Positions 1 to 64,000 of a stretch of DNA of 64,000 nucleotides are shown here, piece after piece. Every line of letters starts with the position of its first letter. Position 1 is the stretch's first letter. Source of the stretch: Nitrospinaceae bacterium (lineage in GTDB: Bacteria; Nitrospinota; Nitrospinia; Nitrospinales; VA-1); NCBI GenBank assembly GCA_021604505.1, contig BQJC01000003.1, forward strand, positions 1-64,000, written 5' to 3'. A program made the translations under genes and the position numbers. A model generated the notes under the pieces. The model searched no databases and was not told the origin of the DNA. It saw only the letters and a list, made by a program, of their open reading frames with translations.

Positions 1-237
1 GAATCCGCGAACCCGACACTGATGCGTGTCGTTCGGAGAACAACAGTAGGTGAAAGACCGCTCATACTTGTACTGATCGCGGTACACTTCCTCCCAGCGC
101 CGATCCGGATACGAATCCAAGGGATTGCCAACCTTAACGACGGGCTTTAACTGCGCTCCAACCTTCTTGCTTGAAAGCGCCATAGCTGTCGCTACACCAG
201 CACTCACCTGCAAGAATTTCCTTCGGTTTAACCTCAT
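1..237 (-). CDS. NxrA-like molybdopterin oxidoreductase, N-terminal fragment (cut by window edge)
   Basis: An open frame of exactly 79 codons runs from an ATG at 237 to the window edge. A GGGAGG ribosome site lies about 9 bases before the ATG. The protein begins with a twin-arginine signal (NRRKFLQVSAG, residues 4-14). The mature part has a segment with Tyr-Pro-Asp and Trp-Glu-x-Val-Tyr-Arg-Asp-Gln (about 43-55), then Cys65, Cys66, His72 and Cys74. This order matches the start of type II DMSO-reductase catalytic subunits, and the wording is closest to NxrA, the subunit that oxidises nitrite to nitrate in the periplasm of Nitrospira and Nitrospina. Family knowledge: the Cys/His group binds the FS0 4Fe-4S cluster and the pterin domain follows. 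Most of the protein is outside the window, so NxrA versus a related nitrate, selenate or chlorate enzyme cannot be settled. Confidence 0.65.
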   Translation of the reverse strand, partial: MRLNRRKFLQVSAGVATAMALSSKKVGAQLKPVVKVGNPLDSYPDRRWEEVYRDQYKYERSFTYCCSPNDTHQCRVRGF

Positions 238-412
238 AAAAACTGCCCTCCCTTTCGGTTACAAACATTAATAACCAATGAATCATAAATTGAGCTGAAA
301 ATAGCATACTTCCTGTACGCTCAAAAACCACCCTCCCTCCTTTCAAAAATATTTAACGTTATCACCTAGACAACTTTCTCAACAAAAGCTGATAGCAACT
401 GACTCAACCGGT

Positions 413-1588
413 CTAGCCTACCCCGGCCCTCAACTCATAAACTTCTACACAACGATCACAAGCGCCATCTTTGCTTTCCCAATCCGGGAAATCAATCTGA
501 ATCGCTTCAATGACCATTTCATCACAAATACTCTCAGGATCATCCACCCAGTTGTAGGTGGGAAACTTGCAAAGCGGACAAGGCGAACCCTGAAGATGGA
601 TGTAATCCCTCTCTTCTTCCCCCATCTCGCTCGCATCGACATACTTACTCATCAATGTGTCCAGGTCGGTCGCCATGGACAAAAGCTCTTCATGGTTAAA
701 GGTCTCAGTGCGCCAAAGCCCTTCGAAGATACCTTTTCTCTGCTTATCGGGAATCTTGCGGTAGAAATTGTCGAACTCGCGAAATCTTGCCTGTTTGGAC
801 GAAACAGAAACCACGCCCATTCTTTCCAGTCTGGAATCAACATATACATTCCACAACAGGCGAAATCGTGCGGTGATCAGGTTTTTCACGGACGGGTTGC
901 CGGGAATAAAAGCATCTTCATAATCAAATTCAGGGTCCACCATGTCCTTGGCGTGCATGAACTCATGAATGAGAAAAGCATCCAGCTCCAGCGCTTCTTC
1001 AGGGTTACTGAACCGGCTGGCCAAAACCCGCATCTCGATGATCGGCTTGTTGGAACTCCGCGCTAATACGTTGGACCCTTCATCCACCTTATTAATCGCT
1101 CTTTTAACGACAACCGCCTGAATCCTTTCCTCAAAATCCCTGGCAAGATCATAAGCGACTTTTCCCTCATCTTCTTCCTGAACTGCAACGGCGGAAGGAG
1201 GTTCGCTCTCGGTATTTTCCTGTTGAACTTCTGAGGGGTTTTGCTGGGGTGTCTGGCCGGGTTCTTCGGAGGGGGGATCTTCCTGAACCGCCTGTGGGAT
1301 AGCCGGGGTTTGACTGATCGCTTTTCTCACGGTTCGCTGTCTCTTGGGTATCAAACCCACAGCCTCAAGCGATCGCAAAACGTGATCGCCCAACTTAATC
1401 TTTTCTATGAAGAAAATACGGTTAACCTTCTCGAAAGCTTCTTCGCGGTCATCTTCCGGTAACTCGTAGATGGGATCAGCCAGAGAATGATACTCATCAT
1501 AATCCGCACGATAACCTGAACGTTCATGATGGTTCAGGTACCTGAATACGGCCTCTTCCATGAGTTGCGGGCTATAAGTTACTTTCAT
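413..1588 (-). CDS. Predicted zinc metallopeptidase with C-terminal zinc ribbon
   Basis: A 391-residue protein without a signal peptide. HEFMH at residues 208-212 is a zincin HExxH site, followed by acidic residues (HAKD, DPEFDYED) that could give the third zinc ligand. Residues about 95-140 are a linker rich in Pro, Gln and Glu, which separates a charged N-terminal domain from the peptidase domain. The C-terminus has two cysteine pairs, CPLC from 337 and CDRC from 377, that should form a zinc ribbon. I do not recognise the exact family; the layout recalls cytosolic metallopeptidases. It is a single gene with its own promoter at 1668-1696. Peptidase activity is predicted from the motif only, and the substrate is unknown. 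Confidence 0.7.
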   Translation of the reverse strand: MKVTYSPQLMEEAVFRYLNHHERSGYRADYDEYHSLADPIYELPEDDREEAFEKVNRIFFIEKIKLGDHVLRSLEAVGLIPKRQRTVRKAISQTPAIPQAVQEDPPSEEPGQTPQQNPSEVQQENTESEPPSAVAVQEEDEGKVAYDLARDFEERIQAVVVKRAINKVDEGSNVLARSSNKPIIEMRVLASRFSNPEEALELDAFLIHEFMHAKDMVDPEFDYEDAFIPGNPSVKNLITARFRLLWNVYVDSRLERMGVVSVSSKQARFREFDNFYRKIPDKQRKGIFEGLWRTETFNHEELLSMATDLDTLMSKYVDASEMGEEERDYIHLQGSPCPLCKFPTYNWVDDPESICDEMVIEAIQIDFPDWESKDGACDRCVEVYELRAGVG

Positions 1589-1667
1589 CTACCCTATCCG
1601 CTAAATTTGCAGCGATTTCACTGGTTAACATGGATTTCCGGCGCATCTTCCTACTTAGATGCTTCAA

Positions 1668-1696
1668 GTTATATTTAATTTCCAGTCGCTTGTCAA
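1668..1696 (-). promoter_or_regulatory. Sigma-70 promoter of the metallopeptidase gene
   Basis: On the minus strand, TTGACA (1691-1696) and TATAAC (1668-1673) are separated by exactly 17 bases. Transcription would start near 1661 and leave a leader of about 70 bases before the ATG at 1588. Confidence 0.65.
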
Positions 1697-2026
1697 GAAA
1701 ATACACTATATTTTTTGGGGAAAATCTGGGGAAAACTTTTGAATTTTCCTATTGATCTAGGATTTTAGCCCTGATTCACCCTCCAACTCAAAATGATAGC
1801 CTTAAATAATTGAAATCAAAGAGAATATATAATACGCCAACCTTCAATCCTGCCCAATTGCCACCGATTTCGCGAGAATTTCAAAGAAAGATCTCACGGG
1901 TTGCACTTTCACCCACAGCGTAAGGACCAGGAATTTATCCGACAACTCACCCTCATTTTACCCTGACAAGAAATTCAGAAAAATCGGAACTCCAATAGCC
2001 TCATCCCACAAGGACCTGAACCTACC
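1697..2026. other. Intergenic, AT-rich, no gene seen
   Basis: Beyond the metallopeptidase promoter, this stretch up to the end of the TPR gene holds A/T-rich sequence with stops in all frames. I see no RNA gene, strong hairpin or repeat in it. Confidence 0.5.
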
Positions 2027-4636
2027 TTATTTCTTGTCAACGGCATCTTTCAACTTGTCGATCTCCTGGATCGCATTCATCAGGTGTTCCGGTTCACCCA
2101 GCTCTTTTGCGACCTCGCGGGCTTTTTCAAGATATTTTTCTGCAGGATCTTTCCGGCTGACGATGGTTTCCATTCGCGCCAGCGTCAAGTAAAGCTGAAC
2201 CAGATTCACCAGACTTTTTGCGGAGGAGAAATTTTCGCTGGCTTTATCGAAGTAATCTTCAGCTTCCTCAAAATACCCTTCCTTAAATTTCAAATTTCCA
2301 AGATAGGTCAAATCCTGCGCCATCCCTATCTTGTCGCCAATCTCTTCGGTCAATTCCAATGCCTTCAGATATTGCTTTTCGGCTTCCTCCCTTTCCCCGT
2401 TGCTAAAACTAAGGTTCCCCAGGTTGCGGTAATCCGCCGCCAATTCCTTTTTATCGCCCTTCTTTTTTGAAATGTCGAAAGATTCCTGAAATTTCGCCTG
2501 AGCCCTTTCCTTATAACCCCGGCCCATAAAAAAGTTTCCCAGGGCTCTCAGGTCAAAGCAGATTTCCTCTGGATCTTTCAGGGCTCTGGATTGACCCAGG
2601 GCCTTTTCCAGGAATTTCTCCTGTTTCTGCCGGTCTTTGATCTCATTGTAAATATTAGCGAGATTCCTCGAATCATAGCAGGCGGTCCGCGGGTCCTTGA
2701 GTTCCTCAGCAATTTCGAAGGCCTTAGAGGCGTATTTTTCCGCCTGCGTCCAATTCTCCCTCTGTACGTATAAAGTGCAAAGGTTCCTGTTATCTTCGCC
2801 CATCTCCTGTTTATTGCTGTTTTTAGTATTGATTTCCAGAGCTTTTAAATAATTCTGCTCCGCTCCCGCCCAGTCCGTTTTCTGCAAACACATATCGCCC
2901 AGATTTCGATAATCGCTGACCACGCCTGCAAGATTCCCCAGCTTTTGATTCAGCTGGACGGATTTTCGCAGGGTCTTCTCTGCCGGCTCGACCTTACCCA
3001 GTTTCATCTGGGCTTTGGCGCGATCCCGGTATAATTCGGAGAGGCTCCGATGGTCCTGCAAATCTTCTTTTATTTTTATGGCTTTAGAATAACTTTCCTC
3101 AGCTGATTTGGAATCGTCATTTTCAAATTGGATATTGCCCAGGTTCGCCAGTGTCTCGCCGGCTCCCGCTTCATCCTTTATATTTTCCTGAAGCGCAACC
3201 ACCTGCTTGAATATTTCAATGGAAGGCTCAAGTTCCTGAGACAAGAAATGAACATTCCCCAACTCACTCATGAGGGCGATTTTCAACTTGTCGTCTTTTT
3301 CAGTTTCAGGTTTTTTAAGTTCTTCCTGCAATTCCTTCTTGCGGCGGCTCAAGTATTCGGGTTGGCTCATGATGTACACGAGCTTTTCCTGAACCTGCTG
3401 GACGCTTTTGGCGTCCTTCATCGCATCGAACAGGGAGCTGGCGTGGCTCAGACAGCCTTCAGCTTTTTCCAGATCGCCGATTTTAATATAAATATCCCCT
3501 AGTATTTCGCACTCCTGAGCGATTCCAGGGCGGTTTTCAAGTTTTTCCATAAGCTCAAGGGACTTACTATGATTCATCCCCGCCGCATCCCAGTCCTCTT
3601 GCAACGCTTTAACGTTTCCCAGGTTGGAATAGCTCCGGGCTTCTCCCAATACATCATCCAGATCTTCCATGATTTTTAGAGATTGGTTGTAGTAATCCCA
3701 GGCTTGGTCCAGGTTTTTCTTGTGCATGCAAATATTGCCCAGACTGCCGAGCAGATAAGACTGGCGCCTTTTATCCTGCCCCTCCTCCACCAGAGTGAGG
3801 GCTTTTTTATAGTTTTCTTCGGCCAAATCGAAATTTTTTGGGTCGCCGGACAATCCGATTTGCAGGTAGGTGGTGGCCAGGTTTCCATAACAGACCCCGG
3901 CGGAATGCTTGTCTCCAAGATCCTCAAAAATCGCGATGGAATGTTGAATGGTTTCTGCCACCTTATCCATTCGAGCGCTTTTGTAATAGATCTCTTCCAA
4001 ATCCTGATACTTTTTAAGCAATTCCCGTTTTTCGCCTGTTTTGGCGATTTTTTTTATTTCAGTCAACAAACCCTCTTCCTTATTTTTGAGGTAACCGGGA
4101 TGTTTCTCAATGGAATCGGCTTTTTCCTGCAACTGCCGAATTTTCTCCTGGTCTTTTGCGCTGTCCAGACAGTCCCGGGCCTTGGTGAAGTAATCCCTGG
4201 CCGTATCAAACGCTTCCCGCTTTAGATGAACGTTGCCCAGATACTCATAGTAAAGGCCCTGACCATGAGAGTCGTCTTGCTTCACCATCAACTCTAAAGC
4301 TTTCTTATAATTTTCTTCCGCCTTCTCCAGGCTTCCCAGATAAAGATAAACGCTCCCCAGGTTTCCCAACGAACTCTCGATACCTTTGACATCCTCCGCT
4401 TTTTCCATCAACGCCAGGGATTTGGAATAATAATCTTCCGCCATGTCGAGACGCCGGTTTTGAAAACAGATATTGCCCAGATTTCCCAGCACATAGGCCT
4501 GCCCGACCTCATCCCCCGACTTCCCCATCAGATTGAGGGCTTTCAGAAAATTAGATTCCGCCTCTTGAAGGTTGTTGTTTTCCAGGCTGGCAAAAGCCAG
4601 TTGTTCAAATTTTTTGCCGTCATCCATCGGGTTCAT
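2027..4636 (-). CDS. Large TPR protein (kinesin-light-chain-type repeats)
   Basis: An 869-residue protein made almost wholly of tetratricopeptide repeats of about 40 residues, with recurring cores such as LGNLGNI and AEENYKKALEL. Charged helical spacers at about 175-215 and 405-440 split the repeats into three solenoid blocks, and each block ends in a similar Gln/Lys-rich helix. There is no signal peptide or membrane segment, so it should be cytoplasmic. TPR solenoids bind other proteins; nothing here shows the partner and no enzymatic domain is attached. The ATG at 4636 is the first Met of the frame. The gene stands alone between two spacers of more than 300 bases. Confidence 0.85.
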   Translation of the reverse strand: MNPMDDGKKFEQLAFASLENNNLQEAESNFLKALNLMGKSGDEVGQAYVLGNLGNICFQNRRLDMAEDYYSKSLALMEKAEDVKGIESSLGNLGSVYLYLGSLEKAEENYKKALELMVKQDDSHGQGLYYEYLGNVHLKREAFDTARDYFTKARDCLDSAKDQEKIRQLQEKADSIEKHPGYLKNKEEGLLTEIKKIAKTGEKRELLKKYQDLEEIYYKSARMDKVAETIQHSIAIFEDLGDKHSAGVCYGNLATTYLQIGLSGDPKNFDLAEENYKKALTLVEEGQDKRRQSYLLGSLGNICMHKKNLDQAWDYYNQSLKIMEDLDDVLGEARSYSNLGNVKALQEDWDAAGMNHSKSLELMEKLENRPGIAQECEILGDIYIKIGDLEKAEGCLSHASSLFDAMKDAKSVQQVQEKLVYIMSQPEYLSRRKKELQEELKKPETEKDDKLKIALMSELGNVHFLSQELEPSIEIFKQVVALQENIKDEAGAGETLANLGNIQFENDDSKSAEESYSKAIKIKEDLQDHRSLSELYRDRAKAQMKLGKVEPAEKTLRKSVQLNQKLGNLAGVVSDYRNLGDMCLQKTDWAGAEQNYLKALEINTKNSNKQEMGEDNRNLCTLYVQRENWTQAEKYASKAFEIAEELKDPRTACYDSRNLANIYNEIKDRQKQEKFLEKALGQSRALKDPEEICFDLRALGNFFMGRGYKERAQAKFQESFDISKKKGDKKELAADYRNLGNLSFSNGEREEAEKQYLKALELTEEIGDKIGMAQDLTYLGNLKFKEGYFEEAEDYFDKASENFSSAKSLVNLVQLYLTLARMETIVSRKDPAEKYLEKAREVAKELGEPEHLMNAIQEIDKLKDAVDKK

Positions 4637-4950
4637 TATCCTTTAAAGTTTTTATGGAACAATTCGCTCCCAACCTCCCCACGAGAACGGGGCGTGTCGA
4701 AACGCACGCGGGCCTAACAAAACAATATTTTAATTCTTGTTTGATGTTTCAGGATTATATTGGCAATGTCGGCAGGATGTCAACACGCGGTTATTCTTTG
4801 GCAAATCCGGTTTCCTGCGATAACTTTGATCCTAAGGGCAAGGGATATCAGGCTTCACCGGGAGACAGATCCCGTCATCACAAACGATTGCTTGCTGATC
4901 GATGTTCACAATGTTTCAACCCTTTGATTTTTGGAGGATCCTTGCTCAAG
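4637..4950. other. Intergenic region upstream of the TPR gene
   Basis: About 314 bases between two minus-strand genes, presumably holding the TPR promoter. It contains G/C-rich inverted sequence near 4680-4715. A 108-codon plus-strand frame crosses it but runs into the next gene's antisense, has no ribosome site and an unusual composition, so I do not call it. Confidence 0.4.
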
Positions 4951-5265
4951 CTATCTCACCGTTTCAATGCCGACGGCTAAATCTTCATCTTCATCGGGCC
5001 CCTTGATATTTCCGTCCAAGCCCTTTATCCTGCGGGTCATCCTGAGGCTCCCCATGAGATGCTCGTTGCATTTGATACAAATCCATCCTTCCCCTGAAAA
5101 GATCCAGCATTCATATTCCACCCATTCCTGCGCCTCCTCTTCGCTGTCGCAATACTCCCCATTTTGCAGACAGTCTTTGGCAACTTTGGTTTGACACTCG
5201 ACTGAATATTGGTTATTTTTCCTAAGGATGAATGTGGGTTCTTCCTGTCTATTTTCCTCATTCAT
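4951..5265 (-). CDS. Small cysteine-rich acidic protein of unknown function
   Basis: A 104-residue protein. I chose the ATG at 5265 because GAGG lies 7 bases before it; an in-frame ATG at 5280 overlaps that ribosome site. The middle part holds seven cysteines, ending in an Ile-Cys-Ile-Lys-Cys-Asn-Glu-His group, so a small zinc-binding fold is likely. The N-terminus and C-terminus are acidic. No family is recognised. The gene is followed by a long spacer and is preceded by the broken radical SAM fragment at 5317-5540. Confidence 0.6.
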   Translation of the reverse strand: MNEENRQEEPTFILRKNNQYSVECQTKVAKDCLQNGEYCDSEEEAQEWVEYECWIFSGEGWICIKCNEHLMGSLRMTRRIKGLDGNIKGPDEDEDLAVGIETVR

Positions 5266-5316
5266 ATCCCTTCCTCTCAAATGGAAATCAACGAAGCTGT
5301 CTAAAGTGGCATTATA

Positions 5317-5540
5317 CTAAAGGTGGTATTTGTTAGGTAGAGGCAGAGTGAAATATTTACCCCGTTCGTGGAAAACAAACTGTTTATCCCCAAATGGGCG
5401 CAAATCTGCTCCAAGGTCCTCGGTTTTAATTGCAAATGGAATCCGGCCAACCTTCCACTAGGCCGCGAAATGGCCAGGCTTTCCCTATATTTGAAAATTT
5501 CCAGTGAATGTTTCAGCTCACGCATTCTAAATGGCAAAGC
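5317..5540 (-). pseudogene. Broken copy of the 3' end of the radical SAM gene at 6408-8255
   Basis: Read on the minus strand, 5388 to 5317 encodes DKQFVFHERGKY followed by FTLPLPNKYHL and a TAG stop. The intact enzyme ends with DKEFIFHERGKY, LTLPLPHNSHL and a stop. Just upstream, in another frame, comes KPRTLEQICAH, matching KPMALEKICAH of the enzyme. Between the two blocks about 20 codons are missing and the frame shifts. Sequence up to about 5540 is only vaguely similar. There is no start codon or ribosome site that would express the fragment. It is the decayed tail of a second copy of the gene, now separated from the intact copy by the lipoprotein gene at 5684-6322. Confidence 0.75.
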
Positions 5541-5683
5541 ACCCGGACTTTATAAATAGAGAAGGGCAAACCCGTTTTAAGCCGCAATTTTAATTTTAAT
5601 GTAATCTTTTTATCTGACCAGGGAATAAAGTTTCGAACAGGAAATCTAAATCAGGAAATAAGACCCCTTATGAGGAAAATTTT

Positions 5684-6322
5684 ATGCTCAAACTAAATTT
5701 CAATATCAAACTTTTTATAGTTTCCCTTCTAACTGTCTTGGGACTCAGCGCTTGCGCAACCCATGGCCCCGCTCACACCGGATTTTTAAGCGATTACTCA
5801 AAATTGCAGAAAAATCCGGATACTGAAGGATCGAGGATTTACTTCAATCCCGATAAATCTTTGAAAAATTATTCCCGGTTCATAATAAACCCGGTTCAAG
5901 TGAGGTTATCCTCTAAGGGGAAAATGTGGAATGTTAAAAAAGACCAATTGCACGCTATCTCCCAGTATGTTCATGACCAATTTGTCTCTGAATTGACTAA
6001 AAGCAATTACAATATCGTCAATACGCCAGGTCCCGAAACCTTAATTCTGCGGGTTGCCATTACGGAAGTCGCTCCAACCCGAATGATAAATCGGCATAGC
6101 AGTATGATGGTCGGCGGTATCAGCTTAGGCGGTGCTTCAGGGGAGGCGGAATTGATCGATGCGCTTACAGGAGACGTGGTGGTGGCCGCAGTAGAGTCTC
6201 AGAAGGGTGAAAAGGGGTTTAACGGGTTGACGAAATACGGAAATGCTAAAAATGTAATGGACCGATGGGTCAAAAGACTCATCATCCGGATGGATCAAGA
6301 ACATGGCAAAACCCGGAATTAG
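5684..6322 (+). CDS. Outer-membrane lipoprotein, DUF3313-like
   Basis: A 212-residue protein with a signal peptide ending in a lipobox (LSAC, Cys24), so it should be lipid-anchored and exported. GAGG lies 8 bases before the ATG. The body resembles DUF3313 lipoproteins: an early YSKL segment, a YFNPDKSLKNYSRFIINPVQV stretch that continues into a predicted strand, then a conserved VAITEVAPTR block and a glycine-rich hinge followed by ALTGDVV. The family's function is unknown. It lies, in the opposite direction, between the radical SAM gene and that gene's broken 3' copy. Confidence 0.8.
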   Translation: MLKLNFNIKLFIVSLLTVLGLSACATHGPAHTGFLSDYSKLQKNPDTEGSRIYFNPDKSLKNYSRFIINPVQVRLSSKGKMWNVKKDQLHAISQYVHDQFVSELTKSNYNIVNTPGPETLILRVAITEVAPTRMINRHSSMMVGGISLGGASGEAELIDALTGDVVVAAVESQKGEKGFNGLTKYGNAKNVMDRWVKRLIIRMDQEHGKTRN

Positions 6323-6407
6323 ACGATAAATGATGGACTTGAACGGCCTGGCTCCCTTTCAATAAATCAGAATTGAATGGAATAGCACCGCGAACCCTGC
6401 ATCACAA

Positions 6408-8255
6408 CTAAAGGTGAGAATTGTGTGGGAGTGGCAGGGTCAGGTACTTGCCACGTTCATGGAAAATGAATTCTTTGTCCTGTAAATCCTGAAGCGCTTC
6501 GTGTACAGCATCCGCCTCCACTTTGTTCGGCGCGGATTTTTCCTCCACATGAGCGCAAATCTTCTCCAGGGCCATCGGCTTTTCATTGCAGTAGGCAAGT
6601 ATCCAGGCCGGAAGCCCTTCAAAACGGGTTTTTGTGGGTTCGTTCACCGACCGGCCATCGTACACGGTCACAAAATCCAGGGATTTGGTGAAAAACAGAA
6701 AGGGAACCTGCTCCGATTCGTGGCGGCGTCTCCATTCCGAGACGGTTTCCTTTAACTTCAGGCTGAATTGCGGGCTGACCTGGTTTTCCGATTCGAACTC
6801 GAAGTCGTAGGCGATTTTCATCAAATCCAACTGTTTTCCGTCATAAACATAAGGGTAAGCCTCGCCGGGGCCTTTGATGGTGACGCCGTAGTCACCGGGC
6901 CGGGTGAAATACGGACTGAACCGTTCCAGCCAGAGATCCCCAACGCCAATGGGGGGCTGAAGGTGAGTCAACGATTGCAGAATATCGATTTGCTTTTGGT
7001 AATCTTCGTCGATCTCGCCGGGAAACCCGGTCAGAATGTTCCAGGTCACATCGATTCCGTAATACAGCGCCCACTTCAGGAAAAAAATGTTCTGCATGGG
7101 GCGCACGCCCTTATCCATGTCGTTCAACTGGTTCGTGCTGAAGCTCTCGATTCCCGGTTGAATCACGTTGACGCCGCCTAAGGCGAGGGTTTTGATCTGC
7201 TGTTTGTTCAGGTTGCTTTTCACCTCGATAAAAAACTGCAGGTCGTAATTTTCCTTCGCGAATTCCTGGAAAACCCCGTCGATGTAACTCAGCTCGAGGA
7301 TATTGTCCACCAACCGGAAGCGGAAGGTGTCATAGCGTTTGGAGAGTTCCGAGATATCCGAATGGACTTGTTCGATGCTCCTCGCCCTGAACTTCATCGT
7401 GGACGCGTTCAGCCCGCAAAAGGTGCAGTGATGCTTCTCGCCCCACCAGCAGCCACGGGCGGTCTCATAAAGAACGATGGGGTTTTCCAACAGCTGGGAG
7501 CCAGGATCGATGGCTTTCAATTGCTGAAAATAATCGTCATAATCCGGCGGACCGTATTCCTCAAAGCTTTGGAACATTTCCGAGCTTTCGCGGTGCAGGA
7601 TTTCCCCGTCCTTGCGGTAGACGACTCCGCCGGGAATCTCACCGCCATTTTGCAGGGCTTGCATCAGTTGCGGCAGAATGGGCTCCGCTTCGCCCTGCAC
7701 CACGTAATCGATCCAGTCAAAGGCACGAAAATATTCCAGCCCCATTTCGGAATCGAAATTCGAACCGCCGAACAGAATTTTAATGTCAGGATATTTTTCC
7801 TTGATGCCTTTAGCCAGGGTCACGCTGGCCAGGTTCTGATTGAAGGTGGACGTGAAACCCACAGCCGAAAACTGACCCCAGTCCACCGACTCCACCGCCC
7901 ATTGAAGAAACTCCGGAACCATTTTCTCCTTCACATCCAGCAAATATTGCACCGGGCGGTCGATGGATTGGCAGACATCATTTACGTGGTTATCAAAGTG
8001 ACGGGTGTATTCGCGGTTGCCCTCGGCATCTCCGAACAGAGGGTGAGAAAACAGCCATTCGCCGATCAGGAACCGCTTTTCGCAAAGTTCGTTATAAACC
8101 GGCATTCCCAACTGATGAGCGAATTGCAGGTTGAAGTAAAAACTCGTCACCTCGTGCCCGTGACTCTTGAGCAGGGTGGAGAGCGTCCCCAGTTGAATCG
8201 AGGGATAAATATGAAAGCCAAACGGCATATTTACTAACGCGGTTCGAAACGGCAT
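6408..8255 (-). CDS. B12-binding radical SAM enzyme, RiPP maturation type
   Basis: A 615-residue protein. Residues 1 to about 200 form a cobalamin-binding domain (MPFGFHIYPSIQLGTLS start; later ILFGGSNFD). The radical SAM core has ARGCWWGEKHHCTFCGLN with Cys269, Cys277 and Cys280. This wide C-x7-C-x2-C spacing and the GCWWG wording are the signature of the family known as RiPP maturation radical SAM protein 1, in which members modify ribosomal peptides, probably by methylation at carbon. The C-terminal 100 residues look like a winged-helix module. Normally a precursor peptide gene sits nearby; I found none within 2 kb. The second radical SAM gene at 18536-20356 belongs to a different branch. 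The substrate is therefore unknown. Confidence 0.85.
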   Translation of the reverse strand: MPFRTALVNMPFGFHIYPSIQLGTLSTLLKSHGHEVTSFYFNLQFAHQLGMPVYNELCEKRFLIGEWLFSHPLFGDAEGNREYTRHFDNHVNDVCQSIDRPVQYLLDVKEKMVPEFLQWAVESVDWGQFSAVGFTSTFNQNLASVTLAKGIKEKYPDIKILFGGSNFDSEMGLEYFRAFDWIDYVVQGEAEPILPQLMQALQNGGEIPGGVVYRKDGEILHRESSEMFQSFEEYGPPDYDDYFQQLKAIDPGSQLLENPIVLYETARGCWWGEKHHCTFCGLNASTMKFRARSIEQVHSDISELSKRYDTFRFRLVDNILELSYIDGVFQEFAKENYDLQFFIEVKSNLNKQQIKTLALGGVNVIQPGIESFSTNQLNDMDKGVRPMQNIFFLKWALYYGIDVTWNILTGFPGEIDEDYQKQIDILQSLTHLQPPIGVGDLWLERFSPYFTRPGDYGVTIKGPGEAYPYVYDGKQLDLMKIAYDFEFESENQVSPQFSLKLKETVSEWRRRHESEQVPFLFFTKSLDFVTVYDGRSVNEPTKTRFEGLPAWILAYCNEKPMALEKICAHVEEKSAPNKVEADAVHEALQDLQDKEFIFHERGKYLTLPLPHNSHL

Positions 8256-8448
8256 GTTTGAATTTTAGCAATTCACTCCAAACAAATCACAATAAAATTG
8301 GGTTTTTAGATTTAATTTAGGTATTTGTCCGATTTTAAACTTGGAAAGGAACTATCCCCACCCTGAACAATTAAGTTTAGCTAAATGGTCTACAATGCCA
8401 TTTGACATTGTGGTATTACCTAATATTACCGAGATTTAAAGCCTGCAA

Positions 8449-8478
8449 TTGACTAGATCGTGCAACCGCGTTTTATAA
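8449..8478 (+). promoter_or_regulatory. Possible sigma-70 promoter of the nuclease/helicase gene
   Basis: TTGACT (8449-8454) and TTATAA (8473-8478) are separated by 18 bases, about 28 bases before the ATG at 8507. The match is moderate. The 250-base region is shared with the divergent radical SAM gene and is A/T-rich. Confidence 0.4.
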
Positions 8479-8506
8479 AGGGCTAAGACATTAGAAAGCG
8501 TGCAAA

Positions 8507-10540
8507 ATGAGACGGGCGTACTATCAAAATAATATTTTTAATTTTTTAAAAGTTAGAGAAGAAGAAATTATTGGCGAGCTTACAAGAAATCACCATTTTA
8601 CACTCGAGATCATGCAGAAAAATGCATGGATTGAGCAGATTGCTAATCTGAAAGATCAGCTCAGCGATTTTCAGGATGGGGATGTATTCTTCGAGTTTTC
8701 AATTCCTAGGATGGGTAAGCGTGTTGATGTTCTGCTTTTAATTAATGGGGTGGTTTTTGTTCTCGAATACAAAGCAGGTTCAAAAAAGTATGAGCAGTAT
8801 GCCATAGATCAAGCCTTAGACTATGCACTCGACCTAAAAAACTTCCATGAGGGCAGTCATCAAAAACATATTGTCCCTGTGGTTGTTTGCACGAAAGCTC
8901 CTGAACAAGCGAATAGAATTAGCTGGTATATAGATAATATAGCGTTACCACTGTTTTCTAACGGAGCGGACTTGAGAAAAGTTATCCAGCAAGCTCTTAC
9001 GGAAATCCCAAGACAAGAATGTATTGATAGAAAAAGATTGAGCGATATACCCGCATACGATCTTTCTGATATTCCCCCAGAGGGCCTTAATGCTCGTGAA
9101 TGGGCTAACAGTGGATATAAGCCAACTCCCACCATTGTTGAGGCAGCACAAGCTTTATATCAGGGACATTCAGTTGATGAAATATCGCGTTCCGATGCTG
9201 GCGCTAAAAACCTCACTCATACTTCCGATTGTATCTCTGAGATTATTGAACACTCAAAAGAACATGGAAAGAAATCTATTTGCTTTGTTACCGGGGTACC
9301 CGGAGCAGGAAAAACTCTTGCCGGATTGAATATCTCCACACGCGAGGTTGATGGAACCACAGAAGAACATGCTGTTTTCCTTTCTGGCAATGGCCCTCTT
9401 GTGTCAGTTTTAAGAGAAGCACTTGCTAGGGATGAAGTCTCACGTGCCAAGGCAGAAGAAAAATCAATTTCCAAAAAAGAGGCGAAGCAAAAAGTAAGCG
9501 CTTTTATTCAGAACATTCACCATTTTAGAGATGAGGGCCTTAAGTCAGATGCTGCTCCAATAGAGCACGTTGTAGTATTTGATGAAGCACAAAGAGCCTG
9601 GAATCAGGTGCAGGCCGAAAAGTTTATGGTCCAGAAAAAAGGCGTCTCTGAGTTTGATATGTCTGAGCCTGAGTTTTTGATTAGCCTTATGGATCGCAAG
9701 CAAGACTGGTGCACAATTGTTTGTCTTATAGGCGGTGGTCAAGAAATCAACACAGGGGAAGCAGGTTTAATTGAATGGTTCAATGCCTTAGAAAAACGTT
9801 TTCAACATTGGGACGTTTATCATTCTGGACAACTGAAGAATAAGAATTATAGTTGGGGCCAAAATTTGAGATATAAACTTGCTAAATTCAATACCATGGA
9901 GAAAGAAGCATTGCATTTAGCTATTTCAATACGCTCATATAGAGCTGAAAAACTCTCTGACTTTGTAGGCGCCATTGTAGATGGTAATGCCCAACAGGCT
10001 AATAATATTTATTCTTCGTTGGACGCCTATCCCTTAGCACTCACAAGGAACTTAAGCGAGGCAAGAGATTGGCTAAGGCAGCAAGCCAGGGGGACGGAGC
10101 GTTTTGGGCTAGTAGCATCCTCTGGAGCTATAAGGCTAAAACCTGAGGGAATTACAATAAAGTCGAAAGTTGACCCTGTAACTTGGTTTCTCAATGGTAA
10201 AGAAGACATTCGATCGTCCTATTATTTGGAGGATGTCGTCACAGAGTTTGATATCCAGGGGCTAGAGCTCGATTGGACCGGTGTTTGTTGGGATGCTGAT
10301 ATGCGTATGGAAAATGGTTCCTGGAGCTTGTATGCATTCAAGGGTACAAAATGGCAAAACGTAAACGATAATTACAGACGTGTTTATCTAGCGAATGCCT
10401 ATCGAGTGCTTTTAACCAGAGCAAGACAAGGTATGGTGATCTTTGTACCGAAGGGGGATGAGCAAGATTACACACGACCACACAATTTTTATAATGAAAC
10501 ATACAAGTTTTTAATATCCTGTGGCATCAAGGCGCTCTAA
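8507..10540 (+). CDS. DUF2075-type P-loop helicase with N-terminal nuclease-like domain
   Basis: A 677-residue protein. Residues 60-105 carry Asp74 and Glu87-Tyr-Lys89 between hydrophobic strands, the pattern of PD-(D/E)xK nucleases. A P-loop ATPase follows: Walker A GVPGAGKT at 263-270, Walker B VVVFDEAQ with Asp359-Glu360, and late helicase motifs (YLANAYRVLLTRARQG near 625-640). This is the DUF2075 family, superfamily 1-like helicases often found in defence or mobile islands. DNA or RNA cleavage coupled to ATP hydrolysis is an inference. The gene is visibly richer in A/T than its neighbours, has a weak ribosome site, and stands alone, which suggests horizontal acquisition. No partner methylase or toxin gene is next to it. 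Confidence 0.8.
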   Translation: MRRAYYQNNIFNFLKVREEEIIGELTRNHHFTLEIMQKNAWIEQIANLKDQLSDFQDGDVFFEFSIPRMGKRVDVLLLINGVVFVLEYKAGSKKYEQYAIDQALDYALDLKNFHEGSHQKHIVPVVVCTKAPEQANRISWYIDNIALPLFSNGADLRKVIQQALTEIPRQECIDRKRLSDIPAYDLSDIPPEGLNAREWANSGYKPTPTIVEAAQALYQGHSVDEISRSDAGAKNLTHTSDCISEIIEHSKEHGKKSICFVTGVPGAGKTLAGLNISTREVDGTTEEHAVFLSGNGPLVSVLREALARDEVSRAKAEEKSISKKEAKQKVSAFIQNIHHFRDEGLKSDAAPIEHVVVFDEAQRAWNQVQAEKFMVQKKGVSEFDMSEPEFLISLMDRKQDWCTIVCLIGGGQEINTGEAGLIEWFNALEKRFQHWDVYHSGQLKNKNYSWGQNLRYKLAKFNTMEKEALHLAISIRSYRAEKLSDFVGAIVDGNAQQANNIYSSLDAYPLALTRNLSEARDWLRQQARGTERFGLVASSGAIRLKPEGITIKSKVDPVTWFLNGKEDIRSSYYLEDVVTEFDIQGLELDWTGVCWDADMRMENGSWSLYAFKGTKWQNVNDNYRRVYLANAYRVLLTRARQGMVIFVPKGDEQDYTRPHNFYNETYKFLISCGIKAL

Positions 10541-10637
10541 TATAAAAAATTTTCATGGAAACGGCTGCTAATTTAATAGTAAAACTTCCTCAATCTCCAC
10601 TTTCCCATTAAGTTAGGAACAACGAACAAGGTATCAA

Positions 10638-10667
10638 TTGACAGGTGCCCGGAAGGGTTTCTATAAT
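10638..10667 (+). promoter_or_regulatory. Sigma-70 promoter of the 650-residue protein gene
   Basis: A perfect TTGACA (10638-10643) and a perfect TATAAT (10662-10667) are 18 bases apart, ending 42 bases before the ATG at 10709. Confidence 0.7.
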
Positions 10668-10708
10668 CGGTCATTCTTAATATTAATTCTGTACAAGGCC
10701 GTCATCAA

Positions 10709-12661
10709 ATGTCTGAAAAAGAAAAGTTTCTCTCTGCCCTCAAGAAACCGGGCGCGATCCGTTTCCCCTGCAATGAAAGCCTGGTGACAGGGTTTGAAGA
10801 TCAATTTTCTAAACTAAAGAGCGTCCAAATCGAAGGTGCCACCTACTGGCATGAAAACGACAAACCGGGAGTCGCCAATACCCGCATTAAAATCTATCCC
10901 ACCGGGCACATGGCTTTTTACAACCGCGAAGGAAGGCGTTTTCTCACATCAGACCCTGGCGGAGAGCCGCTCAACGAATGCGAATGGGTCACCGATGAAA
11001 CGTCGGGCCAGACCCGTCTGGCCCATGCCCGCATGCAACTCGACTGTCAGCAATGGATCGGCATCAAGCCGAGAGCCAAAACCTTCAGCACGCAAATCGA
11101 CATCAAGGGGCAACCGGGGTGGGAAACGATATCGCTCGACGACCTGAGAGGAAAGGCCGCGGAAGCCTGGCGGGTGCCGGTTTCGGAAGTGAAATATTTT
11201 TATTCAGACGAGAACATGGTCCCCAAGGGAGATGGAAAATACGACATCCGCCTCACCAAGGACGGGCTTTACGCATTGAACGACGGCGAGTTCGACAAAA
11301 CCCTGTTCATCAGCTTCATGTTCGCGGTCAATTGGGCCAGACTGGACCTCATTCCGGTGGTCGAGTTGTTTCAATCGACGCTTCCGGGAAGCGGCGGCGC
11401 GACGTTCGAGCTCATCTGGGGGCTTTATGAAGATCAGTCCCGGGAACAGGATCTGGGACCCCTGCGCTACCGGGGGCTTCCCACCTACCCTTCCAAGGAA
11501 GCCTTCAACATTTTTTCCGCGTTTTTCACACCCAAAGGCCCGGAAGGCAAAGACATCATGAAAGTCTTCATGGACGCCGACCGCTCGCATCAGATCACCT
11601 GGACACCCAAACCCAATCCGCCGTGGCGCTATTTCAGCCATAACCACAAACTCACGCTGACGGTTCAGGACAAATTTTTGTTCAAGGTCACGGCTCACGA
11701 CGATGCTCTGGCCATCCCCTTCGTCAATTGCGCCCGCGGAGCCAAGCCGTCCTGCCAGCGCGAGTTGCAGGTGAAGCAAGGTTCGTTCATTCTGATCGAC
11801 GGAGACCTGGGACGGGAGATTCCCTTTGAGACGCAATGGGGCATCGAACCCCGGGTGGAACCGTTGAAACCTCTGGCCAAGAGCCCCTTTGGCTGGAAAT
11901 GGTTTTTCAACAATTTCCCCCCCACCGTGGACCCGGTTAAAATTCTTTATACGGTTCCCTTTTACCCGGAAGGCGCAGCAGACATCGACGAGGCCGCCCT
12001 TCAGCCGATGGTTCTCGACCAGATGTTTTATTATCTGGAAATGTCTCCCGGCATGCCCAAGAAGCTGGAAAAGATCGACAAGGTGCTGATCCACACCTTC
12101 GATACCGTGATCGCCGGATGCATCGACTGCACCCATCCCCGGCAATACACCGTGCTGTTCAGCGACCCGGAGTTCGCACAGAAAAACGCCTGCCTGTTAT
12201 GGAATTATGGAGCCTCGCGCAATCAACTGGATAACCTGAGCAAAGTGTCCTTTCTTCCTGAAAGAGAAAACGTGGTGGACGTCTATAAGGAAAAATACGG
12301 GCTCATTTTTAAATGGATTCCCTTCATATATTTTCAAGACCGCGAGGCCTGCCAGAGCATGCTGCAAAGTGCGGTCGAGGCCCTCGAGCCGGAAGGCATC
12401 CTGTTTCTGGTCGGTCCCAAACCCATTCAGGGGCTGTTCGAACACTTTTCTCTGGACTGCCTGTACAACGATCCGGTCATCAACATGCCCTTTTACCGCC
12501 AGCATCTCAAAATGTGTCCGGAAAATCAGGTGAACCCGGAATTGACGGTCTTCTTGGTTGAAAAAAAGCAGGTCAAGAAAGAAGAACCGCCTCCCCTGCC
12601 ACCGGTGGAAATCGACCAGGACCTGCCGCAACCCGATTTGCGCGGCTTTCGGCGCAATTAA
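10709..12661 (+). CDS. Large cytoplasmic protein of unknown function
   Basis: A 650-residue protein with no signal peptide, membrane segment or repeat. I do not recognise a family for the N-terminal 430 residues, which are rich in aromatic residues and predicted strands (YPTGHMAFYN, WRYFSHNHKLTLTV). The last 200 residues (from about 440: FYYLEMSPGM ... GILFLVGPKPIQGLF) read like an alternating helix-strand Rossmann-like domain and could be a degenerate methyltransferase, but the glycine-rich SAM loop is not evident. The tail is rich in Pro and Glu. A strong promoter at 10638-10667 and normal codon use show a real, expressed gene. It is followed by a dispersed repeat. Confidence 0.75.
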   Translation: MSEKEKFLSALKKPGAIRFPCNESLVTGFEDQFSKLKSVQIEGATYWHENDKPGVANTRIKIYPTGHMAFYNREGRRFLTSDPGGEPLNECEWVTDETSGQTRLAHARMQLDCQQWIGIKPRAKTFSTQIDIKGQPGWETISLDDLRGKAAEAWRVPVSEVKYFYSDENMVPKGDGKYDIRLTKDGLYALNDGEFDKTLFISFMFAVNWARLDLIPVVELFQSTLPGSGGATFELIWGLYEDQSREQDLGPLRYRGLPTYPSKEAFNIFSAFFTPKGPEGKDIMKVFMDADRSHQITWTPKPNPPWRYFSHNHKLTLTVQDKFLFKVTAHDDALAIPFVNCARGAKPSCQRELQVKQGSFILIDGDLGREIPFETQWGIEPRVEPLKPLAKSPFGWKWFFNNFPPTVDPVKILYTVPFYPEGAADIDEAALQPMVLDQMFYYLEMSPGMPKKLEKIDKVLIHTFDTVIAGCIDCTHPRQYTVLFSDPEFAQKNACLLWNYGASRNQLDNLSKVSFLPERENVVDVYKEKYGLIFKWIPFIYFQDREACQSMLQSAVEALEPEGILFLVGPKPIQGLFEHFSLDCLYNDPVINMPFYRQHLKMCPENQVNPELTVFLVEKKQVKKEEPPPLPPVEIDQDLPQPDLRGFRRN

Positions 12662-12713
12662 AGCGGGAAAAATTTGAACTCAAATTAGAGCCGATCTCCC
12701 TATTTGCCGCATC

Positions 12714-12786
12714 CGTCATCGCGAGCCGTGATAAACGGCGCAGCGATCCAGGTGCTATGGATTGCTTCGCTAGGCTCGCAATGACG
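12714..12786. repeat. Dispersed palindromic repeat, copy 1
   Basis: CGTCATCGCGAGCC at 12714-12727 pairs with GGCTCGCAATGACG at 12773-12786 (13 of 14 positions). Between them is GGATTGCTTCGC. This wording is typical of a REP-like intergenic element seen in many bacteria. A related copy lies at 15481-15610. Confidence 0.7.
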
Positions 12787-12828
12787 AGGTGACGACTTGG
12801 TAGAATATTAGAAATTTGAAAATTTGCC

Positions 12829-12857
12829 TTGACTTATGGACCAACTGGTCCCATAAT
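12829..12857 (+). promoter_or_regulatory. TetR promoter with embedded palindromic operator
   Basis: TTGACT (12829-12834) and CATAAT (12852-12857) are 17 bases apart. The spacer holds GGACCA-AC-TGGTCC (12838-12851), a perfect 6-bp inverted repeat. A repressor bound here would block RNA polymerase. The same palindrome with one change occurs at 13476-13489 before the tautomerase gene. Confidence 0.75.
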
Positions 12858-12866
12858 CGATCCGTT

Positions 12867-13454
12867 ATGAATATCGGACGACCCAGAGAATTTGATACCG
12901 AACAAGCGCTGGAGACCGCCATGCAGGTGTTCTGGAGCAAGGGCTACGAAGCCACCTCCCTTTCGGACCTCATTGATGCAATGCAAATTTCCAAGAGCAG
13001 TTTTTACCAGACCTTCGAAAGCAAACACCGGCTTTTTGAAAACTGTATCAACCACTATCAGGACACATTCATACACGGCATCACCGATTCTTCTCAAAAA
13101 GCAAAGACAGGCCGTTCTTTCATCGAGGGCACGTTTCATTCCATGGCGGAAAAGGCCAAGCCCAAAAGCGATCGCAGGGGATGTCTGATATTGAATTGTG
13201 TCAGTGAATTTGCCCAAAAGGATCCGGTCATAGCGGCATTGGTTACCAAAAGCATCAAACGAATAACGGATGTTTTTTTTTCAGCGGTAAAACGCGCTCA
13301 ACAGGAAGGGGATATACCGCCTGATAAAAAACCGCTCATCCTGGCCCGCTATCTGGTGAGCAGTATGAACGGTCTGACAACGATGATCAAAGCCGGCGCG
13401 AACCCAAAGGAAATTAAGGAAACAGCCGAAGTGATCCTGGCCGCTTTGGATTAA
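12867..13454 (+). CDS. TetR/AcrR-family transcriptional repressor
   Basis: A 195-residue protein from the ATG at 12867; an in-frame upstream start at 12816 lies within the promoter and is rejected. Residues 5-52 are the TetR helix-turn-helix (GRPREFD, then SLSDLIDAMQISKSSFYQTF). The ligand domain has RRGCLILN near 104-111, typical of NemR/AcuR-like and LmrA/YxaF-like regulators that sense electrophiles or small hydrophobic compounds. The matching operator in its own promoter predicts autorepression. The second operator copy after its stop predicts control of the tautomerase and SDR genes. The inducer is unknown. Confidence 0.88.
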   Translation: MNIGRPREFDTEQALETAMQVFWSKGYEATSLSDLIDAMQISKSSFYQTFESKHRLFENCINHYQDTFIHGITDSSQKAKTGRSFIEGTFHSMAEKAKPKSDRRGCLILNCVSEFAQKDPVIAALVTKSIKRITDVFFSAVKRAQQEGDIPPDKKPLILARYLVSSMNGLTTMIKAGANPKEIKETAEVILAALD

Positions 13455-13466
13455 ACTTTTTTTTGG

Positions 13467-13495
13467 TTCACTTTTGGACCAATTGGTTCAATTTT
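13467..13495 (+). promoter_or_regulatory. Second TetR operator, before the tautomerase-SDR operon
   Basis: GGACCA-AT-TGGTTC (13476-13489) repeats the palindrome of 12838-12851 with one arm mismatch. It sits at the same distance behind a -35-like TTCACT (13467-13472). The -10 region (AATTTT, 13490-13495) is weak. Conservation of both the sequence and its placement supports a functional operator. Confidence 0.65.
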
Positions 13496-13527
13496 ATCAA
13501 CCACCTCAAAACCAAAAGGAGAAAACC

Positions 13528-13749
13528 ATGCCTCTCGTTCAAATCAAAGGAATCAGTGGAGTTTTGAATCACGAACAAAAGCAAGAAATGATAAAAAAAG
13601 TCACCGATGCGGTCGTTTCCGTGGAAGGCGAAGGTCTGCGCCCCGTCACCTGGGTCATCATAGAAGATGTCAAATCAGGCGAGTGGGGCGTCGGCGGAAA
13701 TCCGGTCACCACCCATGAAGTTCAAGAGCTGGCGACAGCAAAACCATAA
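13528..13749 (+). CDS. 4-oxalocrotonate tautomerase-family protein
   Basis: A 73-residue protein from the ATG at 13528, with AAAGGAG just upstream; the frame before it is not translated. After removal of Met the chain starts with Pro, the catalytic base of this superfamily (MPLVQIKGI). The length is close to the 60-75 residues usual for the family, which forms hexamers that tautomerise enol or keto acids. A conserved WVIIEDV strand follows at about 46-52. It is 46 bases before the SDR gene and shares the TetR operator at 13476-13489. The substrate is not known; a role in detoxifying unsaturated carbonyl compounds is an inference from the neighbours. Confidence 0.85.
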   Translation: MPLVQIKGISGVLNHEQKQEMIKKVTDAVVSVEGEGLRPVTWVIIEDVKSGEWGVGGNPVTTHEVQELATAKP

Positions 13750-13795
13750 CCTTTTTAAGGGGGCGTTAAGCCCCCTCCCCCTATAGGAGGAAATC

Positions 13796-14545
13796 ATGAA
13801 AATCGAAGATTCGATCACCTTGGTAACAGGCGCAAACCGGGGAATCGGCCGCGCTCTGGTCACGGCACTGGCGACTGCGGGAGCGCAGAAAATATACGCC
13901 GGCATGCGGGATGTCGAAACATTTAAAAGGAACCACCCGGATATATTTGACAGTTTCCAGGGAAAGGTGGAACCGCTAGCTCTTGATATCACGAAGAAAA
14001 ACCAGGTCGATTTCGCAGTTGAAAAAGCTTATGATGTCAATTTACTCATCAACAACGCCGGAATCGCGAATTACAGCGGATTGATCGCCGCTGACGATCT
14101 GAGTTCGGCGCGGCAGGAAATGGAAGTGAACTATTTCGCGACCCTTTCCATGATCCGCGGCTTTGCTCCGGTGTTGAAGAAAAATGGCGGCGGCGCCATC
14201 GTCAACATCCTGTCCGTCGCCAGTCTGGTGAACTTTCCGCTACTGGGGTCTTACAGCGCATCCAAAGCCGCGCTTTATTCTTTGACTCAGGGCGTGCGCG
14301 CGGAACTGGCGGCCCAGGGCACTGCGGTGACAGGCGTGTATCCCGGCCCCATCGACACAGACATGGCCAGGGGAATTGATATGAAGAAAGCCTCTCCTGA
14401 TAAAATCGCTTTGGGAACACTGGATGCCATTGAAAAAGGCGAAGAAGACGCTTTCATCGACCAGATGGCGGTAGAAATTCGACAGGGTTTATTGTCCGAC
14501 CCTAAATCGGTCGAGAGGCAATGCGGGGAAATGCTTCCAGCGTGA
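13796..14545 (+). CDS. Short-chain dehydrogenase/reductase
   Basis: A 249-residue classical SDR. The NAD(P)-binding loop TGANRGIG is at 11-18, NNAG near 84-87, and the catalytic Tyr153-x3-Lys157 in YSASK, with the serine shortly before in the SVAS strand. TAGGAGG precedes the ATG by 5 bases. It follows the tautomerase gene by 46 bases and is probably cotranscribed under the TetR operator. Family members reduce or oxidise carbonyl groups; Arg15 in the loop hints at NADP preference. SDR genes are frequent targets of LmrA/YxaF-type TetR repressors, which fits this arrangement. Confidence 0.9.
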   Translation: MKIEDSITLVTGANRGIGRALVTALATAGAQKIYAGMRDVETFKRNHPDIFDSFQGKVEPLALDITKKNQVDFAVEKAYDVNLLINNAGIANYSGLIAADDLSSARQEMEVNYFATLSMIRGFAPVLKKNGGGAIVNILSVASLVNFPLLGSYSASKAALYSLTQGVRAELAAQGTAVTGVYPGPIDTDMARGIDMKKASPDKIALGTLDAIEKGEEDAFIDQMAVEIRQGLLSDPKSVERQCGEMLPA

Positions 14546-14665
14546 CCAGCCTGAGGCTGGACTCAATAATGACGGACGATGGGTCAGCTGGCAAAACAAT
14601 GGGGATAAGTCGCATTAAGTTCAAACTTTTGCTTTTTTAATTGCATTGTATTCATGGAGGGTATC

Positions 14666-15457
14666 GTGAAAAAACTTTTCATTCTGTTGCTTTTTATTGG
14701 CATCACCTCAACGGCTAACGCGAAAGTAAAAACGGAAGAGGTCAAGTATTCCTCTGGCGGGGCGCAACTGACAGGGTTTCTCGCCTATGACGATGACGTT
14801 GTGGGAAAGCGTCCCGGCATTCTGGTTGTCCATGAGTGGTGGGGGCATAACGAACACGCAAAAAACAAGGCCCGCAAGCTGGCCCGGATGGGTTACACCG
14901 CCTTCGCCCTCGACATGTACGGCGACGGCAAGCTGGCCGACCACCCGGAAAAAGCAGGAGAGTTCATGAATGCGGCTTTCAGCGATTGGGAAGGCTCCAA
15001 GGCCAAATTCAGGGAGGCCAAAAAAACCCTTCAGGCGCATAGAACCGTGGATCCTGACAAAATCGGCGCCATCGGCTTCTGCTTCGGCGGCGCGGTCTCC
15101 ATACGCATGGCCCGCGGCGGCGAAGACCTCAAGGCAGTCGTCGCGTTTCACAGCGCCCTTCCCGATCAGCCCGCGATCGAAAAAGACCAGGTGAAAGCTG
15201 CGATACTGGTCATCAACGGAGCGGATGATGGTTTTCTGAAATCAGATGCGGTGGCCGCTTTCACAAAACAGATGGTGGACGGCAACGTTGATTTCACCTA
15301 CAGAAGCCTGAAGGGGGTCCGGCACAGTTTCACCAACCCGATGGCGGATGAATTCAGCAAAAAGTTCAATATTCCCGCCCTCAAATACGACAAACAGGCC
15401 GATAAAACATCCTGGAGAACCATGCATCGGTTTTTCAAGAACGTATTTGGCCGTTAA
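14666..15457 (+). CDS. Exported dienelactone hydrolase-family protein
   Basis: I start at the GTG at 14666, because GGAGG lies 5 bases before it and the resulting 263-residue protein begins directly with a signal peptide (KKLFILLLFIGITSTANA). The alternative ATG at 14654 contains the ribosome site. The alpha/beta hydrolase fold carries Cys139 in GFCFGG as nucleophile, an Asp in NGADDGF and a His in GVRHSF, the Cys-Asp-His triad of dienelactone hydrolases. Family members open lactone rings; a periplasmic location is unusual for a chlorocatechol enzyme, so the true substrate probably differs. It is separated from the SDR gene by 120 bases. Confidence 0.85.
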   Translation: MKKLFILLLFIGITSTANAKVKTEEVKYSSGGAQLTGFLAYDDDVVGKRPGILVVHEWWGHNEHAKNKARKLARMGYTAFALDMYGDGKLADHPEKAGEFMNAAFSDWEGSKAKFREAKKTLQAHRTVDPDKIGAIGFCFGGAVSIRMARGGEDLKAVVAFHSALPDQPAIEKDQVKAAILVINGADDGFLKSDAVAAFTKQMVDGNVDFTYRSLKGVRHSFTNPMADEFSKKFNIPALKYDKQADKTSWRTMHRFFKNVFGR

Positions 15458-15480
15458 GGAAGAACGGCACAGGGACATCC

Positions 15481-15610
15481 TGTCTTTGCGAGGAGCGGCA
15501 GCGGCGAAGCAATCGAGAAAACCACAATACACTCTGAATCTCCCCCTGCGGGGCACGAAAGCTTCGGAATATTATAACGACCACGCCGCTTTCAGCGGCT
15601 CGCGATGACA
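15481..15610. repeat. Dispersed palindromic repeat, copy 2
   Basis: The left end TGTCTTTGCGAGGAGCGGC and right end GCGGCTCGCGATGACA are inverted partners, with GGCGAAGCAATCGAG inside. It belongs to the same REP-like family as 12714-12786 but has a longer centre (about 60 bases that include a second small stem). Confidence 0.6.
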
Positions 15611-15661
15611 TTGCCAATGGCAAAAAATCACTACAACCGTTCAATTAATTGAGAGACCCTT

Positions 15662-16267
15662 ATGGACACTCTTGACGCTATCTACCAACGCCGGGCCGTC
15701 AAACAATTTGACCCCACACACAAGCTGTCTCCTAAAGAAGAAACCATGCTTCTGGAAGCCGCCATTCAGGCGCCGACCAGTTTCAACATCCAACACTGGC
15801 GTTTCGTGATCGCCCGCGACCCCGAACTCAGGCAGAAAATCCGCAAGGAGTTCGGCAACGATCAGGCGCAGATGACCGACGCATCGCTTCTCATCATCAT
15901 GACCGCGGACATCAAGGCCTGGCAGAAAAACCCCGAACGCTACTGGCAAAACGCGCCCAAAGAAGTGGCGGAACTTCTGGTTAACTGGATGAAACCCTTT
16001 CACGAAGGGAAGGAATGGTTACAACGCGACGAGGCCCAGCGGTCGATCGGCATCGCCATGCAGACCCTGATGCTGGCTGCCAAGTCAATGGGCTACGAAT
16101 CCTGCCCGATGATTGGATTCGACAGCGAAAAAGTTGCGGAACTCATCAACCTTCCTGACGACCATGTCATGGGCGCGATGGTGGCCATCGGCAAGGGCAC
16201 CAAGGACCCCTGGCCCAAACCCGGCCAACTACCGCTCAGCGAAGTGGTGATCGAAAACAAATTTTGA
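15662..16267 (+). CDS. Nitroreductase-family FMN protein
   Basis: A 201-residue nitroreductase. The FMN phosphate-binding arginines are in YQRRAVKQF (8-16); APTSFNIQHWRFV (about 36-48) and a GYESCPMIGFD segment (about 144-154) also fit FMN-dependent NAD(P)H oxidoreductases that act on nitro compounds, quinones or enones. It is close to the usual length. A copy of its last 23 codons, with a changed end, reappears at 17599-17672, and the hairpin after its stop is also repeated there. It probably belongs functionally with the SDR/tautomerase/hydrolase group. Confidence 0.88.
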   Translation: MDTLDAIYQRRAVKQFDPTHKLSPKEETMLLEAAIQAPTSFNIQHWRFVIARDPELRQKIRKEFGNDQAQMTDASLLIIMTADIKAWQKNPERYWQNAPKEVAELLVNWMKPFHEGKEWLQRDEAQRSIGIAMQTLMLAAKSMGYESCPMIGFDSEKVAELINLPDDHVMGAMVAIGKGTKDPWPKPGQLPLSEVVIENKF

Positions 16268-16277
16268 TGAATGAACT

Positions 16278-16310
16278 CCCCCTTCCATGAAGGGGGCTGG
16301 GGGGATTTCG
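16278..16310. repeat. Dispersed hairpin repeat after the nitroreductase gene
   Basis: CCCCCTTC-CAT-GAAGGGGG (16278-16296) is an 8-bp perfect stem with a 3-base loop, followed by CTGGGGGGATTT. The same wording occurs at 53951-53984. A third, G/C-clamped version is at 17690-17718. It may also end transcription, but no T-run follows. Confidence 0.65.
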
Positions 16311-16412
16311 GACCTCCCTTACCCTTCATTTGCGAGAAAGGGTATAAAAACGCCTCCCCTTACCAAGGGAGACGTAGAGAACACAAAAAGTTAATTAAAT
16401 GAAAAAATTCTC

Positions 16413-16769
16413 ATGAAACTTTACGCAATCCGGATTTTCGTCGATGACTGGGACAAAGCCTGCGATTTTTATCAGAAGGTATTAAAGCTACCGCTGAAAT
16501 TTTCCGATGCCGCAATGGGCTGGGCGGAGTTTGATGTCGGCGGTGCAAGTTTCGGTATCGAACGCGTTGACAAAAACACCGATACGAAAGAGAAACTGGT
16601 CGGCCGGTTTTTAGGCGTATCCCTGCAAGTGGATGATATCCAATCCAAATATGAAGAGTTGAAGGCATTGGGTGTGGAATTCACATCCCCTCCCGAAAAA
16701 CAACCCTGGGGTGGCACCCTGGCGCACTTCAAAGACCCCTCCGGCAATACGTTAACCTTATTGGGTTAA
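16413..16769 (+). CDS. VOC-superfamily (glyoxalase/bleomycin-resistance fold) protein
   Basis: A 118-residue protein of one complete VOC module pair: MKLYAIRIFVDDWDKACDFYQKVL at the start (the first metal-face strand and helix) and FLGVSLQVDDIQSKYEELKALGVEF in the middle, ending in HFKDPSGNTLTLLG with the glutamate position replaced by Thr-Leu. Family members are metal-dependent lyases, dioxygenases or binding proteins. The exact substrate is not evident. It lies within the segment bracketed by the two copies of the nitroreductase 3' end. The ribosome site is weak. Confidence 0.85.
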   Translation: MKLYAIRIFVDDWDKACDFYQKVLKLPLKFSDAAMGWAEFDVGGASFGIERVDKNTDTKEKLVGRFLGVSLQVDDIQSKYEELKALGVEFTSPPEKQPWGGTLAHFKDPSGNTLTLLG

Positions 16770-16789
16770 TCCTATGCCGGTGAGGAGCT

Positions 16790-16912
16790 ATGAATCCCTC
16801 ATCTAACAGTCGGCGGGACAACCTGCTTGCCATAGTCGGGTTGATGGTCGCTTTACCGGCAATTTATTTCTTTACCGGACGCTTTCTGAAATACGAAATA
16901 CTTTACCTTTAA
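16790..16912 (+). CDS. Possible 40-residue single-pass membrane peptide
   Basis: ATG at 16790 follows GAGGAG by 2 to 3 bases (a close but strong ribosome site). The 40-residue product has a polar start (MNPSSNSRRDN) and one hydrophobic helix (LLAIVGLMVALPAIYFF), with a positive residue pair before it, so it would insert with the N-terminus inside. It starts 21 bases after the VOC stop, so it could be cotranscribed. It is a plausible short gene but not matched to any family. Confidence 0.5.
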   Translation: MNPSSNSRRDNLLAIVGLMVALPAIYFFTGRFLKYEILYL

Positions 16913-16971
16913 TGTTATACCGACCCTTATAAACGAAACCAGGCATCCATCAAACTCAGGAGGAAGCAGCC

Positions 16972-17598
16972 ATGAGCACGAGCTACAAATACAACCGCCT
17001 ATCCAAAGATAACGCAGCCTTATTGCTGGTGGATCATCAGTCGGGTCTTATCTCGCTCGTTCAAGATTTCTCACCTGGCGAGTTTAAAAATAATGTTTTG
17101 GCAGTGGCTGCTTGTGGAGCCTATTTCAAGCTACCGACCATTCTAACCACCAGCTTTGAAAACGGTCCGAACGGTCCACTGGTCCCCGAACTCAAGGAGA
17201 TGTTTCCCGATGCACCATACATTGCGCGTCCGGGGAACATCAACGCTTGGGACAACGAGGACTTTGTCAATGCCATCAAGCAAACAGGCCGCAAGCAACT
17301 TATCATCGCAGGCGTAGTGACTGAGGTTTGCGTCGCCTTCCCCGCACTATCTGCGATTGAAGAGGGTTATGAAGTGTTCGTTATCACAGACGCTTCTGGA
17401 ACCTTCAACGAGGTCACCCGCCACAGTGCATGGTTACGGATGCAGGCCGCCGGCGTGCAGTTGATGAATTGGTTTGGCATGGCTTGCGAACTTCATCGCG
17501 ACTGGCGCAATGACATTGAGGGATTAGGCGCCTTGTTTTCGAACCACATACCCAATTACCGGAATCTCATGACAAGTTATTCTGCCATGAACAAGTAG
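16972..17598 (+). CDS. ycaC: YcaC-like isochorismatase-superfamily hydrolase
   Basis: A 208-residue cysteine hydrolase with Asp21 (LLVDHQSGL) and Cys120 (GVVTEVCVAF) of the Asp-Lys-Cys triad; AGGAGG precedes the ATG. From memory, long blocks (RPGNINAWDNEDFV, ACELHRDWRNDIEGL, SNHIPNYRNLMTSY) are nearly the same as in the enterobacterial protein YcaC, whose natural substrate is unknown. Such closeness to a proteobacterial protein suggests a recent transfer, in line with its place just before the copied 3' end of the nitroreductase gene. The related family splits isochorismate or hydrolyses amides; neither activity is shown here. Confidence 0.9.
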   Translation: MSTSYKYNRLSKDNAALLLVDHQSGLISLVQDFSPGEFKNNVLAVAACGAYFKLPTILTTSFENGPNGPLVPELKEMFPDAPYIARPGNINAWDNEDFVNAIKQTGRKQLIIAGVVTEVCVAFPALSAIEEGYEVFVITDASGTFNEVTRHSAWLRMQAAGVQLMNWFGMACELHRDWRNDIEGLGALFSNHIPNYRNLMTSYSAMNK

Positions 17599-17672
17599 CT
17601 GCCATCGGCAAAACCACCAAAGACCCGTGGCCCAAGCTCGGCCAGTTGCCGCTTAGTGAGGTGACGGTTTAG
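17599..17672 (+). pseudogene. Copy of the 3' end of the nitroreductase gene
   Basis: Directly after the YcaC-like stop, 17601-17672 reads AIGKTTKDPWPKLGQLPLSE, then VTV and a stop. The intact nitroreductase ends AIGKGTKDPWPKPGQLPLSE, then VVIENKF and a stop. The match continues at DNA level and is followed, as in the intact gene, by a CCCCTTCCATGAAGGGG hairpin. No start or ribosome site exists, so it is a remnant of a second nitroreductase gene whose body was replaced by other genes. Confidence 0.85.
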
Positions 17673-17689
17673 AATAGTTTTTGAGAGAT

Positions 17690-17718
17690 AAGCTTCCCCT
17701 TCCATGAAGGGGAAGCTT
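17690..17718. terminator. Perfect 13-bp hairpin between two gene remnants
   Basis: AAGCTTCCCCTTC-CAT-GAAGGGGAAGCTT: a perfect 13-bp stem with a 3-base loop. It lies between the nitroreductase remnant (plus strand) and the radical SAM remnant (minus strand), where a shared terminator of two convergent genes would be. No long T-run follows on either side, so termination is plausible, not proven. It is related to the repeat at 16278-16310. Confidence 0.55.
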
Positions 17719-17762
17719 GAAATTCCTGTCAACCTTGCCTAATTTCCCAACTTGGGAAAAAT

Positions 17763-17840
17763 CTATATCATCACTTTGGGGGTGGGTTGCCGTTTGATGG
17801 AAGGGTTCTTTCTGGCCTGGAGATCGGTTGGCTCCAAGCT
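17763..17840 (-). pseudogene. Copy of the 3' end of the radical SAM gene at 18536-20356
   Basis: On the minus strand, the end of this segment reads DLQARKNPSIKRQPTPKVMI and a TAG stop. The intact radical SAM protein ends NDLPDIYVKNNPSIERQLAP, then EVML and a stop. NPSI, RQ, P and VM fall in register with the stop, and the DNA is clearly alike over about 36 bases. Upstream sequence is not recognisable. It is separated from the intact gene by the gene at 17906-18433. No start codon or ribosome site is present. Confidence 0.7.
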
Positions 17841-17905
17841 CTTTGCACTTTTTTGCGGCCCCTTGTCCTGTTGGGAGAAAGACAGGTCAAACAACCGGAT
17901 TTTTT

Positions 17906-18433
17906 CTAGTTTGAATTTTCTTCAATACAATCTTCGATTTTACCTTGTTGGCCGATCCGGTTGATTATGGCCTCCTGCAATTGATCGTCAAAAGCATTGA
18001 TCCCTTGTTCAGAACATCCTGATATTTTCCATTCATAGCCTTCAAATATATTTTTTCCCGCACACAATTTGTCAACTTCGTTGACAGCTTCTTCTATGTT
18101 TTGGGATTTTAATCGCACATCCAAATCTGTTTCTACTAAAATGTGATAGATGTTCAGTTCGTAATGGGCTTTGAATCCATCCCAGAATATATTGTCATCA
18201 GTTTCTTCCTGCTCGATGCGCTCTAGGATGTCATCACGTAATTTCTCATTGAAATCATGGATGCCGCCATCAGGGCATCCTTCGATTTTCCACTCGTAGC
18301 CTGCAAATAATTTTTTGCTATCCAACATTCTTTCGACTTCTTTATTTGCTTCCTCCTTTGTTGTTCTTGATTTCAACTTGACCTCGAGATTGGTATATAC
18401 GGGCACGCGGTTTACTTTTAATTTAAGTCCCAT
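17906..18433 (-). CDS. Unknown protein with an internal two-fold repeat
   Basis: A 175-residue soluble protein with GGAGG 10 bases before the ATG. It consists of two copies of a module of about 75 residues. Each has a L-x-V-x-LKS start, a helix rich in Glu, the block GYEWKI-x-GC followed by Gly-Ile, and an acidic helix ending in R-I-x-Q. The copies are centred on residues 48 and 138 and are roughly half identical. One conserved cysteine per module follows GYEWKI. I do not recognise a family. The gene sits between the intact radical SAM gene and that gene's 3' remnant and runs in the same direction. Confidence 0.75.
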   Translation of the reverse strand: MGLKLKVNRVPVYTNLEVKLKSRTTKEEANKEVERMLDSKKLFAGYEWKIEGCPDGGIHDFNEKLRDDILERIEQEETDDNIFWDGFKAHYELNIYHILVETDLDVRLKSQNIEEAVNEVDKLCAGKNIFEGYEWKISGCSEQGINAFDDQLQEAIINRIGQQGKIEDCIEENSN

Positions 18434-18535
18434 TTTTCTGCTTTCCTCCGGCTTTCAATACAGGTCTATTAACTCTGTCGAATATTCGATCAAATCCAAA
18501 AGATCCAGCTGTGTTTACTTGGGGAAGTCAACCCA

Positions 18536-20356
18536 TCACAACATGACTTCGGGGGCAAGTTGCCGTTCGATGGAAGGATTGTTTTTTACGTAGATATCGG
18601 GAAGGTCGTTGGTGCCGAAATGGGTGATGTAGAGAAAGATGTGTTCCCTGGCATTGATTCGTAACGCCCAGGGGTCGAAATCGTTTTTATAAAAATCCTC
18701 GTAACGGGCCATCGCTTCTTCGGTGGTCTGCCCCGATTCCGGTGTGTAATAAAAGTCAAGGGCCAGGTCGTGCTCGGGATTGGTTTTCACGGTGATACCG
18801 AAATGCTCCGTTTCATGCATGACCGGCGCGTTGTTGTAGAGCACGAAAAAATACATCTCCACCGATGGAATCTTGTCCTGGTGATCGAGGAGAAACCGCC
18901 GCGTGTCTTCGGCTTCTTCCGGCGTCTCGCTGGGAAATCCGTAAAAGCCCATCACATGGCTCCAGATTCCTACGCGCTTGGCCTCGGTCAGATTCTTGAT
19001 CGCCACTTTGATGTTTGTGTCCTTTTTGACCAGCCGGATGATGCGCTCATTGGCCGATTCCAACCCGAAATACAGGGAACGGCACCCGGCCTTGGCCGCC
19101 AGATCCCACATCTCCGGTTCCAAGAGGCTCGCTTCAAAGCGGATCAACGTCGTCCAGTAAATATCGAGCTTCGCTTCGATCATCATCGGCGGCAGTTTGA
19201 CGAACAAGGCCGGTGGAAACGATTCATCGGTGAACAGGAAATGCCTGGCGTTGTACTTTTCCTTCAACTGCCTGAGTTCATCGACGATCTGATCGGCATG
19301 CTTGGCGCGGAATTGATCGATGTAGCCCGCACCGTGGTCGCAGAAGGTGCATTTTCCCCAATAGCATCCGCGCGTTCCCAAATAAGGGACCAGTTTTTCA
19401 GGAGAAAAATATTTTTCCCACGGGATGCCGTCGAAATCGGGAATCGGCAGTTCATTCACCCGCTCCTGATACGTTTCGTTGACCCGGACGAGACCGGACT
19501 CGTCTTTGTAAATGAGATTGGGAACCTCAGACATCTTACGCTTGCCGTCCAGTGCTTCCACCAGCCACACCAGAGCGTGTTCCCCTTCATAAGTGATCAT
19601 CGAATCGAACGCATTGCCCCAGAATTTATCCTGTTTGGGCAACTCGTTTTTGAGCCGCGTGACGACGTTGCCGCCGACCGTGACATGGATGTGCGGGTAT
19701 TTCTCCTTGATCAGCGTGGAAAATGTGATTCCCGACATGAGCTGGACAGGCGTACCAATCGAGATGCCGACGATGTCCGGCTTTTCCTCTTCGATGTATT
19801 TAAAAACCAGCTGACGGCACACATCGGCATACACGTTCACGTTGTCATCGTGCGGGGCTTTGACGAGGTCTTCCGAAACCCACGGGCGGTACACGTTGAG
19901 GTTGCTTTCCACCGGGTAAAAATTAACACTGGCGGGAAAATAGGAAACGGAAACATATTCCATGATTTCCCGAAAGGCGTTCAGAGCCCATTCAGCCTTG
20001 TCGACTTCATAAAACTCTTCGGACCGCATGATGACCTTGGCACGTTCCACCTTATTGATGTGATGGTCGAGGTCCAGCTTGCCGTAATATTTCAGTAAAT
20101 CCAGTAGATCCAGTTCCTCTTCGGTGATCGTGCCTTCCCATTTTTTGGTCTTCAGTTCTTTTCGGCGGCGGTCGATCCGGTCGCGGGTGAATTCCAGGTA
20201 TTCACGGGTGAAGAAGTGGTCATACATCTCGACATTGATGTCTTTTTGCACCACTTCAATGCCGTTTTGGCGCAATACCGCCGTCAAACTCGGAAGAGCC
20301 AGGTAAGGCGCCGTGGGGACCCATTCCGGCGGAAATATCAGCATGACCTTTTTCAT
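18536..20356 (-). CDS. B12-binding radical SAM protein
   Basis: A 606-residue protein. The N-terminal half holds a cobalamin-binding domain (IVGISIGTPVQLMSG near 195-210, then TVGGNVVTRL near 228-237, with an acidic insert at about 80-130). The radical SAM core has GTRGCYWGKCTFC with Cys331, Cys336 and Cys339, an unusual C-x4-C-x2-C spacing. GLESAN and MGFYGFPSETPEEA follow, as in the B12 radical SAM group of methyltransferases and ring-contracting enzymes. The substrate cannot be told; it is not of the RiPP type found at 6408-8255. It is convergent with the nitroreductase block, and its 3' end is duplicated at 17763-17840. Confidence 0.85.
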   Translation of the reverse strand: MKKVMLIFPPEWVPTAPYLALPSLTAVLRQNGIEVVQKDINVEMYDHFFTREYLEFTRDRIDRRRKELKTKKWEGTITEEELDLLDLLKYYGKLDLDHHINKVERAKVIMRSEEFYEVDKAEWALNAFREIMEYVSVSYFPASVNFYPVESNLNVYRPWVSEDLVKAPHDDNVNVYADVCRQLVFKYIEEEKPDIVGISIGTPVQLMSGITFSTLIKEKYPHIHVTVGGNVVTRLKNELPKQDKFWGNAFDSMITYEGEHALVWLVEALDGKRKMSEVPNLIYKDESGLVRVNETYQERVNELPIPDFDGIPWEKYFSPEKLVPYLGTRGCYWGKCTFCDHGAGYIDQFRAKHADQIVDELRQLKEKYNARHFLFTDESFPPALFVKLPPMMIEAKLDIYWTTLIRFEASLLEPEMWDLAAKAGCRSLYFGLESANERIIRLVKKDTNIKVAIKNLTEAKRVGIWSHVMGFYGFPSETPEEAEDTRRFLLDHQDKIPSVEMYFFVLYNNAPVMHETEHFGITVKTNPEHDLALDFYYTPESGQTTEEAMARYEDFYKNDFDPWALRINAREHIFLYITHFGTNDLPDIYVKNNPSIERQLAPEVML

Positions 20357-20715
20357 AAAACCATCTTTCTTAAGAAAGCTATCGGATTTTTCGGCCTTTC
20401 TGCAACCGTCCTGTCACTTGGTTATCACATGGTATCATATCAACCGGAGGCCGAAAACGTAGATTAAACCCACACCGAGTAAACACCATGCTTCGGAATT
20501 CCTAAGAGAAATCCGCAAACTCGACGCATCTCAGCCAGGAGGGAATCGATTGATTTCTCTGGGATTCGGTTTGCGATAATGATACCATGAGCTATTCGAA
20601 AAACCACTTGATCTGTTTAACTTATCCCATAAAACCCGGGCCGTATGCGGGGCCTGAAATTGATTTTTGGGGTATAATTAAATGGGAAAAAATATTTCAG
20701 GGAGTGAGATCCATC
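20357..20715. other. Intergenic region between divergent genes
   Basis: About 360 bases. A weak promoter-like pair for the plus-strand gene, TTGATT (20550-20555) and GATAAT (20575-20580), has a 19-base spacer. An in-frame extension of the next gene from 20587 exists but has no ribosome site. Nothing else is seen. Confidence 0.35.
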
Positions 20716-21219
20716 ATGTCAGAGTACGAAACGAGCGCCGAAAACAAAGCCAAAATCCTTCTGGACGAGGCAAATTTAACATTTTGTGAAACGTCTGAAC
20801 GTAAAGACAGTGCTGAAAACAGAACACTGGATGGATCCCCCTGGGATCAGGGAAAAATGGACGGGGAATTTGACGAGGAGGATTACAATCGCATTCTGGA
20901 GTTGCAATTGCAGGCGGCCAAAATTTGCGATGAACATCCCGAACTGGAAGAAAAAACCGGGGAAATGTTTCAGTCGGTCACACAGGAAAACGCCGATGAG
21001 GTGTTACAACAGATCATGGCGGAGCCCGATTTACGCGACCTGGCAAAGATCGCGGTGACGATATTTCTGCTTCGTTTTCCGACAGTGCAATCGTTCGTCA
21101 ACAAGGGTCATCCTCTGGTACTGGCGATGGATGAATACATGCTCGAAAACGCCAACGCGCAAAACTGGCAGGACTACGTAAATATCGCCGAAGAATTCGG
21201 TTGGTCCGTTAAAGCTTAA
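20716..21219 (+). CDS. Acidic helical protein of unknown function
   Basis: A 167-residue protein. I prefer the ATG at 20716 (MSEYETSAEN), preceded by GGGAGTGAG, over the upstream ATG at 20587, whose extra 43 residues are poor in protein-like pattern. The chain is strongly acidic in its first 90 residues (GEFDEEDYN, HPELEEKTGE) and then predicted helical with a hydrophobic helix (LAKIAVTIFLLRFPTVQSFV). No family is recognised. It precedes the ferredoxin gene by about 90 bases in the same direction. Confidence 0.6.
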   Translation: MSEYETSAENKAKILLDEANLTFCETSERKDSAENRTLDGSPWDQGKMDGEFDEEDYNRILELQLQAAKICDEHPELEEKTGEMFQSVTQENADEVLQQIMAEPDLRDLAKIAVTIFLLRFPTVQSFVNKGHPLVLAMDEYMLENANAQNWQDYVNIAEEFGWSVKA

Positions 21220-21307
21220 TAATAAGGATCAAAAATTGTCGCCCAAGCCCTTAATATTTCCCTTTAAAAATCTTGCCGTAAAGCAAAATATATTTCTATA
21301 AACCGCC

Positions 21308-22615
21308 ATGCAGTTTCGCTACAAACTCGCAAAAGAGACCTTCAAGAATAAAAAGATTCCTCCAAAAAAAGCTCCGGGAGAAGACAACATCTCCGCGGAC
21401 CAGCGGGGAGACCACACCTGGTCCGATTCGCAGTTGCTCAGCCTGGATAAGGAAACCAAACGCGTTGAGAAAAAACCGGAAGAATCCAAAGAAGTTTCAC
21501 GGCGGGAATTATTTTCCTTCGGGCGACTGACCGACTTTGCCGACGCCGTCGAGGAAGGGGAAAAAAATCGTCCCAGATCAAAGGAAACCGACTCTGGCGA
21601 GGCCTCTCCATCCGACGAAGCAACCGACACTCAGGAAACAACGGAGGAAGCGCCCGCTCCCGAAACAGAAGAAAAAAAGGGGTTTTTCCGCCGCATGGTG
21701 AGTAAGATTCGTCCCGGCACAAAGAGTGAAGAGCCTGCAACCGTCGAAGAGCCCGAAGCCCAAACAGAAACCGCTTCAGCAGAAGCGTCCTCTGATCGGG
21801 AAACTCAAGAAAGCGCCGTCGCCCCCCCTCCCCCGCAGGAAACGGTCCTTGGAATTCCTGTGGACGATGAAGACGTCGACCCGGAATACAGCCGCCGCAA
21901 CCTGTTAAGACAGGGCGTGCATTTCTTTGCCAAACCGGCCATAGAGAAAGTTCAAAATAAGATTGACCGGGTGAACGAAACCGTCGACAAGATCACCAAG
22001 CGGGTTCCCCTCATTCGACCGCCGGGAGCCATCTCCGAGCGGCAGTTTCTGCAGGCCTGCACCCGTTGCGAAAAATGTATTCACGCCTGCCCCAAGGACG
22101 CCATTCAGCACGTTCCAAAGAAAATGGGGTTTCTCATCCAAAACACACCCTACATCGATCCGGCAAAAATTCCCTGCGTCATGTGCGACGATCTGCCCTG
22201 CATTTCCGCTTGTCCGGATGGCGCTTTGGTTCCGCCGCCCAACAACGACCGAATGGAAGTCAAAATGGGATACGCCATTCTGGACAAAAATAAATGCCAG
22301 GCGTATGGCGACACTTTCTGCCAGCAATGCGTGATCGACTGCCCCATTCCCGGAGCCATCATCCAAAAGGATGACAAACCCATCATTCAGAAAAAAACCT
22401 GTACCGGCTGTGGCGTGTGCGTGCTTTCATGCAGCACTGTGAACATCCCCGTTGCCATCAAGGTCAAGCCGCAAATGGTCATCGAAAGCCAGATCCAGAA
22501 AAAACGCTTTGAAATGGAAAAAGCCCGCATCAAGGCCGAACGGGAAGCGGAGGAGAAAAGAGCTCTGGCAGAAGAAGCGGAAAAAGCACAAGCCACCGAA
22601 ACCGAGAAAGATTAA
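21308..22615 (+). CDS. Four-cluster ferredoxin, NapG/MauM-like, with long acidic N-terminal region
   Basis: A 435-residue protein. Residues 250-385 hold four 4Fe-4S motifs: CTRCEKCIHACP, CVMCDDLPCISACP, CQAYGDTFCQQCVIDCP and CTGCGVCVLSC. This is the layout of NapG/MauM-type electron-transfer proteins. The first 195 residues are disordered, rich in Glu, Pro and Thr, and interrupted by SRRELFSFG (near 65). A second twin-arginine-like SRRNLLRQG stands just before the folded part (near 196). NapG proteins are exported by the Tat system, but here the arginine motifs are internal and lack a clear hydrophobic stretch, so location is uncertain. The C-terminus is a charged helix. No nap genes are nearby. 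Confidence 0.8.
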   Translation: MQFRYKLAKETFKNKKIPPKKAPGEDNISADQRGDHTWSDSQLLSLDKETKRVEKKPEESKEVSRRELFSFGRLTDFADAVEEGEKNRPRSKETDSGEASPSDEATDTQETTEEAPAPETEEKKGFFRRMVSKIRPGTKSEEPATVEEPEAQTETASAEASSDRETQESAVAPPPPQETVLGIPVDDEDVDPEYSRRNLLRQGVHFFAKPAIEKVQNKIDRVNETVDKITKRVPLIRPPGAISERQFLQACTRCEKCIHACPKDAIQHVPKKMGFLIQNTPYIDPAKIPCVMCDDLPCISACPDGALVPPPNNDRMEVKMGYAILDKNKCQAYGDTFCQQCVIDCPIPGAIIQKDDKPIIQKKTCTGCGVCVLSCSTVNIPVAIKVKPQMVIESQIQKKRFEMEKARIKAEREAEEKRALAEEAEKAQATETEKD

Positions 22616-22661
22616 CGTTCCGTCATTTTGGGAATCCAATATTTATCCAAAGCACCGGCGA

Positions 22662-23057
22662 CTACTCCTTCAGGCGCGCCTTCATATCAGTGTATGCAGT
22701 TTCGATCAGCTTTGTTAGAGCCATGGTATCGACGTCACCTTCGGGCCTTACTTTGACATGGCGCATGAACTTGCCAGTGCCCTCAAGCAGGCCATTCGGA
22801 TCGGCAAGCTCGGCGCCTCGAAAGAATCCGACATTGACGTGAGCCTTGAAGGCGTTGACATAGGCGAATGCCACGTCATCAACACAAGCCGTTGGATGGC
22901 CGTCATGCAATAACTCTCGAACATCCTCTCCGCAGTCACGCATGACCTCAAACCAGCGCTGTGCGATAGCCCCGAGCTCGCCGGAATACTCTTCCATCCA
23001 GCGGTCGATGGCAGTATCTCGCTTAGCGGAATTGGAAAACCGGAAAAGTCCGTTCAT
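22662..23057 (-). CDS. DUF1801 family protein
   Basis: A 131-residue protein from the ATG at 23057; a TTG start at 23084 would add nine residues. The core LLHDGHPTACVDDVAFAYVN, then VGFFRGAELADPNGLLEGTG and KFMRHVKV, is the DUF1801 (YdhG-like) fold, a small barrel in the same superfamily as proteins once called iron chaperones. The biochemical role is unknown. It ends close to the ferredoxin gene, in convergent direction. Confidence 0.8.
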   Translation of the reverse strand: MNGLFRFSNSAKRDTAIDRWMEEYSGELGAIAQRWFEVMRDCGEDVRELLHDGHPTACVDDVAFAYVNAFKAHVNVGFFRGAELADPNGLLEGTGKFMRHVKVRPEGDVDTMALTKLIETAYTDMKARLKE

Positions 23058-23107
23058 AGAGATTTCATTCCAATGTCGGGCCAATAGATTAGATCGTTTC
23101 GCTACAC

Positions 23108-23554
23108 TTAATTAGACACATCCTTTTCCGCCTTACTCATAGCGTCCCCAAGCGCTTGATAGGCATTTGAAAACCCGGTTTTGATCTCCTCCCACGCATT
23201 GGCGGAACCGTGTTTCAAACCACCGTACCACTCGGCAACTTCGTTTCTCTTTTTCTTGAGCGCACGGATGCTTTTTTGTTTCTTCACCCTGGCAGAGGCC
23301 GTCATATCCCCCCATTTTTTATTCAAGTCGGATTCCATTCGCTCTATCCGTTGATCCATTTTATCCAGTGTGGATTTCATATTTTTGACGGCCTCATCCC
23401 GCTGTTCGACGGAAAACTTTTTAATTGACTCGGTGGCCTCCTGAACCTCCTTCTTAACCTGGCTTTTTGTGGTTTTCTCCGCAAAAGAAATTTGGGAAGA
23501 AAAAATAGTCCAAGTCACCGCCATCATCCAAGTCATCCATTTTAATTTTTGCAT
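23108..23554 (-). CDS. Exported coiled-coil protein
   Basis: A 148-residue protein from the ATG at 23554 (AAGGA 8 bases upstream). A signal peptide (WMTWMMAVTWTIFSSQISFA) is followed by an all-helical charged chain with heptad pattern from about 40 to 120. The end, SANAWEEIKTGFSNAYQALGDAM, resembles the end of the next gene's product (DEAWEDLKDGMEKAWNDLG), so the two are related: one is exported, the other cytoplasmic. Such proteins belong with the Sll1863-like stress group. Function is not established. Confidence 0.75.
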   Translation of the reverse strand: MQKLKWMTWMMAVTWTIFSSQISFAEKTTKSQVKKEVQEATESIKKFSVEQRDEAVKNMKSTLDKMDQRIERMESDLNKKWGDMTASARVKKQKSIRALKKKRNEVAEWYGGLKHGSANAWEEIKTGFSNAYQALGDAMSKAEKDVSN

Positions 23555-23630
23555 ATCCACAATCCTTTTTTATTAGGATTCTCATAAAAACGAATTTTCT
23601 CCGCACCCTGCCCGCATCTCAGAAACAAAA

Positions 23631-23918
23631 TCATTTGAACCTGGAAATTGCCGATTTAACAGCCGCACCCAGATCATTCCAGGCCTTTTCCATTCCATCC
23701 TTCAAATCCTCCCAGGCTTCATCTCCTGAATGCGTGAGCTCATCGAGTTTTTTACGGGCCACTTCCTGTTTGGCCCGCATTTCTTCCAGATCTTCTTTAT
23801 AATCGATTTTTAACTCCGCACTGGCTTTTTGAGCTCGAGCTTTAAGCTTTTGAATTTCAGCATCCCATTCATCCAACTGCGCTCGAAATTTTTGCAAATA
23901 GGCTTCTTTCGTACTCAT
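23631..23918 (-). CDS. Sll1863-family stress-response coiled-coil protein
   Basis: A 95-residue protein from the ATG at 23918, with AGGGGGA 5 bases before it. It begins MSTKEAYLQKFRAQLDEWDA and ends in AAVKSAISRFK, the full length and both signature ends of the Sll1863 family, which is induced by stress in cyanobacteria. One long helix hairpin is predicted. It lies upstream of the exported relative at 23108-23554, same strand, 76 bases apart, so the two are probably cotranscribed. Confidence 0.85.
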   Translation of the reverse strand: MSTKEAYLQKFRAQLDEWDAEIQKLKARAQKASAELKIDYKEDLEEMRAKQEVARKKLDELTHSGDEAWEDLKDGMEKAWNDLGAAVKSAISRFK

Positions 23919-24007
23919 GCTTTTCCCCCTATTTAAAAAATATCGCAATCATTAGGTTTAATACCTGCCACCCGGTATTAAAAGCTAAACATTTTTCACA
24001 GCAACTC

Positions 24008-24229
24008 TCAAGGACTTAAAATTCCTGCCCCATATACCTCTTCAGGATCATTTTTTAACTTCAAAAAAACCCAGCGAATGGTACAATTTGCCTTTTTAGC
24101 GAGGTCTGGTTTCCAAATCCCAGGTTTATTGATAAATACGCTTGAAACTCCTGTTAATTTTAAGTATTTTGGTCCTTCTTTTGCCCCCTCCTTGCCAGAC
24201 AGGGAATTTGGCGAAAATCGCCATTCCAC
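24008..24229 (-). CDS. Doubtful open frame or gene remnant
   Basis: A 73-codon frame with only a GTG start and no ribosome site. The frame stays open upstream to about 24283, and the translation (FFHGDHFIQKN, later GVSSVFINKPGIWKPDLAKK and NDPEEVYGAG) looks protein-like. It may be the 3' remnant of a gene cut off by the aspS region. I cannot match it to a family. Confidence 0.25.
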   Translation of the reverse strand: MEWRFSPNSLSGKEGAKEGPKYLKLTGVSSVFINKPGIWKPDLAKKANCTIRWVFLKLKNDPEEVYGAGILSP

Positions 24230-24294
24230 AGCGTTCTTCTGGATAAAATGATCGCCATGAAAGAATTTGTAAACCCTCGAATTTTAAAAACTTT

Positions 24295-26070
24295 ATGACC
24301 CGTCAATTGCTGAGAACTCATAACTGCGGAGAGCTGTCCGAAAAAAATATCGATGAATCTGTCACCCTGTGCGGCTGGGTCCACACCCGCCGGGATCATG
24401 GCGGCCTGATCTTCATCGACCTCTGGGACAAGGAAGGTTTGACCCAGGTGGTCCTCAACCCACAGATAGACTCTCTCGCCCACCAGCACGCCCAGTCCCT
24501 GCGCGGCAATTACGTCATGGCAGTGCATGGAAAAGTGCGGAGCCGCCCCGAAGGCATGGTCAACCCCAAACTTAAAACCGGCAAAATCGAGGTGTATATC
24601 GATGATCTCCAGATACTGAATCGATCCGAAACCCCGCCGTTTACCGGCTGGGACGATCAGGACGTCTCAGAAGTCTTAAGGCTGAAAAACCGTTACCTCG
24701 ATCTCAGGAGCGATGCTCTGCAACACAACCTGAAGACCCGCTATGAGATCACCCGCGTGATCCGTCAGGTTCTGGACAAGCACGGCTTCATCGAGGTGGA
24801 AACGCCCATGCTGACCAAAAGCACGCCGGAAGGCGCACGCGACTATCTGGTTCCCAGCCGCTTGAACCCAAAAAAGTTCTACGCCCTGCCCCAGTCCCCG
24901 CAGTTGTTCAAACAGATTTTGATGGTCGCGGGCATGGACCGTTATTTTCAGATCGTCAAATGCTTTCGCGACGAAGACCTGCGTCAGGACCGGCAACCGG
25001 AATTCACGCAGATCGATATGGAGATGTCGTTTCTCGATGAAACGCAGTTGTTTCCCCTGGTCGAGGAAATGATGCAGACCGTATATAAGGAAGTCCTCGG
25101 GGTATCCATCGAAACGCCCTTCCCGGTTCTTAAATATCAGGATGCCATCGACCGGTTCGGCTCCGACAAACCCGATTTGCGCTTCGGGCTGGAATTGGTG
25201 GATTTGGGCGAGGTGGTTCAAGGAACCAGTTTCAAGGTATTCGCGGATGTCCTCAAAAAAGGTGGCCAGATCCGGGCCATCAACGTTAAAAACAGCGCCG
25301 AAGTTCTGTCCCGAAAAGCCCTCGATGATCTGACCGAACTGGCTAAAACTTACGGCGCCAAAGGCATGGCCTGGATCAAGATGCAAAAGGGCGAATTACA
25401 ATCCCCGATCATCAAGTTTTTTGAAAAGGACATGCTCGACCGGCTGATTTCCACGATGCAGGGTGAAGACGGCGACACCATCGTCTTCATCGCCGACAAG
25501 CCCAAGGTCGTCGCCGACGCCCTGGCTCATATCCGGCTGGCGGTCGGGCGGCAGCTCAACCTGATCGACGAGAAAAAAATCAACCTCGCGTGGGTCACGG
25601 AGTTTCCTTTGCTGGAATATAACGAAGAAGAAAAACGTTACACCGCTATGCATCACCCGTTCACAGCGCCCAATGAGGAAGACCTCGAAAAGTTCGCGGA
25701 CGCGCCCGAGAAAATTTCCTCCCGCGCTTACGACCTGGTGTTAAACGGCAATGAAATCGCCGGCGGCTCCATCCGTATTCACCAGAAGGAAGTGCAGGAA
25801 AAGATGTTCAAACTTCTTGGCATCGGTCAGGAGGAGGCGGAACTGAAATTCGGTTTCCTGCTCGACGCCCTGCAATACGGCGCGCCCCCGCACGGCGGCA
25901 TCGCCTTCGGGCTCGACCGGCTGGCCATGCTGATCTGCGGTGCGGATTCCATCCGCGATGTGATCGCCTTTCCCAAAACCCAAAAAGCCACCTGCCTGAT
26001 GACCCAGGCGCCTTCCGACATCGATCTCAAGCAGTTGAAAGAACTTAAATTGAAATACGATTTGTCCTGA
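24295..26070 (+). CDS. aspS: Aspartate-tRNA ligase
   Basis: A 591-residue class II synthetase of the bacterial type. It has an N-terminal OB-fold that reads the anticodon (VTLCGWVHTRRDHGG), motif 2 FQIVKCFRDEDLRQDRQPEFTQ as a short block after QSPQLFKQ, the bacterial GAD insertion in the middle (about 290-420) and motif 3 near the end (GLDRLAMLI). It charges tRNA-Asp with aspartate. The ATG at 24295 overlaps the stop of a 13-codon upstream frame (24257-24298), and no clear ribosome site precedes it. From sequence alone I cannot tell whether it also charges tRNA-Asn. Confidence 0.97.
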   Translation: MTRQLLRTHNCGELSEKNIDESVTLCGWVHTRRDHGGLIFIDLWDKEGLTQVVLNPQIDSLAHQHAQSLRGNYVMAVHGKVRSRPEGMVNPKLKTGKIEVYIDDLQILNRSETPPFTGWDDQDVSEVLRLKNRYLDLRSDALQHNLKTRYEITRVIRQVLDKHGFIEVETPMLTKSTPEGARDYLVPSRLNPKKFYALPQSPQLFKQILMVAGMDRYFQIVKCFRDEDLRQDRQPEFTQIDMEMSFLDETQLFPLVEEMMQTVYKEVLGVSIETPFPVLKYQDAIDRFGSDKPDLRFGLELVDLGEVVQGTSFKVFADVLKKGGQIRAINVKNSAEVLSRKALDDLTELAKTYGAKGMAWIKMQKGELQSPIIKFFEKDMLDRLISTMQGEDGDTIVFIADKPKVVADALAHIRLAVGRQLNLIDEKKINLAWVTEFPLLEYNEEEKRYTAMHHPFTAPNEEDLEKFADAPEKISSRAYDLVLNGNEIAGGSIRIHQKEVQEKMFKLLGIGQEEAELKFGFLLDALQYGAPPHGGIAFGLDRLAMLICGADSIRDVIAFPKTQKATCLMTQAPSDIDLKQLKELKLKYDLS

Positions 26071-26163
26071 CCTGGAAAAATCCGGCTTGGCCTTTTATTC
26101 GCTTGACACTTTCCAGCCTCATCCCCACAATTATTTTTTTCATCTACAAAAAAAGTCTTTGCC

Positions 26164-27237
26164 ATGTCCTGGGTCGGTTATCGCAAATTCAAGGTTTATT
26201 CCAAGATTCCGGAGGCGGAAAACGTCTGCTCCTTTTACCTTTCGCCGCTAGACGGGAAACCCCTTCCACCCTATCTGCCAGGTCAATATTTAACCTTTCA
26301 GTTCCACATGCCCGGCGAGGAAAAACCCGTTATCCGGTGTTATTCCTTGTCCGACAGTCCCAATCACCCGGACCACTACCGGATCACGGTTAAAAAAATT
26401 CTCCCCCCTCCCAACCGGCCCAATGACCCAATGGGACGGGTTTCCTCATTTCTGGTAGATGCGGTATTTGAAAACGATGTGTTGGAGGTAAAGGCGCCGG
26501 CAGGCGTTTTTTGTCTGCATCCCAAGGGGAAATCGCCGGTGGTTCTACTTGCTGGAGGAATAGGCATCACTCCCCTGTTGTGCATGTTGAACACCCTGAT
26601 CGAATCCGGGTCTCAACGCGACATCTGGTTCTTCCTGGGAGTGCGTAACCGCAAAGAGCATGTCATGAAAGAACACCTGGAGCAGGTGGCTCGTGAACAT
26701 AAAAACGTTCATCTCAACGTTTGCTACAGCCGGCCTTCCGATGATGATATCAAAGGACAAGACTACCAGTTCGCAGGCCACGTGAATGTCGATCTGCTCA
26801 AACAGGTATTGCCCTTACAGAATTATAATTTCTACCTGTGCGGTCCTGAATCCATGATGGCCGCTTTGAGGACGGGTTTAAAAGAATGGGGGGTTCCGGA
26901 AAACAGGATTTGGTATGAAAAGTTCGGATCAGGGCCCCCTGCCCTGGAAAAACCCCCGCCCGATATTTCTCCGGGAAAAAGCAAAGCGATTCAGATAACC
27001 TTTAAAAATTCCAATAAAACGATTCTCTGGGATGGGTCCGATTCTATATTGGAGTTTGCGGAAGCCAATGGAATCGCCCTGGATTTCGGCTGCCGTTCGG
27101 GAAACTGCGGGACTTGCAGTGTGAAGGTTCTTTCCGGGGAAGTGGAATATCAGGATATCCCTTCGGCGGATATCGAGGAGGATCATTGCCTCGCCTGCAG
27201 TGCGGTCCCGAAAACGGATCTTGTCCTGGATGCGTAA
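26164..27237 (+). CDS. Flavin reductase with C-terminal 2Fe-2S ferredoxin domain
   Basis: A 357-residue electron-transfer protein with three domains: FAD binding (RCYSLSDSP near 59-67), NAD(P)H binding (LLAGGIGITPLL near 127-138; NFYLCGPESMM near 222-232) and a plant-type ferredoxin at the C-terminus (CRSGNCGTCSVKV, then CLAC). This order is that of reductases that feed oxygenases, hydroxylases or nitric-oxide-type systems. It takes electrons from NAD(P)H and passes them to a partner. No oxygenase gene is adjacent, so the partner is unknown. It starts about 90 bases after aspS. Confidence 0.88.
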   Translation: MSWVGYRKFKVYSKIPEAENVCSFYLSPLDGKPLPPYLPGQYLTFQFHMPGEEKPVIRCYSLSDSPNHPDHYRITVKKILPPPNRPNDPMGRVSSFLVDAVFENDVLEVKAPAGVFCLHPKGKSPVVLLAGGIGITPLLCMLNTLIESGSQRDIWFFLGVRNRKEHVMKEHLEQVAREHKNVHLNVCYSRPSDDDIKGQDYQFAGHVNVDLLKQVLPLQNYNFYLCGPESMMAALRTGLKEWGVPENRIWYEKFGSGPPALEKPPPDISPGKSKAIQITFKNSNKTILWDGSDSILEFAEANGIALDFGCRSGNCGTCSVKVLSGEVEYQDIPSADIEEDHCLACSAVPKTDLVLDA

Positions 27238-27383
27238 GGGTCCGGCTGGAATTGTCCGGGGGACCGGCATTCGCCCTACCCCGCGGGAAGGAAGTCAAAG
27301 TTTCTAATCAGGAAGAATCGGAGGCTTCCTGAAAAAAACAGGTGTAAAATCCAAACTGTGAAGGGATGATGCCCACGCCGAAA

Positions 27384-27777
27384 GGGCCGAAGTAAACCGT
27401 AAGCCGGGTTCTGTTCTCCATCGGACGATGGAGCGATGGTCATCAATCTAGGCCTGCCGTTGCCGGCAGGCTCAAGCGATCAACCCGAAAGTATCGGACG
27501 GGCCGCCCTCAAACACTTTCCTATTCGATCTTGCTCCGGATAGGGTTTACCAAGCTACCGCTGTCGCCAGCGGTACTGGTGAGCTCTTACCTCACCTTTT
27601 CACCTTTGCCGCCGCCGGAAAGAAACCTCTCCGGCGGGTGGGCCGTGTCTTTTCTGTGGCACTTTCCTTGAGGTCACCCTCACTCCGCGTTACGGAGTAT
27701 CCTGCCCTGTGGAGCCCGGACTTTCCTCTATTCCGGCCATAAAGCCGAAACAGCGACCACCTGGTTTACTTCGGCCC
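27384..27777 (-). ncRNA. rnpB: RNase P RNA
   Basis: Read on the minus strand, the RNA begins GGGCCGAAGTAAACC (27777-27763) and ends with the exact complement GGTTTACTTCGGCCC (27398-27384), forming a 15-bp P1 helix. The hallmark GAGGAAAGTCCGGGCTCC near the 5' end (J3/4 region), the GAGGGTGACC and CAGAAAAG segments, and a closing AACCCGGCTTACGG are those of bacterial type A RNase P RNA, about 394 bases long. It is the catalytic subunit that trims tRNA 5' ends. Confidence 0.95.
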
Positions 27778-27801
27778 TCATCTCAGGAAGAAAAAACGAG
27801 T

Positions 27802-28545
27802 CTACTTTGGCACGGCCGGTTGAGTCTCCGCTTCGGATTCTTCCACCCAGAAAAGAAAGCGGGAGCAATGCGGACAGGGGTGGATCTCTTCCCCGACCTT
27901 TACGTCAATCACGATTTGCGGCAAAACCAATTGAAAACACCCCTGACATACACTGTCATGCAGACGCACCACAGCCACGCCCTCCCTGTGGTTTAAAATT
28001 TTGTTGTAGCTCTTAACCCATTGCGGCTCGATAGCATCTACCAGTCGCTGGCGCCTGGCTTTAGCATCTTCAAGTTCCTTTTTGACCCGTTCGCCTTCCG
28101 CTTTCTTTTTAGCTTTATACTCTTTAAAAGAGTTCTCTTCTTCCTTGAAGCGGGCCTCAATCGCAGGAATCTCTCCTTCTTTTGTTTCCAGAGTTTCCAT
28201 GATTTCCAGCTCTTTATCTTCTATGCCGGCAATTTTTTCTTTGATAGATTCCACTTCCGATAAAATCGCTGTGTATTCTTTGTTAGTTTTGACCAGCGGC
28301 AATTTAGTCTTGGTTTTGGCCATGTGGTCATTTTCCGCCTGGACATCCGCTTCCAACTGCTTTCTGGATTTCTGCATGGAGGCGATGACTTCCCGGGCCT
28401 CCTTGATTTCCTTTGTCACGGCCTCCATTTCCGCTGTTGCCGACTGAATTTGATTGGGAATGGCGGCCAATGCTCCCTCAAACTCGGAAATTTCCTGATC
28501 CAGATTCTGCAAATCAATCAGTTTTTGCAATTGGGCATTCATCAA
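27802..28545 (-). CDS. Coiled-coil C4-type zinc-ribbon protein (DUF164 family)
   Basis: A 247-residue protein. Residues 1-180 form a long helical hairpin (LQKLIDLQNLDQEISEFEGA start; many Glu/Lys/Ala heptads). A zinc ribbon follows, with CQGCF near 200 and CPHC near 225. Both parts and the length fit the DUF164 (zf-RING_7) family. Its role is thought to be nucleic-acid or protein binding but is not established. It lies 25 bases before rnpB on the same strand, so rnpB may be read from the same transcript. A GGAGC site precedes the ATG. Confidence 0.9.
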   Translation of the reverse strand: MMNAQLQKLIDLQNLDQEISEFEGALAAIPNQIQSATAEMEAVTKEIKEAREVIASMQKSRKQLEADVQAENDHMAKTKTKLPLVKTNKEYTAILSEVESIKEKIAGIEDKELEIMETLETKEGEIPAIEARFKEEENSFKEYKAKKKAEGERVKKELEDAKARRQRLVDAIEPQWVKSYNKILNHREGVAVVRLHDSVCQGCFQLVLPQIVIDVKVGEEIHPCPHCSRFLFWVEESEAETQPAVPK

Positions 28546-28731
28546 ATAGCTCCGGCCTTCAAGTGGCCTGCTGTTTCATAATATTGGCATGTGATTGGGT
28601 TTCAAAGACTTGTCAGGAAATGTAACACGGGGGTTGGTGGGAATGCAAATTTTTAAAAGACAGCGACCCGTTACGCAGGCTTAATAAATGGAAGGGTTTG
28701 TGAGGCTTCAGAAGGCAAGACGAAAGAAAAT

Positions 28732-29640
28732 TCAGGCCTTTTTATGGGCCTTGAATTTCGTCTCCCAATAGACCAAAAACACGCTGGCAATAAAAACGGA
28801 AGAATACGTTCCGATGAAAACTCCTATCATCAAAGCAAATGAGAAATCATGGATGATGGCGCCGCCCAGAAAAAACAGGGCCATCACCACCAGCAACGTC
28901 GTCCCGGAAGTCAGCAGGGTACGGCTGAGCGTCTGGTTGATACTGACGTTAATCAATTCAAGGAGAGGCGTTTTCCCCCTGCGCCGCATATTTTCACGGA
29001 TGCGGTCAAAAATAACGATCGTGTCGTTGAGGGAATACCCGATGATGGTCAGAAAAGCCGCTACGATCACCAGGGTGAATTCCTTGTCGGCCACCGAAAA
29101 TGCGCCCATCGTGACCAGCACGTCGTGTACCAGAGCGATGATGGCGGCGATGGCGTATTGAAACTCAAAACGCCAGGAAATATAAATGACAATCCCTACA
29201 AGGGAATATAGGATGGAGAGGACCGCCTTTTCCCGCAGGTCACGCCCCACCTTGGGTCCCACCATCTCGACCCGTTCCACAGTGATGTCCTCGAGGTTGA
29301 ATTTGTCCTTCAGACTGTTTTTCACCTGCGACCCAACCTCTTCCAGCTTTTCCTCGGACCGTTGCACCCGGATCAGAATATCCTGTTTCGACCCGAACTC
29401 CTGAATGGTGCTATCGCCCAAACCAATGGTCTTGAGTCCGTCGCGGATATTATCGATATCGGGGGGAGTTTTAAACTGCAATTGAATCAGGGTTCCGCCG
29501 GAAAAATCGATGCCGAATTTCAATCCGCCATGCATGACCACGGAAATCAATCCCGCAAGAATCAGAACGACAGAAAAAATGAGAGCGGTGCCCCTTTTGC
29601 CCATGAAATCGATTTCAGTGGGTCGCTTGAAGATTTCCAT
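28732..29640 (-). CDS. secF: Protein translocase subunit SecF
   Basis: A 302-residue inner-membrane protein with six predicted helices and one periplasmic loop. FGIDFSGGTLIQL (first loop) and the VIFDRIREN segment in TM4-5 are SecF signatures. With SecD it pulls proteins through the SecYEG channel using the proton or sodium gradient. The start at 29640 follows the end of secD by about 50 bases on the same strand. Confidence 0.97.
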   Translation of the reverse strand: MEIFKRPTEIDFMGKRGTALIFSVVLILAGLISVVMHGGLKFGIDFSGGTLIQLQFKTPPDIDNIRDGLKTIGLGDSTIQEFGSKQDILIRVQRSEEKLEEVGSQVKNSLKDKFNLEDITVERVEMVGPKVGRDLREKAVLSILYSLVGIVIYISWRFEFQYAIAAIIALVHDVLVTMGAFSVADKEFTLVIVAAFLTIIGYSLNDTIVIFDRIRENMRRRGKTPLLELINVSINQTLSRTLLTSGTTLLVVMALFFLGGAIIHDFSFALMIGVFIGTYSSVFIASVFLVYWETKFKAHKKA

Positions 29641-29690
29641 AGTTATTCATTAAAGGTTTAAACAGGATAACCCGATTCTGCCTGGGGCCA

Positions 29691-31244
29691 TCAAATGCTC
29701 AAACGGGTTATTTTTTTCCGGCTCATCACGCTGTCAAAAATGGAGTGACTGACGAAAACCGCTGTAAACATACTCGCCGCGATGCCAATACAAAGTGTAA
29801 TCGCAAATCCCTTGATCGGCCCGGTGCCGAACTGGAACAAAACAACGGCGGCAATGAATGTGGTTATATTGGCATCCACGATGGTCCTGAAGGCTTTGGC
29901 AAACCCGGCTTCAATGGCGGCGCGGACGGTTTTTCCATTCCGCAATTCCTCGCGGATGCGCTCAAAGACCAGTACATTGGCGTCGATGGCCATACCCACG
30001 GTCAAAATGATCCCCGCGATTCCCGGCAGAGTGAGCGCCGCGCCAAAATAAGCCAAGGCACCCACCAGCATGACGAGATTTAGAAACAGGGCGGTCACCG
30101 CCACCATACCTGACAGACGGTAATAAATAACGATGAAGATGATCACCAGAACGCCGCCATAAATAATGGAGCTGACCCCTTTTTCAATCGAATCTTTTCC
30201 GAGAGACGGCCCGACGGTGCGGTTTTCAAGGATCACCACCGGAGCCGGAAGGGCTCCCGCGCGCAGTATGATCGCCAGATCGCGCGCTTCCTCTGTCGTG
30301 AAACGCCCGGTGATCTGGGCCCGCCCACCGGCAATTTCATCCTGAATGACCGGCGCGGAATACACGTTGTTATCCAGCACGATGGCCAGCCGTTTCTTGA
30401 TATTTTCCCGTGTGACCTGCTGAAAGATCGTCGCGCCCACCCGGTCAAAGGTGATGGCGACGTAGGGCTCGTTATAATCCTGGTCGTAACGGACCTCAGC
30501 GCTGGTCAGGGTCTCGCCGGTCAATACGGCGCGTTTTTTTAGCAGATAGGGTTCCTGCGTGACCTCTTTTGTCTCTTTATTTTCTACACGCTGGTAAAGG
30601 ATTTCATCTTCTTCGGGAACATTGCCCTGAATCGCCGCTTCGACGCTTCGGCCCTCGTCCACCAGTTTGAACTCAAGGCGGGCGGTTTTACCGATCAGGT
30701 TTATGGCCCGTTGCGGATCTTTAATTCCTGGCAGTTGAACCAGAATGCGGTTTTCCCCCTGGGCTTGAATGGTGGGTTCGGAAACCCCGAATTGATCCAC
30801 CCGGTTGCGAATGGTTTCCAACCCCTGGTTGACGGCATTTTTGCGGATTCTCTGAGCCTGCTCCTCGGTCAACTGAAAATTGAGATGCAGACCATCGGCG
30901 GAACTTCCTTTTTTGATAAGGAAAGGATAAGCCTCCATGATCTTTTCCACCTGCGGCTGATCCACCGTATCGACCATGCGAACCGTGACCCGGTAATCCT
31001 CAAGATCGGAAGTGACTTTATCGATTTCGATGTCTTCGTTATCGGCATCGCGCTTGAGGTCGTCCGCCATCCTCTCCAGACTGGCTTCCACCGCCTTCTC
31101 GACCTGAACTTCCAGCACCAAATGCATCCCTCCCTGCAGATCCAGTCCCAGCGCAATCTTTTCTTTTAAAGGGTAAGCCAGCCAAACAGCTCCCAGGATT
31201 ATCGCTAGAATCAGAGGAATCTTCCACTTGAGGTCTTTATACAT
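29691..31244 (-). CDS. secD: Protein translocase subunit SecD
   Basis: A 517-residue membrane protein. LGLDLQGGMHLVLEV (about 33-47), the periplasmic P1 head and six helices in the C-terminal third with VLVFERIREELRNGK identify SecD. It works with SecF and SecYEG in export. The gene starts 5 bases after yajC, which shows one operon (yajC, secD, secF). Confidence 0.98.
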   Translation of the reverse strand: MYKDLKWKIPLILAIILGAVWLAYPLKEKIALGLDLQGGMHLVLEVQVEKAVEASLERMADDLKRDADNEDIEIDKVTSDLEDYRVTVRMVDTVDQPQVEKIMEAYPFLIKKGSSADGLHLNFQLTEEQAQRIRKNAVNQGLETIRNRVDQFGVSEPTIQAQGENRILVQLPGIKDPQRAINLIGKTARLEFKLVDEGRSVEAAIQGNVPEEDEILYQRVENKETKEVTQEPYLLKKRAVLTGETLTSAEVRYDQDYNEPYVAITFDRVGATIFQQVTRENIKKRLAIVLDNNVYSAPVIQDEIAGGRAQITGRFTTEEARDLAIILRAGALPAPVVILENRTVGPSLGKDSIEKGVSSIIYGGVLVIIFIVIYYRLSGMVAVTALFLNLVMLVGALAYFGAALTLPGIAGIILTVGMAIDANVLVFERIREELRNGKTVRAAIEAGFAKAFRTIVDANITTFIAAVVLFQFGTGPIKGFAITLCIGIAASMFTAVFVSHSIFDSVMSRKKITRLSI

Positions 31245-31249
31245 TTATA

Positions 31250-31573
31250 TCACTTTCCCTCGCTTTTAAGGGCGGCGATGGAAGTCCGGTTGATTTTGAT
31301 CTTCACGTTATCGGCAATTTGAAGCATGACGACATCGTCTTTAATTTTTTTTACCGAACCGTGAATGCCGCTTAAGGTCACAACCTGATCGCCTTCCTTC
31401 AGGTCGTCCAGCATTCTTTGAGTTTCTTTCTGTTTTTTCTGTTGGGGCCGGATCAGGATAAAATAGAAGATGGCAAACATCATGATCATCGGCGGCAACA
31501 ACGCCAAAAATCCTCCCCCTCCTCCTTCGCCACCTTCCGGCGGAGGCGCCATTGCAAACACTAGATCAAGCAT
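31250..31573 (-). CDS. yajC: Preprotein translocase subunit YajC
   Basis: A 107-residue protein with one membrane helix (LLPPMIMMFAIFYFILIRP) followed by QQKKQKETQRMLDDLKEGDQ and the conserved VVTLSGIHG block. This is the size and pattern of YajC, an accessory of SecDF. Its promoter is at 31638-31665. A glycine-rich tract (GGEGGGGG) lies before the helix. Confidence 0.96.
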   Translation of the reverse strand: MLDLVFAMAPPPEGGEGGGGGFLALLPPMIMMFAIFYFILIRPQQKKQKETQRMLDDLKEGDQVVTLSGIHGSVKKIKDDVVMLQIADNVKIKINRTSIAALKSEGK

Positions 31574-31637
31574 AAAATGAATTTCCTATAATTTAGTGGA
31601 TTCGGTTGTTCAGGGTGTGACGGCACTTCGGCCAACT

Positions 31638-31665
31638 ATTGTACAGAATTACAAATGCTTATCAA
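31638..31665 (-). promoter_or_regulatory. Sigma-70 promoter of the yajC-secD-secF operon
   Basis: On the minus strand TTGATA (31660-31665) and TACAAT (31638-31643) are 16 bases apart, about 65 bases before the YajC start. Confidence 0.6.
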
Positions 31666-31778
31666 GAGAACTCCGCGGGAATAAGCAGGCCGTGTGAAGG
31701 TTCTGCTTCTATCAAATCCATAGAGGTTTGTCAAGATGCCCGCTTCCAGCGCTGGCTCCTCCGCGGAGAATGCGCTGG

Positions 31779-32306
31779 CTAATAAAATTCCTGGGGGACG
31801 CTTGCCTCTTTGGTCAACTCAACATACAGACGGTGGAATTCTTCCGTCGTGAGTTTTGGATCGCGTAAAGCCGCCAGTTGCTCCTGAGTGATCGGGGTTT
31901 CCGAAGTATCGTCCCAGGCCGACGTGGCGATGGCGACATAATTTGAGGGGTTGAGACGTTGATGGATCAATCCGGTGATCTCATCATTATATTCCAGGGC
32001 CAGATCCATTATCATCCGGGCATCTTCGGCGCTCAAACCGCTGCCCAGGGCGATATTTGTCGGAGGATGCCCGCCTTTCGGCTTCCAATACTGCACCGTG
32101 TGCCGCAACACTTTAATGGATTTGGATTTGAGGTATTCCCGTAATTCCTTTTTTCGCTTTTTCTGTTTATGAGCCAGCCACATCTCTATCGTGCAGATAG
32201 TGGTCACCGAGGTGTCGCAACTGGAAGCCGCCGAACCCAAAACAGGGAACGAAAACATCCCCGCCAGAAAGGAAATAACCAAAATGCCTGAAATTAATTT
32301 GTTCAT
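31779..32306 (-). CDS. Exported protein of unknown function
   Basis: A 175-residue protein with GGAGTGAGG before the ATG and a clear signal peptide (ISGILVISFLAGMFSFPVLG, cleaved near 25). The mature chain starts with two cysteines close together (SSCDTSVTTIC), likely a disulfide, then a very basic helix (HKQKKRKKELREYLK). No family is recognised. It is divergent from the small gene at 32442, sharing an AT-rich 135-base region. Confidence 0.75.
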   Translation of the reverse strand: MNKLISGILVISFLAGMFSFPVLGSAASSCDTSVTTICTIEMWLAHKQKKRKKELREYLKSKSIKVLRHTVQYWKPKGGHPPTNIALGSGLSAEDARMIMDLALEYNDEITGLIHQRLNPSNYVAIATSAWDDTSETPITQEQLAALRDPKLTTEEFHRLYVELTKEASVPQEFY

Positions 32307-32441
32307 ACAAACCTCACTCCTGCGGAAATAATAAATGACTTAAACATCAAAAAATTTAAAAAATTTAATTTTCACTCTAAAGTTTTCGTTTTTTTAACCG
32401 ATAGTTTTAGTGGGTTATTTTTTAATCAATGGGAGATTTAG

Positions 32442-32633
32442 ATGGCTGCCATAAGTGATATCAGCGCCGTTTCACCGCAAATTCAAGCCGCCGCCACCGG
32501 GAAAGCATACAGTGCCCAGAAACAGGAAGGACAAGCGGCGGCTCAATTGATCGAATCCGCTACCCAAGCCACCGAGGCATCCATTTCCAGCGGCCCCAAA
32601 GCCACCGGAAACAACATCGATGTCACGGTTTAA
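32442..32633 (+). CDS. YjfB-like putative motility protein
   Basis: A 63-residue protein with GGGAG 7 bases before the ATG and a strong terminator after it. It has the make-up of the small YjfB family: alanine/glutamine-rich helix (QEGQAAAQLIESA) and the ending GNNIDVTV, close to the G-x-x-IDIxV end typical of the family. The family's name comes from weak association with motility genes; none is nearby, so function is unknown. Confidence 0.65.
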   Translation: MAAISDISAVSPQIQAAATGKAYSAQKQEGQAAAQLIESATQATEASISSGPKATGNNIDVTV

Positions 32634-32644
32634 CGAATTTCATC

Positions 32645-32678
32645 CCTGAGCCCATCCAACCGCTGGGCTCGGGTTTTT
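32645..32678 (+). terminator. Rho-independent terminator
   Basis: GAGCCCA (32648-32654), a 9-base loop and TGGGCTC (32664-32670), then GGGTTTTT. It ends the YjfB-like transcript, 15 bases after the stop. Confidence 0.8.
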
Positions 32679-32743
32679 AATATTATATCCCTTCGCCTTC
32701 CAGCTTGGCCCCCCGTTCTTAGTCAGATACCTCGATTCGCAGT

Positions 32744-33316
32744 TTATTCCAGGACCAGGGTTTGAAGGTTCGAAAAAGCTTCGCATTCCTTCAATAGTTT
32801 TTTCCCCTCCTCCGTCAGAGAATTGCCAAAAACCTCCAGATACTTTAAACCCGTCAACGTTTGACTCTCAGCCAACGCCCTGGCACCCTCATCTCCCATC
32901 TGGTTTTGCGCCAGATCGAGAGTCTCCAGGCTCACCAGATTGATGGACTGAGCCAGTTCCCGGGTCCCTTCCGAGCCTACCTTATTTTTCCATAAATTGA
33001 GCGTCGTCAGGTGAGAAAACACCGGAGATTTGGCAATGGCCCTGGCCCCTTCATCGCCGATGGTGTTGCGCTCCAGGTGCAGGACCCTGAGCCCGGTAAT
33101 GACTTTGGAATCGGCCAAAGCTTTGATCCCGGCATCGGTGATTTCATTTCTTTCGAGATTCAATTCTCTAAGCCCCGCGAGTTCTTCATTCTTAGCCAAG
33201 GACTCCAACCCGGCGTCGCCGATGTATTTGAGCCTGAGATCGAGCACCGTTCCCGCCCGGGTAAGATACTTTTCGACCAGAACCTCCACGGGTTCGTCAT
33301 TGAAAGGTTTATTCAT
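32744..33316 (-). CDS. Leucine-rich-repeat protein (ribonuclease-inhibitor type)
   Basis: A 190-residue protein from the ATG at 33316 (MNKPFNDEP); the longer frame to 33388 lacks a ribosome site. It has five to six repeats of about 25-28 residues with the pattern L-x-x-L-x-L-x-x-N-x-I-x-D-x-G, for example LRELNLERNEITDAGIKAL. This is the RI-type LRR with helices on the outer face. No signal peptide, so cytoplasmic. LRR arcs bind proteins; the partner is not known. Divergent from the DUF58 gene. Confidence 0.85.
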   Translation of the reverse strand: MNKPFNDEPVEVLVEKYLTRAGTVLDLRLKYIGDAGLESLAKNEELAGLRELNLERNEITDAGIKALADSKVITGLRVLHLERNTIGDEGARAIAKSPVFSHLTTLNLWKNKVGSEGTRELAQSINLVSLETLDLAQNQMGDEGARALAESQTLTGLKYLEVFGNSLTEEGKKLLKECEAFSNLQTLVLE

Positions 33317-33548
33317 TTTTAGGACCCTTTTCCCTTTGGTATGAAAGAACCCGTGGCACGTATTGTGCCTGGTTCTATTTTGACGCAAGAGATTATTGTA
33401 TAAACCTTTACCCTATTGTCAACCGGCAAGGTGATCCGCGCCCGGCTATCGGAAACCGGATCTCTTAATAAAATTTGCCAAAGACACCCTTAAATTCTAA
33501 GATTAAATTGAGACGTGCAACCTGTTCATTTACCTGAGAAAACCCGGC

Positions 33549-34460
33549 ATGCAAGAAAACCAGACTTTTTCCTACGACCCGGAAGTCTTATCCAAAATCT
33601 CTGCCCTTAAAATGCGGGCACTGAATCTGGTGGAGGGGCTTTTGTCCGGCCAGCACCGAAGCCGTCACAAAGGGTCGAGCGTCGAATTTGCCGAATACAA
33701 AGACTACACGCCAGGCGACGAAATCCGCCACATCGACTGGCGGGTGGTGGGCAAAACCGACAAATACCACATCAAGCAATTCGAGCAGTCCACCAACCTC
33801 AAATGCACCATTTTACTGGATTGCAGCGGGTCGATGAACTATATTTCCCCGAATCAAACGGGCCTAAGCAAAATGGATTATGCCCGCACCCTGGTAGCGT
33901 CCCTGGCCTGTCTGCTTTTAAAGCAATTCGATGCGGTGGGATTGGCGTTATTCAACGATCAGGTGACTCAGCACATCCCTCCCCGGTCCAAGACCTCGCA
34001 CCTGCAACACATATTGCACGGGCTTTCCAGCGTAGAACCCGGCGGCGTCACCCGCATCGACAAAGTGGTCGGAAAGCTGGTGGAACGCCTGCAAAGCCGC
34101 GGCATGCTGATCCTGGTATCCGATCTTTTAGCCAAAGAGGACGATATTCATAAAGATCTCAAGCTCCTCGTCTCGCGTGGACTGGAAGTCGTCCTTTTCC
34201 ATGTGCTTCACCCGGACGAAGTTTCGCTTCCTTTTGAAGGAGATATTGTTTTTGAATCGCTGGAAGACGATCCTAATATCGGTCTCGACCCGCAGGACGT
34301 GCGCGAGGAATACCAGAGGGCCATCCAAAACCAGATCGAGTCGTACCGCAGCCTGTGCCTGGGACTGCGGGTGGATTACGTTTTCCTGGAAACCTCGACG
34401 CCCTTGGAACAGGCCTTGAGTTACTACCTTTTGAAGCGCCAGAGTTTAAGCAAAGCATGA
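33549..34460 (+). CDS. DUF58 protein of the MoxR/Bat type
   Basis: A 303-residue protein with the DUF58 signature GSSVEFAEYKDYTPGDEIR and DWRVVGKTDKYHIK in its first 80 residues, then a von Willebrand A-like fold (LLDCSGSMNY, a partial MIDAS). It is normally made with a MoxR AAA ATPase, which is not in view here. The role is thought to be chaperoning of metal or periplasmic enzymes. It overlaps the next gene by 4 bases (ATGA), so the two are translated together. Confidence 0.9.
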   Translation: MQENQTFSYDPEVLSKISALKMRALNLVEGLLSGQHRSRHKGSSVEFAEYKDYTPGDEIRHIDWRVVGKTDKYHIKQFEQSTNLKCTILLDCSGSMNYISPNQTGLSKMDYARTLVASLACLLLKQFDAVGLALFNDQVTQHIPPRSKTSHLQHILHGLSSVEPGGVTRIDKVVGKLVERLQSRGMLILVSDLLAKEDDIHKDLKLLVSRGLEVVLFHVLHPDEVSLPFEGDIVFESLEDDPNIGLDPQDVREEYQRAIQNQIESYRSLCLGLRVDYVFLETSTPLEQALSYYLLKRQSLSKA

Positions 34461-36613
34461 ACCTGAATTTCCTCTCGCCCATTTATCTTTTAGGATTGCT
34501 GGGGATCGCCATTCCCGTGCTGATCCACCTGATGACCAAGCGTCAGCAGAAACACATCCGTTTTTCCGCCATCTATCTTTTGTTTCAGTCGCAAAAACGG
34601 TCGATCAAAAAATCCACCCCCAACCGTCTGCTGTTGCTGTTGATTCGCTGTCTGGGCATTTTACTTCTCAGCCTGGCTTTGGCCCACCCCATTTTTTCGT
34701 TCGGTGGACCGGAAGATTTTCTTCCCGAGGCCCCGGCGGCCACGGTTTTCATTCTGGACAATTCCTACAGCATGGGAATGCGCTCGGATGACCGCACCTT
34801 ATACGCCAAGGCAGTGGAGGCGATGCTGCAGCCCATTGGCAAGCTCCCGCCGGGAACGCAAAACGTCTACAGCATCGTATTGGCTTCCCAATCCACCCGT
34901 TTGCTGCTGGGCTGGTCGGCGGACGCTTCCCTGGCGGGAAAACTACTCAAGACTTCCCAGCCTTCGTTTCAAACCACCAGCATCGGCAAAGCCCTGGAAG
35001 AAGCCGTGAAGCTTCTGGACAAGGCGGAGCAAAAAGTGAAGCGGATTTTTATCTTCACCGACCGGGATAAAAACGGATGGAAGGAAAAAGAATTTCCCGA
35101 AGCGGTCACCTCAAAAACCTATCCCGTGACCCTCGTTGATTTCTCACTATTGAAAACGGGGCAGAATCAGGCGGCGGTGACACAGGCTGAAGTGAACCAG
35201 GAGTTTCTCACCAACAGCCGGGTCATCCGAGTGAAAACCCAGGTCGCCAACCTGATGCGGGACCGGTCCATCGCCAGGCTGGACGCCGTTCTCTCGGTCA
35301 ACGGCAAAAACCAGTCGGAAGGAACCCTGAAACTCGACGCCGGAGCAAAGGTCAAAAAGGAATTCACTTTCCCGGTCAAAGGCACGGACCCGATCGAGGG
35401 AAACATCGAAATTCCCGACGATTCCCTGCCCGTTGACAACAAACGCTTTTTCTCGTTCCAGCCCGACCAGAAAATCAAAGTCCTGATGGTGGACGGCGAC
35501 CCCAAAACCGTGGCGCATCAAAGGGAATCGTTTTATCTGGAAAACGCATTGAATCCCTTCACCGTAGCGCTGTCCAACATCGAGCCGACCGTCTCAACGC
35601 TGGAAGAGTTGCCGGTGCGCGATCTGTTCGACTTTTCGGTGGTCATGCTGTGCAACGTCCGCGACCTGCCCTTCGATTACGAGCGCGAACTGGAAAAATA
35701 CGTGCGCCGCGGCGGCGCTTTGTTCATCGCCCTGGGCGATCAGACGGACCCGAAATACTACAACGAAAAACTCGGCAACCTGCTTCCGGTCTCTCTCGCT
35801 TCCCTGAACCAGATCGGGGCCGCCGATGAACCCTTCCGTCTCAATCTGAAAAAAAGCAATCATCCGGTGTTAAGAGTCTTCAAGGCAAAATCCCTGGAAG
35901 AGATGAAAACCATCCGCTTTCAATCCCTCTACAGTGTCGAGCCCAGGGAAAACCGGGAATTCATCGTTCCTCTCAGCTTCACCAACAAATACCCCGCCAT
36001 CGTCGAATCCGAGTTCGGCAAAGGCAAAGTAGTGCTCTACGTCTCCAGCATCGACCGCGACTGGAACAATTTTCCCATCCAACCGACGTTTCTTCCCTGG
36101 ATTCAGCGCTGGGTGAAGTATTCGGCGCGCGGGTTGGAAAGCATCCAGCACCAGGACCTGTTGATCGGCGAACCGTTTGAATGGAAAGACGCCGATCCGG
36201 GAAACCGGCTATTCGTGGAATCGCCTGAGGGGCGCATCACCCAACTGGCGGGAACCTCCTATGAGCCGACCTTCCGTCCGGGCGTGTACCGGCTGTTTCG
36301 CAAAGTCGATGACGGGAAAGAAAAACCCACAGATGCCGAAAAACCTGAACCGAAAATTCTCTCCAAACTGCCGGCCAATGCCCAGCCTGCGGGAACCTTC
36401 ACCGTGAACATCGACACACGCGAATCCATTGCCGGGAAAATCAGCGATGCGGAAATCCGAAAACTCATGGGCAACCTCAAAGTGCGGTTTTCATCCGGCG
36501 TAAAATCCCAGGAACCGGGCGACGCCTCGACCGGCACCCCGCTGGCCACCCCCTTTCTCCTGCTGGTCGCGGGCATGCTCCTCTGGGAAGGCTTTATGGT
36601 GCGGAGGGAGTGA
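34457..36613 (+). CDS. BatA-like membrane protein with VWA domain
   Basis: A 718-residue protein from the ATG at 34457 (overlap ATGA with the DUF58 gene; the upstream frame from 34355 is inside that gene). The N-terminus LSPIYLLGLLGIAIPVLIHL is the aerotolerance-regulator (BatA) helix; a second helix follows (LLLLIRCLGILLLSLALAHP). A VWA-like domain (FILDNSYSMGM) runs to about 260 and a long periplasmic part with a class I glutamine-amidotransferase-like region (near 375-480: IKVLMVDGDPKTV) to about 690, ending in a C-terminal helix. This is the common DUF58-BatA pair, thought to assist envelope or metal-enzyme assembly. Confidence 0.88.
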   Translation: MNLNFLSPIYLLGLLGIAIPVLIHLMTKRQQKHIRFSAIYLLFQSQKRSIKKSTPNRLLLLLIRCLGILLLSLALAHPIFSFGGPEDFLPEAPAATVFILDNSYSMGMRSDDRTLYAKAVEAMLQPIGKLPPGTQNVYSIVLASQSTRLLLGWSADASLAGKLLKTSQPSFQTTSIGKALEEAVKLLDKAEQKVKRIFIFTDRDKNGWKEKEFPEAVTSKTYPVTLVDFSLLKTGQNQAAVTQAEVNQEFLTNSRVIRVKTQVANLMRDRSIARLDAVLSVNGKNQSEGTLKLDAGAKVKKEFTFPVKGTDPIEGNIEIPDDSLPVDNKRFFSFQPDQKIKVLMVDGDPKTVAHQRESFYLENALNPFTVALSNIEPTVSTLEELPVRDLFDFSVVMLCNVRDLPFDYERELEKYVRRGGALFIALGDQTDPKYYNEKLGNLLPVSLASLNQIGAADEPFRLNLKKSNHPVLRVFKAKSLEEMKTIRFQSLYSVEPRENREFIVPLSFTNKYPAIVESEFGKGKVVLYVSSIDRDWNNFPIQPTFLPWIQRWVKYSARGLESIQHQDLLIGEPFEWKDADPGNRLFVESPEGRITQLAGTSYEPTFRPGVYRLFRKVDDGKEKPTDAEKPEPKILSKLPANAQPAGTFTVNIDTRESIAGKISDAEIRKLMGNLKVRFSSGVKSQEPGDASTGTPLATPFLLLVAGMLLWEGFMVRRE

Positions 36614-36720
36614 TGGGAGAATCTTGAAAAGGTTTTTCGGCAAGCCGTTATTTTAACAAAAATTACCAATGACAAGCCATGACATAACGATGGAATAATT
36701 TTTTATCAAAAGTTTAAAGT

Positions 36721-38436
36721 ATGACTCCTATAAGTTGTCCTGAATGCGGAACAGAAATAAGTATAGGGGCTGAAATTTGCCCTTCATGCAAAAGCGATTT
36801 ACCTCCTACTTCTAAAGACCTTCTTAAAAAAGAGAAGGGAAATTTTAAGGAGAATAAGGTAAACAAAAATAAATCCTCATTCTTTGGTAGACACTGGAGG
36901 GGCGAACTCAGCCTGGCTGTAAGTTATTGGATAAATATTTTCCTATTAACTATTTTAATAAAAATTGGGTTGGAATCTTTCAATTCTTTTGTAAATCAAG
37001 CCCAGTCTAATCTTAGATTTCTATATTTTTGTGTCATTCTATTACATACAACTTTCATTTTTACTATCTACCCTTGGCAAATTATTGGAACTTGGAGATC
37101 AGCAAACCTACACATCAAACGTACCAGTAAACGCTTTTGGGCTATTTTAGCAAAGGTTGTAATAGTGTTAGGAATACTTGGCACTATAGGACAAATGCCT
37201 ACAATTTTTCCTCAATTAAAAGAATATTGGAAGATTGCATTTGCAAAAGGCGATTTTTCTAAAATGCGTATTACATTGCTACCGAATGGGAAAGAATTAG
37301 AAATCGTTGGAGGAATACCTTTTGGGTTAACTGACGAAGTTCGTAAAATTTTTAAAAATAACCCGAACATTCAAGTAATCCGTCTTGATAGCTTTGGCGG
37401 GAGAGTTGGCGAAGCTCACATACTAAGAAATTTTATCAAGGAGAAAAAGCTAATTACTTATTCTGCTAGGGGCTGTCTTAGTGCTTGCACGATTCCATTT
37501 ATGGCTGGTAAGGAAAGAATTCTAAATCAAGGTGCACAACTTGGTTTTCATAAATATAGCTTCCCAGGTCTTTCAGACAAACAGTTCAAAGAAACCTACC
37601 GAATCAGTAAAGAAGCAATGATCTCTGATGGAATTGAAAAAAGATTTGTCGATAAGGCATTTACTGCTCAATCCGATGATATGTGGTATCCCTCCCACGA
37701 TGAACTTGTTAAAGCGAATGTCGTAACCCGCCTTTCCGACGGAAAAGAATTCAGCGTTCCCTCTAAAACAGATGACATAGAGTTAGAACAAATTGAACAG
37801 GCTTTCTCAAGCATCCCCTTGTTTAAAGAAATTCAGAAATACGAGGCTGAGGTCTACCAAGCATTATTGCTGGAGGCAAAGCTAAGGTATTCACAGGGAG
37901 CCGGTCGACTGAATATGTCATATTATTTAAATAAAAAAATTGCAAAAATTGCTGGTAAAAAGTTGCCAATAGCCCCTGATAAAGAACTAGTTTCTTTTGC
38001 AAGAGTGTTAGTCACTGAAATTAGAGAATTAACCGCAAAAGATCCAAATCTGTGTCTCAAAATGCTCTTTCCAGAAAAATTTGGACAAATAGTTATTAGT
38101 GATTATCTTTCAAAAGAAACTTTAAAAGCTGACAATGAAGCTTTATCTGGTTTAATTCGGGAATCAATGAAATCGCCACAGAGAACTCCGAACGAGGCTG
38201 AGGTATCAGAATATATTGATCTAGTTTCTAGAAAACTGTACGAAGCTTATGGGAATAAAGTGTCGTACTTTGAAAATCCGAATAGAACTGAGATCTCGAA
38301 AAAAGAAATTTGTCATATGTTCGCTGATCTTTACGATTTCTCATCAGCAATGCCTTTGATACAAAGCGGTCCTACTTTAAGGTTCATGTTTGCTCAAAAT
38401 AAGGGGTTCAAAATAAATGCATCACAATTTAACTAG
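36721..38436 (+). CDS. Zinc-ribbon membrane protein with ClpP/crotonase-like domain
   Basis: A 571-residue protein. It begins with a zinc ribbon (CPECG, CPSCK at 5-23), then two to four membrane helices at about 65-160. A ClpP-like domain follows: IRLDSFGGRVGEAHILRNF at about 220-240, then GCLSACTIPFMAG with the likely nucleophile Ser, and FHKYS with the likely His. This resembles COG3904 predicted periplasmic ClpP-like proteins. The last 240 residues are helical and unknown. Base use is strongly A/T-biased compared with the genes on both sides, which suggests horizontal transfer. Protease activity is an inference from the fold. Confidence 0.75.
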   Translation: MTPISCPECGTEISIGAEICPSCKSDLPPTSKDLLKKEKGNFKENKVNKNKSSFFGRHWRGELSLAVSYWINIFLLTILIKIGLESFNSFVNQAQSNLRFLYFCVILLHTTFIFTIYPWQIIGTWRSANLHIKRTSKRFWAILAKVVIVLGILGTIGQMPTIFPQLKEYWKIAFAKGDFSKMRITLLPNGKELEIVGGIPFGLTDEVRKIFKNNPNIQVIRLDSFGGRVGEAHILRNFIKEKKLITYSARGCLSACTIPFMAGKERILNQGAQLGFHKYSFPGLSDKQFKETYRISKEAMISDGIEKRFVDKAFTAQSDDMWYPSHDELVKANVVTRLSDGKEFSVPSKTDDIELEQIEQAFSSIPLFKEIQKYEAEVYQALLLEAKLRYSQGAGRLNMSYYLNKKIAKIAGKKLPIAPDKELVSFARVLVTEIRELTAKDPNLCLKMLFPEKFGQIVISDYLSKETLKADNEALSGLIRESMKSPQRTPNEAEVSEYIDLVSRKLYEAYGNKVSYFENPNRTEISKKEICHMFADLYDFSSAMPLIQSGPTLRFMFAQNKGFKINASQFN

Positions 38437-38446
38437 TCATTCCATC

Positions 38447-39430
38447 TCAAACCAAACACCCCTTCACTCCTTCCTCTAGCCTTTCTTTATCCAACCCTCT
38501 ACCTATAAAGACCATTTTATTTTCCCGCGCTTCGTCGCCCCAGGGGCGGTCTGGTTTGCTGTCGAACATCATGTAAACGCATTGGAAGATATGGCGGTTC
38601 TCAGAGCCTTCGAGATTCAATATCCCCTTGGCGCGCATGACGTCCATGCCCTCGAAGATGAGGAGCATCTGCAACCATTGCACGAATCGATTGCGGTCCA
38701 ACTCGCCGGGAAGCGTTAAACTCACGGAGGTGATCGCCTCTTCCGGATGGGGATGATCATGATGATCTTCATCCTCTTTGGCAGAGAAATCCTCTAAAGG
38801 TTTCACCGACTCCAGATCAAAGCCGCCGATGTTTAAAATCTCATCCAATGAAATTGCGGCGTTCTCGGTCGGGAAAATCCGTGCGGTCGGGTTGATGCTC
38901 CGAATGCGGGCCTCGACTCTTTCTAAATCGTCCTTAGAGATCAGATCGATCTTGTTCAGCAGGATGACGTTGGAAAACGCGATCTGCTCCCACATCACTT
39001 CCACTTCATCCAGATGCTTCCATATGTTCAAAGAATCGACCAGCGTGACCACGCCATCTAGTTTCAGCGAATGATTGATCTCGTCTTCCAGCAAAAACGC
39101 CTGCGCGATCGGACCGGGGGACGCCAGCCCCGTGCTTTCGATCAAGATGGTGTCGAATTTATCGTGCCGCTCGATCAGCCGGTTGAGCGTCGCAATGAGG
39201 TCCCCCTTGATCGAACAGCAGATACAGCCGTTGTTCATTTCAAAGATATCTTCATCCGCGCCGATCACCAGATCGTGGTCCACCGGAATTTCACCGAACT
39301 CGTTTTCGATCACGGCGATGCGTTTGCCGTGGTTGCCTTTCAGGATGTAGTTCAGGAGCGTGGTTTTTCCCGCCCCCAGAAACCCGGACAACAGGGTCAC
39401 GGGCAGTATTCTTTCATCAGGTTTCGTCAT
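38447..39430 (-). CDS. CobW-family GTPase, metallochaperone
   Basis: A 327-residue protein of the CobW/ZNG1 family: P-loop GFLGAGKT (16-23), the metal site CICC (about 70-73) and a His/Asp-rich tract (EDEDHHDHPHPEE, near 226-238) in the linker before the C-terminal CobW domain. Such GTPases deliver zinc or cobalt to target enzymes. The target is unknown, and no zinc-starvation operator was recognised upstream. It converges with the ClpP-like gene with a gap of about 10 bases. Confidence 0.92.
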   Translation of the reverse strand: MTKPDERILPVTLLSGFLGAGKTTLLNYILKGNHGKRIAVIENEFGEIPVDHDLVIGADEDIFEMNNGCICCSIKGDLIATLNRLIERHDKFDTILIESTGLASPGPIAQAFLLEDEINHSLKLDGVVTLVDSLNIWKHLDEVEVMWEQIAFSNVILLNKIDLISKDDLERVEARIRSINPTARIFPTENAAISLDEILNIGGFDLESVKPLEDFSAKEDEDHHDHPHPEEAITSVSLTLPGELDRNRFVQWLQMLLIFEGMDVMRAKGILNLEGSENRHIFQCVYMMFDSKPDRPWGDEARENKMVFIGRGLDKERLEEGVKGCLV

Positions 39431-39656
39431 GAAAAAGCGCCTTTAGTTTCCACAAAATGTTTCCCGGAAGGGATCATTCAAAATGGGTTAAAATAGATGG
39501 CATAAAAATATCAAATTTGGGCGATAAATACCGGAAAATTCGACCTTCCCCGCGTCCAGGGGCTCTGGAACGGGACTTGAGATTCCTGTTTTTTCTGTCA
39601 AACTAAAACCCGGCAAAGGACTGACTCCACGATAAACGCTGGACCTATCTAGGAAT

Positions 39657-42188
39657 ATGAACTCAAAGTTCGCTCTCGGAAATCTATCGAATCAATCCAA
39701 AGCGGTTCTGATCGGCGGCTTTGTAGTTGCGGTCATCGTCCTGTTCGAAGTCTGGGAAAAGCAGGAGGACTTGTGGTTTGATGAGTTCACCCAGGATGTC
39801 CTGGAAAATACGCTGATTCTCGGCGGGAAGCTGGAAGTCATCGAAAAAGAACTGCAGGGGGTTTTGTCCCTTTACAACGCTTCCACATTTGTCACCGACG
39901 GGGAATTCGAAACCTATGTGATTCCCATTCTGAAGAACAACACCTACATCCAGAATCTGAGCTGGCTTCCCAGGGTTTCCCATTCCCAGCGGGCGTTTTA
40001 TGAAGGGAAAATGGCCACTGAGGGGTATCCCGATTTTCACATCACTGAGCAGTCCGAGGATGGAACTCTGATTGAAGCCAGCCCCCGGGAAGAATACTAC
40101 CCGGTCCACTACGTCGAACCCTTAAAAAGAAACGACGCCTTGTTTGGTTTTGACCTGAACAGTATTCCCTCAATTGACCAGGTGATCCGTGAATCGCGGG
40201 ATACGGGGAAAATCATGGCATCGGAAAAATTCAAGTACCTGCAGGACAACCAGAACCATGCGGGAATTTTTGTTTTTGCCCCGTATTACGAAACCAAAAC
40301 GGCTCCTGTCACTCTGGAAAATCGCCGCCAAAACCTGAACGGATTTCTCGTCGGATTCTACCGTGTGGGTGAAATGATGAACCAGATGGTGCAACCCTAC
40401 CAGGCACAGGGCATCAACCTGGTCGTTTTTGATGCAGACGCCTCCCCCGGAAATAACAAACTTTATGGAGAGCCGTTAGCCCATCCTCAGGGTGAATTCA
40501 AAAATCTGATCAATTTCTCCAATCGCAATTGGTTTTTACACTGGCAGGCAAGCCACGAATTCCACGGTGGGCCTAAAAAAACCTCCGGTTGGTGGATCGC
40601 GGGCGGCGTTCAGGTGTTTGCGGTTTTCCTGGCTATTATCTTTGAGATGATGGTTTCCCGCACCCGCCGGGTGGAAAGCGAGGTCCTCACACGCACCGAG
40701 GAACTGACCCAGGCCAATGAAAATTTAAAATCGGAAATCGACGCCCGCAGCAAAGCGGAAAAAGAACTGCACGCCGCCAAGGAAGAAGCGGAGTTGGCCA
40801 ATAAAGCCAAAAGTATATTCCTGGCCAACATGAGCCATGAAATACGGACTCCCATGAATGCCATTTTTGGTTATTCGCAAATCCTCAAAGGCAGCCGCCA
40901 TCTGGAGCCGGATCAGAGAGCCAACATCGACAATATTTTACGAAGCGGCGATCACCTGCTCAAAATCATCAACGACATTTTGGATATCTCCAAGATCGAA
41001 GCGGGGAAAATGGAGTTGAATCCCACGGATTTCAACCTGGCCGAATTGATTCACGGAATCGCCACGATGTTTGAACCCCGTTGCCGGGAAAAACAAATCC
41101 GCTGGCATCTTGACTTCCCGCGGGACGAGCCTGTTCTGGTGCTCGGAGATGAAATTAAGTTGAAACAAATTCTGATCAACCTGCTGAGCAACGCCGTCAA
41201 ATTTACCGAAAAAGGCGAAATCGCCTTGCGGGTAGTCCCTGAAAAGGGAGATCGTTTCCTGTTTGAGGTCGTCGATAGCGGGAAAGGAATTCCAAAAGAT
41301 CGCCAGAAAAACATCTTTCAGCCCTTTCATCAGGAAGCCGAAGGCACAATCAAGGGCGGCACCGGTCTGGGACTGGCCATCGTCAAAAAGCAGATCGAAT
41401 TGATGAATGGCTGGCTGACTTTGGATTCTGAACCTGGAAAAGGCTCCCGTTTTGCATTCAACTTGCATTTACCTGCGGCCAAAAACTGGACGGCATCGGC
41501 AAAACCAGGCAATATTAAAAGTTTTCACCTGGCGGAAGGCTTTCAAGTAAAAGCTCTGGTGGTCGATGACAACGAACAAAACCGGGAAGTGCTGTCCCAA
41601 ATTCTAAATTCCGCCGGAATCCAGGTCTGGACGGCGGTGAATGGCAAGGACGCTCTGGAGCAGGTCCGGCTTCAATCTCCCGATGTCGTATTCATGGATC
41701 TTCGCATGCCGGTGATGGATGGATTTAAAGCTCTGGAGAACCTGAAAAAGGAATTTGGTTCCAATAAAATTAAAACCGTCGCCATTTCCGCTTCCGCTTT
41801 CGAGCATCAACGAGAATCCACGCTAATGAAAGGTTTCGATGATTTCATCCCCAAGCCTTTTCATATTGAAGATATCTTTAACTGTCTCAAAAAACTGTTG
41901 GATGTTCGTTTTATCAGTGAAGAGGAAGAATCATCTACAGAAGTTTTCGATTCAGAAAAGTTATTAGCTATTCCGGAAATTCAATTACCGGAAGATCTTT
42001 TTAATCGATTGAAAAAGGCCGCGGATTTATCCAGCCTCACCGATCTAAAAATTTGCATGACTGAATTAGAAGCAATCGGAGAAGAGGGACAAACCCTGCT
42101 CAAACACCTGAGACCTTTCGTCAGCAAATACGATATGAAGGGAATCCTTGCACTTTTGGAAAAGGTCAATAATGGATCAAAAACCTGA
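39657..42188 (+). CDS. CHASE-domain hybrid sensor histidine kinase
   Basis: An 843-residue inner-membrane protein. A first helix (about 13-31) is followed by a periplasmic CHASE domain (about 70-240), a second helix (about 315-335), a coiled coil, HisKA with His394 in FLANMSHEIRTPMN, HATPase_c (NLLSNAVKFTE, GTGLGLAIVKKQ) and a receiver with Asp681 (VVFMDLRMPVMDG). The C-terminal 100 residues look like an Hpt-like or degenerate helical domain. CHASE domains sense small molecules outside the membrane. The next gene overlaps this one by 17 bases and continues the phosphorelay. Confidence 0.92.
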   Translation: MNSKFALGNLSNQSKAVLIGGFVVAVIVLFEVWEKQEDLWFDEFTQDVLENTLILGGKLEVIEKELQGVLSLYNASTFVTDGEFETYVIPILKNNTYIQNLSWLPRVSHSQRAFYEGKMATEGYPDFHITEQSEDGTLIEASPREEYYPVHYVEPLKRNDALFGFDLNSIPSIDQVIRESRDTGKIMASEKFKYLQDNQNHAGIFVFAPYYETKTAPVTLENRRQNLNGFLVGFYRVGEMMNQMVQPYQAQGINLVVFDADASPGNNKLYGEPLAHPQGEFKNLINFSNRNWFLHWQASHEFHGGPKKTSGWWIAGGVQVFAVFLAIIFEMMVSRTRRVESEVLTRTEELTQANENLKSEIDARSKAEKELHAAKEEAELANKAKSIFLANMSHEIRTPMNAIFGYSQILKGSRHLEPDQRANIDNILRSGDHLLKIINDILDISKIEAGKMELNPTDFNLAELIHGIATMFEPRCREKQIRWHLDFPRDEPVLVLGDEIKLKQILINLLSNAVKFTEKGEIALRVVPEKGDRFLFEVVDSGKGIPKDRQKNIFQPFHQEAEGTIKGGTGLGLAIVKKQIELMNGWLTLDSEPGKGSRFAFNLHLPAAKNWTASAKPGNIKSFHLAEGFQVKALVVDDNEQNREVLSQILNSAGIQVWTAVNGKDALEQVRLQSPDVVFMDLRMPVMDGFKALENLKKEFGSNKIKTVAISASAFEHQRESTLMKGFDDFIPKPFHIEDIFNCLKKLLDVRFISEEEESSTEVFDSEKLLAIPEIQLPEDLFNRLKKAADLSSLTDLKICMTELEAIGEEGQTLLKHLRPFVSKYDMKGILALLEKVNNGSKT

Positions 42189-43299
42189 GGACTCCCGCAC
42201 GCAACAAATTCTGATCGTAGACGACACGCCTGCCAACATCGACGTTCTCGATCAGTTTCTGGAAAAGGAAGGTTACAAAATTTCCGTGGCGCAAAACGGA
42301 GAAACCGCGCTGGATCTGGCCGCGCGTATCGTACCCGATTTGATTCTGCTGGATGTGATGATGCCGGGAATCGATGGCTTTGAAACCTGCCGACGCTTGC
42401 AGGCCAATAAAAAAACCCGTGAAATCCCCATCATTTTCATCACTGCAAAAAATGAAACGGAGGATATTGTTGAAGGGTTTTCTTTAGGCGGCGTTGATTA
42501 CATCACCAAACCCTTCCGGCAGGAGGAAGTTTTCGCCCGCATTCATCTTCACCTCAAGCTGAAGCAGTTGATGACGGATCTGGAAGCCAAAAACACAAAA
42601 CTTGCCGAACTGAACGATCTGAAAAACAAATTTCTCGGCATGGCATCGCACGATCTTAGAAACCCGATTTCCTCCATCCAGGGGTTTTCAAAAATTCTGC
42701 TGGATCAGGGAAAAGCACTGACCGAGGAAACCCGAAACGAATTTTTACAATCGATCCATAAGGTGAGTAAAGACATGCTGACGCTCCTGGAAGATCTTTT
42801 GAACATTTCAATCATTGAGAGCGGCAAGCTCGATCTTCATATGCAACGCGGATCTTTAAAGCACCTGGTTGAGGAGAGAGTGCGTATGTATCAGGTGATG
42901 GCCAACCGCAAAAACCTCACCACCCATCTGGACATCGCGGAGATCGCCGAGTTTTCATTCGATCCCAACCGCATCAGCCAGGTCATCGACAACCTGTTGA
43001 GCAACGCCATCAAGTACTCTCCCTCCGGAAAAGACATTTATATCTGGCTGGAAGAAAAAAACGACCAGGCGAAGTTCAGTGTCCGCGACCAGGGTCCTGG
43101 GATTTCCCCCGAGGATCAGGACAAACTGTTCAAGCATTTTCAAAAATTGAAAGCCAAACCGACGGGGAATGAATCCAGTCACGGATTGGGGCTGGCCATC
43201 GCCAAAAAAATGGTGGATGCCCATAAAGGCAGAATAACTATGGAGAGCCATTCGAAATCAGGGGCCACGTTCAGCTTTGAAATCCCCATGAAACATTGA
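42172..43299 (+). CDS. Response regulator fused to a histidine kinase
   Basis: A 375-residue cytoplasmic protein from the ATG at 42172, which overlaps the preceding kinase gene; the longer frame from 42148 is inside that gene. A receiver (Asp61 in LILLDVMMPGIDG) is followed by HisKA (His160 in MASHDLRNPISS) and HATPase_c (GLGLAIAKKMVD). No DNA-binding domain is present. It probably receives phosphate from the hybrid kinase and acts as a second kinase. The final output may be the sigma-54 activator at 45327-46727; this is an inference from nearness only. Confidence 0.92.
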   Translation: MDQKPEDSRTQQILIVDDTPANIDVLDQFLEKEGYKISVAQNGETALDLAARIVPDLILLDVMMPGIDGFETCRRLQANKKTREIPIIFITAKNETEDIVEGFSLGGVDYITKPFRQEEVFARIHLHLKLKQLMTDLEAKNTKLAELNDLKNKFLGMASHDLRNPISSIQGFSKILLDQGKALTEETRNEFLQSIHKVSKDMLTLLEDLLNISIIESGKLDLHMQRGSLKHLVEERVRMYQVMANRKNLTTHLDIAEIAEFSFDPNRISQVIDNLLSNAIKYSPSGKDIYIWLEEKNDQAKFSVRDQGPGISPEDQDKLFKHFQKLKAKPTGNESSHGLGLAIAKKMVDAHKGRITMESHSKSGATFSFEIPMKH

Positions 43300-43328
43300 T
43301 TTTGAGTCACGCTCGATAAAGCGCCGCG

Positions 43329-43370
43329 CAAAAAAAATGGGCAGACCGCCCGGAGACTGGCGATCTGCCC
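43329..43370 (-). terminator. Rho-independent terminator of the cytochrome operon
   Basis: On the minus strand, GGGCAGATCGCC (43370-43359) pairs with GGCGGTCTGCCC (43350-43339; 11 of 12 positions) around an 8-base loop, followed by ATTTTTTTTG. It ends the transcript of the cytochrome gene that stops at 43394. The stem alone could also halt the kinase transcript from the other side. Confidence 0.8.
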
Positions 43371-43393
43371 GCAGGCTGGGGAGGTATAGCAGC

Positions 43394-43828
43394 CTACTTG
43401 ACCCAGGAACTTTGGATGTATTTAACGACATCCCAGATTTCATTGTCTTTCAAGGTCTTGCCGTGCGCCACCATCCCCGTTCCCGCCGAGCCGTTCTTAA
43501 TGACCCAGAACATCTGGCCGGCGGACACGTTTTTCATGGTCTCACCGCAAGTGAAGTTTCTCGGCGACGGTTTTAAAGCCGCGCCCAGCTTTCCAGCGCC
43601 ATCACCCTTGTCGCCATGACACATTTTGCAGGCCATGGGCTTGGATTTTTTTTCATATATCAACTTTCCATTGTCCGCATTGGCTGACGCGGTTTTATCC
43701 ATTTTGGCGAGATTCGCCGGCGCCGCTTTGGTTTTTCTCGGCTGCGGGCATTTACCGCCTGCGTAGGCGGTTCCCACAGCGGCTAAAGTGAACATTGCCA
43801 GAATCGTCATGATGATTGTTTTTTTCAT
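43394..43828 (-). CDS. Periplasmic class I cytochrome c
   Basis: A 144-residue protein with a signal peptide (1-23, ending AYAGG) and one haem site C67-KMC-H71 (MACKMCHGDKG). A GTGM segment at about 121-124 gives a candidate axial Met. After the signal come about 35 disordered residues with a lone Cys27. It carries electrons in the periplasm. It follows the cupredoxin-like gene (gap about 50 bases) and both should be read from the sigma-54 promoter at 45115-45130. A terminator follows. In a nitrite oxidiser it could link to respiratory electron transfer, but that is an inference. Confidence 0.9.
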   Translation of the reverse strand: MKKTIIMTILAMFTLAAVGTAYAGGKCPQPRKTKAAPANLAKMDKTASANADNGKLIYEKKSKPMACKMCHGDKGDGAGKLGAALKPSPRNFTCGETMKNVSAGQMFWVIKNGSAGTGMVAHGKTLKDNEIWDVVKYIQSSWVK

Positions 43829-43877
43829 CTTCCTTCCTCCTTTTAGCTTTGGATAAAATCTACTTCAGTTTTAAAAC

Positions 43878-44678
43878 TCATTTACCAATCGTAAAGTCCG
43901 CTTTGGCTTCCTCGTCCGCTACGGTGATTTCCTGAGTGGACTCACCTGCGTACGGGTGCCATGCCGTTACTTTATATTTGCCGGCGGGAATCCCGTCGAT
44001 TTTAAAAGACCCATCCGCGCCACTGATCGAATAGTAAGGATTCCATACGATCCGTCCATCCGCTTCCATGAAGTTGTGCTGATCGCACTGCAGGAAGAAA
44101 TGCTTGTCCTTTTTCATCTTGAAACGCTTGAAGGTTTTAGTAACATCCGCAACGTCCCCCTTGGAAGGCAGAGGCTTGTTGAACAACGTCTTGCGGTTGG
44201 CGCCTGCCACAGAATACCCGTGTGGGTTATGCAGAATGTCAGGGTCCTGATTGGTGATGGTCATCAAACCTTCTTTCACCCCTTTAGGAGTCTTTCGGGC
44301 TACGGAAACCTTGGGGAAAATATCGCAGTTTTTAAAATCAAAATTTATAGTCTCCGTGGGCCACGGTTTGCCCTTCGCGATATTTTCAATGAACACAACG
44401 GTATCCGTCAGCTTTCCGCCATTGACCACAACTTTCAAACGTGGACGAATATTGCCTTCTATGGTGTCAGGATGCTTGGCGCAGAACTCGACGTTTTTCC
44501 CCTTGTTTAAATCTTCCATAATCGGCTCAGGAGCGGCCCCTTTGAAATTAATCACACCACTGATGGACCCTTTGCCAGCGGCACCCTCTTCATAATCGCC
44601 TTTCTTGGCAAAACTTGAAGAAGCACTCAGCGCTAACACGATTCCTACGACTGAAATTCCTAATAAAGTCTTTTTCAT
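43878..44678 (-). CDS. Exported cupredoxin-like protein with carboxypeptidase-regulatory-like end
   Basis: A 266-residue protein from the ATG at 44678, with AGGGGTGAGG before it; a GTG at 44687 is possible but too close to the site. It has a signal peptide (1-24). The middle has a cupredoxin pattern: His150 and His153 in LHNPHGYS, then Cys198, His201 and Met204 in the segment FFLQCDQHNFM, a candidate type 1 copper site with C-x2-H-x2-M spacing. The C-terminus (SISGADGSFKIDGIPAGKYK) is a carboxypeptidase-regulatory-like barrel. It likely binds copper and moves electrons; it stands beside the cytochrome c gene in one operon. Confidence 0.8.
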   Translation of the reverse strand: MKKTLLGISVVGIVLALSASSSFAKKGDYEEGAAGKGSISGVINFKGAAPEPIMEDLNKGKNVEFCAKHPDTIEGNIRPRLKVVVNGGKLTDTVVFIENIAKGKPWPTETINFDFKNCDIFPKVSVARKTPKGVKEGLMTITNQDPDILHNPHGYSVAGANRKTLFNKPLPSKGDVADVTKTFKRFKMKKDKHFFLQCDQHNFMEADGRIVWNPYYSISGADGSFKIDGIPAGKYKVTAWHPYAGESTQEITVADEEAKADFTIGK

Positions 44679-44739
44679 TTTCCTCACCCCTTTCGGTTAA
44701 CTACCATCCACATAAAATCCACGATTCGCTTTCTTCAAC

Positions 44740-44952
44740 CTATAAGCCGTGGTCTTCCCAAAGTTCCCTCGGCTCTTCCGGGAAATCAAAAGGATTAAAC
44801 TTGACTCGTTTCTTCGGTTTTATTTCAATGCGGCTGTTCTGCTTTCCTTGACTGGCGTAGAACTTGTCCCAAAACCGCTTGCTGGATTCTTTAGTTTTCA
44901 CGATTTTTTTCAATCTTCCCTTAGGATCAAATATTCTGACTTCTTCAAACAT
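44740..44952 (-). CDS. Small basic protein, first gene of the sigma-54 operon
   Basis: A 70-residue soluble protein with a perfect AAAGGAGG ahead of the ATG. It is rich in Lys, Arg and Glu, with a helix (KRFWDKFYASQ) and the C-terminal segment NPFDFPEEPRELWEDHGL. No family is recognised. It is the first gene after the -24/-12 promoter at 45115-45130 and is followed 62 bases later by the cupredoxin-like gene, so it may be a regulator or assembly factor for that operon. Confidence 0.7.
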   Translation of the reverse strand: MFEEVRIFDPKGRLKKIVKTKESSKRFWDKFYASQGKQNSRIEIKPKKRVKFNPFDFPEEPRELWEDHGL

Positions 44953-45114
44953 GGCTGCCTCCTTTCACTGGCTGGAGTAAAGATGGCCTTCGACAAAAGA
45001 GAAAGTTTTTAGATATCACCACGATATTAAAAACTCCCGACATCTTTAAATCTCCAAACCGAAACGTGAACATCAATGAAAATCTTCTCCTCCATGTCCT
45101 CTCACCTTCTATTT

Positions 45115-45130
45115 AGCAATCGATATGCCA
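45115..45130 (-). promoter_or_regulatory. Sigma-54 (-24/-12) promoter
   Basis: On the minus strand the sequence TGGCAT-ATCGA-TTGCT fits TGGCAY-N5-TTGCW, with GG and GC exactly 10 bases apart. Transcription would start about 12 bases downstream, near 45103, leaving a leader of about 150 bases before the ATG at 44952. The activator gene and the upstream repeats (45227-45272) lie directly behind it. Confidence 0.8.
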
Positions 45131-45226
45131 TAAGGATGGTTTTTGAAAATAATGGAATAAGCTATTTAATTTCAAATAGATAAAATTCCAACAGGGAAAT
45201 CAACTGCTGGGTGAAAACCCAAAAAA

Positions 45227-45272
45227 TCCCAATATGGGACTTTATATCTCAAACTGGGATTTCAAAATGGGA
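45227..45272. promoter_or_regulatory. Three 13-bp repeats, likely activator binding sites
   Basis: TCCCAATATGGGA (45227-45239), TCTCAAACTGGGA (45247-45259) and TTTCAAAATGGGA (45260-45272) share TYYCA-N3-TGGGA; the first is a perfect inverted repeat. They are 100 to 160 bases upstream of the -24/-12 promoter, where NtrC-type proteins usually bind. The third follows the second directly. Confidence 0.65.
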
Positions 45273-45326
45273 CGGAAGGGAGAATACAAAAAAAGGGATG
45301 GAAAATGAACGAAGGATGGAGACTGG

Positions 45327-46727
45327 TTATTTCAGCGCATATTTTTTGACCAACCGGTAGAGGGTACTGCGGCTCATTGCCAGTTTTTTTGCCGCCAGGG
45401 GGATGTTGCCCTGGGTGACTTTAAGGGCATTTCTGAGTGTGCGTTTTTCCACTTCTTCAAAAGGAATGATTTCCTCCGGGGATCTTTCAGGGTCAAAACC
45501 GATTCGGTCGAGCCTCAGCGTCTTGGAACCAGCTTTTTCTTCCTCCCCACTCGCCTGAACGCCGATCGCCTCTTTCAGGGAATCGGCATCGATGGCATCG
45601 GTTTCCGTATGAATCATTGCCTGGTAGATGGTGTTTTCCAACTGCCGGATATTTCCCGGCCAAGGATGGGCCATTAAAAGTTCCATCGCCTGTGGATCAA
45701 TGGATTTCACCTGTTTATTCAATTCTTCTGCATATTTTTTCAAAAAGTGGGCGCACAACAAGGGAATATCTTCTTTTCTTTCGCGAAGCGGCGGAACAAA
45801 AATAGGAAACACGTTCAGCCGATAGTACAAATCCTCGCGGAACTTTCCCTTGGCCACCTCTTTTAGCAGGTCCTTGTTGGTGGCGGCAATCACTCGCGTA
45901 TTGACGGAAATCTTGTTGTTCTCTCCGATACGTTCAAAATTCTTTTCCTGCAAAAACCGCAACAGCTTGGTTTGCGTGTTGGCGCTCATTTCCGCCACTT
46001 CGTCAAGAAACAGGGTGCCGCCGTCGGCCAGTTCCAGCTTGCCGGTTCGCGATTCGTCCGCTCCGGTGAACGCGCCTTTTTTATGCCCAAAAAGCTCACT
46101 TTCCTGAAGCGTTTCCGGGATGGCTCCGCAATTGATATCCACAAAGCATCCCTTAGCAAGCGAACCGTTGTAATGAATCCCCCGCGCCACCAGTTCCTTT
46201 CCCGTTCCACTTTCCCCTTGAATGAGGACGCTTGCGTTATTGTCCTTGACCTTGTTGATTTTCTCAAAAACCTGCTGAAGCGGAGCGCTCCTGCCGATGA
46301 ATTCTTTTAAATCGTGTTTTCCCTGCAATTCCTCCTGCAAGAATCTCACCTTGTTGAGCAGAGCATTCTGGTTTAGAGCATTTTCAAGAGTGGTGATCAA
46401 CCGGGCCTCTTCATAAGGCTTGACGATGTAATCAAACGCACCGGCCTTGAGAGCCAAAACGGCGGTGGCCGCCTCATTCACGCTGGTCACCATGATCACC
46501 ACCGCATCGCTTTTGGATTTTTTAATTTCCTGAAGGGTTTCCAGACCGCCGATCCCCGGCATCATCAAATCCAGAAAAACAGCGAGGGGACCCTCATCCA
46601 GCTTTTCCAGACACGCTTCCCCGCTCTCAAATTCCATGACCCGATAGCCCCGGGTCTCAAGGAGAACGGATAAAATTCGGCGCAGGTTGGGATCGTCATC
46701 CACCACAAACAACAATTTATTTTCCAT
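45327..46727 (-). CDS. NtrC-family sigma-54 activator
   Basis: A 466-residue response regulator: receiver domain with Asp53 (FLDLMMPG), AAA ATPase with Walker A GESGTGKE (171-178) and the sigma-54 contact loop GAFTGA (218-223), and a C-terminal Fis-type HTH (AAKKLAMSRSTLYRLVKKY). When phosphorylated it would open promoters bound by sigma-54. A matching promoter and three repeats lie just downstream of its stop, at 45115-45272, so the cytochrome/cupredoxin operon is the likely target. No kinase gene is in the same operon; the pair at 39657-43299 is a candidate. Confidence 0.95.
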   Translation of the reverse strand: MENKLLFVVDDDPNLRRILSVLLETRGYRVMEFESGEACLEKLDEGPLAVFLDLMMPGIGGLETLQEIKKSKSDAVVIMVTSVNEAATAVLALKAGAFDYIVKPYEEARLITTLENALNQNALLNKVRFLQEELQGKHDLKEFIGRSAPLQQVFEKINKVKDNNASVLIQGESGTGKELVARGIHYNGSLAKGCFVDINCGAIPETLQESELFGHKKGAFTGADESRTGKLELADGGTLFLDEVAEMSANTQTKLLRFLQEKNFERIGENNKISVNTRVIAATNKDLLKEVAKGKFREDLYYRLNVFPIFVPPLRERKEDIPLLCAHFLKKYAEELNKQVKSIDPQAMELLMAHPWPGNIRQLENTIYQAMIHTETDAIDADSLKEAIGVQASGEEEKAGSKTLRLDRIGFDPERSPEEIIPFEEVEKRTLRNALKVTQGNIPLAAKKLAMSRSTLYRLVKKYALK

Positions 46728-46928
46728 TTATTTCAACAAAAGAAAGAAGTCATAAAAACTCATTATATCCAAAGGAACCGCCCAAAAAACCACTTTTCAG
46801 GACAGAGACCTTGGCGGGCCTAACTATTTTAACCGTTTTGTAACCTTACTTTGACAACACCGTGATCTTGAGTTTCTACAATATTTATAATGATTTAGCC
46901 CACCTACTCACCGGGGCAGGACGAAAAA

Positions 46929-48947
46929 ATGGAAAGCAAGGATCGCTTGGGAAAAATTTTTTGGGGCATCATGGCCTGTGTCTTGTTGCTCGCCAACCCC
47001 TCATCGACGGTTTGGGCGGCCCCTGTCTCTCCTCTCCCTCTGGAAAGCAAAGATTCCCCCAAAGAAATGATGCAACGATTGAATAAAATCGTTGCATCGC
47101 TTCTTGAAGCCGGCGAACTCGACCAGGCCGAAAAGTTTGCAAAAAAAGCCAAAGCCATTGGGGAAAAAATACTATCGCCCGATGACCCCATATACGCAAC
47201 AGCTTTGGACAATCTAGCAGATTTCTATTGGGCGCAGGAAGAGTTTTCCTCGGCCCTGCCGCTTTACCGGCAGGCGTTGAAAATAAAAGAAGCCTCTCTG
47301 CACCCTGCCCATCCCCAGTTGGAACCCACTCTGAACCGTCTTGCCAGGTTTCACTTATCTCGGGAGGAGTACGATCAAGCCGAACCTTTTCTTGAGCAGT
47401 TGATAAAAATTAAACAGGGTGAACTCGGTCCCAACGACCCCGGCCTGCTTCCCATCATGAACCAGATGGCTGGAGTTTACCGAAGTCAGGAAGATCCCGC
47501 AAAATTACAACCCGTCCTGGAACAGCTCCTCAAAGTTCAGGAAGCTTCAAAGGGCAGCGATCATCCCGACCTGATTCCCACGATTCAGGAGCTGGGTGAA
47601 ATTTATCTCGCTCAAGATGAAAAAGCACTCGCGGGACCCATGCTCAAGCGACTGCTGAAAATGCAGGAAAAAACCCTCGATCCCCAGAGCCCACAGTTAA
47701 TGGCCACGCTAAGCCAACTTGCCAAATTTCATTTTTCTCAGAAAAAATACGATCAAGCCGAGCCTTTTCTAATACAACTGGCAAAAATCAAAAGCAATGA
47801 ACTGGGTCCTTACCATCCCGATCTCATTCCCACGATTCAGCAAATGGCCGAGGTTTATCGAACCCGGGAAGATTCCGCAAAATTGCAACCGGTACTGGAA
47901 TGGCTCCTCAAAATTCAGGAGGATTCAAAGGGCAGCGATCACCCGGACCTGACCTCAACGATTCAAGAACTGGGTCAGGTTTATCTCGCTCAAGATGAAA
48001 AAGCCCTCGCAGAGCCCATGCTCAAGCGACTGCTGGAAATGCAGGAAAAAACCCTCGATCCGAAACATCCACAGATTTTGGAAACAACCGCCAAACTGAC
48101 TGAGCTTTCCATGGAAACAGGGAACCATGAGCAAGTCCGCTCATTGCTGGCCAGAGAATTGGAAATAAGAAAAAAAGAATCGGGCCCGTACCATATCGAC
48201 CTGGCTCCATTGGTGATCAAGCTGGCTGATTCATTTCGCGACTCTGGAAACCTTTCACAAGCGCAATCCTATTACCGGCACCTGTGGCAGATTTCTGAAA
48301 ATTCTCCTGAACCGCAACCCCTTCTTCAAGCCCTGGTTCTACAAAATCTTGGCGAAATTCACTTTAAGCGAAACAACCCTTTAAACGCAGAACCCCTGCT
48401 CATGCAGGCATTATCGATCTATGAAGAATCCATAGGCCCCGACAGCCTTCAGGTCGCCTCCGTTCTCACCAGTTTGGGGGACTTGTACAGCGACCGGGGA
48501 GATTTCTCTGAGGCGGAACAATATTATCTTCGGGCACTGAAAATCCGCGAACAATCTTTAGGTCTCGAACATCCAGATGTGGCGAGCCTCCTGAAAAACC
48601 TGGGTTACATCTATAAAGTCAGTCTGTTTCTCGACCACGCAGAATCCTTTTACTTGAAGTCCCTTCAAATCAACGAAAAAATTCTCGGCCCGGATCATTT
48701 GGCTCTGGCGGAAACGCTCGACGACCTGGCGGAAGTTTATAAAGAAAAAAGTGAGCTTGAAAAGGTAGAAGCTTTCTATCAACGGGCGTTGAGAATTCGA
48801 GAAAACGCTCTCGGTCTCGAGCATTTAAAGGTGGCTGAATCCTTAAGGAAACTCGCCGATTGGTACCACCAAATAGGGAAAATGCAGGAAGGAATATCTT
48901 TGTCTAAACGGGCAGATGACATCATAGAAAAATCAAAAATTCCTTAA
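46929..48947 (+). CDS. Exported TPR protein with long tandem repeat
   Basis: A 672-residue protein with an N-terminal signal peptide (GIMACVLLLANPSSTVWA). About 14 TPR units of 42 residues of the kinesin-light-chain type follow (HPQL-x-x-TLNRLARFHLSREEYDQAEP, LYRQALKIKEASL). The units at 47310-48065 are two near-copies of a 378-bp block. The solenoid should bind proteins in the periplasm. It starts an operon with the SH3 gene 10 bases later. No other domain is present. Confidence 0.88.
   Translation: MESKDRLGKIFWGIMACVLLLANPSSTVWAAPVSPLPLESKDSPKEMMQRLNKIVASLLEAGELDQAEKFAKKAKAIGEKILSPDDPIYATALDNLADFYWAQEEFSSALPLYRQALKIKEASLHPAHPQLEPTLNRLARFHLSREEYDQAEPFLEQLIKIKQGELGPNDPGLLPIMNQMAGVYRSQEDPAKLQPVLEQLLKVQEASKGSDHPDLIPTIQELGEIYLAQDEKALAGPMLKRLLKMQEKTLDPQSPQLMATLSQLAKFHFSQKKYDQAEPFLIQLAKIKSNELGPYHPDLIPTIQQMAEVYRTREDSAKLQPVLEWLLKIQEDSKGSDHPDLTSTIQELGQVYLAQDEKALAEPMLKRLLEMQEKTLDPKHPQILETTAKLTELSMETGNHEQVRSLLARELEIRKKESGPYHIDLAPLVIKLADSFRDSGNLSQAQSYYRHLWQISENSPEPQPLLQALVLQNLGEIHFKRNNPLNAEPLLMQALSIYEESIGPDSLQVASVLTSLGDLYSDRGDFSEAEQYYLRALKIREQSLGLEHPDVASLLKNLGYIYKVSLFLDHAESFYLKSLQINEKILGPDHLALAETLDDLAEVYKEKSELEKVEAFYQRALRIRENALGLEHLKVAESLRKLADWYHQIGKMQEGISLSKRADDIIEKSKIP
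47310..48065 (+). repeat. 378-bp tandem duplication inside the TPR gene
   Basis: Unit 1 is 47310-47687 and unit 2 is 47688-48065. Each codes for 126 residues, three TPR units. The copies share long identical stretches, for example ATTTATCTCGCTCAAGATGA against GTTTATCTCGCTCAAGATGA, and a shared GCTCAAGCGACTGCTG near the end. The closeness shows a recent duplication within the gene. Confidence 0.8.
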
Positions 48948-48957
48948 GGGCATATCC

Positions 48958-49722
48958 ATGCGCGTCAAACTATGCCGGCATTGCGGCTATCAACTTCCAG
49001 GCAAAGCAAAAAAGTGCCCCTGGTGTAAGTCGCAAATCAAAAAAAGAACCCCGCTCTTTATTGCGATGCTTGCGGTCCTGGTCTCGCCGCTGATTGGGGC
49101 ATGGGCCTTGCACAACACCCTGTCTGTCCCATCCCTCTCCGCAAAGCTCCCTCCACCTGAAGCGGTGAAGGTGAGTAAAGAGCGGCCGCCCGTGGCCAAA
49201 CGCCAAACCGGTCTATCCACCCTCTACGTCCAGGGACGGATCGTAAACCTGAGGAGAAATCCTTTTCTGACATCGCAAACGGTTTGGAAATTAAAAAAAG
49301 GCGAACAGCTGGTCGAAGTCAATCGTTCGGGAAACTGGATTCAAGTTCAGCAGAAGAACGCGGAAAGAAGGGCGGGCTGGGTTCACGCTTCGCTGGTGAG
49401 CAAAGTCAACATTTCTCCGTCCAAACCTCATTCAGAACGGGAAGCATATAAAAAATTTCGCGAATCCTACCACCGTTTCAACGCCGAAATCAAGCGATCC
49501 AAAGGGATGACTTTCTTCAAGGATCTCGAATATCTCAAACCTGGGATGATTCAGATAACAGCAACCGACATTTTACTTTCGGCCCCCAGAAAGTATAAGG
49601 AGAAATACCTGAGGACGTTGATGAAGATGTGGCAGGAAGAGAGAAAGAACTCTCTGCCAGCGGCGATTAAAATTGTGGACGCCACGGGCCGGCTCCGATT
49701 GCAGGAAACACGCACAAATTAA
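48958..49722 (+). CDS. Zinc-ribbon membrane protein with SH3 domain
   Basis: A 254-residue protein: a zinc ribbon in CRHCGYQLPGKAKKCPWC (6-23), one membrane helix (about 31-48, LFIAMLAVLVSPLIGAWAL), a Pro-rich linker, and a bacterial SH3-like domain (about 88-146: RIVNLRRNPFLTSQTVWKL, then GNWIQVQ and GWVHASLV). The C-terminal 100 residues are basic and helical. The SH3 part would sit in the periplasm and may bind peptidoglycan or a protein. The gene follows the TPR gene by 10 bases, so the two products probably act together. Confidence 0.85.
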   Translation: MRVKLCRHCGYQLPGKAKKCPWCKSQIKKRTPLFIAMLAVLVSPLIGAWALHNTLSVPSLSAKLPPPEAVKVSKERPPVAKRQTGLSTLYVQGRIVNLRRNPFLTSQTVWKLKKGEQLVEVNRSGNWIQVQQKNAERRAGWVHASLVSKVNISPSKPHSEREAYKKFRESYHRFNAEIKRSKGMTFFKDLEYLKPGMIQITATDILLSAPRKYKEKYLRTLMKMWQEERKNSLPAAIKIVDATGRLRLQETRTN

Positions 49723-49826
49723 ACCCCCACACCCCGCTCTAAATTTACTTCTACTCTCCACCCAGCGGTAAAATTTTCACGCCTGCCCCTTATAATAGCC
49801 AAAGCTTTAATCTACAATACTCCTCC

Positions 49827-52800
49827 ATGTTCAAAAACCGTCGAATCGTTATACTGATCCTTTTTGTCGCGGGGGTGGCCGTCAGTTTCTGGCTGGCATC
49901 CCGCTACCCCGCTCTTGGCAGTAAAGCCGCCCTTTCAGGGACCGATGCCTTTGACGACCCTTTAACCCATGAGGCGCATTTTTCAGTCCCGGACCGCGCC
50001 CCTCTTTACACGAAGGTTTTTTACACGTCCCTCAATTGGTACGAAACCAACTGGCGGGGCATGGTTTTTGGTCTGGTCCTGGCCGCGGCGTTTTTGACCC
50101 TGCTCAGCTACTTTCCAAAGAAGTCGTCCGACCGCCGCTTCAAAAACAGTTTCATGGGCATGCTGGTGGGCACCCCGCTCGGCGTGTGCGTCAATTGCGT
50201 CGCCCCCATTGCTAAAAGCATTTATGAAGCGGGCAGTAAAATGGAACTGGCGTTGGCGGTGATGTTCAGTTCACCGACGCTCAACATCGTGGTGCTGACC
50301 ATGCTGTTTTCCATCTTTCCCTTTTACATGGCCATGCTGAAGTTGGGAGCCACCTTTCTGCTGGTGCTTCTGATCGTTCCCGTCATTTCCAAGAACCAGG
50401 CCGTCTCCAAACCCAAAATCGTTGAGGCCGAAGAAAGTATCGTTTGTGCATGGGAAGGCGGGATCGAACCCTGGGGATTGGCCCTTTCCGGGACAGGAGG
50501 GGATTACTGGAAAAGTTTCAAGTACATTGTGGTCCGCACCGTACCGCTCATGTTGTTGGCCGGTTTTCTGGGTGCCCTGCTCAGCCATCTGTGGAGCTTT
50601 GAAAAACTCATCGGCGTTCCCGTGAACCTGGCCAACCTCGCCCTGATTTCTTTTATGGGAACTTTCCTGCCGCTTCCCATTGCTTTCGACATCATGCTCT
50701 CACAGGCGCTGATGATGTCCGGGTTTCCGGCGGGCTTCGTGATGACGATTTTATTCACACTGGGAACGTTCAGCATTTATTCGGCGATGATCGTCTATCA
50801 GACATTTTCGTTGAAACTGGCGGTGCAACTTTTCCTCATCGTCAGCTTGCTTGGAATCGGTCTCGGATACGCGGCAAACTTTGTTTCAGACTACAAATAC
50901 GTCAAGTGGCTGGAACAATACGATACGATCATGAGCGCATCCTCTCCCGGTGACAACCCCGCCACCGCATTAAAAGAAAAACCAGTTCCGACAACCCCCT
51001 ACCCCACCGTGGCTTCTCTCGTTCAACCGTTTTTGAAAAACGGCGAAGTGACGGTGGAGTTTTCGTTCCATAATTCCAGAAACCTAAATGATGATAAACC
51101 GTTCAGCAAAATTTTAGGACCTGAGATGGGCATCACTTACAGCAACACGCTGACCCCGAGAATATTTTTCGATCCGTTCTTTTTCGGACGTGGAATCGCA
51201 TCGGGAGATTTCAATAACGACGGCTGGACCGACATCGCGGTGGCGACGGATAACGGGTTCGAACTGTATCAGAACATCGACGGAAAAACGTTTAAAGAGA
51301 TCCGCTGGCCCTATCAAGAAACTCAAGGCAAGCAGGCCATCAACGTCGCCCTGGTCGATCTAAACAACGATGGCTGGCTGGATGTGGTCATCACAACCTT
51401 CGATGAAGGCAATTTTTTATTCCTCCATCCGGAAACCGGAGGAACGGCAAACAAAGTCATTCCTCTACCCGAGAACCACGGTCTTTTGACAAACGCCATC
51501 GCCTTTGGCGATATCGACCGCGACGGGTTTCTCGATATGGTCAACGGCAACTACCATCTCGGCGTTCTCACCCGAAAGCCGATAAACACCTCCGTCGACC
51601 AGTTGATCCTGAACCGCAGCCTGGAGTTTGAGGTCAGCGATTTACCGGGCATTCCCGGCCAGACGCAGTCGGCGCTGATCTCAGACCTCAACGGCGATGG
51701 CATCGCCGACCTCGCCATTGGCAACGATTACCTGGTTCCCGACACGTTTTATGTTGGAACTTTGGACGGAGGGTTGAAAAAAATAACCGTGCGCGACAAC
51801 CTCTTACCAATAACAACGGAAAACACCATGAGCTTCGACACCGGCGACATCGATAACGACCTGGTCCCGGAACTCTACCTGGCCAATATCGGGTTCACCA
51901 AGGGGATCGATGTGGTGTCCAACATCTTCGGCCAAACCATGCGCGAGGTGGGACGGGAATTTTGCGCATCGGGAGAAAGCGTTCTCGATTTAAAGGAGTG
52001 CCAGGACATGGTTCATCTGGTGACCCTCCTCAACCCCGAGAAACAGGACATATCGGAGAGATGCACCTCCCTCGCAGAACCGCACGCCGTCAGAGACTGC
52101 ATGGTGACGCGCATGGCTCTCCTTGCCGCCGATAGAAACGATGCATCGCTGTGCGATAAAATCGCAGACGGCCACAGCATGGGACAAAATTTGTGCAAAA
52201 AATATTTTCTGGCCCAACCCGTCGAGATGAACACCGAAGACGAAATCCCGCAACGGGCGTTGTCCAACCTCCTTTTAAAGGGAAGCGGGAAAAAGTCTTT
52301 CGATGACATTTCCGAACCATCGAAGGTCACCACCGCCGAATGGAGCTGGAACGCCAGATTCGCCGATCTCGACAACGACGAATGGCAGGATCTGTATGTG
52401 GTCAACGGCGTGCTCATCACCCAGGAATTCGCCACCAACAACTTTTTCCACAACCAGCAGGGCAAAACCTTCAACGCCGCAGAAAAAGAGTTCGGCCTCT
52501 ACGACCGCGACCATAGCTCGTCCTACACCTATATCGACATCGACAACGACGGTGATCTCGACATCATCGGCAACACCCAGTACGGTCCCTTCAAGGTGTA
52601 TTTGAACAACGACACCCAAGGCAACAGCGTCACATTCAAATTAAATGATGGAAAGGGCAACCGCCATTGCATCGGATGCAAGATCGGCATTCACTACGGC
52701 TCGGAGGGAAAACGGCATCAGATTCGCGAGATCAAGGCCAGCGGCGGGTTTCATTCCTTCGATACCCCCATCGCCCATTTCGGGTTGGGCGACCATGAGA

Positions 52801-52895
52801 CGGTCAGCAAAGTTGAAATTCACTGGTCAACCGGAGAGGTTACCACTCTTGGCCAACAATTTCCGGCAAATCGGGAATACAGGATTCATAGGTAG
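49827..52895 (+). CDS. Permease fused to VCBS/FG-GAP repeats and an ASPIC/UnbV domain
   Basis: A 1022-residue membrane protein. Residues 9-380 hold about eight helices; GVCVNCVAPIAKSIYEAGS (Cys121, Cys124) followed by MFSSPTLNIVVLTM is the metal-handling signature of the COG0701/ArsP permease family. A long periplasmic part follows with FG-GAP/VCBS calcium-type repeats (DFNNDGWTDIAVAT near 465, DLNNDGWLDVVITT near 510, DIDRDGFLDMVNG, DLNGDGIADLAIGN, DLDNDEWQDLYVVNG, DIDNDGDLDIIGN) and an ASPIC/UnbV end (VEIHWSTGEVTTL). A cysteine-rich insert lies at about 712-790. I know of no common name for this fusion. It would move something across the inner membrane and bind partners outside. Start is supported only by position. 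Confidence 0.85.
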   Translation: MFKNRRIVILILFVAGVAVSFWLASRYPALGSKAALSGTDAFDDPLTHEAHFSVPDRAPLYTKVFYTSLNWYETNWRGMVFGLVLAAAFLTLLSYFPKKSSDRRFKNSFMGMLVGTPLGVCVNCVAPIAKSIYEAGSKMELALAVMFSSPTLNIVVLTMLFSIFPFYMAMLKLGATFLLVLLIVPVISKNQAVSKPKIVEAEESIVCAWEGGIEPWGLALSGTGGDYWKSFKYIVVRTVPLMLLAGFLGALLSHLWSFEKLIGVPVNLANLALISFMGTFLPLPIAFDIMLSQALMMSGFPAGFVMTILFTLGTFSIYSAMIVYQTFSLKLAVQLFLIVSLLGIGLGYAANFVSDYKYVKWLEQYDTIMSASSPGDNPATALKEKPVPTTPYPTVASLVQPFLKNGEVTVEFSFHNSRNLNDDKPFSKILGPEMGITYSNTLTPRIFFDPFFFGRGIASGDFNNDGWTDIAVATDNGFELYQNIDGKTFKEIRWPYQETQGKQAINVALVDLNNDGWLDVVITTFDEGNFLFLHPETGGTANKVIPLPENHGLLTNAIAFGDIDRDGFLDMVNGNYHLGVLTRKPINTSVDQLILNRSLEFEVSDLPGIPGQTQSALISDLNGDGIADLAIGNDYLVPDTFYVGTLDGGLKKITVRDNLLPITTENTMSFDTGDIDNDLVPELYLANIGFTKGIDVVSNIFGQTMREVGREFCASGESVLDLKECQDMVHLVTLLNPEKQDISERCTSLAEPHAVRDCMVTRMALLAADRNDASLCDKIADGHSMGQNLCKKYFLAQPVEMNTEDEIPQRALSNLLLKGSGKKSFDDISEPSKVTTAEWSWNARFADLDNDEWQDLYVVNGVLITQEFATNNFFHNQQGKTFNAAEKEFGLYDRDHSSSYTYIDIDNDGDLDIIGNTQYGPFKVYLNNDTQGNSVTFKLNDGKGNRHCIGCKIGIHYGSEGKRHQIREIKASGGFHSFDTPIAHFGLGDHETVSKVEIHWSTGEVTTLGQQFPANREYRIHR

Positions 52896-52907
52896 GAGAG
52901 TGAAACA

Positions 52908-53151
52908 ATGAATCTTAATATAAAACAGGATGAATTCATTCTTTTGCTAACCAGTTTTTTGGATGGGAAAGTATCGCCCACTGAACTAACAACATTTGCC
53001 TGGGATGGTATTGACTATTTTTCTGACACACCAAAAAAGTCAGCTACCCAAGGAAGAACCCTTTGAAAAGGTTTTTTAGAGCGTTATCTGGCAAATAAAG
53101 CATTTGTGTGATGATGAACATATAAAAGCCGGCATTACAGAAATATTTTAA
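52908..53151 (+). pseudogene. Broken small gene after the permease-VCBS gene
   Basis: An ATG at 52908 with AGGAGAG 8 bases before it gives 52 codons (MNLNIKQDEFILLLTSFLDGK, stop TGA at 53064). The translation after residue 45 shifts: in the next frame, QLPKEEPFEKVF, an amber stop and SVIWQIKHLCDDEHIKAGITEIF read like the natural end of the same protein, stopping at 53151. A one-base shift near the A-run at 53033-53038 and a TAG in place of TGG would explain it. It is probably a decayed accessory of the permease gene. Function unknown. Confidence 0.6.
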
Positions 53152-53161
53152 AAGCGTGATC

Positions 53162-53437
53162 ATGGCCACGAAAATATTATCCCTGACCTGCAGTCAATGC
53201 GGCGCCCTTGTCGTACAATACAAAAAGCAGGGCTCCGGGGCGCTCATCCAATTGATCATCGACCGGATTCAGGGACCGCCCTCTCTGGTAAGATTAAAAG
53301 CAGTCACCAGCAAGTCGGAATTGCCGTCTTTAACCTGCCCTGAATGCGGGTTTTTGATCGGCGTCCCCATGAATCATGAAGGAAAGTCGCTGGCCTATCG
53401 ACTGGTGAAGGGGTCTTTTCGCCGACAGATAAGCTAA
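53162..53437 (+). CDS. Small zinc-ribbon protein
   Basis: A 91-residue protein from the ATG at 53162 (a Met two codons earlier has no better site). Two Cys pairs, CSQC near 10-13 and CPEC near 60-63, with predicted strands between, form a likely zinc ribbon. The second half carries a basic tail (RLVKGSFRRQIS). It may bind nucleic acid or protein; no family assignment. It follows the broken gene in the same direction. Confidence 0.6.
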   Translation: MATKILSLTCSQCGALVVQYKKQGSGALIQLIIDRIQGPPSLVRLKAVTSKSELPSLTCPECGFLIGVPMNHEGKSLAYRLVKGSFRRQIS

Positions 53438-53512
53438 TGTAAAACATTAAATAATTTTATACATCTATTCAATACTTAATTATAATTGGAAACTCAATTA
53501 AAGCGATTTCTT

Positions 53513-53821
53513 ATGTATCAAAAACCGGCTCTTAAATTCTCATTTTCGGGGGGTGCAACCCAGATAACCTGTTTGGCTCTGCTGATTTTATTTCTAACCA
53601 GCTGTGGCGAGAGCTTTCGTTTTGAGGATTTCACCTTCCTCGGATCTGAAGGAAAAACGGAAGAAGCGTTTTACCAGGACTCAAAAACCTGTGATGCTGA
53701 GAAAAAAAAGCACAGCAACAAGATCCAGGGCCGGGAATTTGGGTTCAAAGGCCAGGACGTGGGGTATCTCGGTTGCATGAAGCTCAGGGGTTGGGAAAAA
53801 AAGGAGCCTGGGCTTTACTGA
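53513..53821 (+). CDS. Small lipoprotein of unknown function
   Basis: A 102-residue protein from the ATG at 53513. A hydrophobic stretch (CLALLILFLTSC) ends in a lipobox with Cys31. The mature part is charged (EKKKHSNKIQG) and has Cys58 region CDAEKKKH and a later Cys in YLGCMKLRGW, a likely disulfide. The n-region is long for a signal peptide, so the start is not certain. No family is recognised. Confidence 0.6.
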   Translation: MYQKPALKFSFSGGATQITCLALLILFLTSCGESFRFEDFTFLGSEGKTEEAFYQDSKTCDAEKKKHSNKIQGREFGFKGQDVGYLGCMKLRGWEKKEPGLY

Positions 53822-53908
53822 AGCGAATTTTGTATAAGAGGATTATTGAAAAATGGAAAAAGTCTAAAGGTCGATGGCATTGGTTTTGAATAGAAAGTGG
53901 CTTTCAAC

Positions 53909-53984
53909 AAAATCCCCCTAACCCCCTTTAGGAAAGGGGGGACTTGTTTTCTCCCCCTTCATTGAAGGGGGCGGGGGGGATTTT
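53909..53984. repeat. Dispersed inverted repeat with nested hairpins
   Basis: AAATCCCCCTAACCCCCTTT on the left and the inverted GGGGGCGGGGGGGATTT on the right, with CCCCCTTC-ATT-GAAGGGGG (53953-53971) inside. The inner stem is the same unit as 16278-16296 and related to 17690-17718. The right arm overlaps the end of the SUMF1 gene (53928-54659), supplying its last 19 codons. Confidence 0.7.
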
Positions 53985-54659
53985 TACTCGCTCGGCGGAC
54001 CGGGCACATCGGAACCCGACATAGTGGAACCGGTGAATGGGAAGGCTGGGAATCCTTTTGAATGACTGAAGGCTGACTGCCGAATTACGCCAGGAGCCGC
54101 CCCTGACCACCTTTCCCTGGCTTTCATGGTCGCTGGCCGTCCATTCCCAGACATTGCCAGCCATATCGTAGAGTCCAAATGCATTCGGCCTCTTTTGCCC
54201 CACCGGATGGGTTTTCTTCCCGGAATTGCTCTTATGCCAGGCAAAGCGGTCATCCATTTGATCACCCCAATAATACCTGGTATTCGATCCTGCCTTCGCC
54301 GCCTTTTCCCATTCCGCTTCCGTCGGCAAGCGTTTGCCCACTTTCTGACAATAATCCCGCGCCTCAAACCAGTTGACCTTCTCCACCGGAAGGTTCTTCC
54401 CTTTAAAAAAAGAACGATTGGCCTTCATCACCCGCTCAAAATCACTCTGAGTGACTTCAAATGAATCTATGAGGAATGCATCTAAATATGCGATTTTATT
54501 GGAGTTTTTCTTTCCCTGGATGAAATCCCCGGCGGCAATGAGCCGCATGGAGGGGGGCGAATCGTGAGTTTCTGAAATGGCCCCGACCGGCAGCAGAATA
54601 AAGATAAGCACTAAGGACAATGAAACCAACCTATAGATAGGCGTGCTCCTAAACAACAC
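53928..54659 (-). CDS. Exported SUMF1 (formylglycine-generating-like) protein
   Basis: A 243-residue protein from a GTG at 54659 (no ATG earlier in the frame) with a signal peptide (LVSLSLVLIFILLPVGA). The rest is a SUMF1/FGE fold: RLPTEAEWEKAAKAG, YDMAGNVWEWT, VVRGGSWRNS and VGFRCARS. The conserved cysteine pair of true formylglycine enzymes is not evident, so it is probably a binding module or a related oxygenase, not a sulfatase activator. The final 19 residues (KIPPAPFNEGGENKSPLS) are coded by the dispersed repeat, so the original stop was probably upstream of about 53984. Related to the SUMF1 domain of 55931-58546. Confidence 0.82.
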   Translation of the reverse strand: MLFRSTPIYRLVSLSLVLIFILLPVGAISETHDSPPSMRLIAAGDFIQGKKNSNKIAYLDAFLIDSFEVTQSDFERVMKANRSFFKGKNLPVEKVNWFEARDYCQKVGKRLPTEAEWEKAAKAGSNTRYYWGDQMDDRFAWHKSNSGKKTHPVGQKRPNAFGLYDMAGNVWEWTASDHESQGKVVRGGSWRNSAVSLQSFKRIPSLPIHRFHYVGFRCARSAERVKIPPAPFNEGGENKSPLS

Positions 54660-54691
54660 CGAAAATCATATATTTAAAGGGGTTTCCGGTA

Positions 54692-55378
54692 TCAGTCCGA
54701 ACCGGAATCCTTTTTCTTCCGCACCTCGGAACTCAAAGTTTCCTGCAAGTTCTGCATTTCCTGCTTGGAAAATTTGAAATTGAAGCTCAGGAAGTTATCC
54801 GCGGAGTTTTTCATATTTCTCAGGATTTCCACATATTTTCCGAATCCAAGTGATAATTTCTCCAGAACGTCAGACATTCCCGATCGTCCGCCCTTTACGC
54901 CCTTCAGATGGCTGGCGGCTGAGAAATAATAACTTTCCCCTTTGTCAAAATACGCCGCCCCCAGAATATTGGAATCCCGGTGAAACAGCCCCAGGGTGAA
55001 AAGCAGGAAATCCGCATTTACTTTGTAAAGGAAGTACTTCTTGAAGTTCTCTTCGGGGTGAAGTGGAATCTGCCCGACGTCGGAATCAATGCCAACCGTG
55101 TACTGATTGGTGAATTCCAGGGATTTGGGGTTGACCAGGTCCGCCAGGGCAAGCGTGATGTATTGGTTCACATCTTCGTCGTATTTCATCTCGTTGGATT
55201 TGACCTCTTTCCAGTTCTGATCCTGCCATTTCTCATCCCTTTCTTCATCAAAAATCGGATCGAAACCCTGATTGGATTCCTGCCCGCTGTTGATTCTGCT
55301 CTTTAAAAACTGGTCAGAAAAGAAAGACTCCGTAGTATCGATTTTCCCGGTATCAAGGTGTGTGAAATGGACAGGCAT
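54692..55378 (-). CDS. Soluble acidic protein of unknown function
   Basis: A 228-residue protein from the ATG at 55378 (MPVHFTHLD; GGAGG 7 bases upstream); the frame up to 55411 is not needed. It is rich in Asp, Glu, Ser and Lys (FDPIFDEERDEKWQDQ). A hydrophobic segment near 125-145 (FLLFTLGLFHRDSNILGAAYF) may be a buried helix. No signal peptide and no family. It precedes the SUMF1 gene on the same strand with about 30 bases between. Confidence 0.7.
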   Translation of the reverse strand: MPVHFTHLDTGKIDTTESFFSDQFLKSRINSGQESNQGFDPIFDEERDEKWQDQNWKEVKSNEMKYDEDVNQYITLALADLVNPKSLEFTNQYTVGIDSDVGQIPLHPEENFKKYFLYKVNADFLLFTLGLFHRDSNILGAAYFDKGESYYFSAASHLKGVKGGRSGMSDVLEKLSLGFGKYVEILRNMKNSADNFLSFNFKFSKQEMQNLQETLSSEVRKKKDSGSD

Positions 55379-55930
55379 AACAACCTCCAGAAGATGAGAG
55401 AGACATCGCAATGCACTATAAACAGGATACCAATAATTATTTATTTTTCAAATACTTCCGAAAAAAAGTTTGCCTGTTGGGGGACATGAAACTGGTGGTA
55501 AATTGAATTTCAAAGAGTTATAAAAATGAAGTAAACAACGATTATGCGAATTATCCCTTCTAATAAACGGGTTTTTTTAGGGAAATATGGTGGAAACCCT
55601 CTCCAGCCAGCCGATTCATTTGCCCACCTCGAGGGCGCATATGCTGAAAAACATCTGGATGAAAAAATCGCAGATGAACTACAGAATTACCGCTAATTGA
55701 CGGTTTGACAGATCAGGTACCTCCCACCAAAGTTCCGATAATCGGAACCGGAAAAAGGGAAGTATTGTCCGGATGGGCCTCTACTTTTTGACCAAACTGA
55801 AAAGCGAAGACCTGGTTTCGCGCAGCGATCCGTCAGAAATAAGGCAATCATTTTGAACCGGATACCATAGAAAATTTGCCAGAAAAATACTTTTTCAACC
55901 ATCCCCCCTCCTCGATTTTCATTTGTTATA
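55379..55930. other. Intergenic region between divergent genes
   Basis: About 550 bases. It holds one possible small gene (55544-55696) and otherwise A/T-rich sequence with no clear hairpin. A second small inverted sequence near 55725-55760 (GTTCCGATAATCGGAACC) is a 7-bp palindrome of unknown meaning. Confidence 0.4.
55544..55696 (+). CDS. Possible 50-residue protein
   Basis: ATG at 55544 to TAA at 55694-55696. The product (MRIIPSNKRVFLGKYGG, then an acidic helix AYAEKHLDEKIADELQNYR) has a mixed polar make-up and a plausible C-terminal helix. No ribosome site is evident and no family is recognised, so it could be chance or a remnant. Confidence 0.35.
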   Translation: MRIIPSNKRVFLGKYGGNPLQPADSFAHLEGAYAEKHLDEKIADELQNYR

Positions 55931-58546
55931 ATGAGGAGAAAATTCGCTAACGAAAAAGCTCATCACCCGGTTATGGCCATAACACGAACATCCCTTTTGG
56001 GCGTCTTTTTCCTGACCCTTGTTTTGGCAACAGGACCATGGGCTCATTCCGCACCGTCCGCTGAATCGACCTCGGTCAAAAACCAGCTGGAATCGATTTT
56101 GACCCTGCCCGAGTCTGAAATCGATCTGGCGGAAACCGTTCTTCTCATTTCCAGACATCGCGAGCCGGCTCTCGATCTGACTCCGTTGCGTCAGGAACTC
56201 GACCGGCTGACCCAATCGGTTCGGGAAAAATTGCAGGGAACCCCCTCCTCTGAGAAAGTGGTTGCGGCGCTCAGAAAAACCATCCATCAGGAGGGCGGTT
56301 ACCGCTACACCGAGCAGGTCGACGCTCAGGGGATTCCGTTAAACCCCGCCGAGCTATTTCTGCACGGAATGCTCACCAGCAAACGCGGCTATTGCATGAA
56401 TCTTTCCCTCCTGTATCTCATCATTGGCGACCGCCTGAAACTGCCCCTTTATGGTGTCCCTCTGCCAAATCACTTTTTTGTCCGTTACGCTGCGGATAGC
56501 ACCCGCATCAATATCGAAGCGACCGAACAGGGCGCAACTTACCCGGACAGTTTCTACCGCCAGCGATTTGGAGCGCCCGTAACTACCGCTGAAACATTTT
56601 TTATGGGCAATCTTGGTAAAAAAGCTACTTTGGGAGCTTATTTTTCCAACGTGGGGATGGTTTATTACAAGGGCCGACAGCCTGACAAAGCCGTTTTTTA
56701 TCTGGACTTGTCAGCCAAAATCAATCCCCGGTCGATTGAAGCCCATAACAACCTGGCCAACATCTATTCTGAAACTCAGCAAATGGAAAAGGCCATCCGC
56801 CATTATCAACTGGCGTTGAAGGCGGATTCCGGCAATTTATCCACTCTGTACAACCTGGGGCTGGCTTACAACCAATCCGGAAACATAGATAAAGCCATCG
56901 AAACCTTTTTACAAGTTGTCCAGATTGACCCGTCCTTCACACCGGGGCATCAAAGTTTGACGCAGCTGTTTTTAGAGAAAAGACGATACTTCGGCGCACT
57001 GTTGCATTTGGAGAAGCTGGCGCAAATGAATCCCGCGAATTTTCAAGCGCGGGTCACCATCGGCACGGTTTATTTGCGCATGGGACAGCATGAAATGGCA
57101 TTGCGGACATTTAACGATCTAAGAACCCGGTATCCCGGAAAAGTGGAAGTTTTGGAGCCTCTGGCGGAAACGTTTTACCGGATGGAAGATTTTGACCAGG
57201 CCATCGAGCTTTACCGTTACCTCATCGAACATCACCCCGATCTTTTAAGGGCCTATATTCAACTGGGCTGGACCCATTACCGAAAAGGTGAAATCAGAAG
57301 GGCCGCCGCCTGGACCCGGCGCGGACTCAAAGAAGGCCGGGGACCGGAAAACCTGATCACCCTGGCGCAAATGAATCTTGGGTTTTACTCCCTATTGAAC
57401 CAGGCTTTTCCCGAAGCGAAGGAATGGTATCAGAAAGCTCTTTCCGGTAAGGACCCCAGCGTGGTGGATGGCATGGTGAGCGATATAAAAGATGCCGCCC
57501 GCCGGTTCCCCAACCGTCCGGAACTGGAATTTTTTACGGGATGGATCTTTTATGAAGCCGGACAAAGGGACCCCGCCCGATTGATACTCGAGCAATATCT
57601 GAAAAAACACCCTTCCGACAAATTTGCCGACGAGGCTCGCGCCTTGTTGCAAAGCATGATTTTCAAAAAAGCCATTTTTTCACCTCAAAAGGCAGCCGCC
57701 CTGTCCTCTACAAAAGAAGAGCCTGTTCCCGAGAACATGGCTCTGATTCCTGCCGGATTTTTTACCATGGGTTCCAATCAAACCGGGCTCGACGAAACGC
57801 CTGAGCACAAGGTCTATGTGGATGCCTTTTACATGGACACTTACGAAGTGTCCGCCAAAGATTATGCCGAGTTTTTAAACGCTGTCGATAACGTAAAGGG
57901 CTATTACCTCGACAATAAATACGGCATGCTGATTTTTGACTCTCGCTTTCAACCCAGACCGGGGCTGGAGTCGCAACCCATCAATAACGTGAACTGGAAA
58001 GGCGCGGATGCATACTGCCGCTGGAAAGGCAAACGCCTCCCAACGGAAGCCGAATGGGAAAAGGCCGCACGCGGCACGGACAAACGCGTTTTTCCCTGGG
58101 GCGATTCACGACCGACCCCTGAACGCGCCCGGTATTTTCAATCCTGGACCGAAGAGATCCAGCACAGGGTGATGGTTCCCGTAGATGCCCTGCCTGAAGG
58201 GAAAAGCCCTTTTGGACTATACAACATGGCTGGAAATGTTAAAGAATGGGTGGACGACTGGTATGATCGGGAGTATTATGAGGAATCCTCCGAACACACG
58301 AACCCCAGAGGCCCCATCGGCGGGGAGTTCAAAGTCATAAGAGGCGGCTCCTGGCGCGATTTGGGAGGCTTTGTTTATTCCTCGTTCCGAAATAACAGTT
58401 ATCCGGCAACCCGAATGGATGATTACGGATTTCGTTGCGCCAAAAGCGTTAACGAAAAGGAAGCTCCGAAAAAAATGACTCAATGGCGGGAAAACCAGTT
58501 TGACGCAAAACAACCATTTGACACCATTCGTCCGAAAGGTCTGTAA
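55931..58546 (+). CDS. Exported transglutaminase-like, TPR and SUMF1 fusion protein
   Basis: An 871-residue protein with a signal region (TSLLGVFFLTLVLATGPWA; Met15 is an alternative start). Residues 60-215 are a transglutaminase-like cysteine-peptidase domain of the SirB1 type (RGYCMNLSLLYLIIGDRL with Cys155; PNHFFVRY with His181). TPR units follow at about 228-560 (AHNNLANIYSETQQMEKAIRH). The C-terminus from 603 is SUMF1 (MALIPAGFFTMGS, RLPTEAEWEKAARG, YNMAGNVKEWVDDWYD, VIRGGSW). It probably binds and processes proteins in the periplasm. It is followed by a small membrane-protein gene, probably in one transcript. Confidence 0.88.
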   Translation: MRRKFANEKAHHPVMAITRTSLLGVFFLTLVLATGPWAHSAPSAESTSVKNQLESILTLPESEIDLAETVLLISRHREPALDLTPLRQELDRLTQSVREKLQGTPSSEKVVAALRKTIHQEGGYRYTEQVDAQGIPLNPAELFLHGMLTSKRGYCMNLSLLYLIIGDRLKLPLYGVPLPNHFFVRYAADSTRINIEATEQGATYPDSFYRQRFGAPVTTAETFFMGNLGKKATLGAYFSNVGMVYYKGRQPDKAVFYLDLSAKINPRSIEAHNNLANIYSETQQMEKAIRHYQLALKADSGNLSTLYNLGLAYNQSGNIDKAIETFLQVVQIDPSFTPGHQSLTQLFLEKRRYFGALLHLEKLAQMNPANFQARVTIGTVYLRMGQHEMALRTFNDLRTRYPGKVEVLEPLAETFYRMEDFDQAIELYRYLIEHHPDLLRAYIQLGWTHYRKGEIRRAAAWTRRGLKEGRGPENLITLAQMNLGFYSLLNQAFPEAKEWYQKALSGKDPSVVDGMVSDIKDAARRFPNRPELEFFTGWIFYEAGQRDPARLILEQYLKKHPSDKFADEARALLQSMIFKKAIFSPQKAAALSSTKEEPVPENMALIPAGFFTMGSNQTGLDETPEHKVYVDAFYMDTYEVSAKDYAEFLNAVDNVKGYYLDNKYGMLIFDSRFQPRPGLESQPINNVNWKGADAYCRWKGKRLPTEAEWEKAARGTDKRVFPWGDSRPTPERARYFQSWTEEIQHRVMVPVDALPEGKSPFGLYNMAGNVKEWVDDWYDREYYEESSEHTNPRGPIGGEFKVIRGGSWRDLGGFVYSSFRNNSYPATRMDDYGFRCAKSVNEKEAPKKMTQWRENQFDAKQPFDTIRPKGL

Positions 58547-58549
58547 ACT

Positions 58550-58816
58550 GTGATTGGCGCTATAGAAATACTGATCATTGCCGTCGTCTTCGGAATCATT
58601 TACGGAAGAGACGCCATCGACAAGACCTACAAAAAGCACCCGGACGAAGGCATGATGGAAAGCCTAGCCGAAGACGTTAAGGAATATTATCAGACTGACC
58701 CGAAACGCCTGGTGAAAATGGGGGTTTTCGTAGCATCCATCATCGGTTTTTTTTGCATCGCCGCTTACTGGCTTCTCACGCGCACCGATTTTCTGAAAAT
58801 GATCGGGCTGGAATGA
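58550..58816 (+). CDS. Small two-helix membrane protein
   Basis: An 88-residue protein from a GTG at 58550, 3 bases after the stop of the TPR-SUMF1 gene; AAAGG lies 10 bases upstream. Helix 1 (AIEILIIAVVFGIIYG) and helix 2 (VFVASIIGFFCIAAYWLL) flank an acidic cytoplasmic or periplasmic loop (DEGMMESLAEDVKEYY). The close linkage suggests it works with the preceding protein. No family is recognised. Confidence 0.75.
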   Translation: MIGAIEILIIAVVFGIIYGRDAIDKTYKKHPDEGMMESLAEDVKEYYQTDPKRLVKMGVFVASIIGFFCIAAYWLLTRTDFLKMIGLE

Positions 58817-58823
58817 AGACCCG

Positions 58824-59294
58824 CTAATAGCTGAACCCGTTGGTCCGCACATGAATGTAGGGGTCTCCGCCCTTAAGGACCTTACCCCCGACGATTTCCC
58901 CCGAATAAAGAACGTGGTCTCCTGAAAAAACCGAATTCACGACTTCACATTCCAGATACGAAACAGCATCGCTCAAAATCCGGATTCCCTGCAATCCCTT
59001 GGTGGTTTTGACCCCCTTAAAAATATCCTCCTGCGGAGGTTTGCTGAAATGCTTCAGCAGTCCGTTCGATTCCTTGCCGAGGACATTGACGATAAAGGCA
59101 TTCGATCCCTCCACCAGCAAACGGGCGGGTCGGGTGGTAGCCAACGCAATGGTCAGAGCGGGCGGGTCAAAAGAACACTGATTGACCCAGCTGGCAAGGA
59201 CCGCGTCTTCCTTATCTTCACATTTCACCGTAACCACAAACAAGCCACTGGCAACCCGGCCCAGAGCTTTCCCAACCTGAATTTTATTTTTCAA
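58824..59294 (-). CDS. Flavin reductase-like protein
   Basis: A 156-residue protein of the flavin-reductase-like (FMN-binding split barrel) family: ALGRVASGLFVVTVK start, LASWVNQCSFDPPALTIAL near 33-51 with the FMN-binding loop, FIVNVLG and the FSGDHVLYSGEIVGG segment. It would reduce FMN with NAD(P)H or bind flavin. It converges with the small membrane-protein gene. The partner is unknown. Confidence 0.9.
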   Translation of the reverse strand: MKNKIQVGKALGRVASGLFVVTVKCEDKEDAVLASWVNQCSFDPPALTIALATTRPARLLVEGSNAFIVNVLGKESNGLLKHFSKPPQEDIFKGVKTTKGLQGIRILSDAVSYLECEVVNSVFSGDHVLYSGEIVGGKVLKGGDPYIHVRTNGFSY

Positions 59295-59393
59295 GAGATT
59301 CTCCTTCGGTAAAAAATTTTAAAATTGCAATTATAAAATACTTTTAAAAATTTGGAACGAATAAAACCCGGCTGAATTTCGCTAAACAATTTA

Positions 59394-60065
59394 TTATTTT
59401 TCCTTTTTAACCTGAAATACGTCGGCTTTACCGGGCCTTTGAATATACGATAACTTCAGGACAATATCCTGATTCGGAGGACCCACCGGATTTTTAGGAT
59501 TGTCCAGGATGAGTAGCACCATCCGCCCGGTTTCATCCGATCCCCGAAAAACCATAATGGCTTCTGGTCCCAGGGGAGCGTTCAACACCAATCCTTCCTG
59601 CTTGAAGTTTTTTCCGGAAAAATGATCCCGCAACTGGTTTGCCAGATTCACCACTTCCTGAGCGTTTGGTTTGGCCATCACCGGCTTTCCCCAAATGATA
59701 TTGATCTGAATCAAACGGCGGGATTTGTAGCCGAACACATAATAAGCCTTTGCGGGCCCCGTTTGAGGCAAGAGATCCCGCCCGCTGATTCCCAGATTGA
59801 CGGTTTTTTCAAGGGGATGAACCTGACGTTCGACGTTCCTTTTTGAAATCCGGAAATCCTTGTAAATCGCTCTGAAGACTTCCTTTTCTGTCATGCCAAA
59901 ACGGGCAGACCGAAACCCTTCCACCCTGGCCTTTTTTTTGGAAGAAACTTCCTGAATTTTCTTTTTTCCGCGGTCTGCTTCGGCTTTCGATGCTTCTCCA
60001 GTGAATAAAAATCCCACCAATAAAATAAATAAAACCTGTCGTCCATAAGCTGGAAGTTTATTCAC
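59394..60065 (-). CDS. Exported protein of unknown function
   Basis: A 223-residue protein with a signal peptide (QVLFILLVGFLFTGEASKA). A basic linker (RGKKKIQEVSSKKKARV) is followed by RSARFGMTEKEVFRAIYKDF, a pattern common in small periplasmic proteins with a beta-lactamase-inhibitor-like or FGMT-type fold. The rest has strands and two Pro-rich ends. The function is unknown. It is in the same direction as the AmrS-type gene, with a gap of about 35 bases. Confidence 0.75.
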   Translation of the reverse strand: MNKLPAYGRQVLFILLVGFLFTGEASKAEADRGKKKIQEVSSKKKARVEGFRSARFGMTEKEVFRAIYKDFRISKRNVERQVHPLEKTVNLGISGRDLLPQTGPAKAYYVFGYKSRRLIQINIIWGKPVMAKPNAQEVVNLANQLRDHFSGKNFKQEGLVLNAPLGPEAIMVFRGSDETGRMVLLILDNPKNPVGPPNQDIVLKLSYIQRPGKADVFQVKKEK

Positions 60066-60102
60066 CAGGGCTCCATTTCAAATGATTTCTTTCAGTCAGC
60101 GT

Positions 60103-61155
60103 TCATTCCCATTTTCCGGGAATGCATTCACGGCATTTGGGACAGCTCCCGGACACCAGTCGGTTGGAGAGAACGCGAAACCCGCACCGTTCGATGATAA
60201 GGTCATCACATTTCGGGCAGAAAGTGCTCTCCGTATTTCCCACCTGACCCGCGCGGTTTCCGGAATAGACAAACTTCAATCCAGAATCCAGCCCATGTTG
60301 TCTCGCCCTCAGCAGAGTGGCCGACGGAGTCGCTCCCCGGTCCACCATTTTGTAGTCCGGATGAAAGCCTGTCACATGCCAGGGAATGTCCACCGACACC
60401 GACGCAATGAATTCCGCGATTTCGCTCAACTCATCGTCTGAATCGTTGTAACCGGGAATCACCAGCGTCACGATTTCCAGCCACAGTCCCATCGCATGGA
60501 CCTGGCGGATGGTTTCAAGAACCGCGTCCAGATTACCACCCAAGCGACGGTAGTTTTTCGCGGAAAACGATTTCAAATCCACTTTGAATAAATCCACCCA
60601 GGGTTGAATGTACTCCAGAACTTCCGGCGTCCCGTGGCCGTTGGAAACATAGCCCGTGCGCAATCCGCGTTCTTTCGCTACGCGAAACACCTCGACCGCC
60701 CATTCGCTGGTGATCAACGGTTCGTTATAGGTTGAAATGATACTATTTGAGCCGCGTTGTTCCGCCAGGTCGCATATTTCAGAGGCGCTGATCGAGGAAA
60801 AGTTCAAAGTCGAAGAGTCGTCTCTCAGGGCTTGCGAGGTGAACCAGTTCTGACAATAAGAACAATGAAAATCGCATCCCAGCATGCCAAAACTCAAAGC
60901 CTGACTGCCAGGAAGGACGTGGAAGAAAGGTTTTTTTTCGATGGGGTCGTTTTGCACTCCCGCGGCGTAGTTAAAGGGAACGCGAAGGGCGCCATTCTCA
61001 TTGAACCGGACCTTGCAGACCCCTCGCTGACCGGGACGCAGTTTGCACAGATGCCCGCAGGCGGTACACAGCAGAACATCGGCGGAAAGTTGTTTCACCA
61101 GTTCTCCCGGACGAGTCGCCTGGTCGAGTGCGTTTTGAATGGTTTTTGAGGCCAT
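60103..61155 (-). CDS. amrS: AmmeMemoRadiSam-system radical SAM enzyme
   Basis: A 350-residue radical SAM protein. An N-terminal Cys motif (CTACGHLCKLRPGQRGVC) is followed by CDFHCSYC (Cys94, Cys98, Cys101), then TYNEPLI, GYVSNG and DLKSFSAKNYRRLGG, the PflA-like pattern of AmrS. The C-terminus has a zinc-binding CPKC pair set. In this system a radical SAM enzyme works with AMMECR1 and MEMO1 homologues, which are not in the window. The reaction is not established. The ATG at 61155 is about 50 bases from the SufU stop on the same strand. Confidence 0.88.
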   Translation of the reverse strand: MASKTIQNALDQATRPGELVKQLSADVLLCTACGHLCKLRPGQRGVCKVRFNENGALRVPFNYAAGVQNDPIEKKPFFHVLPGSQALSFGMLGCDFHCSYCQNWFTSQALRDDSSTLNFSSISASEICDLAEQRGSNSIISTYNEPLITSEWAVEVFRVAKERGLRTGYVSNGHGTPEVLEYIQPWVDLFKVDLKSFSAKNYRRLGGNLDAVLETIRQVHAMGLWLEIVTLVIPGYNDSDDELSEIAEFIASVSVDIPWHVTGFHPDYKMVDRGATPSATLLRARQHGLDSGLKFVYSGNRAGQVGNTESTFCPKCDDLIIERCGFRVLSNRLVSGSCPKCRECIPGKWE

Positions 61156-61206
61156 GATCCGGTCCTGTTGGGGTGTACAATAAGGAGGACCCTCGTTGGC
61201 CGAGGT

Positions 61207-61665
61207 TTATTCCGTGCTGATACCTTCGGTCTGTTTATCCAGAGCGCCAATCATCGTGTGCCAGGAAAGGCTCGCGCATTTGGTTCGGGAAGGGTACTCG
61301 CGGATCCCGCGGAACAGTTTTAATTTTCCAAGATGGTGCTCTTCCTTGTCAGGGTCCATCTCACCCAGAACCATTTTGTGAAATTCCTTAAAAACAATCC
61401 GGGATTCTTCCAGAGTTTTTCCTTTCAAAAAAGCGGTCATCAGCGACGAACTGGCTTTCGAGATCGCGCATCCGGTTCCCACAAAGCTGATATCCCGAAT
61501 CACACCCTGCTCTTCATCGACATCCAGATAAACGGTCATGTCATCGCCGCACAAGGGATTCACCCCGTGGCAACTGTGCGTTGCATTTTTTATTTCACGG
61601 AAATTTCTGGGATTGCGGTTGTGATCCAGAATGACCTGTTGATACAACTCGTTGTCATAAGACAT
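61207..61665 (-). CDS. sufU: Iron-sulfur cluster assembly scaffold SufU
   Basis: A 152-residue IscU-like protein of the SufU type: VNPLCGDDMTVYLD, GTGCAISKASSSLM and CASLSWHTMIGAL hold the three conserved cysteines, which bind zinc or cluster. AGGAAG precedes the ATG. SufU accepts sulfur from SufS. It is the last gene seen of the suf operon on this strand. Confidence 0.95.
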   Translation of the reverse strand: MSYDNELYQQVILDHNRNPRNFREIKNATHSCHGVNPLCGDDMTVYLDVDEEQGVIRDISFVGTGCAISKASSSLMTAFLKGKTLEESRIVFKEFHKMVLGEMDPDKEEHHLGKLKLFRGIREYPSRTKCASLSWHTMIGALDKQTEGISTE

Positions 61666-61779
61666 TTAAAATTCTTCCTTTCTTCCCACCAGCGTGACGC
61701 TGGACCCAATATTTACTTGCGACGGGTTTATGGCAAACCGAATCTTGCTTCGTCCCAACATACCCGAGCTTATCAACGA

Positions 61780-63033
61780 TCAAGAAAACATTTTGATGGT
61801 TTTTCTGATACTTTCCGCCAATGTGTCCAGCTCTTCAAATTTATTGTAAAACGACATGGAAGCGCGAGTGGTCGCCGGCACGCCAAAGCGGATCATGGTC
61901 GGTTGCGCGCAATGGTGCCCGCCACGGACCGCAATGCCATCCTGATCCAGCATGGTTCCCACATCGTGGGGATGCGCCGCATCCAGAACAAAGGAAATGA
62001 TGCTCGCTTTTTCTCTGGCATTGCCGATGATCCTGAGTCCGTCAATATCCTTGAGCAACCGGGTGCCGTAATCCAGAAGGCTTTTTTCGTACTCGAAAAT
62101 AGCGTCCATGCCGATTCCCGTCATGAAATCGATGGCGGTTCCCAAACCGATCACCTGAGTGATGGGTGGTGTCCCTGCTTCAAACCGCGCAGGCGGTTTG
62201 GCGTAAGTGGTCTTTTCCAGAGTGACCTGCATGATCATATCGCCGCCGGTCACATAGGGTCCCATCGATTCCCAGAGTTCCATCTTACCGTACAACCCGC
62301 CGACACCGCTCGGAGCATACATTTTGTGCCCAGAGAAAGTGTAGAAATCACAGTCCAGATCTTTCACATCGACATTCATGTGTGAAGAACTTTGCGCCCC
62401 GTCGATCAGGACTTTAGCGCCCACCGCATGCGCTTTTTCGATGATCTCCCTGACCGGGTTGATCGTGCCCAAAGCGTTGGACACATGGTTCACAGCCACC
62501 AGCCTGGTTTTCGAATTCAGCAGTTTCTCGTATTCGCTCATCACCAGTTCGCCTTCGTCGCTGACGGGAATGACTTTGAGCTTGGCGCCTTTTTCTTCAC
62601 ACAACACCTGCCAGGGAACGGTATTGGCGTGGTGCTCAATATTGGAGATGATGATCTCGTCGCCCGCCTGGACAAATTTTCTTCCAAAACTATGGGCAAC
62701 CAGATTGATCGCCTGCGTGGTTCCACTGGTGAACACGATCTCCTTCTTATCCGGAGCGCCGAAAAAATCCGCCACCTTTTGCCGGGCCTCTTCATAAAGC
62801 TGAGTCGCGCGTTCACTCAATTTGTAAGCCCCCCGGCGCACGGTTCCGTATTCCTCTGCATCGAACTGCCTCACCCTTTCGATCACACATTGCGGTTTAT
62901 GGGTGGTGGCGCCGTTATCCAGATAGATGAGGGGTTTGCCATTGATCGTTTGAGATAAAACCGGAAACTCTTTCCGTATCTTTTCAACATCAATGGAGGG
63001 GGTGTCTGCCAAAACAGTATTTGGATCAGGCAT
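61780..63033 (-). CDS. sufS: Cysteine desulfurase SufS
   Basis: A 417-residue PLP enzyme (group II). GKPLIYLDNGATTHKP at the start, the PLP lysine in TFSGHKMYAPSG (about 233-244) and the catalytic loop VRGGHHCAQP (about 374-383) identify SufS. It removes sulfur from cysteine and hands it to SufU. It ends about 115 bases before sufU and starts 1 base after the sufD stop. Confidence 0.97.
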   Translation of the reverse strand: MPDPNTVLADTPSIDVEKIRKEFPVLSQTINGKPLIYLDNGATTHKPQCVIERVRQFDAEEYGTVRRGAYKLSERATQLYEEARQKVADFFGAPDKKEIVFTSGTTQAINLVAHSFGRKFVQAGDEIIISNIEHHANTVPWQVLCEEKGAKLKVIPVSDEGELVMSEYEKLLNSKTRLVAVNHVSNALGTINPVREIIEKAHAVGAKVLIDGAQSSSHMNVDVKDLDCDFYTFSGHKMYAPSGVGGLYGKMELWESMGPYVTGGDMIMQVTLEKTTYAKPPARFEAGTPPITQVIGLGTAIDFMTGIGMDAIFEYEKSLLDYGTRLLKDIDGLRIIGNAREKASIISFVLDAAHPHDVGTMLDQDGIAVRGGHHCAQPTMIRFGVPATTRASMSFYNKFEELDTLAESIRKTIKMFS

Positions 63034-63034
63034 G

Positions 63035-64000
63035 TTAAGCCTCCAGTTTTTTCAAAAAAGTATTTTCAAGGTCTTCCACCACCGCGGGAAACGCAATCAT
63101 CTGAATGATGCTTTCCGCGAAGCTCCGGGTCAAAAGTTCCTTGGCCACTTTTTCAGAAAGACCCCGGGTTTTTAAATAAAACATCTGGTCTTCATCGATC
63201 TGCCCGATCGTCGCTCCATGCGTGCACTTAACGTCATCGGCAAAAATCATGAGATTAGGTTTATTGTCCGCATGGGCGTTATCGGACAACATCAGGTTGT
63301 TGATGAGCTGATCCGAACTGGTCAGTTGCGCTCCCTGATTCACAATGACCGTGCCGTCCATGCTGGAGCGGCCTTTGTCATTGACGATGTTTTTAAATTT
63401 CTGGTTGCTGGTACAGTGAGGCGCTTCGTGGTGGATGCGGATAAAATTGTGCACCTGCTCTTCATCGGTCAAAATACTCACCCCGTTCAACCTGAGCTCT
63501 GCGCCGTCTTCCTTAAGGCGGGCTTCATAATGATGTCTTGTCAGTTTGTTGCCATAAGAAGCATTGGTGGCAAAAAACCGGCTGTTTCTCCCAAGGACAA
63601 TCCGCGTTTTGGAACAGTGCCAGGCATCGGTCGCATCCGCTTGCACCTGCGTGTAGGTCACACCGGCGTCTTCCCCTACCAGAATATCCTGCACGCAATT
63701 GACAAAATAATTCCCCTGCACACCGGCGTATTTAACGATCAATTTCAATTCGGCCATCAACCCCAGCCGGACTATCACCCGTGGGTGGGATGTGACAGGC
63801 TGGGCCGGAGACCCGGAAGAAACATATAGAATTTGCAGGGGAGTCGGCGCCTGCGTTTTTTCGGGAAGGTCGATCAATAATCCCTGACGCAAAAAAGCGC
63901 TGTTGATGCAGGCAAACACGTCATTTTCCCCGTCAACCGTTCCCGCCAGGTACTTCTCAATATCGGGTTGAGAAACAGCGTCTTCGAGAGAAACAAAATT
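63035..64000 (-). CDS. sufD: SufD, Fe-S assembly protein (cut by window edge)
   Basis: The frame is open from the stop at 63035 to the right edge (322 codons). The start lies beyond the window. The chain contains the SufD/SufB beta-helix: TYTQVQADATDAWH, LNGVSILTDEEQVHNFIRIHHEAPHCTSNQKFKNIVND, and the C-terminal YLKTRGLSEKVAKELLTRSFA. SufD lacks the extra N-terminal cysteines of SufB, and its partner SufC should lie outside. With SufBC it builds the cluster. The frame's upstream part (SLEDAVSQPDIEKYLAGTV) shows no start, so this is the C-terminal two-thirds. Confidence 0.93.
   Translation of the reverse strand, partial: NFVSLEDAVSQPDIEKYLAGTVDGENDVFACINSAFLRQGLLIDLPEKTQAPTPLQILYVSSGSPAQPVTSHPRVIVRLGLMAELKLIVKYAGVQGNYFVNCVQDILVGEDAGVTYTQVQADATDAWHCSKTRIVLGRNSRFFATNASYGNKLTRHHYEARLKEDGAELRLNGVSILTDEEQVHNFIRIHHEAPHCTSNQKFKNIVNDKGRSSMDGTVIVNQGAQLTSSDQLINNLMLSDNAHADNKPNLMIFADDVKCTHGATIGQIDEDQMFYLKTRGLSEKVAKELLTRSFAESIIQMIAFPAVVEDLENTFLKKLEA

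Follow-up and report, generated by a model that had tools for sequence, protein, structure and literature searches.

A short block of DNA lying between a nitroreductase gene (nfn) and a radical SAM gene of a Nitrospinaceae bacterium appears to be the old junction of these two convergent genes, which two inserts have parted from the intact genes. This reading follows from a congener, G001, whose junction aligns with the block from end to end. We consider it likely that the old junction was entered twice, once at the 3' end of nfn and once at that of the radical SAM gene, each separate insertion duplicating at least 60-110 bp of its target.

The window, that is, the whole stretch of 64,000 nucleotides analysed here, lies on contig C3, which is 609 kb long. 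The genome (G000) comprises 3.64 Mb on 14 contigs and was compared with four congeners (G001 to G004). The window, G001, G002 and G003 have a common flanking order, with a 650-aa gene, TetR, tautomerase, DLH and nfn genes on one side of the junction and the radical SAM gene, a 210-aa gene and a ferredoxin gene on the other; the SDR gene of this order was not detected in G001. The nfn protein is 88% identical at the same locus in G001, G002 and G003. Identity of the radical SAM gene is 89-91% across all four congeners, and its protein matches PF04055 and, weakly, a B12-binding family in Pfam. Between the DLH and nitroreductase genes, at 15479-15609, lies a member of a family of dispersed intergenic repeats (about 120-200 bp) that occurs many times across G000 to G004.

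The 3' ends of both genes occur a second time between the intact copies. BLASTN aligns 16184-16295 with 17601-17712 at the nfn end (112 bp, 75%, E 4.4e-17) and 18542-18600 with 17769-17827 at the radical SAM end (59 bp, 76%, E 1.5e-7). An earlier note on this DNA, which had proposed shuffled sequence as the yardstick for such echoes, is borne out: none of 2000 dinucleotide shuffles reached either score. It had put the nfn echo at 17599-17672, correct within a few bases, and the match in fact extends beyond the stop into a hairpin. The location that it gave for the radical SAM echo, 17763-17840, also holds within a few bases, but homology is firm only to 17827. The nfn echo starts 2 bp past the stop codon of the YcaC-like gene (17596-17598).

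The hairpin itself, at 17690-17718, is real, as had been claimed, with a folding energy of -23.1 kcal/mol and a z of -4.9. Its core, CCCCTTCCATGAAGGGG, recurs behind intact nfn (16279) and at two more places in 1.49 Mb of sequence, indicating that the hairpin derives from a dispersed intergenic repeat. The fold is strong, but neither strand has a T-run after it and it is a dispersed repeat, and we do not treat it as a functional terminator.

Features of the nfn/radical SAM junction and of the parallel case in the same window (window positions)
Feature	Position	Strand	Remark
Lipoprotein-like gene, insert of parallel case	5684..6322	+	in G003 also beside this radical SAM gene (86%); lacking in G001 and G002
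Echo of second radical SAM 3' end	5316..5434	-	two matching pieces with internal deletion; adjoins old neighbour 4951-5280
Second radical SAM gene, parallel case	6408..8255	-	same 3'-end structure
Intact nitroreductase (nfn), left member of putative ancestral convergent pair	15662..16267	+	Pfam PF00881
Intact copy of duplicated stretch (nfn 3' end and first intergenic hairpin)	16184..16295	+	75% identity to 17601-17712
Insert 1	16296..17600	+	absent from this junction in G001, G002 and G003
VOC gene of insert 1	16413-16769	+	glyoxalase/VOC, Pfam PF00903
Small ORF of insert 1	16790-16912	+	within insert 1
YcaC-like gene of insert 1	16972-17598	+	isochorismatase, Pfam PF00857
Putative whole ancestral nfn/radical SAM junction, kept as block	17601..17827	.	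end-to-end alignment with L069 4888-5128
nfn 3' end echo, non-functional	17601..17684	+	in-frame TAG inside
Perfect hairpin of putative old junction	17690..17718	.	fold; aligns with G001 junction hairpin
Radical SAM 3' end echo and its old downstream flank	17767..17827, possibly to 17840	-	sequence match to intact end
Insert 2	17828..18535	-	holds 175-aa two-fold-repeat gene 17906-18433
Intact radical SAM/B12 gene, right member of putative ancestral pair	18536..20356	-	Pfam PF04055

In G001 (locus L069) the full nfn (4367-4972) and radical SAM (6883-5063) genes converge directly; their stop codons stand 90 bp apart, and the interval holds a related hairpin. The earlier note had suggested looking for this arrangement in relatives. 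The alignment of this junction with the block includes the hairpin and both gene ends, and scores 181 against 46 for the best of 500 shuffles. This collinearity supports the proposal that the middle is an old nitroreductase/radical SAM junction. Furthermore, each echo retains the ancestral downstream flank, and the DNA behind each intact gene is absent from that place in G001, as expected if new DNA pushed the intact genes apart. The content between nfn and radical SAM amounts to 0 kb in G001, 1.3 kb in G002, 2.3 kb in G000 and 3.4 kb in G003, and is unrelated. The G001 state is taken as ancestral on the basis of four congeners, among which G004 lacks a contig that could be used at this locus. 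The 1.3-kb insert of G002 (L070) is flanked by two 30-bp copies (4259-4288 and 5506-5535, 80% identical) of another hairpin-like intergenic repeat, GAATGTCCGC...

The two inserts carry ordinary genes, and a Pfam search found no recombinase, transposase or integrase among their proteins. The VOC gene of insert 1 is present only in G000 (0 of 60 relatives at E<=1e-15). The YcaC-like gene is absent from the congeners, and its nearest relative (74%) lies in a genome of another family within the same order. A donor order nfn-VOC-YcaC was not found among the other nfn loci compared, including those of other families, which counts against the course of events proposed below.

The two-fold-repeat protein of insert 2 has no match in Pfam. 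Its gene is not foreign to the genus, with one orthologue each in G001, G002 and G003 (78-83%), all at other junctions (L282, L283 and L284). G001 and G003 share one site, near genes that we take to encode an FG-GAP protein and a peptide-binding protein, and the sites in G002 and G000 each differ, the G002 gene lying between genes that we take to be coaBC-like and SDR-like. On contig C4 of G000 the FG-GAP and binding-protein genes are present and the two-fold-repeat gene is missing. The orthologues also share about 75 bp in front of the gene and 20 bp behind it, so a single-gene unit of about 620 bp (17884-18505) appears to have moved. The FG-GAP/peptide-binding junction (G000:C4:34786-41692; L248, L249) is a second variable hotspot, with contents that differ among G000, G001 and G003.

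The same structure recurs at other sites. A second radical SAM gene of the window is followed by an insert and then by an echo of its own 3' end, in two pieces (5316-5389 with 6407-6480, 73%; 5383-5434 with 6537-6590, 81%). In G001 (L233) this gene is directly followed by the homologue of 4951-5280, uninterrupted. Likewise, the 3.4 kb that G003 carries between the same nfn/radical SAM pair consists of other genes, and a second copy of the final 42 codons of radical SAM is found there (140 bp, 84%). Between the G003 echo and the intact end lies an insert of 553 bp, whose single lipoprotein-like ORF is unique to G003; this insert behind the same radical SAM gene is an independent one. Its stop (TCAT at 7478-7481) overlaps by 4 bp the last bases common to echo and intact copy. 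All 3' cases run in one order, from the intact gene end through the insert and the echo to the old neighbour, which is what an insertion with target duplication produces.

The earlier note had described a process that leaves only stop-proximal ends, and these turn out not to be obligatory: G003 also has a 5'-end duplication (L235 6142-7401), in which 134 bp at the start of a dioxygenase-like gene are repeated at 91% around an insert of about 1 kb. This case rules out a mechanism confined to 3' ends. It is also the youngest example seen, and a good one for reading the exact joints.

We propose the following course of events. The block would have started as the intergenic junction of two convergent genes, and an insertion would have entered at the 3' end of each, with a target duplication of at least 60-110 bp. 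On the gene side the copy would stay intact under selection, whereas the far copy, joined to the old downstream sequence, would decay into an echo. The sequences show the empty junction in a congener, both inserts, the duplications and their recurrence elsewhere; how the strands recombined and where the duplicated end came from are matters that we infer. The likeliest route would be recombination in which homology or a template guides one end and the other is joined illegitimately; candidates are homology-facilitated illegitimate recombination, a template switch re-entering upstream of its exit, and Campbell-type integration of a fragment bearing the gene end. Insertions at a junction would persist only where the gene stays whole, and a duplicated end would ensure this. 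Selection may thus suffice to explain why the footprints lie at gene ends, only gene-sparing insertions surviving.

The proposed insertions leave a choice of two sub-models. Under true target duplication, each of the two copies is the resident's own. Under displacement, incoming DNA of a related species brings its own nfn or radical SAM 3' end together with the cargo, and the resident end is displaced downstream and decays; we hold this to be a serious possibility, somewhat short of an even chance. The nfn echo, although unconstrained, is 82% identical to the G001 and G002 ends, as close as the intact end is, a value that is not obviously predicted by plain recent duplication of a constrained gene and that leans to displacement. 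The retention of the resident downstream flank by the echoes also fits displacement, and the model has been published for other loci, namely the 3' ends of Vibrio T6SS effector genes and Rhs orphans (PMC5361080). However, for radical SAM the echoes resemble relatives no more closely than the intact ends do: 15 against 6 differing sites favour the intact copy in comparison with G001. Neither nfn nor either of the two radical SAM genes has a clear mosaic break along its length, and a clade test of the nfn echo gave a p-AU of 0.30, which favours neither sub-model.

A broader reading, in which single-gene units (a gene with tens of bases on each side) move without transposase through a dedicated mechanism in this genus, repeatedly delivering genes (the two-fold-repeat gene being one) to gene ends and duplicating roughly 60-200 bp of target each time, strikes us as unlikely.

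Tandem duplication of whole genes or of the locus, followed by loss of all but the 3' ends while other genes filled in, is in our estimate quite improbable. A plain tandem copy of a gene 3' end with the next gene does exist in G000 (C2:484152), but at the junction this course would need two duplications and two near-complete deletions, convergent and repeated in G003, and no congener has tandem nfn or tandem radical SAM at the locus. Integrative elements typically integrate into the 3' end of a gene, restore the gene and leave a displaced end, and a site-specific element of this kind that has lost its integrase would account for the gene-restoring arrangement seen here. The repeats, however, vary in sequence and length from site to site (59-140 bp) with no fixed attachment core, one of them is at a 5' end, and inserts 1 and 2 consist of one to three ordinary genes with no recombinase; an integrase or transposon origin is thus disfavoured, and we regard it as very improbable. 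Chance similarity or assembly error, in favour of which nothing was found, has next to no probability: it is refuted by the match to the G001 junction, the shuffles also reject chance, and the 25% divergence between the copies argues against a misassembled duplicate.

Insertion with target duplication, the reading that we prefer, is an event type already known, here unusually well documented, with the uninterrupted state, the inserts and the duplications all visible. The earlier note knew of no standard mechanism; descriptions do exist (PMC1643837; PMC5361080; PMC3240628). Insertion with long target duplication was described in Helicobacter pylori by Nobusato, Uchiyama, Ohashi and Kobayashi in 2000 (as related in PMC1643837, PMC4978471 and PMC3154945), where extra genes likewise lie between long direct repeats of a target that is single-copy in a relative. 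The direct repeats that flank the inserts here, 112 and 59 bp in the window and 140 and 134 bp in G003, are within the tens to hundreds of base pairs of that definition. The Helicobacter cases are often linked to restriction-modification genes, a link not stated to be required; a Pfam search found no such genes among the proteins of inserts 1 and 2. In contrast to these cases, the cargo here consists of ordinary enzymes, lipoprotein-like genes and a gene of the genus, the repeats, at 73-91% identity, are old, and one junction has taken in two insertions.

Homology-facilitated illegitimate recombination is known from experiment (PMC3240628), and displaced old 3' ends have been proposed for Vibrio T6SS effector genes and Rhs (PMC5361080). 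Those loci resemble ours in having an intact gene, a new gene behind it, and the displaced 3' end with the old neighbour further down (PMC5361080, PMC3240628). They differ in that the displaced ends here come from enzyme genes that have no immunity genes, with no donor found.

The differing gene sets between the same two conserved genes in G000, G001, G002 and G003 recall the minimal mobile elements of Neisseria. Such elements are swapped through homologous recombination within the conserved flank on either side, and, unlike the structure described here, a two-flank exchange does not predict duplicated gene ends. The term minimal mobile element is in use (PMC3082526 and others). Among the small variable segments of other species, 10-18% lie between direct repeats (PMC2884548). 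A limited literature search found no report of such events in Nitrospinota.

For small genes that enter a chromosome without a transposase, the route is usually a guess based on nothing more than presence and absence. In this genus the empty junction, the insert and the duplicated target coexist at several sites, and the repeats reveal the old flank and the order of events. With more congeners, the locus could tell target duplication from displacement by a donor end. For annotation, the structure counsels caution, as short intergenic 3'-end fragments can be footprints of insertions and not decayed paralogues.

The well-supported cases cluster, three of them at 5-19 kb in the window and two in the corresponding part of G003. 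Less strict criteria, applied to 1.49 Mb, gave about 15 direct-repeat pairs flanking 0.4-4 kb. Three of these were compared with congeners and gave no further proven case, one being uninterrupted in G001 with no insertion difference; we therefore claim no genome-wide rate. G000 was scanned as stretches that make up about 41% of the genome. Among 996 genes (1.19 Mb of G000), short non-paralogous gene-end echoes of at least 40 bits numbered four at 3' ends and none at 5' ends, all four being on the same strand as their gene and downstream of it. One of the four, the kinase/response regulator pair at C2:484152, is a plain tandem duplication. At this locus (G000:C2:482554-484690; L228) the response regulator gene is tandem-duplicated, and the duplication takes in the final codons of the histidine kinase upstream.
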